Source of the DNA: an uncultured Bacillota bacterium
GTDB lineage: Bacteria > Bacillota_I > Bacilli_A > Culicoidibacterales > ZOR0006
Assembly (NCBI GenBank): GCA_945956935.1
Contig: CAMFJD010000010.1
Location: 1-54,757 of the forward strand
Length of the DNA stretch: 54,757 nt
Direction of reading: 5' to 3'
Positions 1 to 54,757 of this stretch are shown piece after piece (position 1 is the first letter of the stretch; every line of letters begins with the position of its first letter). The notes under the pieces were generated by a model. The model ran no database searches. It was not told the DNA's origin and saw only the letters and a program-made list of their open reading frames with translations. A program made the translations under genes and the position numbers.

Positions 1-88
1 TGTTACCTTATTATACTAACTCTCTACTCCTGGTACAACTTAGTTTAGCACGTCAAACCAACTATTTCGAAGCGCTATCTCTTCCTTG
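1..88. other. Trailer flank of the CRISPR array
   Basis: This stretch lies beyond the leader-distal repeat. The position where a further repeat would fall (about 23-58) shows no similarity to the repeat, so the array really ends at 89. No coding sequence is visible here and the window edge cuts the region. Confidence 0.6.
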
Positions 89-3027
89 GCTTGAGAACTA
101 TCGACAATAACATAACGCCAAAACACATTCTCAACATAAATTTTTTCTAATTGAGCTTGAGAACTATCGACAATAACATAACGCCAAAACACACTATATT
201 TAGTAACAGTTCGTGATGAAGCTTGAGAACTATCGACAATAACATAACGCCAAAACTCGCATTCGATGCTCCTGTAAATTTGAGGTGCTTGAGAACTATC
301 GACAATAACATAACGCCAAAACGATGAACAGCATGAATACTGGCAGTTTCGGGCTTGAGAACTATCGACAATAACATAACGCCAAAACTACGAAACATGC
401 GCGTGATTCGTTTTTGTGGCTTGAGAACTATCGACAATAACATAACGCCAAAACATATTTGCCTTTATAGACTTTATTATTTTGGCTTGAGAACTATCGA
501 CAATAACATAACGCCAAAACGAACTAGCGCGAACAATCCGCAAGTTAAGAGCTTGAGAACTATCGACAATAACATAACGCCAAAACAAATTCGACCAAGC
601 TGAGAAGAACGCTGCGGCTTGAGAACTATCGACAATAACATAACGCCAAAACGCATTAAACAGTATGTATTCATGACATATGGCTTGAGAACTATCGACA
701 ATAACATAACGCCAAAACTTATTTAAATTCAATCGTTCAAAGAAATAAGCTTGAGAACTATCGACAATAACATAACGCCAAAACCGCTATCACCGCCCCT
801 CTACCTCAAATAAAGCTTGAGAACTATCGACAATAACATAACGCCAAAACATATATCTTGATGGAACAATGTTTGATGAAGCTTGAGAACTATCGACAAT
901 AACATAACGCCAAAACTGCCATTTTTTTGATATCTGCGGTCCTAGTGCTTGAGAACTATCGACAATAACATAACGCCAAAACAATCGGAGATTTGATTGT
1001 CGATGTTGCATCGCTTGAGAACTATCGACAATAACATAACGCCAAAACATGTCGAATGCATAGCACTCAAAGCATTTGGCTTGAGAACTATCGACAATAA
1101 CATAACGCCAAAACTGTGTCGTAATATAGAATGTTCTTGTGTGTGCTTGAGAACTATCGACAATAACATAACGCCAAAACGCATTCGTCCCATTGTCCCA
1201 ATTGCCGCCAGCTTGAGAACTATCGACAATAACATAACGCCAAAACCTCGCTCAAGATATTCAAGTGCCAACAATAGCTTGAGAACTATCGACAATAACA
1301 TAACGCCAAAACAGATGACAAAGAACATATAACAGAAGAACAGCTTGAGAACTATCGACAATAACATAACGCCAAAACAAGAAAAAAGGCGAGTTTGAAG
1401 TTATCAAGGCTTGAGAACTATCGACAATAACATAACGCCAAAACTTCTATCATTTCCTAAACCGATTCGACTGCGCTTGAGAACTATCGACAATAACATA
1501 ACGCCAAAACAGATATCGGAGATATAACACCATTTTTACCGCTTGAGAACTATCGACAATAACATAACGCCAAAACCTGGAGAGATTGAACCGTCTAGAA
1601 CAGTGAGCTTGAGAACTATCGACAATAACATAACGCCAAAACGGGAATAATAAATTTTCCATCAAATTTAAGGCTTGAGAACTATCGACAATAACATAAC
1701 GCCAAAACAACTTATATAACACACCAACAAAGAAGCTTGCTTGAGAACTATCGACAATAACATAACGCCAAAACCTGGAGTAATGACGCTCAACACTCAT
1801 GAAAGCTTGAGAACTATCGACAATAACATAACGCCAAAACTCCCCCAAGCCGATGTTTGACTCCCTTTTGGCTTGAGAACTATCGACAATAACATAACGC
1901 CAAAACTAGCGCTTCCCATGTCTTCCGTTACTGGTAGCTTGAGAACTATCGACAATAACATAACGCCAAAACAGCAATAGAAAAGTCGGTGGTAAAATCG
2001 TGGCTTGAGAACTATCGACAATAACATAACGCCAAAACTATAAGCCCCCACATTATCAACGTGTTCAAGCTTGAGAACTATCGACAATAACATAACGCCA
2101 AAACATGCGACTGCTTGCGTGCTTCTCATCAAACGCTTGAGAACTATCGACAATAACATAACGCCAAAACATATTTCATTAATCGTCAATCTCTTCCCAC
2201 GCTTGAGAACTATCGACAATAACATAACGCCAAAACTATCAGATGGAATTGGGTGACTTCTTTGACGCTTGAGAACTATCGACAATAACATAACGCCAAA
2301 ACGTTGCATTAGCAAAAATAGGCAGTTTCCTTGCTTGAGAACTATCGACAATAACATAACGCCAAAACATACGACAGATGGAAATGATTTGCTAGAAGCT
2401 TGAGAACTATCGACAATAACATAACGCCAAAACATAAAGAACAAGTTAAAAAGAACAATGTTAGCTTGAGAACTATCGACAATAACATAACGCCAAAACA
2501 GTTGATAACAAATTGATTGATGATTGTGAGCTTGAGAACTATCGACAATAACATAACGCCAAAACACACTTTTAACAAGCCCAGCAACTTTCGTAGCTTG
2601 AGAACTATCGACAATAACATAACGCCAAAACTATAAAGACTTTTTGCCTTTGCTTCAAGGTGCTTGAGAACTATCGACAATAACATAACGCCAAAACATG
2701 GGTTCAATTTGGGTGTCTACACACAACGCTTGAGAACTATCGACAATAACATAACGCCAAAACCCCGACTTAGAATAACAAATCTCAACGCTAGCTTGAG
2801 AACTATCGACAATAACATAACGCCAAAACCCTTTGATCGTCAACGTCCCATTCCCGATAGCTTGAGAACTATCGACAATAACATAACGCCAAAACGCGAA
2901 ATGTTCACAGTATTTAGATGTTATTGCTTGAGAACTATCGACAATAACATAACGCCAAAACGAAGCACCAGAATGATATTCTCCCCACGAAGCTTGAGAA
3001 CTATCGACAATAACATAACGCCAAAAC
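89..3027 (-). CRISPR. Type II-A CRISPR array, 45 repeats and 44 spacers
   Basis: A 36-bp direct repeat recurs every 66 bp, starting at 89, 155, 221 and so on to 2333, then 2398 to 2992. On the plus strand it begins GCTTGAGAAC and ends CGCCAAAAC. All 45 copies look identical by eye, including the terminal ones. Spacers are 30 bp except one of 29 bp (2369-2397). The crRNA sense is the minus strand: there the repeat starts GTTTTGGCG and ends CTCAAGC, as in Lactobacillus type II-A repeats. The cas genes are also on the minus strand, and the divergent tracrRNA is complementary to this sense. The leader is therefore at the high-coordinate end, with the newest spacers near 2962-2991. I saw no duplicated spacer. 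Confidence 0.99.
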
Positions 3028-3117
3028 CTCTATTGGTTGTATCGGCAACTGACATAACGAAAACAGGGTTACATCGACAGTTCTCAAATATATAAATAAC
3101 GATTATTTGTTATATGT
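3028..3117 (-). promoter_or_regulatory. CRISPR leader with degenerate repeat and anti-repeat-like segment
   Basis: This is the short gap between csn2 and the first repeat. Read on the minus strand, it contains a segment at 3087-3072 (TTGAGAACTGTCGAT) that can pair with the distal half of the CRISPR repeat, with one G:U. After six or seven bases comes a degenerate repeat at 3064-3028, starting GTTTTCGTTATGTC, that abuts the first true repeat. The leader ends in AATAGAG; a terminal GAG resembles the leader-anchoring motifs used by Cas1-Cas2-Csn2 in other II-A systems. The functional reading is inference. Confidence 0.75.
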
Positions 3118-3123
3118 ATTATA
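3111..3123 (-). promoter_or_regulatory. Extended -10 promoter of the CRISPR array
   Basis: On the minus strand the end of csn2 reads TATGGTATAATAC. This is a perfect TATAAT (3123-3118) with an upstream TG, so an extended -10 element. The csn2 stop codon TAA (3121-3119) lies inside the hexamer. No good -35 is seen. Transcription would start near 3111, giving a leader RNA of about 84 nt before the first repeat. Confidence 0.65.
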
Positions 3124-3814
3124 CCATATTTTCTGCTATTTCACACGTGAAATCACTAAATATCTTCAGTTTTCTTTCAAATGAATACTCCACATGATCA
3201 TGGCTCGATTCAACTAAAAGCACCTGTTGGTTCAAAAAAATAATTCGTTCATATAATCTCTTTATTTCGGGTTCAGATAAATATTTCTTGCAATCAACTA
3301 TTAAAATTCTATCATATAGATTAAATCGTTCGTTTAATTCGCAAAGTGCTTCTATTAACTCCAATGGATTCCATATTTTTTCAAAAATGAGCTCTAAATT
3401 TAAACAACGAAAAAAATCAATCACTTTTATTTTTTCAGTAAAATCATATTCGAGTGGGTAGTCTACAACAAAATCAATTACACGCGCAAACATACTCCGT
3501 TGTAATACTAACCATGATTCATATAATCTAGGATTAGTAAGTATATCGTTCTCTACCGCATCACTTAATGCTTTCAATAAATGTTTTTTTACTGCTTCTG
3601 GAAAAGTAAACACGTCAAATAGAAGCAATGTTCCTCTTGAATAATCATCATCAATAACAATGATTTGTTGATTTTCAATTCGTTCCCCCTGCACTATTTG
3701 GCAAAGTTGATGAACTATTTTCCGAAAAAATACTGTTTCTTCAAACTCAATCACACCAATTTGTTCTTTATCTACATGTAATTCTTCCTCCATAGCAGCA
3801 ATACGCACTATCAT
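3119..3814 (-). CDS. csn2: CRISPR-associated protein Csn2
   Basis: This 231-residue protein is the type II-A adaptation factor. The family forms a ring-shaped tetramer that slides on double-stranded DNA ends and acts with Cas1, Cas2 and Cas9 in spacer acquisition. The call rests on its place as the last cas gene before the array, its length (short Csn2 group) and the family-like patterns of acidic helices and the segment IIVIDDDYSRGTLLLFDVFT. It starts with ATG overlapping the cas2 stop by four bases (ATGA), so the two are translationally coupled. Sequence divergence is high in this family, so the name depends partly on context, but no alternative fits. Confidence 0.9.
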   Translation of the reverse strand: MIVRIAAMEEELHVDKEQIGVIEFEETVFFRKIVHQLCQIVQGERIENQQIIVIDDDYSRGTLLLFDVFTFPEAVKKHLLKALSDAVENDILTNPRLYESWLVLQRSMFARVIDFVVDYPLEYDFTEKIKVIDFFRCLNLELIFEKIWNPLELIEALCELNERFNLYDRILIVDCKKYLSEPEIKRLYERIIFLNQQVLLVESSHDHVEYSFERKLKIFSDFTCEIAENMV

Positions 3815-4131
3815 AATATCACCAACCGATCATCGCTATCAATGCGTTCATCTTGACCATTTCCTATAATATATTCCATTTCTGCAAACTGTTTTTCAGT
3901 AATTAACATGTACTGTATGAGCCCATTTTTAGGACTTTGATCATAGATTCGTTGTCTTAGCAACTTAGAAGCTGGTGTGTTCACTACTATTTTACTATAT
4001 ACGGATTTTTGTAACATGATGAAGCCTTCATCAATTAAAAAGCGTCTAAATTTCCTATATGCTCGCTGATCGCTCAACGTTTCCATAGGTAAGTCAAATA
4101 AAATCAGTGTTCTCATAAATCGATAACTCAT
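3811..4131 (-). CDS. cas2: CRISPR-associated endoribonuclease Cas2
   Basis: This 106-residue ferredoxin-fold protein bridges the two Cas1 dimers in the integrase complex. The N-terminal strand MRTLILFDLPMET carries the conserved Asp after the first strand, followed by the typical RAYRKFRRFLIDEGFIMLQ helix-strand and SVYSKI. It overlaps cas1 and csn2 by four bases each (ATGA), so the three genes form one translational unit. An internal Met at residue 6 gives an equally normal Cas2 N-terminus. The upstream ATG was chosen because of the coupling. Confidence 0.96.
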   Translation of the reverse strand: MSYRFMRTLILFDLPMETLSDQRAYRKFRRFLIDEGFIMLQKSVYSKIVVNTPASKLLRQRIYDQSPKNGLIQYMLITEKQFAEMEYIIGNGQDERIDSDDRLVIL

Positions 4132-5003
4132 TCAACCAATTCAAACTCAAGAATATCTGTTTTATTTTCATCATTTAAATAGTCAAAAATACTTTTTAAA
4201 TACAATGAAATCCCCCCACTATTCACGTAATATTCTTTCCCGTTAATCTTTATTTTTTTGTTCAATACATTTACAAGTTTATGTTTGTATTCACTATTTA
4301 GTTCGCTTTTTTTATTTTCAAAAACCACTTGATCAACCAATATGCGAAATGGCTCCATTAAATCACTTGCAAGATTAAACTCATTGAATTTATTGTGGTG
4401 ATTAATACCTAACTGTGTTGTATAACCTTGAGCAACTATTTCACGTGCAAAACAAGAAAGTAAAATTGTATATCCATAATCAAGTGCATCATTGATACAC
4501 GATGACTGTTCGCGATGAAATGCTTTCCCAAACAGACTGTGCCAGTATACTTTTGCTGCTTGAGCCTCACGATTTGTCTGGTCTGCTTGTTCTACTTTTT
4601 CCAAATAATCAATGAGTACTTGCTCTTCTTTTTTTAAGTGTTGATGTAATATTTCTGCTTGATTCATAATTTTATGAATTACCACTTTTTGCCATACTTG
4701 CTCTTTTCTTTGTTGATTCCAAGCAATTTGTTGCTCAAATTTACGACTTGTATCATGTGCACCATAGAGTGCTTGTAATTGTGCAAATGGCAGGTGGCGT
4801 TCATCACAGAACACCACATTGATTTTAGATTTAATGAGTTCATTCAAAAGTTGCATTGTAATTGTCACTTGATTATTTTCAATAATAAGCGTCTGCACTT
4901 CTGATAAATGGACACTTGTTACTTCTTCATCACGTAAAACGAGTGTGTTGTGGTGATAACTAAGTTTCCCTTTTTTCGTAACAATAACAGTTCGCCAGCT
5001 CAT
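4128..5003 (-). CDS. cas1: CRISPR-associated integrase Cas1 (type II)
   Basis: This 291-residue Cas1 is the metal-dependent integrase that inserts spacers at the leader end. It has the short type II form: an N-terminal beta domain (MSWRTVIVTKKGKLSYHHNT) and a helical catalytic domain. The catalytic residues appear to be the Glu in NREAQAAKVYW, the His in LGINHHNKFNEFNL and the Glu in ASDLMEPFR. It begins 12 bp after the cas9 stop and overlaps cas2 by four bases. Nothing looks truncated. Confidence 0.97.
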   Translation of the reverse strand: MSWRTVIVTKKGKLSYHHNTLVLRDEEVTSVHLSEVQTLIIENNQVTITMQLLNELIKSKINVVFCDERHLPFAQLQALYGAHDTSRKFEQQIAWNQQRKEQVWQKVVIHKIMNQAEILHQHLKKEEQVLIDYLEKVEQADQTNREAQAAKVYWHSLFGKAFHREQSSCINDALDYGYTILLSCFAREIVAQGYTTQLGINHHNKFNEFNLASDLMEPFRILVDQVVFENKKSELNSEYKHKLVNVLNKKIKINGKEYYVNSGGISLYLKSIFDYLNDENKTDILEFELVE

Positions 5004-5015
5004 GTTATGCCCCCT

Positions 5016-8000
5016 TTACACTTGCCATTTTTTACTATACATACCTGTTACGGATTGATCGATAAATGTTCTTCCAGTTACATCTACAGTTTTACCTCCC
5101 AATCTCCCTACACGACTAGATAATGAAAGCACTGTTAAGTTTGCATTTTCCGCTCTTGCAGTTGTTATTTTTAAAATTTCCAATATAGATGTTTTTTTAT
5201 CGTTACAGCTCTTTTGCATGAATAATTCTCGTTTATTTTTCAAATCTTGTTGCTGCTTTTTGTATACAGGATATACATCTAACTTATCAACTAGATAATC
5301 ATACAACTCTATCCAGTTGATTTCTTCGTCTAATTTTCCTTTTTTTTCAAACATAGAGATAATATCTCCATATTTCTTAGGTAAAACAAGCTGCTTTGCA
5401 TTATTCCATTCTGTTGGTGACGCGAGTGTATACAAACCACCATCAAGTTCAAATAATTGATTTTTTAACACCTTATTTCTGACTATTTGAATATTCTCAA
5501 CCTTTCCACCTTTTTGTTCATATTTTTCAATAATCTTCCTTTGAATATATGCTGATAGCACTTCAGGTTTTGTCTGTGCTATTTTCGCATATTCAACAGG
5601 AATCCCTAACAATTCTTTTTTTAATGTCCGCTTCGCTTTTGCACCAGTTATCACTTCACATGTAAAAATAACACTGTATGCAGAGTTAACCCCTTCATAT
5701 CCACCATATTTCGCGGAATCCATGCCCGATTTACGTGAGTGAATACCTTCTTTTTTCTTAACAGGGTTCAAATTCCATAATTCCCCTGTATTTTCTTCCA
5801 ATTTTTTTGTGATAAAGCAATCGCGATAGCTTAAATATTTACGTACTTTTGCGACTTCTGCCTCACCATCCCAAATTAAGAGACCTGTTTCTTTATCAAA
5901 CTGTTTTTCGCCCATATTTGAAGAAAGAAAATTATATCTACTTTTACGAATCTCTTTCATTTTTTTACTTTGATAGACTAGATAACTTTCATATAAAAAT
6001 TCCTCATTCATTCCTGAGTAACACTTTTGAATAAAATTACCTACTAATGTTGTTAAATAGGCATCATGTGCGTGATGATAATCATTAACTGTCCTTGTTT
6101 TAAATAATTTATTTTTACTTCTGAAATCACTGGCTATACTTGATTTTAAGCTATACACGTTCGCCTTGTTTGAGCGTTGTAATAATTGGGCAACATGTTT
6201 TGAAATTTGTCGTGTTTCTACAAGTTGTCGATTGATAAACCCTTTGACATATTCCTCTTTGAATATCGGCATCATCAGATAGTTGTATTTTCGTTGTGTC
6301 ATTAAGCCTGTTTTTTTCAATGCTTCCCATAATTTTTTTGCTTGAGAAGTCGCAATAGAAAATGCCGTCTTATCATCTGATTTCTGCTGATTTTCTGTCG
6401 CCAAAACAAGCACTTTATTGTCAATACTATCATTTTTAACGAGTGATCTTGGAATAATATGATCTACTTGATACTCATTCAAATTTTCTAAATTTAAGGC
6501 AGTGCCAGAGTACGCACTTCTTCCATTTTGAATAAAATATAAAAACAATTTTTCATTAATATCTTTATTATCCATATGTTTCAATTCTTTGCGCAAATCC
6601 TGAAGTTCACTATCACTGTCTATATTTTCATATAATTTTTCTAGTTGATGTAAACGTGAATTTGTACGTTTTGATGCTTGGTCTTCACGTGCAAACTCGA
6701 TGAAGATGTTTGTTGCTGGGCATCCTACAACTTTTTCAATCTCATCAACAATTTGAATTGTTTGCCAAATGCCACGCTTCAACGCTGGTGATCCTGCTAG
6801 TTGTTTTATTTCTTCGTATGTCACTTTTTTATTCTCACCCTTATTTAACTGATCATCTAAATATGCTTTAAATTCATATCGTTCACTGTTAATTATTTGC
6901 ATGAAGTTCAAATTTTTATTCCATAAGATATCCATAATCGTATATGATTTTTCATCAATGAATGTCGTAAGACCAATTAACAATTTTTTTGATAACTTTG
7001 ACCAACCACTATAACGTAAACGAGTAATTTTTTTTATGATATCATCACTTAATTCTGGATAATTTTGGCTGATTTTACGCTCGATTATTTTCTTATCTTC
7101 AAAAACTGTCAACCATTCTATCAATTGCTCAATCATTCCATTATTTTCATGGACAAATTCATTACCAAAAATCTTTACAAAATCAATATAAGAATTCAAA
7201 TTTGCCGCAAACCCTTTTTCATCTTGTGTTCCTGTTATTTCATATGATCCATTGTACGGTTGCCAGTTTTGTTGACAAAATGTAATTATATCTTTTTTAG
7301 TGACTGTTTTCTTGAATGATTGCTGGAAACAGTGTTGAAAAATTTCTTTTTTCTGATTTGGCTCCAAAAGTTTCCCATTAATACGAACTTTATTCAATTC
7401 ATTTAACACTGTAAATTCATTGTAAAGTAATGAATACCTTGGGAACACTGGTTCTCCAATAATATATGTACATGTACTTGTCATTTTACGGATAAATTTC
7501 TCCGCTGACTGATCACGATCCACTAACTCTTCAAAATTCCATGGATAAATACGACCTGTTTGCTTAAATTCAGCCCAAGAAAATATACTTTTCTCGGTTT
7601 CAGTCAATGGTCCAACATAATAGGGAATTCTGAATGTCAAAATTTGCTGAATTTTATCCTGTACTGCTGCAAGTTCTGGATAAAATTGGCTTTGATTCGT
7701 TAAAATTTGTTTCAATTCTTCAAGCTGTAATTGATATGGAATTGCTCCATTATCTGTGCTATTTTGCTTTGGTAAAAATATCTCTTGATCAATATCAACA
7801 AAAATTTGTTGTACTCGCTGGTCAGCTTCATAGTTCTTTAACAGCTTTTTGATTTCAGTGTACAAATCTATTTGTGTACATGTTTTTTTCGCTTTTTGCT
7901 TTTTATTCTTCACAAATGTTTTTTTCGTATAATTCACGTAATTTATTAGTTTATCATCATCGCTTCTGAAAAAGCGTACATACATTTCTTGCGTACAATG

Positions 8001-9029
8001 TTCTCTCACGACTGATTTCAAAAGCTTTAAATCACTGGCGTGTTTCTCATACTTTTTAATCATTGCCTGAGTCAAACTCTCTTCACCTTTTAATACATTT
8101 TGTAACACATACCAACTATACATCCGTTCAAGTCGATCAATAATTTCAATATCATCTTGTAACAATGTTGTAAGGACATCTTTTGTTTCCTCAAATGATG
8201 TATCATTTAAACTAAAACTAATTGGTTTCCCAGCTTCATTCACAAAACTATCATTAAAGGCTGTTTTTGCATTCATTTTCATACCCGTGATAGCTTTAAA
8301 AATTTCTTGCCATTTTTTCTTCTCAGTTGTTCCTAACTTTCCTAAACAATCAATTGCTTTTTTGACCTGCTCACTACGATACAATGTCACATCTTGAAAT
8401 ACACACATAATTTGCTTCGATATTTCTTGCGTGACTTCTGTTAAAATCCATTCACTTTCATTTAATAATCCAGATAACTCAAAAAACTCACTATCAAAAG
8501 CATTTGTTATATTAGTTAAGTCTTGGTCTTCATACAAAAAATTCCCGCGATATTTCAATAAATGACTGAGTGCAAGATAAATCAAACGTGGATCTATTTT
8601 TTCTGTTTTTCCTTTCCCGTTGATAAGTTCGTTGCGTAAATGATACATCGTTGGATACTGTGCAAAATAGTGTTTATCATTGAAGTTTTTATCGATAAAT
8701 AAATTAAAATTATCACCGTGCTTATATTGATTATCTTCACGATGAAGTTGTGTTGCAGCAATTCGTGCGTAGAATGATGGATCAATAGGTGTAATTATTG
8801 GTTCCATCAACTCACGTAACAATGCTAATCGTTGCTTCCTACGATTCATCCTCCGACGTGTACTACGATAGACTCGACGTTCTACTGCTGTTTCAGCCGT
8901 ATTAAATAACCTAGCTCCCCACATATTTTGTTTTTTATGTTTCAGCAAATTATTATCCATATCTGTGACTGCCCATCCAACTGAGTTCGTCCCAATATCT
9001 AATCCAATATTATAATTAATTTGTTTCAT
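5016..9029 (-). CDS. cas9: CRISPR-associated endonuclease Cas9 (type II-A)
   Basis: This 1337-residue RNA-guided DNA endonuclease has all catalytic residues. RuvC-I has Asp11 in IGLDIGTNSVGWAV. An Arg-rich bridge helix covers about residues 50-70. RuvC-II has Glu778 in FIEFARE. HNH has Asp856-His857 in VDHIIP, Asn871 and Asn880. RuvC-III has His986 and Asp989 in HHAHDAY. The spacing between RuvC-I and the bridge helix is short, as in Lactobacillus rhamnosus-type Cas9 and unlike Streptococcus pyogenes. The C-terminal PAM-interacting part ends FIDQSVTGMYSKKWQV, matching the usual end of II-A Cas9. The start has a strong Shine-Dalgarno site, AAGGAGGG. It heads the cas9-cas1-cas2-csn2 operon. The PAM cannot be read from the sequence. 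Confidence 0.99.
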   Translation of the reverse strand: MKQINYNIGLDIGTNSVGWAVTDMDNNLLKHKKQNMWGARLFNTAETAVERRVYRSTRRRMNRRKQRLALLRELMEPIITPIDPSFYARIAATQLHREDNQYKHGDNFNLFIDKNFNDKHYFAQYPTMYHLRNELINGKGKTEKIDPRLIYLALSHLLKYRGNFLYEDQDLTNITNAFDSEFFELSGLLNESEWILTEVTQEISKQIMCVFQDVTLYRSEQVKKAIDCLGKLGTTEKKKWQEIFKAITGMKMNAKTAFNDSFVNEAGKPISFSLNDTSFEETKDVLTTLLQDDIEIIDRLERMYSWYVLQNVLKGEESLTQAMIKKYEKHASDLKLLKSVVREHCTQEMYVRFFRSDDDKLINYVNYTKKTFVKNKKQKAKKTCTQIDLYTEIKKLLKNYEADQRVQQIFVDIDQEIFLPKQNSTDNGAIPYQLQLEELKQILTNQSQFYPELAAVQDKIQQILTFRIPYYVGPLTETEKSIFSWAEFKQTGRIYPWNFEELVDRDQSAEKFIRKMTSTCTYIIGEPVFPRYSLLYNEFTVLNELNKVRINGKLLEPNQKKEIFQHCFQQSFKKTVTKKDIITFCQQNWQPYNGSYEITGTQDEKGFAANLNSYIDFVKIFGNEFVHENNGMIEQLIEWLTVFEDKKIIERKISQNYPELSDDIIKKITRLRYSGWSKLSKKLLIGLTTFIDEKSYTIMDILWNKNLNFMQIINSERYEFKAYLDDQLNKGENKKVTYEEIKQLAGSPALKRGIWQTIQIVDEIEKVVGCPATNIFIEFAREDQASKRTNSRLHQLEKLYENIDSDSELQDLRKELKHMDNKDINEKLFLYFIQNGRSAYSGTALNLENLNEYQVDHIIPRSLVKNDSIDNKVLVLATENQQKSDDKTAFSIATSQAKKLWEALKKTGLMTQRKYNYLMMPIFKEEYVKGFINRQLVETRQISKHVAQLLQRSNKANVYSLKSSIASDFRSKNKLFKTRTVNDYHHAHDAYLTTLVGNFIQKCYSGMNEEFLYESYLVYQSKKMKEIRKSRYNFLSSNMGEKQFDKETGLLIWDGEAEVAKVRKYLSYRDCFITKKLEENTGELWNLNPVKKKEGIHSRKSGMDSAKYGGYEGVNSAYSVIFTCEVITGAKAKRTLKKELLGIPVEYAKIAQTKPEVLSAYIQRKIIEKYEQKGGKVENIQIVRNKVLKNQLFELDGGLYTLASPTEWNNAKQLVLPKKYGDIISMFEKKGKLDEEINWIELYDYLVDKLDVYPVYKKQQQDLKNKRELFMQKSCNDKKTSILEILKITTARAENANLTVLSLSSRVGRLGGKTVDVTGRTFIDQSVTGMYSKKWQV

Positions 9030-9045
9030 AAATAACCCTCCTTGT

Positions 9046-9060
9046 TAATTAAATTTTAGC
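9046..9060 (-). promoter_or_regulatory. Probable cas operon promoter (extended -10)
   Basis: On the minus strand, TGCTAAAAT (hexamer 9058-9053) is an extended -10 element 24 bp upstream of the cas9 ATG. No clear -35 is seen. The predicted start near 9046 would give a short leader of about 17 nt. It points away from the tracrRNA promoter about 100 bp further along. Confidence 0.45.
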
Positions 9061-9136
9061 ATGATTAAACTTAAAATACATCTTTTTTGTGATTTATCTA
9101 CTATTTTTTCGTTTATAAAATATTTTCAAAAAGAAC

Positions 9137-9165
9137 TTGCTTTTAGAAATGAAATTGATTATAAT
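9137..9165 (+). promoter_or_regulatory. tracrRNA promoter
   Basis: TTGCTT (9137-9142) is followed after exactly 17 bp by a perfect TATAAT (9160-9165). The expected start is at about 9172, two to three bases before the anti-repeat. The placement, just ahead of the tracrRNA and facing away from cas9, supports it strongly. Confidence 0.85.
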
Positions 9166-9171
9166 TTTATT

Positions 9172-9262
9172 AGAGCTTGAGAACGCTCGACAATAACATA
9201 ACGAGTCAAAATAAATCGTTAGATACACTACCCATTCGGGTGCGGCGTAGGCCGCTTTTTTT
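9172..9262 (+). ncRNA. tracrRNA
   Basis: This is the trans-activating RNA of the type II-A system, about 91 nt. The anti-repeat (9175 to about 9212) matches the plus-strand repeat over ten bases (GCTTGAGAAC), then differs at two bases, then matches over seventeen (TCGACAATAACATAACG), then diverges slightly before CAAAA. It can therefore pair with nearly the whole crRNA repeat, with one internal bulge. Downstream lie a linker, a small hairpin (9230-9241, ACCC/GGGT) and, directly abutting it, a terminator hairpin (9242-9255, GCGGC/GCCGC) with seven T. It is divergent from cas9. Confidence 0.93.
9242..9262 (+). terminator. tracrRNA intrinsic terminator
   Basis: There is a perfect 5-bp GC stem, GCGGC-GTAG-GCCGC (9242-9255), followed by seven T. 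It also serves as the last structural hairpin of the tracrRNA. Confidence 0.9.
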
Positions 9263-9266
9263 ATAC

Positions 9267-9300
9267 AGAAAATGCTACTGCCTAAGCAGTAGCATTTTCT
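9267..9300. terminator. Strong inverted repeat, possible bidirectional terminator
   Basis: This is a perfect 15-bp inverted repeat (AGAAAATGCTACTGC, 9267-9281, with its complement at 9286-9300) and a 4-nt loop. A and T runs lie inside the stem rather than after it. It lies between the tracrRNA terminator and the rpsU terminator and probably insulates the converging transcripts. Confidence 0.5.
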
Positions 9301-9374
9301 TGTACTTACAAAACCGATTCATCTATATAACTACGACTTCGTCACTTTATCCATAAATATATTTATTTTATACG

Positions 9375-9403
9375 CAAAAAAGGCTAGTCAATGACTAGCC
9401 TTG
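9375..9403 (-). terminator. rpsU terminator
   Basis: An inverted repeat AAGGCTAGTCA/TGACTAGCCTT (9380-9402) is followed on the minus strand by a T run (9380-9375). It lies just after the rpsU stop. Confidence 0.85.
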
Positions 9404-9414
9404 AACGCCATTTA

Positions 9415-9594
9415 TTAGTAGCGGTTCTTTTTACGAGCTTCTTCTTGTTTTTTACGAGCGCGTACTCCAGGTTTTAAATAATACTCGCGTTTACGAGCTT
9501 CTGCTAAAGTTCCTGACTTCGCAACGCTACGTTTGAAGCGACGTAAAGCGTCCTCGATTGTCTCATTTTGGCGTACTACAGTTTTTGAAGACAT
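9415..9594 (-). CDS. rpsU: 30S ribosomal protein S21
   Basis: This 59-residue small-subunit protein is rich in Arg and Lys. Key stretches are [20 protein letters not shown] and [20 protein letters not shown], diagnostic of bS21. The reading frame stays open further upstream, but the start [11 protein letters not shown] was chosen because GGGAGG lies in front of it and it matches the usual length of 57-60. It is monocistronic, with its own terminator, in the cas-housekeeping border region. Confidence 0.97.
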
Positions 9595-9834
9595 AATTGT
9601 TTGCCTCCCTTCTGTGATAGCATTCGCAAAGTAGTATACAGCTACATACATTGCTGTTTGGTATGCTATATACAAACAGTTACTTTGATATTATAGCTTA
9701 TTTTTTCAATTTTGACAACTATTTTTTGATATTTTATCAGCTCGACTTCGATTTATTAAACAATGTTATTATTTTGTTTTCTCTGCCTAGATTCATCTAT
9801 ACTAAACTAGTATATTCTCTATACATACTCTTTT

Positions 9835-10497
9835 TTAATAGTCTGTATTCGCTGTCTTATGTTGCATCAATAATACTCCACTCGATGTTCCAATACGTGT
9901 TGCTCCTGCTTCCACCATTGCTTCCATATCTGCATACGAACGAACTCCGCCACTCGCTTTCACACCGATATCTGGTCCGACTGTTTCACGCATTAATTTT
10001 ACATCTTCAACTGTTGCTCCACCTGTTGAGAAGCCTGTTGATGTTTTAACATAATCCGCTCCAGCAGCTACTGATGCTAAACATGCTTTTACTTTCTCTT
10101 CATCAGTTAATAAACATGTTTCGATAATGACTTTTACAAGTGTCCCATTTGCCGCTTCTACCACAGCACGAATATCTCGCTCAACCAATTCAAAATCACC
10201 GGCTTTTGCTGCTCCAATGTTAATCACCATATCGATTTCTTGTGCACCGTTATCAATAGCATTCTTAGTTTCAAATGCTTTTACTTCAGGCGTATTCGCA
10301 CCTAATGGAAAGCCAATAACCGTGCACACTTTTACGTCACTACCTGCTAATAACTGACTCGTTAAAGCTACCCATGTAGGATTAATACATACTGATGCAA
10401 AATCATATGCACGTGCTTCTTCGCAAATTACTTCTACCTGAGACTGTACTGTTTCTGGTTTTAAGATTGTATGATCGATTAATTTATTTAAACTCAT
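9835..10497 (-). CDS. deoC: Deoxyribose-phosphate aldolase
   Basis: This 220-residue TIM-barrel enzyme converts 2-deoxyribose-5-phosphate to acetaldehyde and glyceraldehyde-3-phosphate in deoxynucleoside catabolism. The Schiff-base Lys is K151 in YVKTSTGF. The proton relay is D89 (EIDMVINIG) and K180 (GVKASGG). The start has AAAAGGAG upstream. It sits 31 bp downstream of the tocopherol-cyclase-like gene and is probably co-transcribed with it. The usual deo partners (nucleoside phosphorylases, cdd, deoB) are not in the window. Confidence 0.97.
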
Positions 10498-10528
10498 TTA
10501 AATTCTCCTTTTATATTCCCTAACTATT

Positions 10529-11623
10529 TTATTCGTGGCGTCCGTATTCACATTCAGCATCACTACCTTCAAAGTGAGCAATTAATTTATATTCTTTTTC
10601 TTTTAATTCATATAACTTCACTGTTCCTACTGCCGTTGCTCCACTCCATAATGGTTCATATACTACTTTCCCCTGTGGATTTTCATACTGTAAATGAATC
10701 ATTTCTGATTTCGGACAGCTAAATTGAACTTCAATTTTGCTACTACGATTTGTTGCTACAATCTGCCATTCAATTGTTTCTTCAGTTTCAACACACGAAA
10801 CATTTTGTTTGACTTTATCTAACAACTTCGAAAAATTATATTCATATAGCTTACCATGATGAGAAAATGCAATTAAAACTTTACGTTCTAGTGTACGATT
10901 TAACGTTCCCAAGCGTCCGCCTCCAACTGCAAGACTCGTTAAATTTGCACGAATACCTGTCACCGGATTTTTAAAATTGTTACAACTAATTGAAATCCAC
11001 GGATTGGAGAAATCACTTCCCCAATTCGTATCTTGGTAACCGTAACTTGTACTAGGTACAACATCGTAAATTTCACCTTGATAGCTGATTGTTCCTGCAT
11101 ATTCGGTATACATTCCCTCAACATGCCAATCCATTTCAATATGTTGGGCTTTTTTCAATAATGGCATTTGTTGATATTTTGGATTATACGACAAACGCTT
11201 ATTTACACGCAAATTCCATATCGCTTGACCTTCGCCACTCACAAATTGAGGATTCAGTTGTTGCCTAACATCAACCTCACCAAACAGAGCTGTATCATCA
11301 GCATAATTATCTCCGATAATAACTTGCATACGAGCATTATTCCCTTGAAATTCTTCTGTTCCATAATACTGCGTCATATAATGTGAATGTTCACCATACA
11401 TACCAACAGTTATTGCAGCGTACGCCGGTTGCTCATTATCTTGAATAAACTGAGGTAGACTACTCCCTAAATCTGGATTCAAAATTAAATACTGAACAAA
11501 GAAATTTTTTGCTTCTTTTGTATCACGATGATGAGCAGTAAATCGATGCCACCACCATTGATATCCGGATTGTTTTTGGTGTTCAGCTGTAAGTAAGTAC
11601 GCATTATTATTTTGTGCTTTCAT
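10529..11623 (-). CDS. Tocopherol cyclase-like / CrtC-like protein
   Basis: This 364-residue protein has no signal peptide. It resembles the tocopherol-cyclase/hydroxyneurosporene-synthase superfamily of lipocalin-like two-barrel proteins. It shows WWWHRFTAHH near the N-terminus (about 23-32), an internal YGYQDTNWGSDFSNPWISIS block matching the family's NWG...W motif, and a C-terminal beta-rich half. Such proteins are found in non-photosynthetic Firmicutes without a known substrate. I therefore name the fold, not a reaction. It starts after AGGTGG and precedes deoC in an apparent two-gene operon. Confidence 0.6.
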   Translation of the reverse strand: MKAQNNNAYLLTAEHQKQSGYQWWWHRFTAHHRDTKEAKNFFVQYLILNPDLGSSLPQFIQDNEQPAYAAITVGMYGEHSHYMTQYYGTEEFQGNNARMQVIIGDNYADDTALFGEVDVRQQLNPQFVSGEGQAIWNLRVNKRLSYNPKYQQMPLLKKAQHIEMDWHVEGMYTEYAGTISYQGEIYDVVPSTSYGYQDTNWGSDFSNPWISISCNNFKNPVTGIRANLTSLAVGGGRLGTLNRTLERKVLIAFSHHGKLYEYNFSKLLDKVKQNVSCVETEETIEWQIVATNRSSKIEVQFSCPKSEMIHLQYENPQGKVVYEPLWSGATAVGTVKLYELKEKEYKLIAHFEGSDAECEYGRHE

Positions 11624-11796
11624 AAATTTAAACCACCTTTTCTTTCTGCTTTTTCATACAGAACTTATTTCGATTATAACATAATTTTTTTAGAATATTA
11701 CTGCATTTTTTGCTTTATTTAATTACCTTTGCTTTTATATACTACCATATTGAATGTCTTATCGCTTAAATTTGACATATTTTCATTTTCATCATG

Positions 11797-11840
11797 AAAA
11801 AAACTGCCTAGTAAGTTTCATTAACTTTCCTAGACAGTTC
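11797..11840 (-). terminator. ppk terminator
   Basis: On the minus strand a long imperfect hairpin (AACTGTCTAG.../...CTAGGCAGTT) is followed by a T run. It lies 18 bp after the ppk stop. Confidence 0.8.
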
Positions 11841-11857
11841 CTATCATTTGTCAGTCA

Positions 11858-14059
11858 TTACTTTTTCCAAAACTTCCAAATTGATTCTTTCTTATTACGT
11901 TTATCACCTATACTCATCGGTAAAGGAATTGTTTCAATAATTTCTTGTTGTTCATTTGTTTCGTGTATGATTTCACGCGTAGGCGGTTGTGTAACCATTG
12001 CTTGTTCGAACAATATTAATTGACTATCAATTAACGGTTCTCCTGGTTTTAACGAGCGTAAATGATAGTTCCCATTTGCATCTAGCTCACGAGCCTTTAC
12101 ATTATCTGTTAACATGATTTGTAATGATGCTTGTATTCTTCTTTTTACTTCTTTATCTTCAACGGGTACAGCCAATTCATACCGCTGTTCTAAATTTCTC
12201 CCCATTAAATCTGCCGATGAAATAAAGACTTGCTCATCTTGATGATGATGGAAATAATAAATACGAGAGTGTTCTAAAAAGCGTCCAACAATACTAATAA
12301 CCCGAATGTTTTCACTAACTAACGGAGCTTGCGGGACAAGGCAACAAATACCACGAACAATTAAATCTATTTTAACACCTGCTTGTGATGCTGCATACAG
12401 TCTCTCAATAATCGGCTTATACGTTAATGAATTCACTTTAAAAATGATATATCCATCTCCGTACATTTGATGGTATAAGATTTCCTGGTCAATTCGATCT
12501 AATAATTGATCAGCTATATTGTGTGGAGATGCTAATAATGTATCGAGAGGAATATTTCGCACATGGTGTTTCAACGCATAGAAAAAGACTTCTGCATCAC
12601 GTCCAACTTTTGGATTAGCACTGAATACACCACAGTCTGTATAAAGCGTAGCTGTCGATTCATTATAATTTCCTGTTCCTAGGTGTGTGAAATATTGTTT
12701 TTCACCATTTATTTCACGTACCACTAAAATAACTTTACTATGCGCCTTAAACCGAGCTTCACTGTAGATAACTTCAATTCCTAGCTCTTCAAATTCTTGC
12801 GCAATTTCAATATTATGTTCCTCATCGAATCGTGCTTTTAATTCTACAAGCACACTTACTTTTTTCCCTTTTTGTCGAGCAGTCTGTAAAATTTTCGCAA
12901 TTTGTGAATCGGAACTTAAACGATAAATAGTCTGATGAATTTCTGTTACATATGGATCATTTGCTGCTTCATCTAAAAATCTTACTACGCTAGCCTCAAA
13001 CGATTCAAACGGATGATATACAAAGCGATCTTGAACGATGATTTGATTCAGTATCGATTCATCCTGAGCAATCATCTGTGGCTGTTGAGGTGTCAGTTCT
13101 TTATAAGCAAATTCAGGATGTACTCGTTTTACATGACTATAAAAACCAAATAAAAACGATAAATCAATTGGAGTGTCAACAAATTCATAAATATCTGCAT
13201 CTTGGATACCTAGTTTTTGTTTTAACCGTTGAATAATATAATGATTTCTATTTTCTTCATCATATTCAATCTGTAGTCCAACAACAAACCCTTTTTTCCG
13301 TTTTTCAAGCTGCTCTTGGATCGTTTCAATAATGTCATCCGCTTCATCATAAATCAAATCTAAATCATAATTACGTAATATACGAAAAGCTGAATACGTT
13401 AACAAATCTGCTTCAATCACTTCAGACATGTGTGCTTGAATTAAATTCTCAATCAAAATAAATCGAGATTGCTCATCATTCAATGCAATAAGTCGTGGTA
13501 AATGTTCTGGAATTTTGATGATAACAAATGCTTCGTCTGCCAACATTGCACCAATATACAACCCTTTATTTTTTAATCGTGGTAGTTTTGTATTACGATC
13601 AATAAAGTATATTTTCAATTGTGGTAAAATCATTGCTTGAAAATATTGTGTGGCTTCGATTTGTTCTTGAGAACGTAATGCTTCAAAATCAAAAATGCCA
13701 CTGTTATATTGACGTAAATCTGGATGTTCAAATAACAAGCGATACATCTTAGCAGCATCTCGAAATAGACGTGCCGTTTTTTTATAGATGAGTTCTAGCT
13801 GTTGTTCTGATGTCAGTTGTGTTCGTGAGTCTATCCCTTTTACACCTAAGCGGACTTGCGTTTTTAAACTTGCTACTCGAACCATATTAAACTCATCTAA
13901 ATTCGACTGAAAAATTGCCAAAAATTTTAAACGTTCTAAAATGGGTGTTCGAGGATTTTTTGCCTCATCTAACACACGCTCATTAAACTGTAGCCAACTT
14001 AACTCTCGATTGATGTAATGATGTGCCTCTATCGGTATAAAATTCGGTCTTTGCTTCAT
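11858..14059 (-). CDS. ppk1: Polyphosphate kinase 1
   Basis: This 733-residue enzyme polymerises the ATP gamma-phosphate into polyphosphate. The order is PPK N-domain (NRELSWLQFNERVLDEA), middle domain and two PLD-like C-terminal domains. The autophosphorylated His is in FKAHSKV (residue 443 counted from a possible GTG start three codons upstream, 440 from the ATG used here). A second conserved His is in FLEHSRIYYF, and SSADLMGRNLEQRYEL is typical of the C-domain. The ATG at 14059 is preferred because GGGAGG lies nine bases upstream, whereas the GTG directly abuts it. No ppx is next to it. Confidence 0.96.
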   Translation of the reverse strand: MKQRPNFIPIEAHHYINRELSWLQFNERVLDEAKNPRTPILERLKFLAIFQSNLDEFNMVRVASLKTQVRLGVKGIDSRTQLTSEQQLELIYKKTARLFRDAAKMYRLLFEHPDLRQYNSGIFDFEALRSQEQIEATQYFQAMILPQLKIYFIDRNTKLPRLKNKGLYIGAMLADEAFVIIKIPEHLPRLIALNDEQSRFILIENLIQAHMSEVIEADLLTYSAFRILRNYDLDLIYDEADDIIETIQEQLEKRKKGFVVGLQIEYDEENRNHYIIQRLKQKLGIQDADIYEFVDTPIDLSFLFGFYSHVKRVHPEFAYKELTPQQPQMIAQDESILNQIIVQDRFVYHPFESFEASVVRFLDEAANDPYVTEIHQTIYRLSSDSQIAKILQTARQKGKKVSVLVELKARFDEEHNIEIAQEFEELGIEVIYSEARFKAHSKVILVVREINGEKQYFTHLGTGNYNESTATLYTDCGVFSANPKVGRDAEVFFYALKHHVRNIPLDTLLASPHNIADQLLDRIDQEILYHQMYGDGYIIFKVNSLTYKPIIERLYAASQAGVKIDLIVRGICCLVPQAPLVSENIRVISIVGRFLEHSRIYYFHHHQDEQVFISSADLMGRNLEQRYELAVPVEDKEVKRRIQASLQIMLTDNVKARELDANGNYHLRSLKPGEPLIDSQLILFEQAMVTQPPTREIIHETNEQQEIIETIPLPMSIGDKRNKKESIWKFWKK

Positions 14060-14094
14060 CGTATTCACCCTCCCATGTAATTCCTTCTACTCTA

Positions 14095-15813
14095 TTATAA
14101 ACTAAAAATCGAGTGTCCTTCTATTTGTTTACTACGTTTTTTAGCATGTGATAATTGTACTGAAATTCCTTCTGCCGTCAAGAAAGATGTTTGATTATTC
14201 GTAATCGTTCCTACTGAAATACTCACTAACGGGCTCGCGTGTTCTTTTCCCGTGCGATCCTCGCCAATAATATACCCTCGTTCATAATCCGTTGGATGAT
14301 AGAGTCTTTGCGTATACGTATCAAAATAGTGAAAAACTCGCTTACAAAAGCTTTGAAGTTCATTCGGTGGCATAATAACGATAAAATCATCTCCACCAAC
14401 ATGACCTGCAAACCATCCTTGCTGCTTACCTTTTAAAATACTAGTTGCTAATGCTTGGATCATTTGATCACCATACTGAAATCCATAACTATCGTTGTAA
14501 GTTTTAAAATGATCAAGATCAAAATATAAAACAGAAAAATGTTGATTTTGATTTAATTTTTTCCAAATATGCTTTTGAATTTCCTGATTACCTGGCATTT
14601 TCGTTAATGGGTTAACTTCTACTGCTTGTTGAACTTGCCATTCTAATGTGCTAATTAATAATTTTTGAATGGTAACAATTCCTATGTAGCAATTGTTATC
14701 AGTGACAACTACAGCTTCATATTTTTGTTCACTACTACGTGCCATTGCATCCGCTGCTACTGATTCAATTGACGTTTTCATTGGCACATTCAAAACATTT
14801 CGCGACATAATTTCAGTTATTGTTTTTTTCGCGTGCAACGTATATCCATATTGTCCCGAAAGAGACTCTACTAGTTTTCTTCTTGTTATTACCCCAACAA
14901 CTTCTCGTCTTTCATTCACAACACATCGTTCTTGAATTTCAGGATCTTCACGAAATAGTCGATAAACAGTTTCCGCACACTCATTTTCTAATAGGGGTGG
15001 TTGTTGTTCTATTAGTTCATGAATTAACCCTAAGCACGTCTGCTGTTGCTTTTTTTTATTTTCATCATAAATAAACATCGTTAGTTCATTTTTTATTGTA
15101 CTGAACTCGGGATATGCTTTATTGAGTAAAAACCCTTGTCCGTAGTCAACACCTAGCTCAATCAACTTCGCTAATTCATCTTTTGTTTCAATTCCTTCAG
15201 CAACTAAATCAACATTCATTTTACGACAAAAATGAACAATACTCTCAACTATTGCTTGTTTTACTGTGTGACGTTCAATGTTTTTAATGAGTGATATATC
15301 TAATTTTATGTAGTCTGCTGGAATGTGACAAATACGATCTAAGTTCGCAAATCCAGTTCCAAAATCATCAATAGCTATTTTAAAATTTGCCTGCCTATAC
15401 TTTTGCGTAATGTCTTGGAATAGTTGTGGATTTGTAATTGGTGTCTGTTCAGAAACTTCTAAAATAAATTCATTCGGATTTAAATTATATTTTGAAAACT
15501 CAGCAATAATGTCAACATTTTCCATAATTGGAGCACTAATATTTAAAAATATTTTCGTATTTTGAGGTTTTTTATTCATATTTTCAAAAATTTTTTTTCG
15601 ACATAAAGCTTCTAATTCTGTCAATTTTTGAAATTGTTTTGCTTGTAAAAACAATTCTGATATTGTCCAATCGCTATGTGTTATCGGCGTCTCAATTCTA
15701 CTCAATGCCTCATATGCAGAAATAGTTCCTGTCTTTAAACAAACAATTGGTTGATATACCGGATAAATCAATTCCTTTTCTAGAATATTTAAAAATTCTT
15801 CTTTATTTTCCAC
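14095..15813 (-). CDS. EAL-CBS-GGDEF protein, cyclic-di-GMP turnover
   Basis: This 572-residue cytoplasmic protein has no membrane segment. The EAL phosphodiesterase domain covers about residues 1-250, with E35-A-L37, DDFGTGFANLD, KLDISLIKN and LVAEGIE, so it looks catalytically competent. A CBS pair (about 265-390) is the likely ligand sensor. A GGDEF domain (about 400-572) keeps the metal-binding YFDLDHFKTYND stretch, but the signature is GGDDF (473-477), which may weaken cyclase activity. The start is a GTG behind AGAGGATA. I infer a c-di-GMP phosphodiesterase controlled by CBS and the GGDEF-like domain. It is a single gene with its own promoter. Confidence 0.93.
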   Translation of the reverse strand: MENKEEFLNILEKELIYPVYQPIVCLKTGTISAYEALSRIETPITHSDWTISELFLQAKQFQKLTELEALCRKKIFENMNKKPQNTKIFLNISAPIMENVDIIAEFSKYNLNPNEFILEVSEQTPITNPQLFQDITQKYRQANFKIAIDDFGTGFANLDRICHIPADYIKLDISLIKNIERHTVKQAIVESIVHFCRKMNVDLVAEGIETKDELAKLIELGVDYGQGFLLNKAYPEFSTIKNELTMFIYDENKKKQQQTCLGLIHELIEQQPPLLENECAETVYRLFREDPEIQERCVVNERREVVGVITRRKLVESLSGQYGYTLHAKKTITEIMSRNVLNVPMKTSIESVAADAMARSSEQKYEAVVVTDNNCYIGIVTIQKLLISTLEWQVQQAVEVNPLTKMPGNQEIQKHIWKKLNQNQHFSVLYFDLDHFKTYNDSYGFQYGDQMIQALATSILKGKQQGWFAGHVGGDDFIVIMPPNELQSFCKRVFHYFDTYTQRLYHPTDYERGYIIGEDRTGKEHASPLVSISVGTITNNQTSFLTAEGISVQLSHAKKRSKQIEGHSIFSL

Positions 15814-15853
15814 AGAATAATTATCCTCTCATAAATATTTTATAACGATTTCA

Positions 15854-15903
15854 ATTATACAGCATTTTTGTTAATTTTTTGTTTTCTTCTGTTAATTTTT
15901 TGT
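15854..15903 (-). promoter_or_regulatory. Promoter of the EAL gene with tandem direct repeats
   Basis: On the minus strand there is a TATAAT at 15859-15854, about 40 bp before the GTG start. Just upstream two copies of a 14-bp motif (plus-strand TGTTAATTTTTTGT, 15869-15882 and 15890-15903) are exactly 21 bp apart, two helical turns, where the -35 would be. This looks like a tandem activator site. The rest of 15814-16134 is AT-rich, with a short palindrome at about 15955-15973. Confidence 0.45.
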
Positions 15904-16074
15904 AAAATATTTAATTTAATTAATGAAAACATCTAAATCATGCTCTTTTTCCGTATGAAAAAGGCTTTTTCATTTAATTTTCAAACTATTTCGAGTGAAT
16001 ATATTTCTCTTTTCACTTTAATTTCTTACTATTTAATATAGAATAATTAGAAATACATAGATTTTTTCAATAAA

Positions 16075-16125
16075 AAAATAAAAGGCATCATGTGTTTTCA
16101 GCTCATGTGCCTTTTGTTTTTTATC
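16075..16125 (-). terminator. glgCD terminator
   Basis: On the minus strand AAAAGGCA...TGCCTTTT forms a hairpin followed by a T-rich tract, directly after the glgD stop. Confidence 0.75.
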
Positions 16126-16134
16126 ATTCTTTAA

Positions 16135-17256
16135 CTACCGCATAATTGTACGCTTTGGCACAACAAACGGATAGTTTTCGTTCCCATGTAATTGAATATT
16201 ATTTCCAATATCGCTATTTTTATCAATAATTGCGTTAGTAAGTTTCACACCTTTTCGAATAATACAGCCTTTCAGAATAATACTATTTTCGACAACCGCT
16301 CCTTCTTCAATAATAACGCGACGAGACAATACACTATTATGTACTTCACCCTCAATAACTGAACCTGTTCCGATTAAACTATTTCCTATCACTGATTCTT
16401 CACCATAATAGGTTGGTACTTCATCTTTACTTTTCGTTCCAATCGAATGTTTTTCCGCATTAAATATATCTTCCCAAACTGTTGGCTCTAACAATCCCAT
16501 GTTGGCTTTAAAATATCCTTCTAATGTGCGAATATGGTATACATTTTCTTCATATTCATAACCTTTAATATTAAGTTCATCCACTTTATTTTCAATAATT
16601 TGCTGAAAAGTCCGACAACGAGTCGTCTCTACAGCCTCGCGAACTAATTTCTCAAATAATGACTTTTTCATAAAGAACGTACTTAGTGAATAATCAATTT
16701 CATCTTGTAAACCACCATTGATACCAAAAGTTATAACATTTTGACTTTCATCAACTGATAGAATCGTCCCCTTATTGTAATTTGAATCATTATTAATCAT
16801 ATGTTTATAAACAACCATTACATCTGCATTACTAGCCTGCCACTCATCATACATTGTTTGGTAATCTGGATTCCAAACAATATCACCACATGTTATTAAT
16901 ACATCATCTGTTTTTGTTGACATAATATAATCTAAATTAGCATAAAAATGGGATACTTCCGAACCAACAAATCCTTGTTCATCATCTGATTGATAAAAAC
17001 GGTTTAATCCACCAATTTTTCGATCTAATCCCCAATAACGACCATTATCAATATGTTCAATCAAAGAACGATACGGCTTCGGTGCAAACATACCAACTGT
17101 TTTGATACCGTTACCAGAAAATGCTGATAAAGCAAAATCAATTACTCGATAACGACTTCCATATGCTAATGAAGCAATTGGACGATACGTTGTTAATCCT
17201 TGAAAATTATTTGTTGTTGCCTGTAAATTAATAATTCCTAATACTTTTTGCATCAT
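16135..17256 (-). CDS. glgD: Glucose-1-phosphate adenylyltransferase regulatory subunit GlgD
   Basis: This 373-residue protein is homologous to GlgC but lacks the catalytic GGxGxRL loop. Its N-terminus reads MMQKVLGIINLQATTNNFQG. In Firmicutes GlgD pairs with GlgC to give the active ADP-glucose pyrophosphorylase for glycogen synthesis. The C-terminal part has left-handed beta-helix repeats (SVIEGEVHNSVLSRRVIIEE, VVENSIILKGCIIRKGV). The ATG follows the glgC stop immediately, with the ribosome site inside glgC. Downstream is a terminator. Confidence 0.96.
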   Translation of the reverse strand: MMQKVLGIINLQATTNNFQGLTTYRPIASLAYGSRYRVIDFALSAFSGNGIKTVGMFAPKPYRSLIEHIDNGRYWGLDRKIGGLNRFYQSDDEQGFVGSEVSHFYANLDYIMSTKTDDVLITCGDIVWNPDYQTMYDEWQASNADVMVVYKHMINNDSNYNKGTILSVDESQNVITFGINGGLQDEIDYSLSTFFMKKSLFEKLVREAVETTRCRTFQQIIENKVDELNIKGYEYEENVYHIRTLEGYFKANMGLLEPTVWEDIFNAEKHSIGTKSKDEVPTYYGEESVIGNSLIGTGSVIEGEVHNSVLSRRVIIEEGAVVENSIILKGCIIRKGVKLTNAIIDKNSDIGNNIQLHGNENYPFVVPKRTIMR

Positions 17257-18384
17257 CTATTCCCCCTCTGATTCATCCATATAGAGTGCAATATCTTTAT
17301 TACCTATGATTTGACTATATGCTGGTACTTTCGCTTCCTCTAACACAATTGCCTTACGAATAACGCACCCTTTTGGTACATGAACATTTGCCATTAACAC
17401 TGAATCTTCAACAATTGCGCCTTCTTCCACTACTACCCCTGGGAATAACACTGAATTTTTAACTGTACCACCAACGACACATCCATCAACAACTAATGAA
17501 TGTTTTACACTACCTGTCGGTAAAATTTTCTGTGGTGGATAATCAAAACTTTGGCTATACACAATCCAACTACGATCGTTTAATTTCAGTTCATGTTTCG
17601 GTGAAATCATATCTAAATTAGCTTCCCAGTAACTCTCTAATGTCCCCACATCTTTCCAATAGCCTTTAAATGGATATGCAACCATTTTATTGCCATCTGC
17701 TAACATTTTTGGCAATACATCATGCCCAAAGTCATCTGATGGTATATCTGCTTGTTCCATTGACACAAGGTACTTGCGTAACACACTCCACTTAAAAATA
17801 TAAATTCCCATTGAAGCTAGATTGCTACGTGGATTTTTTGGTTTTTCATCAAATTCTTCAATGTTAAATTCAGCATCTGTATTTAGAATCCCGAAGCGAC
17901 TTGCTTCTTCCCATGGAACTTCAATTGTTGCAATTGTACAATCAGCATCCGTTTCTTTGTGAAAGTTCAACATTTTATCATAATTCATTTTATAAATATG
18001 ATCGCCTGATAAAATCAACACATGCTCTGGTTGATAACGGTCAATAAAATCAATGTTTTGATAAATAGCATGTGCCGTCCCACGATACCAAGCAGCATCA
18101 TTTTCAGTGGCATATGGTGGTAACATTGATACTCCACCTTTTGCATGATTTAAATCCCATGCCGCTCCTACCCCAATATGCGCATTCAGTTGGAATGGAC
18201 GATACTGTGTTAATACCCCTACAGTATCAATACCAGAATTTGTGCAGTTACTCAATGCAAAATCAATAATTCGGTATCTTCCACCAAATGGAACCGCTGG
18301 TTTTGCAATCGCTTTCGTCATTGCACCTAAACGACTTCCTTGACCACCGGCCAAAATCATTCCAATCATTTCTTTTTTCATCAT
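17257..18384 (-). CDS. glgC: Glucose-1-phosphate adenylyltransferase GlgC
   Basis: This 375-residue enzyme makes ADP-glucose from glucose-1-phosphate and ATP, the first committed step to glycogen. It has the nucleotide-binding loop GGQGSRLG (about 13-20), [15 protein letters not shown], the sugar-phosphate motif [13 protein letters not shown] and a C-terminal beta-helix. The frame is open further upstream, but MMKKEMIG was chosen because AAGGAGGG precedes it. It is followed directly by glgD. The genes for glycogen synthase, branching enzyme and phosphorylase are not in this window. Confidence 0.97.
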
Positions 18385-18601
18385 CGTTTGACCCTCCTTT
18401 TTTATCCTACACCCTATTTCATGTGTACATTTTAATTTTAAACTCATTAAATAAAAAAAGCTACTCTTTTTGATTATTTGAAAAAAATATTTTTACACCA
18501 TGTAGAAACGTGTTTTTTTTGTTAAAAATTCGAAAAAAATGAATAAATTTCGTTATTTTATCTTTATTTTTTTGTTTTTTCATTTTACATACTTGATAAA
18601 A

Positions 18602-18628
18602 AGAAAAACAACCGCTTGGTTGTTTTCT
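18602..18628 (-). terminator. Terminator of the ABC transporter operon
   Basis: AAAACAACC/GGTTGTTTT hairpin with a T-rich side on the minus strand, immediately after the permease stop. Confidence 0.8.
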
Positions 18629-18630
18629 AA

Positions 18631-19401
18631 CTATAGCTGTTTACGATTAAAAATAAAAATTGTTCCTATCACACTTCCGCTAATCACTACTAATGCGACA
18701 CAAAGTGACTTCAAATACGCTGAAATATCCATTGTTCCTCCAATAATCTGTTCTCCACTCAGTAACTGAGTTGGTAGATATTCGACAACTGGTGGAATTA
18801 ATCCTAGTACATAACATATAATAATGCTACCACCTAAAAACGTAAGTGATGTTGTACTCGTTTTTGATATAACTGAAAAACAAAGTAACAATGCAAGTAC
18901 AAACACACCAAATACATAGCTAAGTACTCCAGGATGGTACACATTGACAGTTTCTATTACTCCCCAGAAATAGCTATTATATGCAAATGTGGTGAAAAAC
19001 ATTAACCAATAACAAACAGTACATAGTATGAGTATGTGTACAAATTTGGCAAGTACGATTTTCCAACGTTTCATCCCCTTGGTGACGAGATTTACAAATG
19101 TTCCTTTCTCGTACTCACTGCTAAACATATTGCCACTGAAGAGTGTAAAAATAATCAGGGCCATTGGGACATTTTTATAAAATTGCTGCCAAGACATTAC
19201 GGCATCGACACGCATATCTCCAATGATAATACCTGAATCAGCTAATGACTGCGAAAATTGTTCCATCAGCCACGGTGTCAACTTTGTCATTGCTGGATTC
19301 ATCACACCAAATAATAAAAAAATCAGTAGTATAATTACTAACTGTCCACTCCGTACTTGACCAAGCCATTCTTTCTGACTAAATGCGATGAATTGTTTCA
19401 T
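18631..19401 (-). CDS. ABC-2 type transporter permease
   Basis: This 256-residue membrane protein has about six hydrophobic segments. The motif region SSEYEKGTFVNLVTKGMKRWKIVLAK is typical of ABC-2 permeases, where the ExG-type sequence precedes the cytosolic coupling helix. It overlaps the ATPase gene by 23 bp, so it is certainly in the same operon. The substrate is unknown. The operon style (XRE regulator, small membrane protein, ATPase, permease) is common for peptide or bacteriocin-stress exporters. Confidence 0.88.
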   Translation of the reverse strand: MKQFIAFSQKEWLGQVRSGQLVIILLIFLLFGVMNPAMTKLTPWLMEQFSQSLADSGIIIGDMRVDAVMSWQQFYKNVPMALIIFTLFSGNMFSSEYEKGTFVNLVTKGMKRWKIVLAKFVHILILCTVCYWLMFFTTFAYNSYFWGVIETVNVYHPGVLSYVFGVFVLALLLCFSVISKTSTTSLTFLGGSIIICYVLGLIPPVVEYLPTQLLSGEQIIGGTMDISAYLKSLCVALVVISGSVIGTIFIFNRKQL

Positions 19402-20308
19402 TTTTTTGTATCACCTCGATAAATAATTTTTCTAATGTGGGTTCCATCCACTGGAATCGTTGTGGTAGTAAGTGATGTTCAACACAAATTCGTAATGCTT
19501 GTTCGTAGCTTTCAGACGTTTGATTTTTGTAACGAAGTTGCAGGTTTTCATGCCCGATTCTGTTTCCTTTGCCGAATAAATCAATAAATGATTGGCATGT
19601 TTGTTCATCACTAAATTCAATTTCAAAATCACATGCTGGATTCTGAGCTTTTATCTCCTCAATCGTACCCTCTAGGACAAGTTTTCCATTATGGATCATA
19701 CCAACCTTATCACAAATGCGCTCCACATCTGCTAAAATATGTGTCGAAAACAAAATAGTAGTTTCTTTTTTAACCGCCTGGAGAATGTCTAATATTTCTT
19801 TTCGTCCAACTGGGTCTAATGCCGATGTTGGCTCATCACAAATCAGCAACTTTGGTTTGTTCAGCAATGCTTGCGCAATTCCAAGTCGTTGCTTCATACC
19901 TCGCGAATATCCTCTAATGCGTTGTTTGTTTTGCTCTAATCCGACAAGTGTTAACAGTGAAATAATCCTTTTAGTTGCACTTTTTTGAGTCATTCCAGTT
20001 ATACTTGCACATAATTGTAAATATTCTGTAGCTGTCATATAATGATAAAATTCTGGAACATCTGGTAGATAACCAATATATTGATTCGTCTGATTTGCAC
20101 CATATGTTACTTTTTCACCATTCACATAGATTGTTCCATTATCCGCAGCTAGTAATCCAACAATCATTCTCATAGTCGTCGTTTTTCCTGCACCATTTTG
20201 ACCAATAAATCCATAAATACTCCCAGCTTCTACTTCAAGGTTTAATGCATCAATAACGACTCTATCCCCAAATCGCTTTGAAAGTCTTTGAATCTTCAAA
20301 ACTGCCAT
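19379..20308 (-). CDS. ABC transporter ATP-binding protein
   Basis: This 309-residue ATPase has Walker A GQNGAGKTTT (37-46), a variant signature YSRGMKQRLGIAQAL, Walker B LLICDEPTSALDP and the H-loop STHILADVERI. The C-terminal 80 residues are the usual accessory region of ABC-2 ATPases. It pairs with the overlapping permease gene. It begins two bases after the upstream small membrane protein gene. Confidence 0.96.
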   Translation of the reverse strand: MAVLKIQRLSKRFGDRVVIDALNLEVEAGSIYGFIGQNGAGKTTTMRMIVGLLAADNGTIYVNGEKVTYGANQTNQYIGYLPDVPEFYHYMTATEYLQLCASITGMTQKSATKRIISLLTLVGLEQNKQRIRGYSRGMKQRLGIAQALLNKPKLLICDEPTSALDPVGRKEILDILQAVKKETTILFSTHILADVERICDKVGMIHNGKLVLEGTIEEIKAQNPACDFEIEFSDEQTCQSFIDLFGKGNRIGHENLQLRYKNQTSESYEQALRICVEHHLLPQRFQWMEPTLEKLFIEVIQKNETIHRI

Positions 20309-20310
20309 AC

Positions 20311-20535
20311 TTACTGATCATCCTTCCCAAATAAAAAATAAAGCAGTGGTCCCCAAAATTGCATACCAATAATAACAATAATAATCCATGTCATTGTATT
20401 CCAACGTTTATACGTTTTATGTGTCAGAATATGCCAAAGTGTATACCCTAATAATATAAGTTGAATAATAATTAAAGGAATTAAAAAAGGTAAGAACTCC
20501 ATAATTTCTGCTGGAATTGTCGTTAAAAATGTCAT
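20311..20535 (-). CDS. Small PLDc_N-type membrane protein
   Basis: This 74-residue protein has two transmembrane helices and the pattern of the phospholipase-D N-terminal (PLDc_N) family: helix, LGYTLWHILTH, a hydrophilic turn, a second helix and WGPLLYFLFGK. The family is often encoded beside ABC-2 exporters or as a regulatory partner. It overlaps the XRE gene by four bases and precedes the ATPase by two, so it belongs to the operon. Function is unknown. Confidence 0.8.
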   Translation of the reverse strand: MTFLTTIPAEIMEFLPFLIPLIIIQLILLGYTLWHILTHKTYKRWNTMTWIIIVIIGMQFWGPLLYFLFGKDDQ

Positions 20536-21650
20536 AATCTTTGTCCTCTTTTCACTAATTTTTGTTTCAATAATTGGAATTGTTGATGTTTTGCTAATGG
20601 TACGAACTGTGCTACCTCTAGCGCCTGGACACTACTTAGAAAAACAAGTCGCTTATCTCGAACAGCCTGTGTACCTAACTGTGCCTCTTCAAACCATTGA
20701 TCAATTGTTTCAAAATAATCATCACCATGTATTTGTACGTTATCGTCAAGGAGTTGCACAACTGCTTGTACATATTTATCTATTCGTTGTAACGCTTGAT
20801 CATACTCCTTGTAATCAAGGGCGTTCAGTGCTATTTGATAGTTATACATAGCGACGATATTCGGATGAAGCCGATGAATATTATACGTTTGAATAAGTAC
20901 ATCGATTCGTTCAATTGTCTGCAATTGCTTTAGTCGTGTACTATTTGGTAATTTTATATATGACATAGCATTAGTGATAAGCATCATTAAATGACTATAC
21001 ATCATCATTTCTGAAAATGTATACGCTTGATCATAGTGACCAATTGCCTGGTATGCTTGAGTAAGTAATCCATCACTGTTATTTTTAAAATGATATGGAT
21101 TTAACAGTGGCTCTAAAACTTCTATGACTGCTTGTGCTTTTCCAATTTGTAACCTTATCATTGCTTGAACAATTACTGTATCATTACGAACATCGAGTGC
21201 TGTTTCATGTGCAAGAATATGTTCACACAATTGTTCAATACGTAGTAGAAGTGTACAAACAGCTTCTTCAGTTGGTGCTAAATTGATATGGTTCATCCAA
21301 AGTAAACATATTTGTAGCAAAAACGGATAACAAGCATAATACTTTTTCACTAATTGTTCCGTTTTTTCTATAACTCGACTATAGTCATTGTCAGCAAATT
21401 CACTCGCTAATTCGTGATAGAGTTGTTGAATTTGTTTTTTATTAAGATTTGGTTCATACCCTAACAAATCATCGACACTCACCGCAAAATAAGTTGCTAA
21501 TTGTGGCAAAATAAGAATATCTGGAAAACTTTGACCAGTTTCCCACTTCGATACCGATGCTTTTGTTACGCCGATAAATTGAGCGACTGCTTCTTGTGTC
21601 ACGCCACGATTTTTTCGTAATCGAGCCAAGTTGTCATGTAATTGAATCAT
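20532..21650 (-). CDS. XRE-family transcriptional regulator with TPR-like C-terminus
   Basis: This 372-residue protein has an N-terminal helix-turn-helix (about 5-60: LARLRKNRGVTQEAVAQFIG, VTKASVSKWETGQSFPDI, AVSVDDLLGYE) and a long helical, repeat-like C-terminal part, as in Rgg or PlcR-like regulators. The start MIQLHDN was chosen for the AGGAGG seven bases upstream. As the first gene of the operon it most likely controls the downstream ABC exporter. The inducing ligand cannot be told. Confidence 0.88.
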   Translation of the reverse strand: MIQLHDNLARLRKNRGVTQEAVAQFIGVTKASVSKWETGQSFPDILILPQLATYFAVSVDDLLGYEPNLNKKQIQQLYHELASEFADNDYSRVIEKTEQLVKKYYACYPFLLQICLLWMNHINLAPTEEAVCTLLLRIEQLCEHILAHETALDVRNDTVIVQAMIRLQIGKAQAVIEVLEPLLNPYHFKNNSDGLLTQAYQAIGHYDQAYTFSEMMMYSHLMMLITNAMSYIKLPNSTRLKQLQTIERIDVLIQTYNIHRLHPNIVAMYNYQIALNALDYKEYDQALQRIDKYVQAVVQLLDDNVQIHGDDYFETIDQWFEEAQLGTQAVRDKRLVFLSSVQALEVAQFVPLAKHQQFQLLKQKLVKRGQRL

Positions 21651-21768
21651 ATCGTCTTCCTCCTGTCTCTTTGATTGTAAATAATTCAACAATAAAAAAC
21701 AATCGATTTCAACGACACATCACGAAACATAATCAACTATTGCGAAACTTTTTGTATTATATAAATAT

Positions 21769-21806
21769 TAAAAAAACTGCTTCTAATCAATATTAGTAAG
21801 CAGCTT
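21769..21806 (-). terminator. Terminator of the LytTR/DUF3021 pair
   Basis: On the minus strand CTGCTTACTAAT/ATTAGAAGCAG hairpin followed by seven T, 30 bp after the DUF3021 stop. Confidence 0.85.
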
Positions 21807-21836
21807 TGATTCTTTCGTTAGTCAGACATCCCTGAC

Positions 21837-22265
21837 TTAAGTCGTAGGAGTTTTAATATTCTTGTTTAAAAGTTGGTTGATTACTCGTTCATCACGCTTC
21901 CACAACAAATAACACATAACCCAAACAATAAAATAGGTAATTAAAAAACTAATACATGCAATCATACTTTGATACCAATCGTTTGCAAGCCACTCGCTCC
22001 ATGTACCAACAAATAAAAAAGTCACCACCATTATCACAAAATGAATAGCTGTTGTACTCAAGAAGGATAGTTGTTCCTTCTCATATAAACTATTTAAATT
22101 ATGAAATATCGCTCCCATAATTCCTCCAGCTAAATAATTTCGACTTATGGTTGCCATGGTCATTGATTCTTGTAATGAAAATACATTTAAAATAATTCCT
22201 ATCGTCATAATTAAAAACACGCCGATAACAAAACCATGTACACTTCGTTTCATTCTTTGTTTCAT
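21837..22265 (-). CDS. DUF3021 family membrane protein
   Basis: This 142-residue protein has four hydrophobic segments and the DUF3021 pattern (GFVIGVFLIMTIGIILN, then GGIMGAIF). It overlaps the upstream LytTR gene by four bases. In streptococci and other Lactobacillales such pairs form LytTR regulatory systems, in which the membrane protein restrains the DNA-binding partner. I infer the same here. Confidence 0.85.
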   Translation of the reverse strand: MKQRMKRSVHGFVIGVFLIMTIGIILNVFSLQESMTMATISRNYLAGGIMGAIFHNLNSLYEKEQLSFLSTTAIHFVIMVVTFLFVGTWSEWLANDWYQSMIACISFLITYFIVWVMCYLLWKRDERVINQLLNKNIKTPTT

Positions 22266-22714
22266 ATTGACCCCTCATTTCGCCGTAATAACTGTTCTTT
22301 TATCTTTTTAACATATCGTCTTGATGAATACTGAACACTCCCATTTTTGAAATGAATGGCTAACACACCATTGAATGTCACATGCACATAATCAATCCAC
22401 ACTGGATTAGCAATTGCTGACTGTGATAACTTTACAAACTGATACTGCTGTAATATTTGCTCAAGTTGATATAATTTTTGTTTTGATTGATAACTTTCTA
22501 TTTTTGTTTCAATGACTAGATAATTATTTTCGGTCGCCACATATACAATATCTATCAAACGTATCAAATATTGCCGTTCATTTTTGAATCCTATAATATA
22601 TGGTGGACTTTTTGCAATTTGCATAATGTGTTCGAGTTGTTCTGTCATACGTTCGCTTCGAATATCAATTTCCGTTTGTTCATATCTCATATCAATATCT
22701 ACTGTCACTTTCAT
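22262..22714 (-). CDS. LytTR family DNA-binding regulator
   Basis: This 150-residue protein is made of a short N-terminal region and a C-terminal LytTR domain (IVYVATENNYLVIETK, FVKLSQSAIANPVWIDYV, YSSRRYVKKIKEQL). It has no receiver domain, so it is not a classical response regulator. The open frame extends upstream, but MKVTVDID has AAAGGAG in front. It is paired with the overlapping DUF3021 gene. The targets are probably its own promoter and unlinked genes. Confidence 0.9.
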   Translation of the reverse strand: MKVTVDIDMRYEQTEIDIRSERMTEQLEHIMQIAKSPPYIIGFKNERQYLIRLIDIVYVATENNYLVIETKIESYQSKQKLYQLEQILQQYQFVKLSQSAIANPVWIDYVHVTFNGVLAIHFKNGSVQYSSRRYVKKIKEQLLRRNEGSI

Positions 22715-22811
22715 GGCATCCACTCCTTTGCCCTTGTAGTGTACCGTATGCGAATCATTTACACGAGCATTTTCATGTATTCGGTATTTTTTCAGTATTA
22801 TTTGGTTAATA

Positions 22812-22843
22812 AAAAAGATTGACACATCACACCATCAATCTTT
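22812..22843 (-). terminator. hemW terminator
   Basis: AAAGATTGA/TCAATCTTT inverted repeat (22814-22843) with a T run on the minus strand, after the hemW stop. Confidence 0.8.
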
Positions 22844-22858
22844 CTTATCACATACTAT

Positions 22859-24001
22859 TTATAATAAGTAATCACTCATAATTTGATTTGCAATAAACAA
22901 CGTATCTTTCGCTAAAACAATTGATTCATCCGTTTCAATAATCCACCCCTTTTGGACATGTTTAGCAATGGTTTCACCATATATATCCAATAATGATACA
23001 CCAAATCGTTGGGTAAATTGTTGTTTATTCACACCTATTCGTGTGCGTAAACCTAAAAAAATTGTCTCTTCGATTTGTTCTTCACGCGTTAATTTGTGAT
23101 TTTCAACAAGTGGACGTTCGTTTCCACTCAATGTTTTAACGTAATTAGTAATCGCTTTTGTATTTGCATAGCGAACATTATTTAAATAGCCATGCGCACC
23201 TAACCCAAAGCCATAATATGGCAAATTTTGCCAGTAAGTTAAATTATGTTTACTTGCACACCCAGGTTTAGCAAAATTACTTAATTCATATTGCTCATAT
23301 CCTGCTGCGAGTAACGCTTCATTAATTGCCATATACATATCAGCTTCAATATCATCTGCTGTTTCAATCAACTGTCCTTTGTTTTGTTGAATAAAAAATT
23401 TCGTATGTGGTTCTATAATAAGTGCGTATGTCGAAATATGTTGTACATCTAACTGTAAAAATTGTTCAATATCATCCATTACTTCTTGGTGTGTTTGATT
23501 TGGCACACCATAAATGAAATCAACATTAATGTTTCTAAAACCAATATTTTTTGATTGTTCAATCACATATTCAACTTGTGATTTTGTATGCGTACGTCCC
23601 ATTTTAGCCAAATGAATATCTGAAAATGTTTGGACACCAATACTGAGTCGATTAACCCCTTGCTCATATAAAAAAGTTAGTTTTTCTATTGTCAGAGAAT
23701 CAGGATTTGCTTCTACTGTTATTTCAATATCTGGTGCAAAAAAAGGACGGAAATATTGATTTACAATGCAAAATAACTGTTTCAGTTCTTCTATGCTAAG
23801 CGCTGTTGGCGTTCCACCGCCAAAATATATTGTCTTTATTTCACCTAATATTGGGCATTCTGATAAAGTTAGTGCAATCTCTCGCTCAAGTGCCTGTAAA
23901 TAGGCATCACGTTTTTGATTTCGATAATAAACTTTCGCAAAATCACAGTAGTGACAAATTTCATTACAAAATGGTATATGAATATATACTGCTTGACTCA
24001 T
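22859..24001 (-). CDS. hemW: Radical SAM protein HemW
   Basis: This 380-residue radical SAM protein has the cluster motif C12-x3-C16-x2-C19 in IPFCNEICHYCDF, the family motif YFGGGTPTAL and the C-terminal HemW domain. It is often mis-annotated as oxygen-independent coproporphyrinogen oxidase (HemN). HemW lacks the extra N-terminal residues of HemN and acts as a haem chaperone. Other haem-synthesis genes are not seen nearby. It has an extended -10 promoter just upstream. Confidence 0.94.
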   Translation of the reverse strand: MSQAVYIHIPFCNEICHYCDFAKVYYRNQKRDAYLQALEREIALTLSECPILGEIKTIYFGGGTPTALSIEELKQLFCIVNQYFRPFFAPDIEITVEANPDSLTIEKLTFLYEQGVNRLSIGVQTFSDIHLAKMGRTHTKSQVEYVIEQSKNIGFRNINVDFIYGVPNQTHQEVMDDIEQFLQLDVQHISTYALIIEPHTKFFIQQNKGQLIETADDIEADMYMAINEALLAAGYEQYELSNFAKPGCASKHNLTYWQNLPYYGFGLGAHGYLNNVRYANTKAITNYVKTLSGNERPLVENHKLTREEQIEETIFLGLRTRIGVNKQQFTQRFGVSLLDIYGETIAKHVQKGWIIETDESIVLAKDTLFIANQIMSDYLL

Positions 24002-24026
24002 AATTTCAGCTCACTTTCAAGTTTTT

Positions 24027-24035
24027 ATTATATCA
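24027..24035 (-). promoter_or_regulatory. hemW promoter (-10)
   Basis: The minus strand reads TGATATAAT (hexamer 24032-24027), an extended -10, 26 bp before the hemW ATG. No convincing -35 is seen. Confidence 0.55.
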
Positions 24036-24096
24036 TATTTCTACCACTCTACTGTGTAAAAAGAAGCGTGTATTCTACCTATTGAAATCCACCCAC

Positions 24097-24138
24097 TTAC
24101 AGATGATCTGGAACGACGCCCGCACCTTCAGTAAGCAT
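24097..24138 (-). pseudogene. 13-codon reading frame with strong ribosome site, probable decapitated gene
   Basis: On the minus strand GGGAGG lies eight bases before an ATG that opens a frame of only 13 codons (MLTEGAGVVPDHL) before TAA. The codons are GC-richer than the surroundings. It is either the surviving 5' end of a deleted gene or a leader peptide. I do not recognise the sequence. It lies upstream of the hemW promoter. Confidence 0.35.
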
Positions 24139-24162
24139 ATATAATATCCTCCCTTATTTTTT

Positions 24163-24178
24163 TCAAGCGTTTCCACAT
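24163..24178. promoter_or_regulatory. cre-like (CcpA) motif
   Basis: The sequence TTCAAGCGTTTCCA (minus TGGAAACGCTTGAA) resembles the catabolite-response element TGWAARCGYTWNCW with two mismatches. It precedes the truncated reading frame, not an intact gene. The rest of 24002-24438 shows no coding region that I can support. Confidence 0.35.
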
Positions 24179-24438
24179 CAAAAATAGGAGTGCACCTCTA
24201 GTTATGCTTATTTGTTCAGTTCACTTAATTTAATACTGTCGGCTATCTATTTTTGTTACTGTTTCTTTTTTGTCTTAGCACATACATAATAGTTTGCTTG
24301 ACTGCTTAAAAAGAATTATAATTTTAAAAGCGAAAAGAATTTTTATTTAATTTAAAATAGTTCACAATTATTATTTCATTTATTGTACAATTAATATTAA
24401 TATGTAATAAATTTATTTAAGAAGGGGGATTTTTCATA

Positions 24439-24642
24439 GTGAAAAAACTCGCATACATTGGATTGATAATTGGTTTAATTTTATCATGCATAATAACAAT
24501 AGTGAGAATTATCATTGAAACTAGAGAACATTTCGGATTTTTTAGTAAATTATCTATCAGTTTACAAATTATCACGAGCCAGATAATCCAGACAATACTA
24601 ACTACTACAGTTGCTTTATTTGTCATTAACAAATTTTGGTAG
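24439..24642 (+). CDS. Small hydrophobic membrane peptide, copy 1
   Basis: This 67-residue peptide has a GTG start behind AAGGGGG. It contains two strongly hydrophobic segments (about 4-27 and 45-65) separated by a polar turn with ETREHFGFFSKLSIS. It is a paralogue of the next gene, with a shared start region of about 40 bp and the same central FFSKLSISLQ motif. I do not recognise a family. Possibilities are a holin-like or bacteriocin-like peptide or a small stress protein. No immunity or processing gene is beside it. Confidence 0.7.
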   Translation: MKKLAYIGLIIGLILSCIITIVRIIIETREHFGFFSKLSISLQIITSQIIQTILTTTVALFVINKFW

Positions 24643-24704
24643 TAAATATTAATTCGTACTTTATTATTTACAAACAATACTTAGAAAGGAGTAGATTTTT
24701 CATA

Positions 24705-24908
24705 GTGAAAAAACTCGCATACATTGGATTGATAGTTAGCTTAATTTTTTCATGCATATCAACATTAATAGAAATTATACTCGAATCAAAAGACCGTTCC
24801 GGATTTTTTAGTAAATTATCTATCAGTTTACAAGTATTACTTGGAGGAATTATAGATGCTCTCCTAATGATCGTCATTACGTTATTTTTCATCAATAATT
24901 TCTTATAG
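24705..24908 (+). CDS. Small hydrophobic membrane peptide, copy 2
   Basis: This is the second 67-residue copy, GTG start with GAAAGGAG upstream. The N-terminus (VKKLAYIGLI) and centre (FFSKLSISLQ) match copy 1, while the charged loop (ESKDRSG) and the last third differ. The identical length of both copies, separate ribosome sites and conserved reading frames show that both are real genes from a tandem duplication. Function is unknown. Confidence 0.72.
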   Translation: MKKLAYIGLIVSLIFSCISTLIEIILESKDRSGFFSKLSISLQVLLGGIIDALLMIVITLFFINNFL

Positions 24909-25157
24909 AATCCATGAACTGTATAGGGATAGACAATCTCCTATTCTCAAAAAAACCTTAAATCTTTGATTATTTTACCACAATGAAAAGTTGATATACT
25001 TCTGCTATTTTAGCATATCACGTGAAAGAATTTTTTATACTGTCCATACTTGCAAAGTCTAATACTCTCAAATGCATGTTAAAAATGGCAAGCTTTTGTC
25101 GGAAAACATAGCTTCACCATTTTCAAATTGTATTTAACAAACAGTACTTTTTCACTT

Positions 25158-25379
25158 CTATTTTTGATTCACATTCCAAATAACAAGTGCATCAATAAAA
25201 CACATAACTACAAATAACACAATTAAAGTGATTTGTGTGCTATTAAATATTGCCCCCATTGAAAATGCCATATAACCAAGAATAGCTGTTAGACATACTG
25301 TAAATGGCAATACGTACCACTGAGCTCCCTTAGCAAAAAAATGTAGGCTTTTTTCAAATTCTTGTTTTGATTGATTCAT
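25158..25379 (-). CDS. Small two-helix membrane protein
   Basis: This 73-residue protein has a polar N-terminus (MNQSKQEFEKSLHFFAKG) and two transmembrane helices. GAGGGGG lies nine bases before the ATG, which supports translation. I do not recognise a family. It is a single gene in an AT-rich, gene-poor stretch. Confidence 0.65.
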   Translation of the reverse strand: MNQSKQEFEKSLHFFAKGAQWYVLPFTVCLTAILGYMAFSMGAIFNSTQITLIVLFVVMCFIDALVIWNVNQK

Positions 25380-25673
25380 TCGAAATCGCCCCCTCTCAAT
25401 TATAATATTTTTATAATGTTAACAAATTGTTTTTCATATGTCAATTTAAAAACATAATAAAAACATTTAAATAAAAACACTTATTTCATTACTAATATAA
25501 AGCAATAAACCTAAAAAATGTACACTTTTTCATCCTATTTCTAAGCTAATAAGTACCTAACTCATACATATTATCGCTACTCTCACACCAGTATTCAGCT
25601 CTCTGAGTCAGAACATTATTCGTTCTATATAATTTTTTTATGACAAATGAACTAATCCTTCCTTCTACTCACT
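25380..25673. other. AT-rich intergenic region
   Basis: I see no supported gene or RNA in this stretch between the small membrane protein gene and the promoter of the flavoprotein gene. Confidence 0.5.
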
Positions 25674-25674
25674 C

Positions 25675-25704
25675 CCAAAAAAGTGTCATCAGCAACACTT
25701 TTTT
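25675..25704. terminator. Hairpin overlapping the flavoprotein promoter
   Basis: AAAAAAGTGT/ACACTTTTTT inverted repeat with a 10-nt loop. It has the form of an intrinsic terminator in both directions, but lies where the -35 of the downstream promoter would be. Confidence 0.6.
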
Positions 25705-25706
25705 GG

Positions 25707-25712
25707 TATAAT
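25707..25712 (+). promoter_or_regulatory. -10 of the flavoprotein operon
   Basis: TATAAT, 38 bp upstream of the ATG at 25751. The -35 candidate lies inside the preceding hairpin and is poor. Confidence 0.5.
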
Positions 25713-25750
25713 TACCTTTATATACATTTAAAATGTGGAGGTACTATTTT

Positions 25751-26977
25751 ATGAAACATTATGATGTGCTGATTGTTGGCGGTGGACCTGCTGGAATATT
25801 TGCTGCTTGGCAAGCAGGCCTTCGATATAAACGTGTCGCGCTACTCGAAAAAAATGCTATTCTGGGCAAAAAAATGCTAATTACGGGTGGTGGACGCTGT
25901 AATATAACAAATATTCATCAAGATGATGCCTTGATCGCTGGTATTATTGGTAATGGTCGATTTTTACACAGTGTTTTCTCTCAATTTAACAACAACGATT
26001 TAATCCGTTTTTATGAACAAAACGGACTTCGCTTAAAAGAAGAAAATAAGGGGAGAATGTTTCCTATTACTGATAAAGCACAATCAGTAGTTGATACACT
26101 TGCGTCTGTTTTAAAGAACGCTGGTGTTGACATATTTTTTCAATGTGATGTACATAATATTACAACTGATATCCCTATGCAAATAAAAACAAACTCCATT
26201 TTTTTCACATGTGACAAACTCATTTTAACAACAGGTGGAAAATCTGTTCCACAAACTGGTTCAAACGGTAGTGGCTATCAATTAGCACAAAAATTTGGTC
26301 ACAGTATCACTGAATTGTTCCCCACAGAAGTTCCGCTCACTTCTGATGAATTCTTTATCCGCAAAAAAGCATTACAAGGACTTTCTTTATATGACATCAA
26401 TTTTTCAGTTTTAAACCAAAAAGGAAAACCACTTGTAACACATCGATATGACATTTTATTTACACACTTTGGTGTCTCAGGTCCTGCTGCTTTACGTTCG
26501 AGCCAATTTGTTGTCAAACAATTAAAAAAGCAGCAGCCTGTCCAAGTCATGCTCGACGTTTTACCCGATATGCATCTAAATGACGTACAAGCATGGCTAA
26601 AAAAGCAAGATGCTAATAAATCATTGAAAAATGCTTGGAAGGGAATCGTCAGTGAACGCTATTTATTATTTTTGATTGAAGAAGCAAAACTAACTGAATC
26701 AACACCTTTAAAGCAATTAGCGCCAAAACACATTGAATTGATGGCACAACTTCTAAAAGGCTTTGTATTTACAGTCAATGGAACACAAAGTCTCGAAAAA
26801 TCATTTGTAACTGGTGGCGGTATCCGCTTGAAAGAAATTGATCCAAAAACAATGCAATCAAAATTTGATCATCGCCTCGCTTTTGCAGGTGAAATTATGG
26901 ATATTCATGCATACACAGGTGGATATAATTTGACAGTTGCTCAGTGTACTGGCTATGTCGCTGGACGACATATTTAA
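25751..26977 (+). CDS. NAD(P)/FAD-dependent oxidoreductase, HI0933/YhiN family
   Basis: This 408-residue flavoprotein has the N-terminal dinucleotide loop VGGGPAG (9-15), the family signature GKKMLITGGGRCNITN, the middle TTGGKSVPQTGSNGSGY and the C-terminal GEIMDIHAYTGGYNLTVAQ FAD motif. The family is widespread; the physiological substrate is not established, so no reaction is given. The ATG follows GGAGG. It begins a plus-strand run with the PH-domain and VOC genes. Confidence 0.93.
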   Translation: MKHYDVLIVGGGPAGIFAAWQAGLRYKRVALLEKNAILGKKMLITGGGRCNITNIHQDDALIAGIIGNGRFLHSVFSQFNNNDLIRFYEQNGLRLKEENKGRMFPITDKAQSVVDTLASVLKNAGVDIFFQCDVHNITTDIPMQIKTNSIFFTCDKLILTTGGKSVPQTGSNGSGYQLAQKFGHSITELFPTEVPLTSDEFFIRKKALQGLSLYDINFSVLNQKGKPLVTHRYDILFTHFGVSGPAALRSSQFVVKQLKKQQPVQVMLDVLPDMHLNDVQAWLKKQDANKSLKNAWKGIVSERYLLFLIEEAKLTESTPLKQLAPKHIELMAQLLKGFVFTVNGTQSLEKSFVTGGGIRLKEIDPKTMQSKFDHRLAFAGEIMDIHAYTGGYNLTVAQCTGYVAGRHI

Positions 26978-27000
26978 ATATGATACAAGGGAGATTACCT

Positions 27001-28320
27001 ATGGTTATTCGACATTCAAAATTAACATTAATATTTACTATTTGTCTTGCAACGATTAATTTCTTTTTTCCGCTATGGTTTATTCATCTATTAACTGATT
27101 GGAATTTATTTCCTTTCATCACCTTATTTGGTATTATTGCAGTTATCTTTGTTGGATTTCACATTTTCACTTGGTTCAGCGAAACTCTCATCATTCAAGA
27201 CGAGCTGCTCACACTCAATTTTGGTATCGGTAAAAGCAAAAAAGTAAAGACTGATATTCCGCTTAACAGTGTCTCATGCTCTATTACTCAATCTAAAGGA
27301 TGGCTGCGTCTATTTGGTATTGTCACTGTAACACTGACAATTAATAAAGACCAACATATCTCACTTCAACTCCGTTCATATCAGGCGCAAACCTTATGTG
27401 AACAATTTCAAAAAAAACAATTGCTTATCATTCCGGTGCCGAATCGATCATTCAACCAATTTATGGCTTTATTACTACTAGATACAAAATTTTGGCATTG
27501 GTCCCTAAATCTAACCTTTCTATATATTCTTACTACATTAATAATTGATGTCAATTTCTTACAAACTATCTACCTCCCTCGTTTTGTCGTTCCATTTATT
27601 ATCTTAACAATCGCTTGTTGGTTATTAAATGGATATCTCTTATTTGGTCAACTACAACATGCAGCAATTAAGCGACATGAAGAAAAATTCACGCTCCAAA
27701 TGGGAGGCAGCATCCCTATACAAATTGCTTTTACAGTTGAAGACATTGTTATGATTGAACAACAACAGACCCTTTTCCAATTATTTATTCCATATACAAG
27801 AGTTATCATCCACCTCGACCATAACAAATTTTCAACCGTAAAACCATTTAATATATTAATTCCAACCAATGATTTAGTGAATTGGTGGACACAAACGTTT
27901 CCAATGTTTCTACAAACAACACCGATATTCAAACCCGAACAACGTGCTTGGAAAGATTATTTTTTTTCCTACCCATTATTACTAACGATAATTATTACGG
28001 GTACTTGCGTATTCTTTTTACCTGCATATAACACTCCATTCATTCTAATGATTGGAATTATCTGTTCGCTTATACTGCTTTACAAAAGTTTCATCGCTTG
28101 GAAAAACAATACACTTGTACAATCCCACGCCTATTTCTGTGTTTATTATGCACGTCTAAGACCTACAACACGCTATATTACTAAATACTATTGTCATAGC
28201 TTCATCCAACAATCACGTACACAAAAGCGTATTGGTCTTGGTACTGTTTACTTTCGTTTTAAAAATCAACGACTTCCTTTGTATACCTTTGCAGGTGTAG
28301 CTCAAAAAAAATCAATTTAA
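27001..28320 (+). CDS. PH-domain (YdbT-like) membrane protein
   Basis: This 439-residue protein has two N-terminal membrane helices (about 7-60), a cytoplasmic beta-rich segment resembling a bacterial PH (bPH2) domain (LIIQDELLTLNFGIGKSKK, then IPLNSVSCSITQ), another helix pair, a second such segment and a third pair (about 320-365) followed by a C-terminal domain. That repeated layout is typical of YdbT. The start was chosen at ATG 27001 because of AAGGGAG. It lies 23 bp after the flavoprotein gene. Confidence 0.7.
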   Translation: MVIRHSKLTLIFTICLATINFFFPLWFIHLLTDWNLFPFITLFGIIAVIFVGFHIFTWFSETLIIQDELLTLNFGIGKSKKVKTDIPLNSVSCSITQSKGWLRLFGIVTVTLTINKDQHISLQLRSYQAQTLCEQFQKKQLLIIPVPNRSFNQFMALLLLDTKFWHWSLNLTFLYILTTLIIDVNFLQTIYLPRFVVPFIILTIACWLLNGYLLFGQLQHAAIKRHEEKFTLQMGGSIPIQIAFTVEDIVMIEQQQTLFQLFIPYTRVIIHLDHNKFSTVKPFNILIPTNDLVNWWTQTFPMFLQTTPIFKPEQRAWKDYFFSYPLLLTIIITGTCVFFLPAYNTPFILMIGIICSLILLYKSFIAWKNNTLVQSHAYFCVYYARLRPTTRYITKYYCHSFIQQSRTQKRIGLGTVYFRFKNQRLPLYTFAGVAQKKSI

Positions 28321-28335
28321 TGGAGTGTCATTCTT

Positions 28336-28719
28336 ATGTATTTACAAGCAATTCACCATGTCGCAATCATTGCCAGTGACTACCAAAAATCAAAACATTT
28401 TTATACTGTTATTTTACAATTACCCATTCTGCATGAAGTCTATCGTGAAGAACGTCAGTCATTTAAATTAGATCTTCAACTCGGTACAAGTCAACTTGAA
28501 CTTTTTTCTTTTCCATGTCCACCAAAACGTCCAACTACACCTGAAGCTAGGGGGTTACGTCATTTAGCTTTCAGTGTAGATGATATTGAAGCAACAATTG
28601 ACTATTTACAGACACATGGTATTATTTGTGAACCGGTCCGAATTGATGAATATACGCAACGAAAATTCACATTCTTTCAAGATCCAGACGGCTTACCGCT
28701 TGAACTCTATGAACAATGA
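28336..28719 (+). CDS. VOC family protein (glyoxalase-like)
   Basis: This 127-residue protein is a single vicinal-oxygen-chelate unit of the YaeR/SMU1112c type. Likely metal ligands are the His in IHHVAI, the Glu in SQLELF, the His in LRHLAFSV and the Glu in LPLELYEQ. The order of the ligands is that of glyoxalase I half-units. The substrate is not known. It lies 15 bp after the PH-domain gene. Confidence 0.88.
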   Translation: MYLQAIHHVAIIASDYQKSKHFYTVILQLPILHEVYREERQSFKLDLQLGTSQLELFSFPCPPKRPTTPEARGLRHLAFSVDDIEATIDYLQTHGIICEPVRIDEYTQRKFTFFQDPDGLPLELYEQ

Positions 28720-28747
28720 TGATATTCTCGATTACTATTTAATGCAG

Positions 28748-28783
28748 AAAAAAGGTGTCGCGCATATGCGTGACACCTTTTTT
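28748..28783. terminator. Bidirectional terminator
   Basis: AAAAAAGGTGTC/GACACCTTTTTT stem with an inner CGCATATGCG palindrome, between the convergent VOC and metallophosphoesterase genes. Confidence 0.92.
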
Positions 28784-28785
28784 GT

Positions 28786-30972
28786 TTATTTCATTGATTT
28801 CTTACGTTTCCATACACAAACACTTCCTACTAATGTTGACAGTGCTCCCATGATAGCTAACTCTTGTCCAAATTGCCCCGTTGATGGTAATTGGCCTGTA
28901 TTTGGTTTTTTATCTGGTGTTGGTTCTGGATCTGGTGTTGGTTCCGGATCTGGTGTTGGTTCCGGATCCGGTGTTGGTTCTGGATCTGGTGTTGGTTCTG
29001 GATTTGGTGTTGGTTCTGGTGTTGTCGGATTTTCCATCGCCTCAACTAATCCATCAATAGCAGCAGTAATTTCTTCTTGTGTTGCATCAGCATTTGAAAT
29101 AACAATTGAAGCATAATCAATCGCATTCACTAATCGATCATTTTCCGCACGCATATGTAACTGATGTTTCGCTGTATTTAACGTTGCACTTAACGTATAA
29201 TCAACAACGCGTTCCCCAATGTACGCTACATCATTATCTGGTGTTACATCGCTTAAGATACTATCTAATAACCAAGCAAGTGCACCACCAACCATTTGCG
29301 AAACGCTTACACCTTCTGATACTTCTGCACTAAAAATTCCATCTACTAGATTTTTATTGATTAATAATCCTGTAACACCTAATTTTCCTTTGTGCTCTAA
29401 AATTAATTTTGTTAGTGCATCTGACACTGCTGGTGTTGTTTCAAGTTGCTGTTTAACAGTCATCATTTCTGATGAATATGTTTCGTCACCTTTATAGCAT
29501 TCTAGCAATACATGAGTGACAACATCCATTAATTTATATGTCGGATACCCTTCTGTCTCTACTTCTACTGTTTCAAGACCGATACAGATAGCATTAATAA
29601 AATTCACTAATTGTTGTTTTGATAAAATTCCTGGGATAATCCAATCATTTTCCGTCACACCTTCAATTCCATTTTGCTCTGTTAATTCCTGTAAACGTAT
29701 AGTGTTCGCTTCAAGTTTCGCTGTAATATACTCATTAATAAATGATTGTAATGCTTGGACAGCAGGGAAATCTAATGAAACAATCGATTGTGTTGAAGTT
29801 GTTCCTGTAATCATGTCTGTTAAAATACCCGACAATAATGATGAAACCATTCCCGGTACTCCACCTGCCATCATATCTTTTCCATATGCCTCAAAATTAT
29901 CAATACCATCAATTGCTTGTAATGCTTTACTTTCAACATGGATTTTTCCAAGTTCACCATCAATTTCAACATAGCGAATTGGTGATGGATAGCTTACTGT
30001 TGCTCCAGTCATCACATCCATAATCGTATTGCCAGATTCTGTTGTTTTTACAGCAATATCTTGTGCATGAAAATGACCAGTGAAAACAAATTGCATTCCT
30101 GCATCTGCCAATTGTGTCGATACATTTTCATAGTCTTCGACTAAATAAGGAGAAAAAATAATTCCTTGACCATCAAAATGTTCAACAATTCCATGATGCG
30201 ACATTCCAATTACGACATCTCCTGCAGCTTTAGCAGCTTCTACTTGTTGTAATACCCAATTCAATCGATCTCCACGATATAACGTCCCAGATGTACTTTG
30301 TTCACTTGGATCATCACCATAAATACCCGTATCCATCACAATCAATCGATAGCCTTCTTTAATTTGTGCAACATATGACGTTGAATTTGGATCTTGTGCA
30401 ATTGTTTCTGCTTCATTAAATCCTAAATTATTATGAATCGTTTCAAATTCATTGCGTGTGACACCTTGTAATTTAACAACTTCATCTTGATCTGTTCCTT
30501 CAACTGCAACAAACTTTTCTGCATCTGGCGCATTAATATCATGATTTCCGTTTGTAACAAATACTTCTTTTCCTGCATCTTCTAAACGTTGTAACTGACG
30601 TGCTACAATTGCATGTGCTTCTGGTTCTGAATCTTTTGTTAAGTCACCAGGAACGAGCACAACTTCAACATCAGAAGCAATTAATTCTGAGATATACGCA
30701 TCTAAAATACGTTCACTTTCTTCTAACATCTTGCGGTCACCATTCACATACGCTTGATAATTCGGTCCCTTATTCCCTATATACTCCTCAGGAAAAACAT
30801 GTAAATCTGAAATAATTCCGATTTTCAATGTGTCTAAACCTTTTGTTGTTTCAGCTGCTTGAACTGATAAAAGCCCCATTTTTTGCACATTACTCACTTG
30901 TGCTACTGGCATTAACAATGTTGATGCTAACATTGCCGAACTCACTACGACTAATACTTTTTGCTTTTTCAT
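28786..30972 (-). CDS. Sortase-anchored calcineurin-like metallophosphoesterase
   Basis: This 728-residue secreted protein has a signal peptide (about 1-40, cleavage near VQAAET). A calcineurin-like phosphoesterase domain (about 48-340) follows, with ISDLHVFP, PGDLTKDSE, TNGNHDIN, SHHGIV and GHFHAQDI, all metal ligands present. Next come a long helical region, a FIVAR-like segment (IDYASIVISNADATQEEITA), a Pro-Glu-Thr-Asp spacer and the sorting signal LPSTG with hydrophobic tail and KRKKSMK. It would be attached to peptidoglycan outside the cell. The substrate is unknown; relatives act on phosphodiesters or nucleotides. Confidence 0.93.
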   Translation of the reverse strand: MKKQKVLVVVSSAMLASTLLMPVAQVSNVQKMGLLSVQAAETTKGLDTLKIGIISDLHVFPEEYIGNKGPNYQAYVNGDRKMLEESERILDAYISELIASDVEVVLVPGDLTKDSEPEAHAIVARQLQRLEDAGKEVFVTNGNHDINAPDAEKFVAVEGTDQDEVVKLQGVTRNEFETIHNNLGFNEAETIAQDPNSTSYVAQIKEGYRLIVMDTGIYGDDPSEQSTSGTLYRGDRLNWVLQQVEAAKAAGDVVIGMSHHGIVEHFDGQGIIFSPYLVEDYENVSTQLADAGMQFVFTGHFHAQDIAVKTTESGNTIMDVMTGATVSYPSPIRYVEIDGELGKIHVESKALQAIDGIDNFEAYGKDMMAGGVPGMVSSLLSGILTDMITGTTSTQSIVSLDFPAVQALQSFINEYITAKLEANTIRLQELTEQNGIEGVTENDWIIPGILSKQQLVNFINAICIGLETVEVETEGYPTYKLMDVVTHVLLECYKGDETYSSEMMTVKQQLETTPAVSDALTKLILEHKGKLGVTGLLINKNLVDGIFSAEVSEGVSVSQMVGGALAWLLDSILSDVTPDNDVAYIGERVVDYTLSATLNTAKHQLHMRAENDRLVNAIDYASIVISNADATQEEITAAIDGLVEAMENPTTPEPTPNPEPTPDPEPTPDPEPTPDPEPTPDPEPTPDKKPNTGQLPSTGQFGQELAIMGALSTLVGSVCVWKRKKSMK
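28913..29020. repeat. 18-bp tandem repeat coding for the Pro-rich wall spacer
   Basis: Six units of an 18-bp repeat (plus strand TCTGGTGTTGGTTCTGGA with few changes) encode PEPTPD-type hexapeptides. Such units expand and contract by slippage and set the reach of the surface protein. Confidence 0.9.
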
Positions 30973-31096
30973 TTGTATTCCTCCATTGTAACCTACTTAA
31001 CTTACAAATTCAGTCTAACAAATATAAATTGAAATTTTATCACTACTTTGTTGATTTTCCTATAATTTTTTGTTAATTCATTAAAGTAAATATTAT

Positions 31097-31131
31097 TTTT
31101 TGTTTATTTTGTAAAAATTTTGTTTATTTTT
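31097..31131. repeat. Tandem T-rich motif upstream of the metallophosphoesterase gene
   Basis: TGTTTATTTT occurs at 31101-31110 and 31121-31130, a 20-bp period. It lies in the AT-rich gap 30973-31188, which otherwise shows only the gene's ribosome site. Confidence 0.3.
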
Positions 31132-31188
31132 TAAATTATTGATTATTTTTATTCATTTTCCATGAATACAGTGTATTTTTTAGCAATT

Positions 31189-31226
31189 AAAAAATCCTAT
31201 TTCAATGTTTGAACATAGGATTTTTA
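31189..31226 (-). terminator. Terminator of the CorC-type gene
   Basis: AAAAATCCTAT/ATAGGATTTTT inverted repeat with T run on the minus strand, just after the stop at 31232. Confidence 0.85.
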
Positions 31227-31231
31227 TTTAT

Positions 31232-32548
31232 TTAAGAAGTTTTTATTTCTACTAAAGAGATTCTTTTATTTGTTACTTTTTTAACAGTAAATGTGTATGA
31301 TTCATAAACAACCGACTCCTCGTTTAACCCATCAGGAATATAGCCAAGCAAATGAACGATAAACCCACTAAGTGTATCATATTCTGCTGAATCAGTTGGA
31401 AGCTCTACCTCTATATGTTCATTTAAATCATGGATTGATATGAGTCCATCTACTAAGTATGTTGTATCATTCATCCGCTGAATTATCACCGTATTTTCAT
31501 CATACTCATCTTCTATTTCACCCATAACTTCTTCAATTAAATCCTCAAGTGTCACAATTCCAGAAACACTTCCGTACTCATCAACTAAAATCGCCATGTG
31601 TGTTTTTTTCACTTGAAGTTCTTTAAACAACTCATCAATTTTTTTTCGTTCCGGAACAAATAACGGCTCATGAATTAGATTTCGTATATCAATATGTTCA
31701 AACCCTACTTGTCGAGCAGCAATTAAAATATCTTTCAAATATAAAATACCAATGATGTGATCAATATTTTCTTCGTAAACTGGCACTCGTGAATATTGAT
31801 TCGTAATTAATTCATCCAAATATATCACTATTGGTTCATCAATATCAACAGCGAAAATATTCGGACGTGGAGTCATAATTTCATAGGCACCTATTTCATC
31901 AAAATCAAAGATATTATGCATCATTTCCTTCTCTACATCATTAATTACACCATGACTTTGACCTACTTCTATCAGTGATTTAATTTCTTCACGTGACACC
32001 TTTTCATCTAGATTCTCTGTATTAAAACCTAAAATACGAACAAAGATATTCGTTGATAATGTGAGTAATTTGACGAAAGGTGCCATAATTTTAAGCATAA
32101 TAACAATTGGTTGTGCACAAAATAGTGCAACTTGTTCGGCTTTTTGTAAAGCAATTCGCTTTGGTAATAGTTCTCCAAATACGAGTGTAACATACGAAAG
32201 AGCTACTGTTACTATTATGAGCGCAATACTTTCTCCATAAGGAATCCCAAACTGAACAAGGTATTCACCAAATACACCAGATACGCTGGTAGCTGCTGAA
32301 GCACTTGAGAAAAAACCTGCAAATGTGATTCCTACTTGAATTGTGGATAAAAATCGGGTTGGTTCTGCAAGTAGCTCTTCTAAAATACGTGCTTGCTTCA
32401 CACCTTTTTCAGATAAAGTGCGAATTTTATTCCTATTTACTGACACAATTGCCATCTCTGCTGAAGCAAAAAAAGCATTTACAATAGTGAGTACAATAAT
32501 CAAAATAAATTGAAAAATTAATGTTGTCGATTCAGGATCTACGTCCAT
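31232..32548 (-). CDS. CNNM/CorC-type membrane protein with CBS domains
   Basis: This 438-residue protein has an N-terminal CNNM membrane domain (about 1-190; NAFFASAEMAIVSVNRNKI is its signature), a CBS pair (about 205-340; IMTPRPNIFAVDID, MAILVDEYGSVSGIVTLEDL) and a C-terminal CorC/HlyC domain (about 350-430; YDTLSGFIVHLLGYIP). It is often called hemolysin, but related proteins act in Mg2+ export or homeostasis. The start has AAAGGAG. It is monocistronic. Confidence 0.93.
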   Translation of the reverse strand: MDVDPESTTLIFQFILIIVLTIVNAFFASAEMAIVSVNRNKIRTLSEKGVKQARILEELLAEPTRFLSTIQVGITFAGFFSSASAATSVSGVFGEYLVQFGIPYGESIALIIVTVALSYVTLVFGELLPKRIALQKAEQVALFCAQPIVIMLKIMAPFVKLLTLSTNIFVRILGFNTENLDEKVSREEIKSLIEVGQSHGVINDVEKEMMHNIFDFDEIGAYEIMTPRPNIFAVDIDEPIVIYLDELITNQYSRVPVYEENIDHIIGILYLKDILIAARQVGFEHIDIRNLIHEPLFVPERKKIDELFKELQVKKTHMAILVDEYGSVSGIVTLEDLIEEVMGEIEDEYDENTVIIQRMNDTTYLVDGLISIHDLNEHIEVELPTDSAEYDTLSGFIVHLLGYIPDGLNEESVVYESYTFTVKKVTNKRISLVEIKTS

Positions 32549-32643
32549 ATTACGATCTCCTTTTGAGTAATTTTAATACGTATCATAACAAAACTTTTTT
32601 TGAAAATCAAGTAATTATCACTAAATTTAAACTTACAAATATG

Positions 32644-32691
32644 AAAAAAATAACTATAAGAAGTACGCTAAATACTTCTTATAGTTATTTT
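32644..32691 (-). terminator. nrdI terminator
   Basis: A long stem AAAATAACTATAAGAAGTA with its complement, then seven T on the minus strand, directly after the nrdI stop. Confidence 0.88.
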
Positions 32692-32692
32692 C

Positions 32693-33052
32693 CTATTTAT
32701 TAAGTGACACAATAGTTGCACGAATCACTGCAACATCTTCGTCTGTTCCATCATCTTCAATTTTCCCTAAAATTGGGACACCATACTGCTCATGAACTGC
32801 ATCTGCTGCCAAACAGTACGTATCACTCCATCCCATATTTCCACTTGCGACAACACCACGTAACAATGCGTGATTTTCTTCTAGGAAATCACTCCCGATA
32901 TCCGGTACATCACCTAATCCATCTGTATATGTAATAAGCACAAACGGTTCATCCATTGTTTCTGTTCCCGTATATACTTCCATCGCATCTAATCCAAGCT
33001 TTTCAACAAAACTTGCTACATTACCTGTTTGAGATATATAAGCTATTTTCAT
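32693..33052 (-). CDS. nrdI: Ribonucleotide reductase flavodoxin NrdI
   Basis: This 119-residue flavodoxin-like protein has the FMN phosphate loop SQTGNVASFV, the segment TYTDGLGDVP and the NrdI-type GVVASGNMGW. NrdI supplies the oxidant for the manganese-tyrosyl cofactor of class Ib ribonucleotide reductase. Its nrdE and nrdF partners are not within this window, so it is a stand-alone copy. The start follows AGGAGG. Confidence 0.9.
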   Translation of the reverse strand: MKIAYISQTGNVASFVEKLGLDAMEVYTGTETMDEPFVLITYTDGLGDVPDIGSDFLEENHALLRGVVASGNMGWSDTYCLAADAVHEQYGVPILGKIEDDGTDEDVAVIRATIVSLNK

Positions 33053-33236
33053 ATTATTTTCCTCCTATTAGCTTAAATTCGATAATATCGTAGCATATTC
33101 TATTGATTCAGTCGCCTAAAACACTCATCTTTTTGAACGAAACAATCTACCTATATTTTCTATCTTTTTTCTAATCTCCATCATTCATCATTCTCTTTTT
33201 CCACGCCATTTTACCTATGAAAGCTTTAAATAAGCC

Positions 33237-33282
33237 AAAACCCACCATAACTCTCTTGCTTTGTTGAGCTTATGGTGGGTTT
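33237..33282 (-). terminator. leuS terminator
   Basis: AAACCCACCATAA/TTATGGTGGGTTT hairpin with an 18-nt loop, T-rich end, after the leuS stop. Confidence 0.85.
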
Positions 33283-33325
33283 ATCTACTTATTTATTGGC
33301 TTTTGTTTTTATCTTTATATTCTTT

Positions 33326-35779
33326 TTACACGACGATGTTAACAAGTTTTTTAGGTACAACAATTACTTTACGTAACTCTTTTCCTGCAATGTACTCTTG
33401 AACTTTACTATCTGCTAATGCAATAGCTTCCATATCCTCTTTGTTAATATCTACTGGCACTTGCAATTTTGCACGTACTTTTCCATTTACTTGCACGACA
33501 ACTTGAATTTCACTCTCAACAAGTTTACTTTCATCATATTTTGGCCAAGCAACATAACTTAAATCTGCGGTTTGACCCAATGTTTCCCACAGCTCTTGTG
33601 TAACATGTGGTGCGATTGGATTTAATAATTGTAAAAATCCTACAGCATATTCTTTTGGTAATGTAGCCGCTTTATATGCTTCATTAATGAAAATCATCAT
33701 TTGTGAAATTGCTGTATTAAATCCGAGTTTATCATAATCCTCAGTTACTTTCTTCACAGTTGCATGGTAAACTTTGTCAAGCTTTCCATCATTTGTATCA
33801 GTAATACGATCCATTTCAGTAAATAAACGCCACACACGATCTAAGAAACGACGTGCACCATCTAACCCTTCTGCTGACCATGGAATTCCTGCTTCTAGTG
33901 GTCCCATAAACATTTCATATAAACGTAACGTATCTGCTCCATGACTCACTAAAATATCGTCTGGATTAACAACATTCCCTTTTGATTTTGACATTTTTTC
34001 GTTATTCTCACCTAAAATCATACCTTGGTGAAATAATTTTTGGAATGGCTCATCCGTTGGAACAACTCCTAAATCAAACAAGAATTTATGCCAAAAACGT
34101 GCATACAATAAGTGAAGAACAGAATGTTCTGCGCCACCAATATATAAATCAACTGGTAACCATGCTTTAGCAATTTCAGGATCAATTAAATGTTCTGTAT
34201 TTTTTGGATCAGCATAACGTAAGTAATACCAGCAACTTCCGGCCCATTGAGGCATTGTATTTGTTTCGCGACGTCCTACTTCTCCTGGACGACCATACTG
34301 TTCACCATCAACAAATAACCAATCTGTTGCATTCGCTAATGGTGATTCACCTGTTCCTGATGGTTTAATATTATCCATCACTGGTAGGACAAGTGGTAAC
34401 TCCTCTTTTGGTAACACACTCATCGTTCCATCTTCCCAATGGATAACTGGAATTGGTTCTCCCCAATAGCGTTGACGGCTAAATAACCAATCGCGTAGTT
34501 TATAGTTGATTTGACGTTTGCCTTTTTTATTCTTTTCTAACCAATCAATCATCGTTTGCTTCGCTTCATTATTCATTAAACCATTTAAAATATCAGAATT
34601 GATGTGTGCTGCGTCACCAGTCATCGCTGTATCACTTATATCACCTTCAATAACTTGCTTAATTGGCAATGAAAATTTCTTTGCAAACTCATAATCACGC
34701 TCATCATGTGCAGGTACAGCCATGACTGCTCCTGTACCATATGTCGCTAAGACGTAATCAGCAATCCAAATCTGAACTTGCTCACCTGTAAGTGGGTGGA
34801 CAGCATATGATCCTGTAAATACACCCGTTTTATCTTTCGCTAATTCTGTACGCTCTAAATCAGATTTTGTTTCAACTTGTTTTTTATATTGTTCTACCGC
34901 CTCTGCTTGCTCTTGTGTTGTGATTTTCCCAACTAATTCATGCTCTGGTGCTAAAACAGCATATGTCACACCATATAGTGTGTCCGGACGAGTTGTAAAT
35001 ACTGTAAATGATTCATTTATTCCTGCCACGGTGAAATCAACGTGTGCACCTTCAGAGCGTCCAATCCAATTACGTTGCATTTCTTTTGTTGATTCGGGCC
35101 AGTCAATATCATCTAGCCCTTCAAGTAAGCGTTCTGCATACTCAGTAATTTTCAATACCCACTGGCGCATCGGTTTACGTACAACTGGATGCCCACCACG
35201 TTCTGATAGCCCATCGATTACTTCTTCATTTGCTAATACTGTTCCCAGTGCTTCACACCAGTTGACAGGTACTTCTTTCACTTGTGCTAGTGCTTCTTCT
35301 GGATTTGTTGTCGGTACAGCTTTTTTTAATTGATGATCATATTTATGTGTCATCAATTGTGTAAAGATCCACTGTGTCCATTTGTAGTATTCAGGATCAG
35401 TTGTACTAATTTCACGATCCCAATCATACGAAAATCCTAGTGCTTGAATTTGGCGACGAAAGTTATCAATATTTTGTTTTGTAAATTCCGCTGGATCGTT
35501 TCCTGTATCAAGTGCATATTGTTCTGCTGGTAAGCCAAATGCATCCCATCCCATCGGATGTAATACATTAAAACCTTGCATACGTTTTGTACGACATAAA
35601 ATATCTGTCGCTGTATATCCTTCAGGATGTCCAACATGAAGCCCTGCACCACTTGGATATGGGAACATATCTAACGCATAATAGTTTGGTTTTCCTGATT
35701 GTGTTCCTGTTTGAAATGTATGTTGTTTTTCCCAGTAATCTTGCCACTTTTTTTCAATTGCTTGATGATCAAAGCTCAT
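33326..35779 (-). CDS. leuS: Leucyl-tRNA synthetase
   Basis: This 817-residue class I synthetase charges tRNA-Leu. The HIGH-type motif is HVGH (48-51, in [14 protein letters not shown]). The CP1 editing domain lies about 225-420 ([37 protein letters not shown]). The KMSKS loop is in [14 protein letters not shown]. The C-terminal anticodon-binding and extension regions are intact. The ATG follows AAGGAG. Expression is set by the leucine T-box directly upstream. Confidence 0.98.
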
Positions 35780-35833
35780 AACTCATTCTCCTTTTCCATT
35801 CGATAAAAAATTACTGTACCGCTCTTTTTTCAT

Positions 35834-36070
35834 AAAAAAAGACTCGTCCTTATTTCTAAGGACGAGTTTACTCGCGGTACCACCTTAGTTCATAGCAATA
35901 CAGCTACGCACTCTTGTTTCCTTGACGCAGATTCACGGATACAGTTTTTGACCCCGTATCGACTCCCAAGTGAGTTCACAGTTGCTTTTCCTACTTTGCA
36001 CCAACCAGTAAGTCTCTGATAAAAACATTGCCTGTTACTACTCTTGTTCATAGTCTTTACTATTTAACTA
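35834..36070 (-). promoter_or_regulatory. Leucine T-box riboswitch of leuS
   Basis: The minus strand holds the T-box AAGGTGGTACCGCG (35886-35873), followed by a terminator stem (ACTCGTCCTTA/TAAGGACGAGT) with seven T (35867-35834). The stem I region has AGTA- and GGTTGGTGCAAAGTAGG-type bulges. The probable specifier is CTC (35974-35972, in GTGAACTCAC), reading leucine. Uncharged tRNA-Leu stabilises the antiterminator and lets leuS be transcribed. Confidence 0.93.
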
Positions 36071-36076
36071 CCACCA

Positions 36077-36104
36077 ATTATAACATTTTTTTTTGAATTG
36101 TCTA
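36077..36104 (-). promoter_or_regulatory. leuS promoter
   Basis: On the minus strand TAGACA (36104-36099), a 16-bp spacer and TATAAT (36082-36077) precede the T-box. Confidence 0.75.
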
Positions 36105-36177
36105 GACTTAATCATGAAGAAAGAGAAGAGACTGATACCTGTTAAATAATTTGAGTCAATTATTTAAAAACGTAAAA

Positions 36178-37407
36178 TTAATAACCTAAAGTATAAAAAA
36201 CTAAGCCAATTCCAATTCCAATACTCGCGTTTAAAATAATAGCAAATACAGTTGAACGTTTCACAAGCGATAAACCTACAAATGCCGAATCACCTAACTG
36301 CGCAAGTTGATTCGCAATCAACGCTGATATTGGAATAAGTCCGCCACTTCCAAATGTTAATGTTGCAAAGGCTACTTGCGGCCCACACCCTGGAATCATC
36401 GCAATTAAAACAGCCACAAAAATACTTGCTACACCTGCTTCAGAAAAAAATTGTGTAATTGTCGATTCACCTATGATCGCAATTAATACATTAAAAAAAA
36501 GATACGCTAAAAATATTTTACTAATTAAAGAAGCGGCCTTTTCCGCATTATGAATAAAAAGTTCTCGTAAATTAAGCATACGACTCTCTTCTTCTTCATG
36601 ATTATTATCGGACCAAATTTTTTGTGCAATTATGGTATACATCATGCAATAAACAATAGCAATACAACTAAAAATTGGTGCAATTGACTCAACATCAATC
36701 CCAATAAAACTCAGTGGCGATACTTCTATCACTGGTATATTTAATAACAGTGATACCCCAATCAATATCCAGAAAACCATATAGAGTACGCTATGTAAGA
36801 GTGCAAACTGTTCTTTTGACTGTTGTTGATCTTGATGATGTAACAACACATCAAATTCATCACCTTCAAAATGTCCGATATGTTCTGGTGCACTATTAGC
36901 ATCATAACCGAAAAAACGCTCTGAACGTGTTAACTCTGTTTCATGATCTGCATCATCAATTTCATCATGCGTTGGTGTTTTTTTCATCACTGCATCATAA
37001 TCTTTTTGCCAAATTTTCTTACCAATTTCAAAAAAATCAAGTACATATCCAGAAATAGTACCAATAATAAATTTGATAAGAAATAAAAAAACAAACAGGG
37101 GGAAACTTGCAGCCATAACAACAAATGATGAATCTCCTGTTGTATTCAAAAAAGTTGCAATCATTGACCCAAAGCTTAAATGACCCCGTGCATAAAGTGG
37201 AATTAACATCATCGTCGTTCCATCTCCAGGACTCCCTCCCATTACAGCTGAAAATAATGGTTGAATTTTTTTTGTACGTTCAATCCGATAAACCCAGCTT
37301 CCTTTTGTTAAATAATTTAACATACTGACAACGAGCAACACAGTCGTTAATAAAATACCGACATGCATGAATGCTGCTCGAGCAGACTCGTAAATAACAT
37401 CGCTCAC
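36178..37407 (-). CDS. Putative 10-TM manganese/heavy-metal exporter (ArsP_2-like)
   Basis: This 409-residue membrane protein has about ten hydrophobic segments, in two halves separated by a long acidic, His-rich cytoplasmic loop (about 140-195, DDADHETELTRSERFFGYD; HHQDQQQSKE). GGSPGDGTTMMLIPLYA in the first half and MIPGCGPQVAFATLTFGSGG in the second are related Gly-rich re-entrant motifs, as in the putative manganese transporter family. The metal is not proven. A GTG start follows AAGGAGG. Single gene. Confidence 0.75.
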   Translation of the reverse strand: MSDVIYESARAAFMHVGILLTTVLLVVSMLNYLTKGSWVYRIERTKKIQPLFSAVMGGSPGDGTTMMLIPLYARGHLSFGSMIATFLNTTGDSSFVVMAASFPLFVFLFLIKFIIGTISGYVLDFFEIGKKIWQKDYDAVMKKTPTHDEIDDADHETELTRSERFFGYDANSAPEHIGHFEGDEFDVLLHHQDQQQSKEQFALLHSVLYMVFWILIGVSLLLNIPVIEVSPLSFIGIDVESIAPIFSCIAIVYCMMYTIIAQKIWSDNNHEEEESRMLNLRELFIHNAEKAASLISKIFLAYLFFNVLIAIIGESTITQFFSEAGVASIFVAVLIAMIPGCGPQVAFATLTFGSGGLIPISALIANQLAQLGDSAFVGLSLVKRSTVFAIILNASIGIGIGLVFYTLGY

Positions 37408-37515
37408 TTTTCTATTCCTCCTTTATTTAAAAACTCTATTTTTTTCATATTAACGCATTTATTTGCATAATGCAATTTTTTTACATCAAAATGAATATAA
37501 TGTGGAAAAAAACAA

Positions 37516-37550
37516 GAAAAACCATGAATCAATTATATTTCATGGTTTCA
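37516..37550 (-). terminator. rsmB operon terminator
   Basis: GAAACCATGAA/TTCATGGTTTTTC hairpin on the minus strand, just after the rsmB stop. Confidence 0.8.
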
Positions 37551-37554
37551 TTAT

Positions 37555-38790
37555 TTATAATCGTTGGAGTTTTGCAATATAAAATCCATCTGTCATTCCA
37601 TCTGATCCGCTCAATTGCTTTTGTTCAAGTATACGAACTCCAGATAGGTGTGCTATTTGTTTTTCATTCTCTTTCTTGTTGATAGTACATGTACTGTAAA
37701 CGACTATACCATCAGGTTTTACTAACTGTAAAGCAACTTGTAAAATTGTTTGCTGAATTTGAATAAGTGCATCTAAATCACTTGGCTGAATATTGTAGCG
37801 AATTTCTGGCTTTCTTCGTATAACACCCAAACCTGAACATGGTGCATCAACCAAAATGCGATCAAAGCTCCCCTGTGCATATGTATTTCCAAGCGTTATA
37901 GCATCATGACAAACTGTTTGAATTATCGTAATACCAAGGCGCTGTGCTTGATTTTCAATTAATGTCAATTTGTGTTCGTGAACATCATTCGCAATTAAAA
38001 CACCTTTATTTTGCATATATTCCGCAATATGACAACTTTTACCACCTGGTGCGGCACACATATCAAGAATACGTTCTCCCGGTTTTGGGTCTAACATCGG
38101 TGCAACTTGCATTGATGCTTCGTCTTGAATCGAAACCAATCCTTGTTTATATTCTGGTCTACTACCGATGTTCCCTTGCGTGAGTATCACACTTCCAGGT
38201 ACATGACCAACTTCAAATCCATTAGGTATTTGAGTCGTTTTTAACGAATTTAATCGTCCCGTCTTTTGTGGTGCTTCATTATTTTTCACACAGATTGCTT
38301 GTGCTGTTTCAAAATCATACTGTTTTGCTAATAATTTAACAATCCACAATGGATGCGACGTCTCAATACTGAGTCGTTTATATTTATCAGTGATTTCATC
38401 TACTGATCGTCTTTCTTGGCGCAAAAAATTACGTAAAATGGCTGTAACAAAGTTTGCTACTTGACGGTTACCTTTTTTATGAGCAATTTTTGCTGCCTCA
38501 TCTAATATCGCATGATGTGGAATGTTAGATAAATAAATCAATTGATACCCGCTAATAAGCAATACCATCTCTACCCATGGTTTCATTTTTTTACCAATCA
38601 GTAACGGTTCAAAATAATATTCTATTGTTAATTTTCTCTGTAAACTTCCATAAACTAGTTCAGTCATAAAACCAGCTTCTTGTGTCGTTGATTCATGTGT
38701 TGACAAAATACTATGAATTGTCAAATTTGAATACGCACCTTCAAAAATAATTTTTTGCAACGCCTCTACGGCTTGTAATCGTGCATTCAT
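37555..38790 (-). CDS. rsmB: 16S rRNA (cytosine-967 C5) methyltransferase RsmB
   Basis: This 411-residue enzyme has an N-terminal NusB-like RNA-binding domain (about 1-130) and a C-terminal SAM-dependent methyltransferase. SAM loop: MCAAPGGKSCHIAEYM. Catalytic cysteines: DAPCSGLGVIRRKPE and VYSTCTINKKENE. The start MNARLQAV was chosen because GGAGAG precedes it. It lies 32 bp after traX, at the end of a run ftsW-ylbF-rsmD-coaD-traX-rsmB. Confidence 0.94.
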   Translation of the reverse strand: MNARLQAVEALQKIIFEGAYSNLTIHSILSTHESTTQEAGFMTELVYGSLQRKLTIEYYFEPLLIGKKMKPWVEMVLLISGYQLIYLSNIPHHAILDEAAKIAHKKGNRQVANFVTAILRNFLRQERRSVDEITDKYKRLSIETSHPLWIVKLLAKQYDFETAQAICVKNNEAPQKTGRLNSLKTTQIPNGFEVGHVPGSVILTQGNIGSRPEYKQGLVSIQDEASMQVAPMLDPKPGERILDMCAAPGGKSCHIAEYMQNKGVLIANDVHEHKLTLIENQAQRLGITIIQTVCHDAITLGNTYAQGSFDRILVDAPCSGLGVIRRKPEIRYNIQPSDLDALIQIQQTILQVALQLVKPDGIVVYSTCTINKKENEKQIAHLSGVRILEQKQLSGSDGMTDGFYIAKLQRL

Positions 38791-38822
38791 ATTCTCTCCT
38801 ACTTTCATTCAAAATAGTCCAA

Positions 38823-39521
38823 TTAAAATGATATATATTGACTCACCATCATTAATATACCTATGTGTATTGGGTAGTACCAGTAAAATAACCACTTTAT
38901 AAATGATGAATACTTTCCGCGTTGGCCATGATAAAAAGCAATAAAAACAAAGGCAATGAGTGAATATATTTGTAATGAATACGGGCTCCATATTCCATAC
39001 ATCATTACTGCCGGACCATAAAAAAGAATGTTTATGCACAAAAACGCTAAAAATTGTCTTATTTTATTGCCTTGGAAATATACAAAACTCACAACTGTCA
39101 ATATTCCGTAAAAACTGTAATCGACCGAAAAGATAACTGTACCAATCAATGCACTAGTTATGAAAATAAATCCATTCACATCTGTCCGTCTCATTCCCGA
39201 CACTAATAACAAGGCAAAGAAGAAGGTTAAAAATATATTGCCATTTGTGAGATATCCCCATTGGTTAGTACATATTGCAATAATCCAGATGACTCCAGTC
39301 ATACCAAAGCCAAACACTGCGAGTCGTTGTAAATATTTCTTACGGTTACTCGTCTTCACGTATCCTTCTGCAACTGTAAAGGCGAATAAAACAAATGCTA
39401 TTCTGCCGATTGCTCTCATCCAAAGTGGCCCTTCAAGAAAATAACCTATGTGATCAATTGTCATTGTTAGTAATGCAATAACTTTTAAACTAAAACTCGT
39501 TAATTGCCATTGATTATTCAT
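38823..39521 (-). CDS. TraX family membrane protein
   Basis: This 232-residue protein has about seven hydrophobic helices and the TraX-type start (LKVIALLTMTIDHIGYFL) and end (YYPIHIGILMMVSQYI). F-plasmid TraX acetylates pilin, but chromosomal copies in Firmicutes have no known target. The start overlaps the coaD stop, indicating co-transcription. Confidence 0.88.
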   Translation of the reverse strand: MNNQWQLTSFSLKVIALLTMTIDHIGYFLEGPLWMRAIGRIAFVLFAFTVAEGYVKTSNRKKYLQRLAVFGFGMTGVIWIIAICTNQWGYLTNGNIFLTFFFALLLVSGMRRTDVNGFIFITSALIGTVIFSVDYSFYGILTVVSFVYFQGNKIRQFLAFLCINILFYGPAVMMYGIWSPYSLQIYSLIAFVFIAFYHGQRGKYSSFIKWLFYWYYPIHIGILMMVSQYISF

Positions 39522-40005
39522 ACTTTGCTTCTACTGCTTCCTTCACATGTTTTGGTACAATTTTACTAATATCCCCTTTAAATGTCGCAATTTCTTTCAC
39601 TACAGTTGAACTTAAAAAAGAATACTCATTACTTGTCATTAAAAAAAATGTTTCTATCTCTGAATCAAGCATTTTATTGGCAGATGCCATCTGCATCTCA
39701 TATTCAAAATCCGTAATTGCTCGTAATCCGCGTATAATTACACTTGCTTGCTTCATTCTTGCTGCATGAACAACAAGTCCATCGTAGTTACTCACCGTTA
39801 CATTTGATAAGTGAGTAACTGCTTTACTAATCAGTGCTTCTCGTTCTTCACGACTAAATAAATAGGTTTTTTTTGGATTATGCAAAATAACAATATGCAC
39901 TTCTCCAAATATTTTAGCTGTGCGTTCAATTATATCTAAATGACCATTTGTAATTGGATCAAAACTCCCCGAATATACTGCTATTTGATTCCCCACATGC
40001 TTCAT
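39514..40005 (-). CDS. coaD: Phosphopantetheine adenylyltransferase
   Basis: This 163-residue nucleotidyltransferase makes dephospho-CoA. Motifs are SGSFDPITNGHLDII (nucleotide-binding with the THGH-type TNGH), RGLRAITDFEYEMQMA and EYSFLSSTVVKEIA. A TTG start four codons earlier is possible, but the ATG fits the family length (about 160) and ribosome-site spacing better. It overlaps traX at its 3' end and follows rsmD by eight bases, the usual Firmicute pairing. Confidence 0.95.
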   Translation of the reverse strand: MKHVGNQIAVYSGSFDPITNGHLDIIERTAKIFGEVHIVILHNPKKTYLFSREEREALISKAVTHLSNVTVSNYDGLVVHAARMKQASVIIRGLRAITDFEYEMQMASANKMLDSEIETFFLMTSNEYSFLSSTVVKEIATFKGDISKIVPKHVKEAVEAKYE

Positions 40006-40013
40006 TTTCTCTA

Positions 40014-40568
40014 TCAATCCTCAAATTCATAAATCTTAATGGTACTAATACTATAGGTACGATTGTATCGACAGACTAGCTTTCCATACTGTTGTTTCAT
40101 ATCTACTTCCGGGCCATGTTCAACAACAATTTGACCATCCTCCGCTAGTAAATTTAATGTAAGAATTTCTTCAACAATTTTTTCTAAATAATCATTTTTA
40201 TACGGTGGATCAAGATAAATCAACCGAAATTGCAATCCTTTCCGACTGACATGTTTCAACGCTTGTTGATAATCTATTTTGTGAATTTCACTATATGTCT
40301 CTAATCGTAATTGTTTCGCATTTTCTTTAATTGTTTGTATCGCTTTAAAATCACGATCACAAAAAATGGCATGATCAATGCCACGGCTAAGACCCTCAAA
40401 TGATAATGCGCCACTACCCGCAAACAAATCAAGCGAGTTTCCTCCATCAAAATATTGTCCTAATGCATTAAATAAAGCCTCTCGAACTTTATCAGTACTT
40501 GGGCGTGTATTCATACCCTTCACCGCTTCAAATCGCAATCCACGACGATCTCCTGCAATAATTCGCAT
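40014..40568 (-). CDS. rsmD: 16S rRNA (guanine-966 N2) methyltransferase RsmD
   Basis: This 184-residue SAM-dependent methyltransferase has MRIIAGDRRGLRFEA, the SAM loop LDLFAGSGALSFEGLSRG and catalytic LDPPYKND. It lies between ylbF and coaD as in Bacillus (ylbF-ylbG-ylbH-ylbI), but ylbG is missing. The start follows GAAGG. Confidence 0.95.
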   Translation of the reverse strand: MRIIAGDRRGLRFEAVKGMNTRPSTDKVREALFNALGQYFDGGNSLDLFAGSGALSFEGLSRGIDHAIFCDRDFKAIQTIKENAKQLRLETYSEIHKIDYQQALKHVSRKGLQFRLIYLDPPYKNDYLEKIVEEILTLNLLAEDGQIVVEHGPEVDMKQQYGKLVCRYNRTYSISTIKIYEFED

Positions 40569-40608
40569 TCTTTTGCCTTCTTTCTTTCTGATATCTCACT
40601 TTTATTTC

Positions 40609-41037
40609 TTATGAACTGCATTTACAACCAGATCCACATGATTTTTTAGTCGTAACAGTCGCACCAAAATAATCAGACGGGACAATAATATGCTTTGAAA
40701 TCGCTGTCCCTAAGCGAATGCTCAATTGATTTAACAACGCTTGTACTGACTTATGACTCTGTTTATATTTCTGTACTAAAGGCTCTTGATCAAGTGATTT
40801 TTTCGCTTGTGCTAATTCACGCCGATACGTTGCATAATCTGGGTGATATTTCCCAAAACGTTGGGCCTCTTCAAAATTACTTTTCGCCTGTTCAAAGTCA
40901 AGAATCAATTTCTGTATTTTCTCATCATTTTCCATCAAATTTTGTGTTTGTTGTAAAAGTTGATAATTCTCATTTTGTTGCAATACCGCTAAAAAAACCA
41001 TCATTTTTTGGTTGAGTTCTTGCTCAAATCCAATCAT
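40609..41037 (-). CDS. ylbF: YlbF family protein with Cys-rich tail
   Basis: This 142-residue, mostly helical protein matches the YlbF/YmcA family (LNQKMMVFLAVLQQNENYQ; PDYATYRRELAQAKKSLDQ). In Bacillus, YlbF acts with YmcA and YaaT to support RNase Y and binds a [4Fe-4S] cluster. The C-terminus here carries CGSGCKCSS, a plausible cluster-binding tail. The ATG overlaps the ftsW stop by one base (TAATG). Confidence 0.87.
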   Translation of the reverse strand: MIGFEQELNQKMMVFLAVLQQNENYQLLQQTQNLMENDEKIQKLILDFEQAKSNFEEAQRFGKYHPDYATYRRELAQAKKSLDQEPLVQKYKQSHKSVQALLNQLSIRLGTAISKHIIVPSDYFGATVTTKKSCGSGCKCSS

Positions 41038-42332
41038 TAACGACTGACCTCCCCTATCTTTGCTTTCTCTTGTTTATTCGTTCTAACGGCAATACCTTGC
41101 ACAATTCCTAATAAAATAACCATAAATAAAATAGATGTTCCACCATAACTTAACAGTGGTGCCGTTAAACCTTTCATAGGTAGTAAACCACTAATACCTG
41201 CGGCATTCCAGAAAATTTGCACTAAAAATAATGTCATTAAACCAAGAATAGTCAATTTCGCTTGCTTATCTTCAGAACGCATAGCAATTTTAAACGATTG
41301 ACTAATAATAATATAAAATCCAATTAGTACAAGTCCTATTCCAAACAAACCAAACTCTTCCGCAATATTAGCTAAAATAAAATCGGTATGTCCTTCTGGC
41401 AAAAACCCTTGTTTTTGCGACCCTTTTCCAAGGCCTGCTCCTGTAACACCACCTTTAGCTATTGCGATATATGAGTTTGCTAATTGATATCCATCACCTT
41501 CATAATCAGCAAAAGGATCAAGCCATGCCCTGAATCGTACAGCAATATGACTATCTTCTCCTACAAATTTTATCACTGGTTCAGCAATAACATCTTTCAT
41601 AAATAAAACTGCACAACCTAGAATCAAAGCTACTGCTATAAGCGTTCGGACTTTTTTACTACGGACAAACATTGCTACAGATAGTACTAAGAATACTAAT
41701 AACATAATAATAATTGATCCATTATCAGGTTCTAAATATAAGAGAATAATCATCAATAAACTAACTCCTAATGGAACACCCCAACTCATCAAAATTCTAC
41801 GCCAAAAACCTCTATCCTTTTGGATACGTCGCCTTGCTTTCGGGTGAATACTCGCTGAAAACAACAACTTACCATCATAGTAACAACTTTTTTCATATTT
41901 CACAAACCAGTAAGCTAGAAATAGAACATAAATAATCTTCCCAAGCTCTGATGGCTGAAAATCAACTGGACCTAAATTAATCCAACGACTTGCACCTAAA
42001 CGTGCTTCAGTAAATAGAACAATCACTAATGTTACAATTGAAAACATTAGTGCTAATATAATCATCGGTTTAGAAAGGTACTTCTTGTATGGTACACATA
42101 TCAAAAACACATGGGCTCCTAAGCCAACTAGCAATCCAATCATTTGCATCACTATATACCTTGTCTGACTTTCACCATTATAATATGCTGTATAAATACT
42201 TGAACTATAAATAGCCATAATCCCAAATAGAACAATTGCAATCATCACACCAAATAATATACCATTCATATTATGAAAGTAATTAAAACGATTGATACTT
42301 ATGTGTGTTTTCTCTTTTTTTAACTTCATCAT
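41037..42332 (-). CDS. ftsW: FtsW/RodA-type lipid II polymerase
   Basis: This 431-residue SEDS glycosyltransferase polymerises peptidoglycan. It has about ten membrane segments and family motifs: LGASRWINLGPVDFQPSELG, LEPDNGSIII, GFLPEGHTDFILANIAEEFG and KGLTAPLLSYGGTSILF. FtsW is preferred over RodA from the neighbours, although the sequence alone cannot fully separate them. The start is behind AAAGGAGG and is divergent from def. Confidence 0.9.
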   Translation of the reverse strand: MMKLKKEKTHISINRFNYFHNMNGILFGVMIAIVLFGIMAIYSSSIYTAYYNGESQTRYIVMQMIGLLVGLGAHVFLICVPYKKYLSKPMIILALMFSIVTLVIVLFTEARLGASRWINLGPVDFQPSELGKIIYVLFLAYWFVKYEKSCYYDGKLLFSASIHPKARRRIQKDRGFWRRILMSWGVPLGVSLLMIILLYLEPDNGSIIIMLLVFLVLSVAMFVRSKKVRTLIAVALILGCAVLFMKDVIAEPVIKFVGEDSHIAVRFRAWLDPFADYEGDGYQLANSYIAIAKGGVTGAGLGKGSQKQGFLPEGHTDFILANIAEEFGLFGIGLVLIGFYIIISQSFKIAMRSEDKQAKLTILGLMTLFLVQIFWNAAGISGLLPMKGLTAPLLSYGGTSILFMVILLGIVQGIAVRTNKQEKAKIGEVSR

Positions 42333-42566
42333 TATCCTCCTTTATACCCAAGTACCCTACTTATATGTGTCGCTTAACACATGATTTTTTTACAGTTTGT
42401 CAAAGGTAATTATATCATATTTTTTTCAAGTTTTGAACAAACAAGCCTACTCCTTATTTGATTCTATTTGTTTTTTATTACATAACCAATGGTTGTTTCC
42501 TTCTTCATAAATTATCATCTTTTTTAGATGCTTTTTTCTTTTCAAACAAGCAAAAAAAACGTATAC

Positions 42567-42596
42567 TTGATAAAGGATTTATAAAGTTTTTATAGA
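42567..42596 (+). promoter_or_regulatory. def promoter
   Basis: TTGATA (42567-42572), then 18 bp to TATAGA (42591-42596), 16 bp before the ATG. The rest of 42333-42566 is AT-rich and without recognisable genes. Confidence 0.5.
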
Positions 42597-42612
42597 TTGA
42601 AAGGAAGTTTTT

Positions 42613-43161
42613 ATGTTAACAATGATTGATATTATTGATGATCGTAACCCTCACTTACGCGAAAAGAGTGCAGAATTGACATTTCCGCTCACAGACGAGC
42701 AAAAAAATATTGCCGAGGAAATGTTAACATATTTAAAAAATAGCCAAGATGATACATTGGCCGAAAAATATGGACTTCGTCCTGGTGTTGGATTAGCCGC
42801 ACCACAGATCGATCGCTTATGGCGTATGATTGCTATCCATACGATTGACGAACAAGAAAAAGAACACAGTTTCGTACTAGTAAATCCCAAAATTGTTAGT
42901 CATTCAGAAGAAAAAACATATTTAGCAGATGGTGAAGGATGCCTATCTGTTAATTATGACGTCGATGGTATTACTCCACGCTATGCACGAATTACTGTCG
43001 AAGCATTCAACTTGGCAGGCGAAAAACTTGTTTTACGATTCCGTGATTTCATGGCAATTGTTTTACAACATGAAATTGACCACTTAGATGGTGTTCTATT
43101 TTACGATCACATCAATCCTAAGATGGAAGCTATGGTACGCGCAAAAGCTCGGGCATTATAA
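42613..43161 (+). CDS. def: Peptide deformylase
   Basis: This 182-residue metalloenzyme removes the formyl group from nascent proteins. Motif 1 GVGLAAPQ (58-65), motif 2 EGCLSV with metal ligand C110, motif 3 QHEIDHLDG with H153, E154 and H157. All ligands are present, so it should be active. Length and the insertion between motifs fit the Gram-positive type 2 group. The ATG follows AAAGGAAG. Confidence 0.97.
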   Translation: MLTMIDIIDDRNPHLREKSAELTFPLTDEQKNIAEEMLTYLKNSQDDTLAEKYGLRPGVGLAAPQIDRLWRMIAIHTIDEQEKEHSFVLVNPKIVSHSEEKTYLADGEGCLSVNYDVDGITPRYARITVEAFNLAGEKLVLRFRDFMAIVLQHEIDHLDGVLFYDHINPKMEAMVRAKARAL

Positions 43162-43170
43162 AAACACAGC

Positions 43171-43216
43171 AAAGAAGGATTGATTCACTGTATTGAACAG
43201 GAATCAATCCTTCTTT
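43171..43216. terminator. def terminator
   Basis: AAAGAAGGATTGATTC/GAATCAATCCTTCTTT perfect 16-bp stem with a 14-nt loop and a T-rich 3' side, between convergent genes. Confidence 0.88.
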
Positions 43217-43276
43217 GTTTGTTTGAAAATAAATATTAATCCAGTTATGAGATCAAACACTATTTTCGTTATTTTT

Positions 43277-43906
43277 TCATCGTTCATAAATCGCAAGAAC
43301 TTGGTTTAACAACCCATTTTCATCGTCTGCACCTAACTCAATAGCATAAGCTTGATTCTCGATTTTCACGTACCCATGTAGGACAAAGTTGCTTCCACGT
43401 CCTTCATTCACATACGGACCATCCCACGAAATTTGTTCACTCACTTGATTAAATCCGTTTTCAAAATCAATTCCCACTTTAATTGGTATTATTTGACCTG
43501 GATAAACCCAGTAACCAATAATTGTTTCAGTTTGACTATCAATAACATATGTCAAATCCGTGTACTCATAGGTATATGCATTGACAACATCATTTTTCTT
43601 ATTTGGACTACCTAAAATTTTTTCAAGTTGCCCAACAGTCATACCTATGACTGGTTCGATATCGAGCACTTCTGTTTCAATCGATTCCAGTTGCTCATTA
43701 ATTTCTAAGTCTACTTCCGACAAATCACCATTTTGATTGACTTCACTATTTTCATCAAAATTAGTAGGTGCCACGTTGATTTGTTCTTGTACTTCTGTTT
43801 TTTCATACTTTATTTTTATAGATATTAGTAAAAACAAACTGCTCGCTATTAAACAGATACTCACCCCAAAAAGCAATTTTACAAGTAATCGTCGATTAGT
43901 TAACAT
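43277..43906 (-). CDS. Membrane-anchored protein, possible CAP-associated-type domain
   Basis: This 209-residue protein has an N-terminal membrane helix (about 9-32), an acidic linker and an extracellular domain starting near VIGMTVGQLEKILGSPNKK. That segment resembles the CAP-associated or SmpA-like GMT..QLxxxLGxP motif. I am not sure of the family. The ATG overlaps the end of plsC, and a GTG four codons earlier is possible. It is probably the last gene of the thyA-dfrA-plsC operon. Confidence 0.6.
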   Translation of the reverse strand: MLTNRRLLVKLLFGVSICLIASSLFLLISIKIKYEKTEVQEQINVAPTNFDENSEVNQNGDLSEVDLEINEQLESIETEVLDIEPVIGMTVGQLEKILGSPNKKNDVVNAYTYEYTDLTYVIDSQTETIIGYWVYPGQIIPIKVGIDFENGFNQVSEQISWDGPYVNEGRGSNFVLHGYVKIENQAYAIELGADDENGLLNQVLAIYER

Positions 43907-44606
43907 GTGTGAAACCACTCACCACTTGTTCATATGTTTTAGCCGCAAGCTGATTTCTTGTTTCTTGTTCATAAACTTCAGGTGTAATTACTGGGTGAAT
44001 TGTTACATATATTTGTGTTTTCTTAGGAAAATTCTTTGTCACTTTGTAGCTATTCTCAATAGTAATTGGGACAACTGGTGCTTTAGCATTCGTTGCCAAT
44101 GAAAAACTTCCACCTTTAAAAGGTGCAACATCATGACTCAAACTTCTTGTTCCCTCCGGAAAAATAACCATTGGAAGTCCCGATTTAACCTGTTCAACAC
44201 CGGTTTCATTTATCAATTTAATTGAACCACGAACGTCCTCACGATTGATAAAAATACATTTCATTGTTGTCATCCACGCACCAATAAATGGTAATTTTAC
44301 TACCTCATCTTTGGCAACAAAAGCAATTCCAGTCGGAATAGCTTCACACAATGCTAAAATATCCATCATACTTGCATGATTTGCTATGACAACAAAGCTA
44401 TCATGTGGCAAATTTTCACGACCTGTCACATGAATTTTCGCACGTAATAAACGGTTAATTACCATTAACCAAAAACGTGCAGTCATATTTCTTTGTTGTT
44501 GTGAGAACATGTTTCCACGTAGTACATATGCTGTAATCCATAAGCCTCCAATAAGCATGATAAAACCTACTAAGCATGCGAAAATAAATAATCCAATAAA
44601 TTCCAT
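43896..44606 (-). CDS. plsC: 1-acyl-sn-glycerol-3-phosphate acyltransferase
   Basis: This 236-residue membrane-bound enzyme makes phosphatidic acid. It has an N-terminal helix (3-28), motif I NHASMMD (76-82, HX4D) and motif III FPEGTRS, and ends in a cytoplasmic tail. It shares one base with the end of dfrA (TAATG) and is followed by an overlapping unknown gene. Confidence 0.95.
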   Translation of the reverse strand: MEFIGLFIFACLVGFIMLIGGLWITAYVLRGNMFSQQQRNMTARFWLMVINRLLRAKIHVTGRENLPHDSFVVIANHASMMDILALCEAIPTGIAFVAKDEVVKLPFIGAWMTTMKCIFINREDVRGSIKLINETGVEQVKSGLPMVIFPEGTRSLSHDVAPFKGGSFSLATNAKAPVVPITIENSYKVTKNFPKKTQIYVTIHPVITPEVYEQETRNQLAAKTYEQVVSGFTHVN

Positions 44607-45085
44607 TATATTAATTCCTTTCTTTCATACACTTCAAAGCTAACTTCGCTACCAACTTCAATGCTAATCCGTTCAAATATTTCTTCATCAAAAACTGGAA
44701 ACCATGTGTCTACTTTATGCACACCGGGGATTTTCGTGATATATAAACGATTTGCATATGGTAATGCATATGTATAAATACAACTTCCTCCCGCAACAAA
44801 TAACCACTCTTCACTTTGTGAATATGATTGTAATGTGGCCTTGACATCAGCTGTGACATTCACTCCTACTTCGTGAACAGCTCTGTTTCTCGTTGCAACA
44901 ATTGTTGTACGATTCGGTAGTGGCTTTATTGGTAATGTTTCATATGTATCATATCCCATCAATAGTGTTTTACCTACTGTTTTCGCTTTAAAATATTGTA
45001 AATCTTCCCTGAAGTGCCACGGTAAGGATTGCTTCAAACCAATTCCACGTGCCTCATCATATGCAACAATAATGGCAACTGGCAT
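44606..45085 (-). CDS. dfrA: Dihydrofolate reductase
   Basis: This 159-residue enzyme reduces dihydrofolate. The folate pocket has IGLKQSLPWHFREDLQYFK with the catalytic acidic residue. NADPH-site residues are in LLMGYDTYETL, and VAGGSCIYTYALPYA is typical. The ATG is chosen over a GTG three codons upstream because AGGTGAG is better placed. It begins one base after the thyA stop; the two enzymes regenerate each other's folate product. Confidence 0.95.
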   Translation of the reverse strand: MPVAIIVAYDEARGIGLKQSLPWHFREDLQYFKAKTVGKTLLMGYDTYETLPIKPLPNRTTIVATRNRAVHEVGVNVTADVKATLQSYSQSEEWLFVAGGSCIYTYALPYANRLYITKIPGVHKVDTWFPVFDEEIFERISIEVGSEVSFEVYERKELI

Positions 45086-45086
45086 A

Positions 45087-45884
45087 TTAAACACTCACCT
45101 TTCCAGCGATATGTGGGTGTGATTCATAGTGAAGTAACTCAATATCTTCAAATGTAAAATCTTCAATATTAGTAATTAATTGATTTAACTTCAACATTGG
45201 TAACTTCTTAACTTCACGAGTTAGTTGTAACTGTACTTGTTCAATATGATTATTGTAAATATGTGCATCACCTAAAGTGTGAATAAACTCACCTACTTCT
45301 AAATCGCACACCTGTGCTAACAAATGTGTCAGCAAAGCATATGATGCAATATTAAATGGAACACCTAAAAAAATATCTGCTGAGCGCTGATAAAGTTGAC
45401 AAGACAACTTTTTGTCTGCACTTACATAAAATTGCACGAATGCATGACATGGTGGAAGTGCCATTTGATCAATTGCACCAACATTCCAAGCACTCAAAAT
45501 TAATCGTCTTGAATTTGGATTGTTTTTTAAATCGCAAATCAATTGTGCAAGCTGATCATATGTCTTACCATCTTCACCTTGCCAACGTCTCCACTGTGCA
45601 CCATAAACTGGTCCAAGCTCTCCTTGCTCATCTGCCCATTCATTCCAGATACGAACGCCATTCTCTTGTAAATAAGCAATATTTGTATCTCCTTTAATAA
45701 ACCATAACAACTCATGTACAACAGATTTCCAATGCACTTTTTTTGTTGTTACGATTGGAAACCCGTGCTGTAAATTGTATCGCGACTGTGTACCAAACGT
45801 ACTAATTGTACCCGTTCCTGTGCGGTCACCTTTTTGTTCTCCTGTCTGTAATACATGCTCACATAAAGCTAAATATTGTTTCAT
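45087..45884 (-). CDS. thyA: Thymidylate synthase
   Basis: This 265-residue enzyme methylates dUMP to dTMP. The nucleophile is Cys146 in [13 protein letters not shown]. Other family signatures are [30 protein letters not shown] and [21 protein letters not shown]. The length matches the 264-residue ThyA form. The ATG follows GAGGAGG. First gene of the thyA-dfrA-plsC run. Confidence 0.97.
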
Positions 45885-46032
45885 TGTACTAACTTCCTCC
45901 TCATTTTTTGTATCAGATATTCTATTTAACTAATGCCATAGTATACTATAGTATTTAATAGCTATTATAACACTTGCATAAAAAAAACGCTTCCTTACAC
46001 TTGAAATGCAAGAATGCATTTTTCACGATACA

Positions 46033-46203
46033 CTACTTTCGCCAATTCCATAGAATAATTAATGCCAGTACGCATAACAATGCAATGACACCCGCATATT
46101 CAAAAACAAAAGCGAACACCCCAAATAATAGTCGTACCATAACGAGTAATACGCTCACAATAAGTACAATAATCAGAATGGTCAACCATGTTGAACGCTC
46201 CAT
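46033..46203 (-). CDS. Small membrane protein
   Basis: This 56-residue protein is two long hydrophobic helices ending in NWRK. The start MERSTWLT was chosen because GGAGG lies seven bases upstream; the frame remains open further. I do not recognise a family. A weak hairpin (AAATGCA/TGCATTT) lies after the stop. Confidence 0.65.
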   Translation of the reverse strand: MERSTWLTILIIVLIVSVLLVMVRLLFGVFAFVFEYAGVIALLCVLALIILWNWRK

Positions 46204-46292
46204 ACGAATTCCTCCATAGTTCAATAAATACTATCATTATAACATTTTAACGTTCACTAGTGAAGATGATTCAGTACATGACATCAGAAAAT

Positions 46293-47171
46293 TCATCCAA
46301 TTGGTGTAATATAGCCATCTTCATACACAAAATATTGAATTTGCGGGGTACGAATTGATGATGGTAGCCCAAGCACGTGCACACTACCATCTCTATCTAC
46401 CTTTGCTGGATACAATGTATCAAAAATAAACACTCCTACAATACTTCCATGATCCGATAAGTGAGGTATTTTAATTTTCGAAAGCTTCATTTGTTTTTTC
46501 AATAATTGACGATCATCTAACAATGCATATTTATCAATATGATGACTATTACTTTTATTTAACTGATGAAATTTCAATTTATTTGCTGATTTATTTTTCG
46601 CTATAGGATCATCATGTGTATCATCGCTCAGCTGTGCATCGTCATGACTCGTTTCTACTTTCGGTTTTTCAGGATGAACCTCATCAAAATGAGGAATATG
46701 CTCCTCCACACCAATATGTAAAGTGTGATTAACAGCAACTTCTGTTTGTAAATCCCCACTAATTATCCCAAGTGCCTGTAACGTAATCAGAAAATCACCT
46801 ACTTCATTTGGTGCCTGCATTTGAATGTGATATGAGTCATATCCTGATTGAAAAGTATATATTGTATCATTAACGATAGCATAGGCTATATCTACTGATG
46901 TAGGGAGTGCTACTTGTAAAATAATTCCTATACTATTCCCAGGCAATACGTGTTCTTTTAGTGGACTAAATTTCTGAATATATTCATGTGTATTTTGCTG
47001 AGTTTCAACAATTCGTTCACTTGCTAGCGTTTGGAATGTTGGCCCACATACATTAACAAATAGCGCAGATGTAACAACTATTGCACCAAACCATATCGCA
47101 AACTTGTTACGTTTATTGTCATCGTACGTTTCAAAATCCCAAACAAATTCAACTTCTAATTCCTCATTCAT
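46293..47171 (-). CDS. Single-pass membrane protein of unknown function
   Basis: This 292-residue protein has a cytoplasmic acidic N-terminus (MNEELEVEFVWDFETYDDN), one membrane helix (about 24-45), an extracellular beta-rich region (about 75-155), a low-complexity His/Asp/Lys linker (about 155-215) and a C-terminal segment with SIVGVFIFDTLYPAKVDRDG. I do not recognise a family. AGGGAG precedes the ATG. A cre-like motif lies about 65 bp upstream. Confidence 0.6.
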   Translation of the reverse strand: MNEELEVEFVWDFETYDDNKRNKFAIWFGAIVVTSALFVNVCGPTFQTLASERIVETQQNTHEYIQKFSPLKEHVLPGNSIGIILQVALPTSVDIAYAIVNDTIYTFQSGYDSYHIQMQAPNEVGDFLITLQALGIISGDLQTEVAVNHTLHIGVEEHIPHFDEVHPEKPKVETSHDDAQLSDDTHDDPIAKNKSANKLKFHQLNKSNSHHIDKYALLDDRQLLKKQMKLSKIKIPHLSDHGSIVGVFIFDTLYPAKVDRDGSVHVLGLPSSIRTPQIQYFVYEDGYITPIG

Positions 47172-47235
47172 ACATTATTCTCCCTATATACCCATTCTTA
47201 TTTTTATTATAAATAATCCCTATTTAAAAAGAAAG

Positions 47236-47249
47236 TGTAAGCGTTTTTA
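47236..47249. promoter_or_regulatory. cre-like (CcpA) motif
   Basis: TGTAAGCGTTTTTA matches the cre consensus TGWAARCGYTWNCW at all but one fixed position. It lies in the divergent gap between the 292-residue membrane protein gene and the hydrolase gene. Confidence 0.4.
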
Positions 47250-47411
47250 TTTTGTGTTTTTTTCAGATTATGTTTGTATGCGAGCTCTCCTATCAATGAA
47301 AATAAGCACATATCTTCATCATATTTGTAGCTTTACTCTATAAACTATGCTACAATTTTATCTGTTTAGTTTGAAATGTAAAATACTTTCATCTTTAGAA
47401 GGAGTCTCTCT

Positions 47412-48354
47412 ATGAAACAAAAAAAAAGTGCATACATTGCGTTCTATTTTTTCAATATTACTTATTTTATTCTTCATCATTATCTTAGTTGTAAGCTTTA
47501 TTTTACAAAATCAAGTCTTATATCCAAAAGCTGCTCCTATCCCTGAGATCCCTCTTGCTTTTAGCGAACGTGTATCAACTACATTAAATGAAAAAACACA
47601 TGATTATAAGTTATTTAACGTAAAGGCGATTGATGGATATATGCTTGAAGCTGCATATTTACCAGCTGATAAACCAAGTAATGATTACGTCGTCCTTGTT
47701 CATGGCATCACTAAAAACATGTTTGCATCGCTTAAATTTTATCCAATTTATCATGACCTTGACTATAATGTAATTATTTATAGTCAACGCAACCATGGTA
47801 ATAACACTCCTACATTTACTACATATGGTGTACAAGAAAAGTTCGATTTACACGCTGTGGTTGAATCCATTGAACAGCAATTTGGTGAAATTCATACGCT
47901 CGGTATTCATGGTGTTTCAATGGGTGCTGCAACCGCATTACAGTATGCCGCTTTACCTAACTCAACTGCCAATTTCATTATCAGTGACTGTGCATACTCA
48001 TCGGCGGTCGATGAATTCCAATACAGACTTGAAGTTGAATATCCAAGCTTAAGTTGGTTCCCATTTGTCCAAACAACTCGTGTCTTAACACAGCTCACCC
48101 ATCAATTTAATTATGATGAAGCAAACCCACTTGCTACTATTCATACGGTTTCTGTGCCAATATTCTTCATTCACGGATTGAGTGACGACTATATCTTACC
48201 TGAAATGTCACAACAACTCTATAATGCTAAAACAGATGGATTCCGTGACATTTGGTTTGTTGAACATGCAAATCATGATGATGCACTTGAAACTGCGCCT
48301 AACGAATATGAGAAAAAAATACAAGAATTTTTAAACACCATAAAAAACGAGTGA
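47412..48354 (+). pseudogene. Alpha/beta hydrolase with out-of-frame start (A9 run)
   Basis: The start with a good ribosome site (AGAAGGAG before ATG 47412) runs into nine A (47419-47427) and ends after 44 codons. With eight A the frame would join the long frame (47428-48354, 308 codons if its GTG is used). That frame holds a membrane anchor (RSIFSILLILFFIIILVVSF) and an alpha/beta hydrolase fold: VLVHGITKN, nucleophile elbow GIHGVSMGAAT, later DDYILPEM and the final His in EHANHDDAL. It may be phase variable, slippage-rescued, started weakly at the GTG, or damaged. Confidence 0.75.
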
Positions 48355-48371
48355 TTTCTCACTCGTTTTTT
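48342..48371. terminator. Bidirectional terminator
   Basis: AAAAAACGAGTGA/TCACTCGTTTTTT stem with a 2-4 nt loop between the convergent hydrolase and adhesin genes. It includes the hydrolase stop codon. Confidence 0.9.
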
Positions 48372-48373
48372 AG

Positions 48374-50920
48374 TTATTTTCGACGTTTTATCGTAAAACT
48401 AACTACTATACATAAAAGTCCCATTATAAATAATTCATTACTATTATTACCCGTTTTCACCAAAATTGATGGATTACCTGTTGTTATAATTGTTTTTTTG
48501 TCTACTTCATTTAATCCCCCTATTGGATTTCCTGTTGTTACAATTGTTTTTTTTGTGTTAATAATTCTAAATCCCTGATTGTTCTTTATAATTTCAGTTT
48601 CATAACCTAAGCAATATTTCTCACTAATGGTATATATGATACTGCCCTCATCATTTGAAGTAGGTAATTGCTTAAAGGTATGTTTCCACCCCATATCACT
48701 CGTTATCACTACTGTATTAACTGCTTTCCCATTAGCATAGAGCGTTACTTCAATCTCACTAAGTTCCTGACCAATCCATACTTTTTCAATTGGTATATCA
48801 ATAAACGTTCCTCTTTGTTTCGTATTTACAACAACAAATCCATCCGATAATTCTGTTACACTTGTCTTATAACCACTTACCGGTGTCTCAGTAAGAGTAT
48901 ACTTAATATCAACTCCATTTTTTTCAATTGGTAAATTCTCAAATACATGCTGCCATCCCGTCGCTTTACTCATTATTACTGTATCGATAAGGATATCATC
49001 TGCATATAAATGAATTTCTATTTGCTCTTCTTCTCCACCAATCCACACTTTTTGCACCGGTATATCAATTGTTTCTTTTTCAATTGCCTTGTTAATTATC
49101 ACTATTTCATCATGAAATATCTCTATGACGCTCTCATAACCTGCTATCGGTATTTCAGAAACCGTATATTCGATATCAACTCCATTTTCCTGACTTTGTA
49201 AATTCTCAAATACATGCTGCCATCCCGTCGCTTTACTCATTATTGCTGTATCGACAAGGATATCATCTGCATATAAATGAATTTCTATCTGCTCTTCTTC
49301 TCCACCAATCCATACTTTTTGCACCGGTATATCAACCTTTGTCTGTACTACTGCTTCATTAACTATAATAATACTATTGTCACTAGCTTGAACATCTACC
49401 TCATAACCATCAATTGGTGTTTCTGATACTGTATACTTAATATCAACTCCATCTTTTTCAATCGGTAAATTCTCAAACACATGCTGCCATTCCGTCGCTT
49501 CACTCACTATTACTGTATCGATAAGGACACTATCTGCGTATAAATGGATTTCTATTTGCTCTTCTTCTCCACCGATCCATACTTTTTGTACCGGTATATC
49601 AATAGAAAAACCTTCACGATCGTCTCCATGATACGTATTCACAATGACAATTTCATCTTGAGCATATATGATATTACTCTCATAATTATCAATTTCTTTT
49701 TCATCTACTTGATATATTATTTCACTACCATCTTCGCGAGTACTTGGTAAGTTTTCAAAAGTATACTCCCAATTTTGATCTGCTGTAATAGTTATAGTAT
49801 CTACAGGTAATTCATCCGCATATAGTGTGACTTCAACTGATGTCTCAGATTGTCCATTCCACACCTTACGTACAGTAATATCTTTTTGACTTATTTCTAT
49901 TTTTTTATTGATAATTATAAACTCATTATCACTTACTTCAATCCTTGTTTCATACCCTTCTATTGGAACCTCATCTACTCGGTACACAATTGATTTACCA
50001 TCTCGCTCTAATGGTAAATTTTCAAACACATGCTCCCAATTTTGTTTTGCAGTAATTGTCACTGTATCGACAATCACATCATCTGCGTATAAATGGATTT
50101 CTACTTGCTCCTCTTCTCCACCGACCCACACCTTCTTCACAGGTATATTTAGTGTTTGCTTTTCTTCTAAATCAAGTGTATTTCCTGTAAAATCTGTACG
50201 ATGTGACTCTGCTGTAACAATAATATCTCTCGCAATCACTGTTCCATTAAATGTTTGTTGAAGATCAACAGTTGCTCTGGGTGCAACTATATGTGCTGTT
50301 GTTACACGATTATTATTAATCGAACCATCATACTGTAAATTATCACTCGTCGAGTCGTATATATTCCAAATAACATTACCATTTTGCCATTCAGTTACCT
50401 CATCAGTTGGTGCAAATGAATCATCTGTATACTGAATCATTGTTCCTGGTATAGTGAATGTTTGCTTTCCTTTTAAATCTACATTTACCACTAATGTAGA
50501 TATTTTTGTTTTGTCCATTCCCTTTACTAAAACGTAACTATTCATCTGTAATTTATCAGGATCTAAATTATACACAGTCACCGCTTGGTCTCTATCAACT
50601 TGTATCCATTGATTGTTTTGATCTTCAAAATTAGCTACTGCCCCTCTATTATCATACGTTGATAATTTTTGATTAAGTGCAATCATTTCTTCCTCTAAAT
50701 GTAATAAATTGATAAATTGCACTTCAGTATCTTGCCACAGTGCTTTGCTACTATTTGCTCGATATGGCGCATCAACTTTCCCACCATCTAATGTCCATGC
50801 ATTTCCATTATCTGCAACCCCTACGCTAATTTCCGAACCAACGACAAGCAGTGAGTTCATCCCATCGTATGTTGATTTAAATCCAAAAACAGGCCAAGCA
50901 AGTTGTTGCACATAACTCAC
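48374..50920 (-). pseudogene. CnaB-repeat surface adhesin, 5' end missing
   Basis: This frame (848 codons from a GTG without ribosome site) starts in the middle of a choice-of-anchor-A-like domain (about 1-245; SLLVVGSEISVG, GNVIWNIYDS, GTVIARDI). Six CnaB-type repeats of about 89 residues follow (about 253-790), each with a KVW lysine, YADD and a closing Asn, able to form isopeptide bonds. The C-terminus has LVKTG, a hydrophobic helix and KRRK, a variant sortase signal. There is no signal peptide, so it cannot be exported as it stands. It is joined upstream to an antiporter fragment. Confidence 0.85.
48560..50160. repeat. Six tandem CnaB-coding repeats of about 267 bp
   Basis: The conserved KVWIGG-coding block recurs near 50140, 49870, 49590, 49325, 49057 and 48790. 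Repeats 3 to 5 (about 48890-49610) are almost identical in DNA, so copy number can change by recombination. Confidence 0.88.
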
Positions 50921-50959
50921 TTCACTAAGTCCACTCGTTCCAAATGATGAAAGAACAAG

Positions 50960-51217
50960 TGATTCTAAGACTCGATTTAATCATTTTCATATTAATTCCA
51001 AAACCACCATAAAACATGATGAATGCTAATGCAATAGTGCTAATATCTTCAACAACCGCGACATTATTAAAATCAATGATATTAATTCCATCACTCCCAA
51101 TCAACAATCTTCCACCTAAAAAATCAATATGCTTGGAATGCCTACTTTAAAAAATATGTTGCTAAATACAATAGCAATAATTACCAGTAATGATCCTATA
51201 ATTAACCTGTACTCCAT
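50960..51217 (-). pseudogene. K+/H+ (NhaP2/CvrA-type) antiporter fragment
   Basis: The start ATG (51217, with AAGGCGG) codes for MEYRLIIGSLLVIIAIVF and continues to ILIF, then a stop arises in a six-T run (near 51117-51122). One extra T restores FLGGRLLIGSDGINIIDFNN and FIMFYGGFGINMKMIKSSL, the first helices of an antiporter. A second shift near 50970 would be needed for LESLVLSSFG, after which the antiporter gives way to adhesin sequence. About 70 of several hundred codons remain. Confidence 0.75.
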
Positions 51218-51382
51218 ATATTCATCCGCCTTACTTCTATATTTGCACATCACGTGGTTTTCCATTCAGATGTAAGAATACCATTTTTATATATTTTAAA
51301 TTAAAAACACCAATAAATTTCAGGAGTTACTATGTAAAATGCAATGAACTGTCTATATCAGTTATATTTACTATCAAACAAC

Positions 51383-51452
51383 AAAAAGCGAAAACCATCA
51401 ATAACAGTCCCTCTTTCATAGGAGTTTTGTTTGTGCATAGTTTTCGCTTTTT
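51383..51452 (-). terminator. Terminator of the ymfF-ymfH operon
   Basis: AAAAGCGAAAAC/GTTTTCGCTTTT stem enclosing about 45 nt, with T-rich ends on both sides, 20 bp after the ymfH stop. The stretch 51218-51382 shows nothing else. Confidence 0.65.
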
Positions 51453-51471
51453 TATTCATTTTTTGAAAAAT

Positions 51472-52764
51472 TTACTTTTGGGTTGGTTTTACATATGTAA
51501 TTGCCCAATTTTGTAATTGTGCAAAATTTTCAAAAGCATGTACAACATCGTCAGTCGTAACTTCATTCATTAATTCAATCACATCAAAAATATTCATACC
51601 ATTAAATGCATATCTCGTGAATTGATTCGCTATAAATTCAACTGAATTCAATGAGCGAATAAATTGCCCCATATTTTTTCGTTTAAAGCGTTCAACAAGT
51701 TCAGTTGTAATCTGATCGGGTCTAAAGTCGGCAACAATTGTTTGTAACGCTTCTACCAATGCTTCTGGATTCATCGTATCACTGCTCATCAACGTATATC
51801 CTATTCCAGGATCATTTGTTTGTGAATAACCAAAACTATCGTTAATCAATCCTTTTTCCATCAACATATCATAGTTAATCGAACTTGCTCCAAATAGGCA
51901 ATCTAACATAAAATCATATGCCACTTCATTTTTCAATTGTACACGCGGATTCAAATCATACACATTATGATTTTTGATTCCAACCATTACCTTTGGCATA
52001 CTTACATCCATCGTTAACGTCATTGCCTTCCCATTAGGCTTTGTCATATCTTTTACAACTGTACGATTTATTGCTGTTGGTTCAGCAAATGTCTTCGATG
52101 TTTGATTTTCACGAATAAGTTCTATCAGCTGTTCAACATCAAAATTTCCAATAACAAACAATAGCATATTATTGGGATGATAGAATGTATGATAGCATGT
52201 ATACAATGTTTCGGCTGTAATCTCGCTAATTGTATCAATTGTGCCAGCGATATCTATCCCTACTGGGTGCTGTGGATATAATTGCTCTAATGTTTTTTGG
52301 TACAAACGCCAATCTGGATTATCTTCATACATATTGATTTCTTGCCCAATAATTCCTTTTTCTTTTTCCACATTCTCGGATGTAAAATACGGATCTTGAA
52401 CAAAATCAAGCAATAAACCTAAGTTTGTTTCTAGTTCACTCGTACAAGAAAATAAATAACTTGTTACATCATGTGAAGTAAATGCATTCGCACTCGCACC
52501 ATGTTTTGCGAAATCTTGAAATACATCTCCTGTTGGTGATTCAAACATCTTATGTTCTAAGAAATGAGCAACTCCATCTGGAACTCGAATCGCTTGATTA
52601 CTCTCAAGTGGAACAAAATGATTATCGACTGAACCATAATGAGTTGAAAAAGTCGCAAATGTTTTATTGTACTCATCTTTTGGCAATAAATACACTTGTA
52701 ATCCATTTGCCAATTTTTCATAATAGAGTGTTTCTTGTAATGTTTCGTAATAACGTTTTTCCAT
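51472..52764 (-). CDS. ymfH: M16 peptidase YmfH
   Basis: This 430-residue pitrilysin-type protein keeps the zinc site HFLEH (67-71) and the downstream Glu in EKGIIGQEINMYED. The layout is that of the YmfH half of a YmfF/YmfH heterodimer, linked in Bacillus to modification of elongation factor P. Its ATG overlaps the ymfF stop by one base (TAATG), so both subunits are made together. Confidence 0.94.
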   Translation of the reverse strand: MEKRYYETLQETLYYEKLANGLQVYLLPKDEYNKTFATFSTHYGSVDNHFVPLESNQAIRVPDGVAHFLEHKMFESPTGDVFQDFAKHGASANAFTSHDVTSYLFSCTSELETNLGLLLDFVQDPYFTSENVEKEKGIIGQEINMYEDNPDWRLYQKTLEQLYPQHPVGIDIAGTIDTISEITAETLYTCYHTFYHPNNMLLFVIGNFDVEQLIELIRENQTSKTFAEPTAINRTVVKDMTKPNGKAMTLTMDVSMPKVMVGIKNHNVYDLNPRVQLKNEVAYDFMLDCLFGASSINYDMLMEKGLINDSFGYSQTNDPGIGYTLMSSDTMNPEALVEALQTIVADFRPDQITTELVERFKRKNMGQFIRSLNSVEFIANQFTRYAFNGMNIFDVIELMNEVTTDDVVHAFENFAQLQNWAITYVKPTQK

Positions 52765-54032
52765 TAGTTATTCTCCTGACTTGTTAAAATAAAGGTCGTA
52801 TCAGCTTGTAATTTATTCGCTACTGCTATGATTTGTTCTTTTGTTACTGTATCGATCGCCATCAACCATTCAGAAACATTCCAGTCAACACCCATATCGT
52901 TAATGCTCGTATAAAAACTCATCATCCCTGTTGCTGAATCTAAAATTTCTAATACATCATTTTTCATAGCAAGTTTCGTCATCGCAATATCAGTATCCGT
53001 AAATTCTCCATTTTGCATTGCTGTCAGCTGCTCGATAATTAAATGCTTGGCATCTTCTACTTTCTCTGTATCTAACCCCGAGTAAATATACATGATTCCA
53101 GCATTTCCATCAATACGACTAGATGCGAAATAACATAAACTTTCTTTTTCACGTACATTTAAAAACAATTTCGAATGTGCATAACCACCTAAAATACCAT
53201 TCATAACTCTCAATGAAAAGAAATCTTCATCACCAAAGAATGTCTGTGTACGGTATCCCATAATGAGTTTTGCTTGTGTTACTGACTGTTTTTCAATAAT
53301 TTGTGTTTCTTTTTCAATAATTTTACTGCTCTTTACACGTTGTTCAACATGGATTCCTTTTGTTTTTTTAAATGTTTGATAAATCAATTTTTCTGCTTGT
53401 GTACTATCTATATCACCGACAAGATAAATTTCGACTTCATCTTCATTTACCATTGAATTATATGATTCAATCAATTGCTCTGGTGTGATGGCAGCAACAT
53501 CTTCCAATGTTCCATATGCACGTATAGCAAATGGCTCCCCTGCTCCCATCTCTTCAATTAGACGCATAAGTGAGTATTGTAATTTATCATCATAGATACC
53601 ACGAATTTTATCCATTAAAACACGTTTCTCTTGTTCAACTATCGTAAATTCAAACATGCTATTATGGAGTTTTGGTGCATATAATACTTCTCCTAAGAAA
53701 GCAAATAAATCCGATAATACTGTTTGATTGTTCGGTAAAAATTTATCATTCACACACGACAAATTAAAATATTGTGTATGTACATTTCCCTTCTTCTCAA
53801 CACCAACATGAAAACTTGCACCATATAAATATTCTAACTGTTCTTGTATCGCTGCTGATGTTGGATATTTTTGTGTTCCCGCTCGCAATACAAATGGTAA
53901 TAGTCCTCGTTTCGCTACTGTTGCTTGATCAAGTATATTTTTGAAACGCACCTGCACTGCTACTGTTTTGAATTTTTTTGTTTGAATCACATGAACTGTT
54001 TTGTTGTCTATGCATAATTTTGTATATTCCAT
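52764..54032 (-). CDS. ymfF: M16 peptidase-like YmfF
   Basis: This 422-residue M16-family protein lacks the HXXEH zinc motif: the equivalent region reads KRGLLPFVLRAGTQKYP. It is therefore the non-catalytic partner of YmfH. GYRTQTFFGDEDFFSLRVMN and the Arg/Tyr pair region of the C-terminal half are as in the R-subunit of M16B pairs. The start MEYTKLCID was chosen because AAAGGTGG precedes it; the frame remains open further upstream. Confidence 0.92.
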   Translation of the reverse strand: MEYTKLCIDNKTVHVIQTKKFKTVAVQVRFKNILDQATVAKRGLLPFVLRAGTQKYPTSAAIQEQLEYLYGASFHVGVEKKGNVHTQYFNLSCVNDKFLPNNQTVLSDLFAFLGEVLYAPKLHNSMFEFTIVEQEKRVLMDKIRGIYDDKLQYSLMRLIEEMGAGEPFAIRAYGTLEDVAAITPEQLIESYNSMVNEDEVEIYLVGDIDSTQAEKLIYQTFKKTKGIHVEQRVKSSKIIEKETQIIEKQSVTQAKLIMGYRTQTFFGDEDFFSLRVMNGILGGYAHSKLFLNVREKESLCYFASSRIDGNAGIMYIYSGLDTEKVEDAKHLIIEQLTAMQNGEFTDTDIAMTKLAMKNDVLEILDSATGMMSFYTSINDMGVDWNVSEWLMAIDTVTKEQIIAVANKLQADTTFILTSQENN

Positions 54033-54160
54033 AATCGTTAAAAACCACCTTTCGCAAATCATTCATGCACTGTTATCTTTTTTGAATGATGCACCTGTTT
54101 TTTAGTATATCACATTTTTGCTAGCCTTATCTTTGTTTCGATTGTTATTTTTGACAAACA

Positions 54161-54196
54161 AAAAACACCTAATCGCTCTGAATTAAGTGTTTTCTT
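54161..54196 (-). terminator. Terminator of the FMN-binding lipoprotein gene
   Basis: AAAACACTTAAT/ATTAGGTGTTTT hairpin (one G:T pair) followed by a T run on the minus strand. Confidence 0.8.
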
Positions 54197-54227
54197 TCTG
54201 ATAATAGCAAAAAATATTGCATTATCT

Positions 54228-54644
54228 TTATGCTTTTGCCTTGGAAAGTGCTTCATCAATTGCATTTTTTACACCATCTGTCGTTCTTGTTGCTCCGCTG
54301 ATTCCATCAATAGACAGATTTTGGGCATCAATAACTTGTTGGATAAGTGTAGTAACATACTGACTATTCTCACTGCTCTCAACTACATTAATTGACGATA
54401 TTTTTCCACTTTCAATAACTACCGATAACCGAATTGTTCCAAAATTTGCCTGTCCTACTCCTTCGTATATCCCGTCTGTATATTCTGATGTAGTGCTCTT
54501 ATCCGTTAGTATTGGTGTCTCAGTTTTTCCATCAGTAGGAGCCTCAACACTACTGTTTCCCACTGCTCCACAACCAGTCAAAATAATAATTAGTGTTACT
54601 ATTATTCCTAAATTTTTCTTCCAGTGCTTTCTGTTTTTCTTCAT
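54228..54644 (-). CDS. FMN-binding domain lipoprotein
   Basis: This 138-residue lipoprotein has a signal peptide with lipobox LTGC (Cys25), a Thr/Ser/Pro-rich linker (28-55) and an FMN-binding domain (about 56-138). The motif DGISGATRT (113-121) matches the covalent flavinylation site, with Thr119 the expected FMN acceptor. Such proteins are flavinylated by ApbE and carry electrons outside the membrane, as PplA does in Listeria. ApbE and electron-donating partners are not in the window. The ATG follows GTGAGGG. Confidence 0.9.
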   Translation of the reverse strand: MKKNRKHWKKNLGIIVTLIIILTGCGAVGNSSVEAPTDGKTETPILTDKSTTSEYTDGIYEGVGQANFGTIRLSVVIESGKISSINVVESSENSQYVTTLIQQVIDAQNLSIDGISGATRTTDGVKNAIDEALSKAKA

Positions 54645-54744
54645 ACTTCATCCCTCACTTTAATTTTATATACTACAAAACATATTTTTCACTAAAAAAA
54701 CGTTGGATGTAGAATATAAATTGGACCAAAGGTAAAAGACAGTA

Positions 54745-54753
54745 TGGTATAAT
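54745..54753 (+). promoter_or_regulatory. Extended -10 promoter toward the window end
   Basis: TGGTATAAT at 54745-54753 points rightward, out of the window, so it probably serves a divergent gene beyond the edge. TTGGAC at 54721 is 21 bp upstream, rather far for a -35. Confidence 0.4.
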
Positions 54754-54757
54754 TTAA

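Follow-up and report, generated by a model that had tools for sequence, protein, structure and literature searches.

The window, which is the whole stretch of 54,757 nucleotides analysed here, was found to carry a complete type II-A CRISPR-Cas locus on its minus strand. The cas9, cas1, cas2 and csn2 genes are located together in one operon, all four scored above the cut-offs of their profiles, and a tracrRNA was also detected; on this basis the locus was assigned to subtype II-A. Its features are as follows.

5016..9029, minus strand: cas9, 1337 amino acids (TIGR01865)
4128..5003, minus strand: cas1 (TIGR03639)
3811..4131, minus strand: cas2 (TIGR01573)
3119..3814, minus strand: csn2, marker of subtype II-A (TIGR01866)
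3118-3028, minus strand: leader, between the end of csn2 and repeat 1
89..3027, minus strand: CRISPR array, 45 perfect 36-nt repeats in this contig, reaching the contig edge
9175..9212, plus strand: tracrRNA anti-repeat, divergent from cas9

The array lies downstream of csn2 and the tracrRNA upstream of cas9, and the duplex between the tracrRNA anti-repeat and the repeat was calculated at −45.4 kcal/mol. The array resumes on contig C18 of the same genome, G000 (C18:68-630), and the contig break falls inside the array. The last repeat on contig C18 is degenerate, with 91% identity over 35 nt, which is what the oldest end of an array should show. The repeat of the array at 89-3027 terminates in CTCAAGC and lacks the symmetrical ends (GTTTT...AAAAC) that most related II-A repeats have. 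Elsewhere in the window, on the minus strand at 35855-36060, the Rfam model RF00230 detected a T-box leader with a score of 129 bits.

The leader and its borders contain the following elements.

3118..3126, minus strand: promoter-like element TGGTATAAT of the extended −10 type, where csn2 ends
3068..3088, minus strand: distal leader arm, anti-repeat-like, pairing with the 3' half of repeat 1
3040..3064, minus strand: repeat-like stretch GTTTTCGTTATGTCAGTTGCCGATA, aligning with two small gaps to repeat positions 1-26 and located within the hairpin loop
3039..3047, minus strand: possible proximal leader arm TGCCGATAC, with the potential to pair with repeat 1 at its 5' end
3028..3034, minus strand: leader end AATAGAG adjoining GTTT, at the position of the adaptation motif (Group 1 motif ATTTGAG; PMC5382924)
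2992..3027, minus strand: first repeat (repeat 1), 36 nt, with which the leader arm pairs

An exact ATTTGAG (3090-3084) is present where the anti-repeat arm begins and is not followed there by GTTT; the leader itself ends in AATAGAG directly before the GTTT of the repeat.

The segment TTGAGAACTGTCGA (minus strand, 3087-3074) is the reverse complement of the distal part of the repeat, with one G:U pair. It is the sole match with one mismatch outside the array, the chance expectation at two or fewer mismatches being 0.52. An earlier note on this DNA had described a pairing of 14 bp with one G:U between this segment and the distal half of the repeat; its sequence and coordinates were correct, and its length was understated, as the helix formed by 3088-3068 with repeat positions of about 14-34 comprises 21 bp with one bulged base. 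The duplex of the arm with repeat 1 was calculated at −31.0 kcal/mol, compared with −14.8 ± 2.5 kcal/mol for dinucleotide-shuffled leaders (0 of 200 as good), and this value was reached by none of 1,026 control windows of 100 nt from the rest of the contig, the best of which gave −30.3. When the leader was folded together with repeat 1, spacer 1 and repeat 2, a check that the note had proposed, the arm paired with repeat 1 at a mean probability of 0.94 and with repeat 2 at 0.01. The predicted helix is stable and spans the portion of repeat 1 to which tracrRNA binds. For the fold as a whole (151 nt), the z-score was only −1.7.

For comparison with related leaders, GTDB genomes were searched for the 80 Cas9 loci nearest to this one, all with identities of about 40-41% or lower, and 53 arrays in the same orientation were obtained from these loci, giving 54 leaders with the present one. 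None of the 148 further genomes in the relatives sample contained the same repeat, and it was also absent from IMG/VR and from the 80 closest Cas9 loci. A first genome scan with the single Cas9 and a Csn2 scan of viral contigs gave no matches, and a plasmid search gave no close Cas9. Since no relative with the same repeat was present in the collections searched, covariation was analysed at the family level.

Pairing with the own first repeat was better than in 95% of shuffled leaders for 50 of the 54 leaders, and the mean duplex energy was −22.3 for leaders with their own repeats against −14.8 for swapped pairs. For the distal arm alone, the matched pairing was equalled in 0 of 5,000 permutations across the family. 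RNAalifold, given no hint, recovered the leader-repeat helix, and 7 of its 8 pairs had compensatory changes. A 19-pair frame was picked by us from one relative and then checked on this leader; in this frame 75% of cells pair, against 36-46% after sliding by one to three columns, and two-sided changes numbered 66 (in 15 of the 19 pairs) against 32 on shuffling. As the sequences are related to each other, these shuffle and permutation counts overstate the significance. Six pairs of the present leader are changed on both sides relative to the commonest pairs of its relatives. A divergent branch in which leader and repeat have both changed and still pair is good comparative evidence for selection on the hairpin. 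Taken together, the fold and the family-wide covariation strongly support the proposal of the earlier note that the leader folds with repeat 1, and the comparison of relatives' leaders that it had called for revealed pairing that covaries across II-A systems. Its suggestion that the anti-repeat segment could be a relic of an inverted repeat insertion finds no support; the segment is a maintained and co-adapted element of II-A leaders.

With complementarity, fold, family covariation and subtype established by computation, and as pairing beyond chance in 50 of 54 leaders together with covariation is what identifies the leader-repeat hairpin already described for type II-A, we consider it highly probable that the leader forms such a hairpin, masking repeat 1 and favouring the newest crRNA. 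Transcription of the leader would start at a promoter at the end of csn2. The candidate there is the extended −10 element at 3126-3118, which would place the transcription start about 20 nt ahead of the arm; TGNTATAAT was detected in the region −130..−51 of 8 of the 54 II-A loci (0.66 expected), and a sigma-70 scan detected no −35 box for TGGTATAAT. Once repeat 1 is transcribed, the leader segment 3088-3068 would pair in cis with its 3' half, a pairing supported by the fold and the family covariation, and the helix would hide the surface that tracrRNA needs on repeat 1. With this surface covered, repeat 1 would not be processed into an extraneous, leader-guided crRNA, which would carry the guide GCCGATACAACCAATAGAG derived from the leader, and crRNA1 from the newest spacer may be favoured as a result. 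By analogy with the II-A systems studied experimentally, we infer the block of tracrRNA, the prevention of the extraneous crRNA and the effect on crRNA1. As the cis hairpin (−31.0) is weaker than the tracrRNA duplex with the repeat, the block must rest on cis, co-transcriptional kinetics. The earlier note had also raised a competition for tracrRNA; here the folding with repeat 1 is strongly supported, and the competition itself would follow from the proposed mechanism.

The loop of this hairpin contains the stretch GTTTTCGTTATGTCAGTTGCCGATA, which the note had described as resembling a repeat without its last third. The resemblance proved to be statistically real and private to this leader. 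Its alignment to the repeat scored 31 against 16.6 ± 2.7 for shuffles (0 of 1,000), the resemblance was equalled in 12 of 60,000 shuffles, and the only other contig region with a higher score was the tracrRNA anti-repeat region. At this place the relatives have a small hairpin and a proximal arm, and a repeat-like stretch on the same strand was found in none of the other intact leaders of the family of 54. The function of the leader-repeat hairpin does not need the repeat-like stretch.

As to its origin, we give about an even chance to a fortuitous resemblance, favoured by the fact that some of its bases must pair with repeat 1. The absence of such a stretch from every other intact leader agrees with this explanation, as does the rise in chance matches to 32 of 20,000 shuffles when TCGTTATG alone was kept fixed, whereas the low frequency in unconditioned shuffles and the lack of any contig window scoring as high outside the tracrRNA argue against it. 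We regard it as possible, though doubtful, that 3064-3040 is instead what is left of an earlier repeat, copied in tandem or integrated in the wrong place, whose spacer has been lost and which is now degenerating within the leader; this would be compatible with the hairpin. The same-strand match to repeat positions 1-26 is in line with such an origin, and there is a precedent in one relative, L137. The leader of L137 does resemble its repeat, with a mutated repeat-like copy about 67 nt before the first recognised repeat, around 9887-9923; this resemblance arises because its leader-proximal repeat is itself mutated, and the L137 array probably begins with a decayed repeat. The stretch studied here, however, is not a full-length repeat copy followed by a spacer: the similarity ends at repeat position 26, and the stretch runs directly into repeat 1. 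Relatives hold their small hairpin and proximal arm at the same place without repeat-like sequence, and one significant intact leader among about 53 corresponds to a family-wise chance of about 1%, which is not negligible.

In the minimum-energy folds of most relatives, the 3' half of the repeat is paired with the distal arm and its 5' part with a proximal arm, and the middle of the leader forms a small hairpin. The proximal arms are co-adapted across the family (0 of 5,000 permutations, a count subject to the same relatedness), and modest covariation was observed for the small hairpin. In L076-L114 the tip of this covarying hairpin carries a mid-leader motif near GGAGTC[AG]TT, at about −45 to −30 relative to repeat 1, and the motif recurs in about two thirds of the related II-A leaders. 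These observations suggest that, in many II-A loci of Group 1, leader and repeat 1 may build a three-way junction, composed of the distal arm, the motif-bearing hairpin and the proximal arm, rather than a simple hairpin; such a form, drawn from the family alignment, would be a more elaborate and testable structure. For the present leader, the proximal arm TGCCGATAC was not significant on its own (37 of 200 shuffles as good) and the small hairpin was weak and not significant, so that only the distal helix is claimed. As an instance of the mid-leader motif of the relatives, TTTTCGTTATG was rejected for its poor score.

It is improbable, in our estimation, that the leader consists of two modules with separate jobs, the anti-repeat arm masking repeat 1 and the repeat mimic in the exposed loop capturing tracrRNA and passing it to the next repeat. 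If true, a two-module leader would sharpen the priority of the newest spacer; the three-way junction is the milder version and more likely. We consider very unlikely a further idea, put forward in the earlier note, that the leader acts as a guide-like decoy, in which the pseudo-repeat, or anti-repeat and pseudo-repeat together, would bind tracrRNA or Cas9 like a natural single guide and tune immunity. The duplex of the repeat-like stretch with tracrRNA does exceed shuffled sequences (−16.5 vs −10.8 ± 2.8; 15 of 500 as good), but it is weak beside the −45.4 of the true repeat. In addition, the anti-repeat precedes the repeat, opposite to the order in a single guide of the tracr-L kind, the tail is missing, with neither nexus nor terminator hairpins downstream, and a genome-wide target search for leader-derived guides at up to three mismatches returned the leader itself as the sole match. 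Hardly any weight can be given to a function of the inverted repeat as DNA, in a cruciform or as a Cas1-Cas2 adaptation signal: the leader end does guide spacer integration (PMC5382924) but known adaptation motifs occupy the last 7-10 nt and not −61..−41, and the covariation includes G:U pairs, pointing to RNA.

The leader-repeat hairpin of type II-A was described by Liao et al. (2022, Nat Microbiol 7:530); as summarised in PMC13187072 and PMC12080349, pairing of the leader with repeat 1 of II-A arrays blocks the extraneous crRNA and favours crRNA1. The present element resembles these hairpins in that the locus bears Csn2, part of the leader ahead of the array forms a helix with the tracrRNA-binding portion of repeat 1, and the pairing covaries across relatives. 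It differs from those described in its very divergent Cas9, with about 41% identity or less to any found, in a repeat ending in CTCAAGC instead of AAAAC, in a predicted helix that is unusually long (21 bp) and strong, and in the repeat-like stretch within the loop. In type VI systems the leader also folds with the first repeat and blocks an extraneous crRNA (PMC13187072); those, unlike the present locus, are Cas13 systems without tracrRNA, and the first crRNA is reportedly not favoured (PMC13187072). The natural single guide tracr-L of S. pyogenes likewise presents an anti-repeat-like sequence in a CRISPR-associated RNA (Workman 2021, cited in PMC13187072; PMC11417352), whereas the segment described here lies in the array leader, lacks a tracrRNA tail and has the wrong order for a single guide. 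The hairpin is a real and strong, though ordinary, case of an element already known, and with it the range of the II-A leader-repeat hairpin comes to include a very divergent branch of Cas9 systems whose repeat is unusual.
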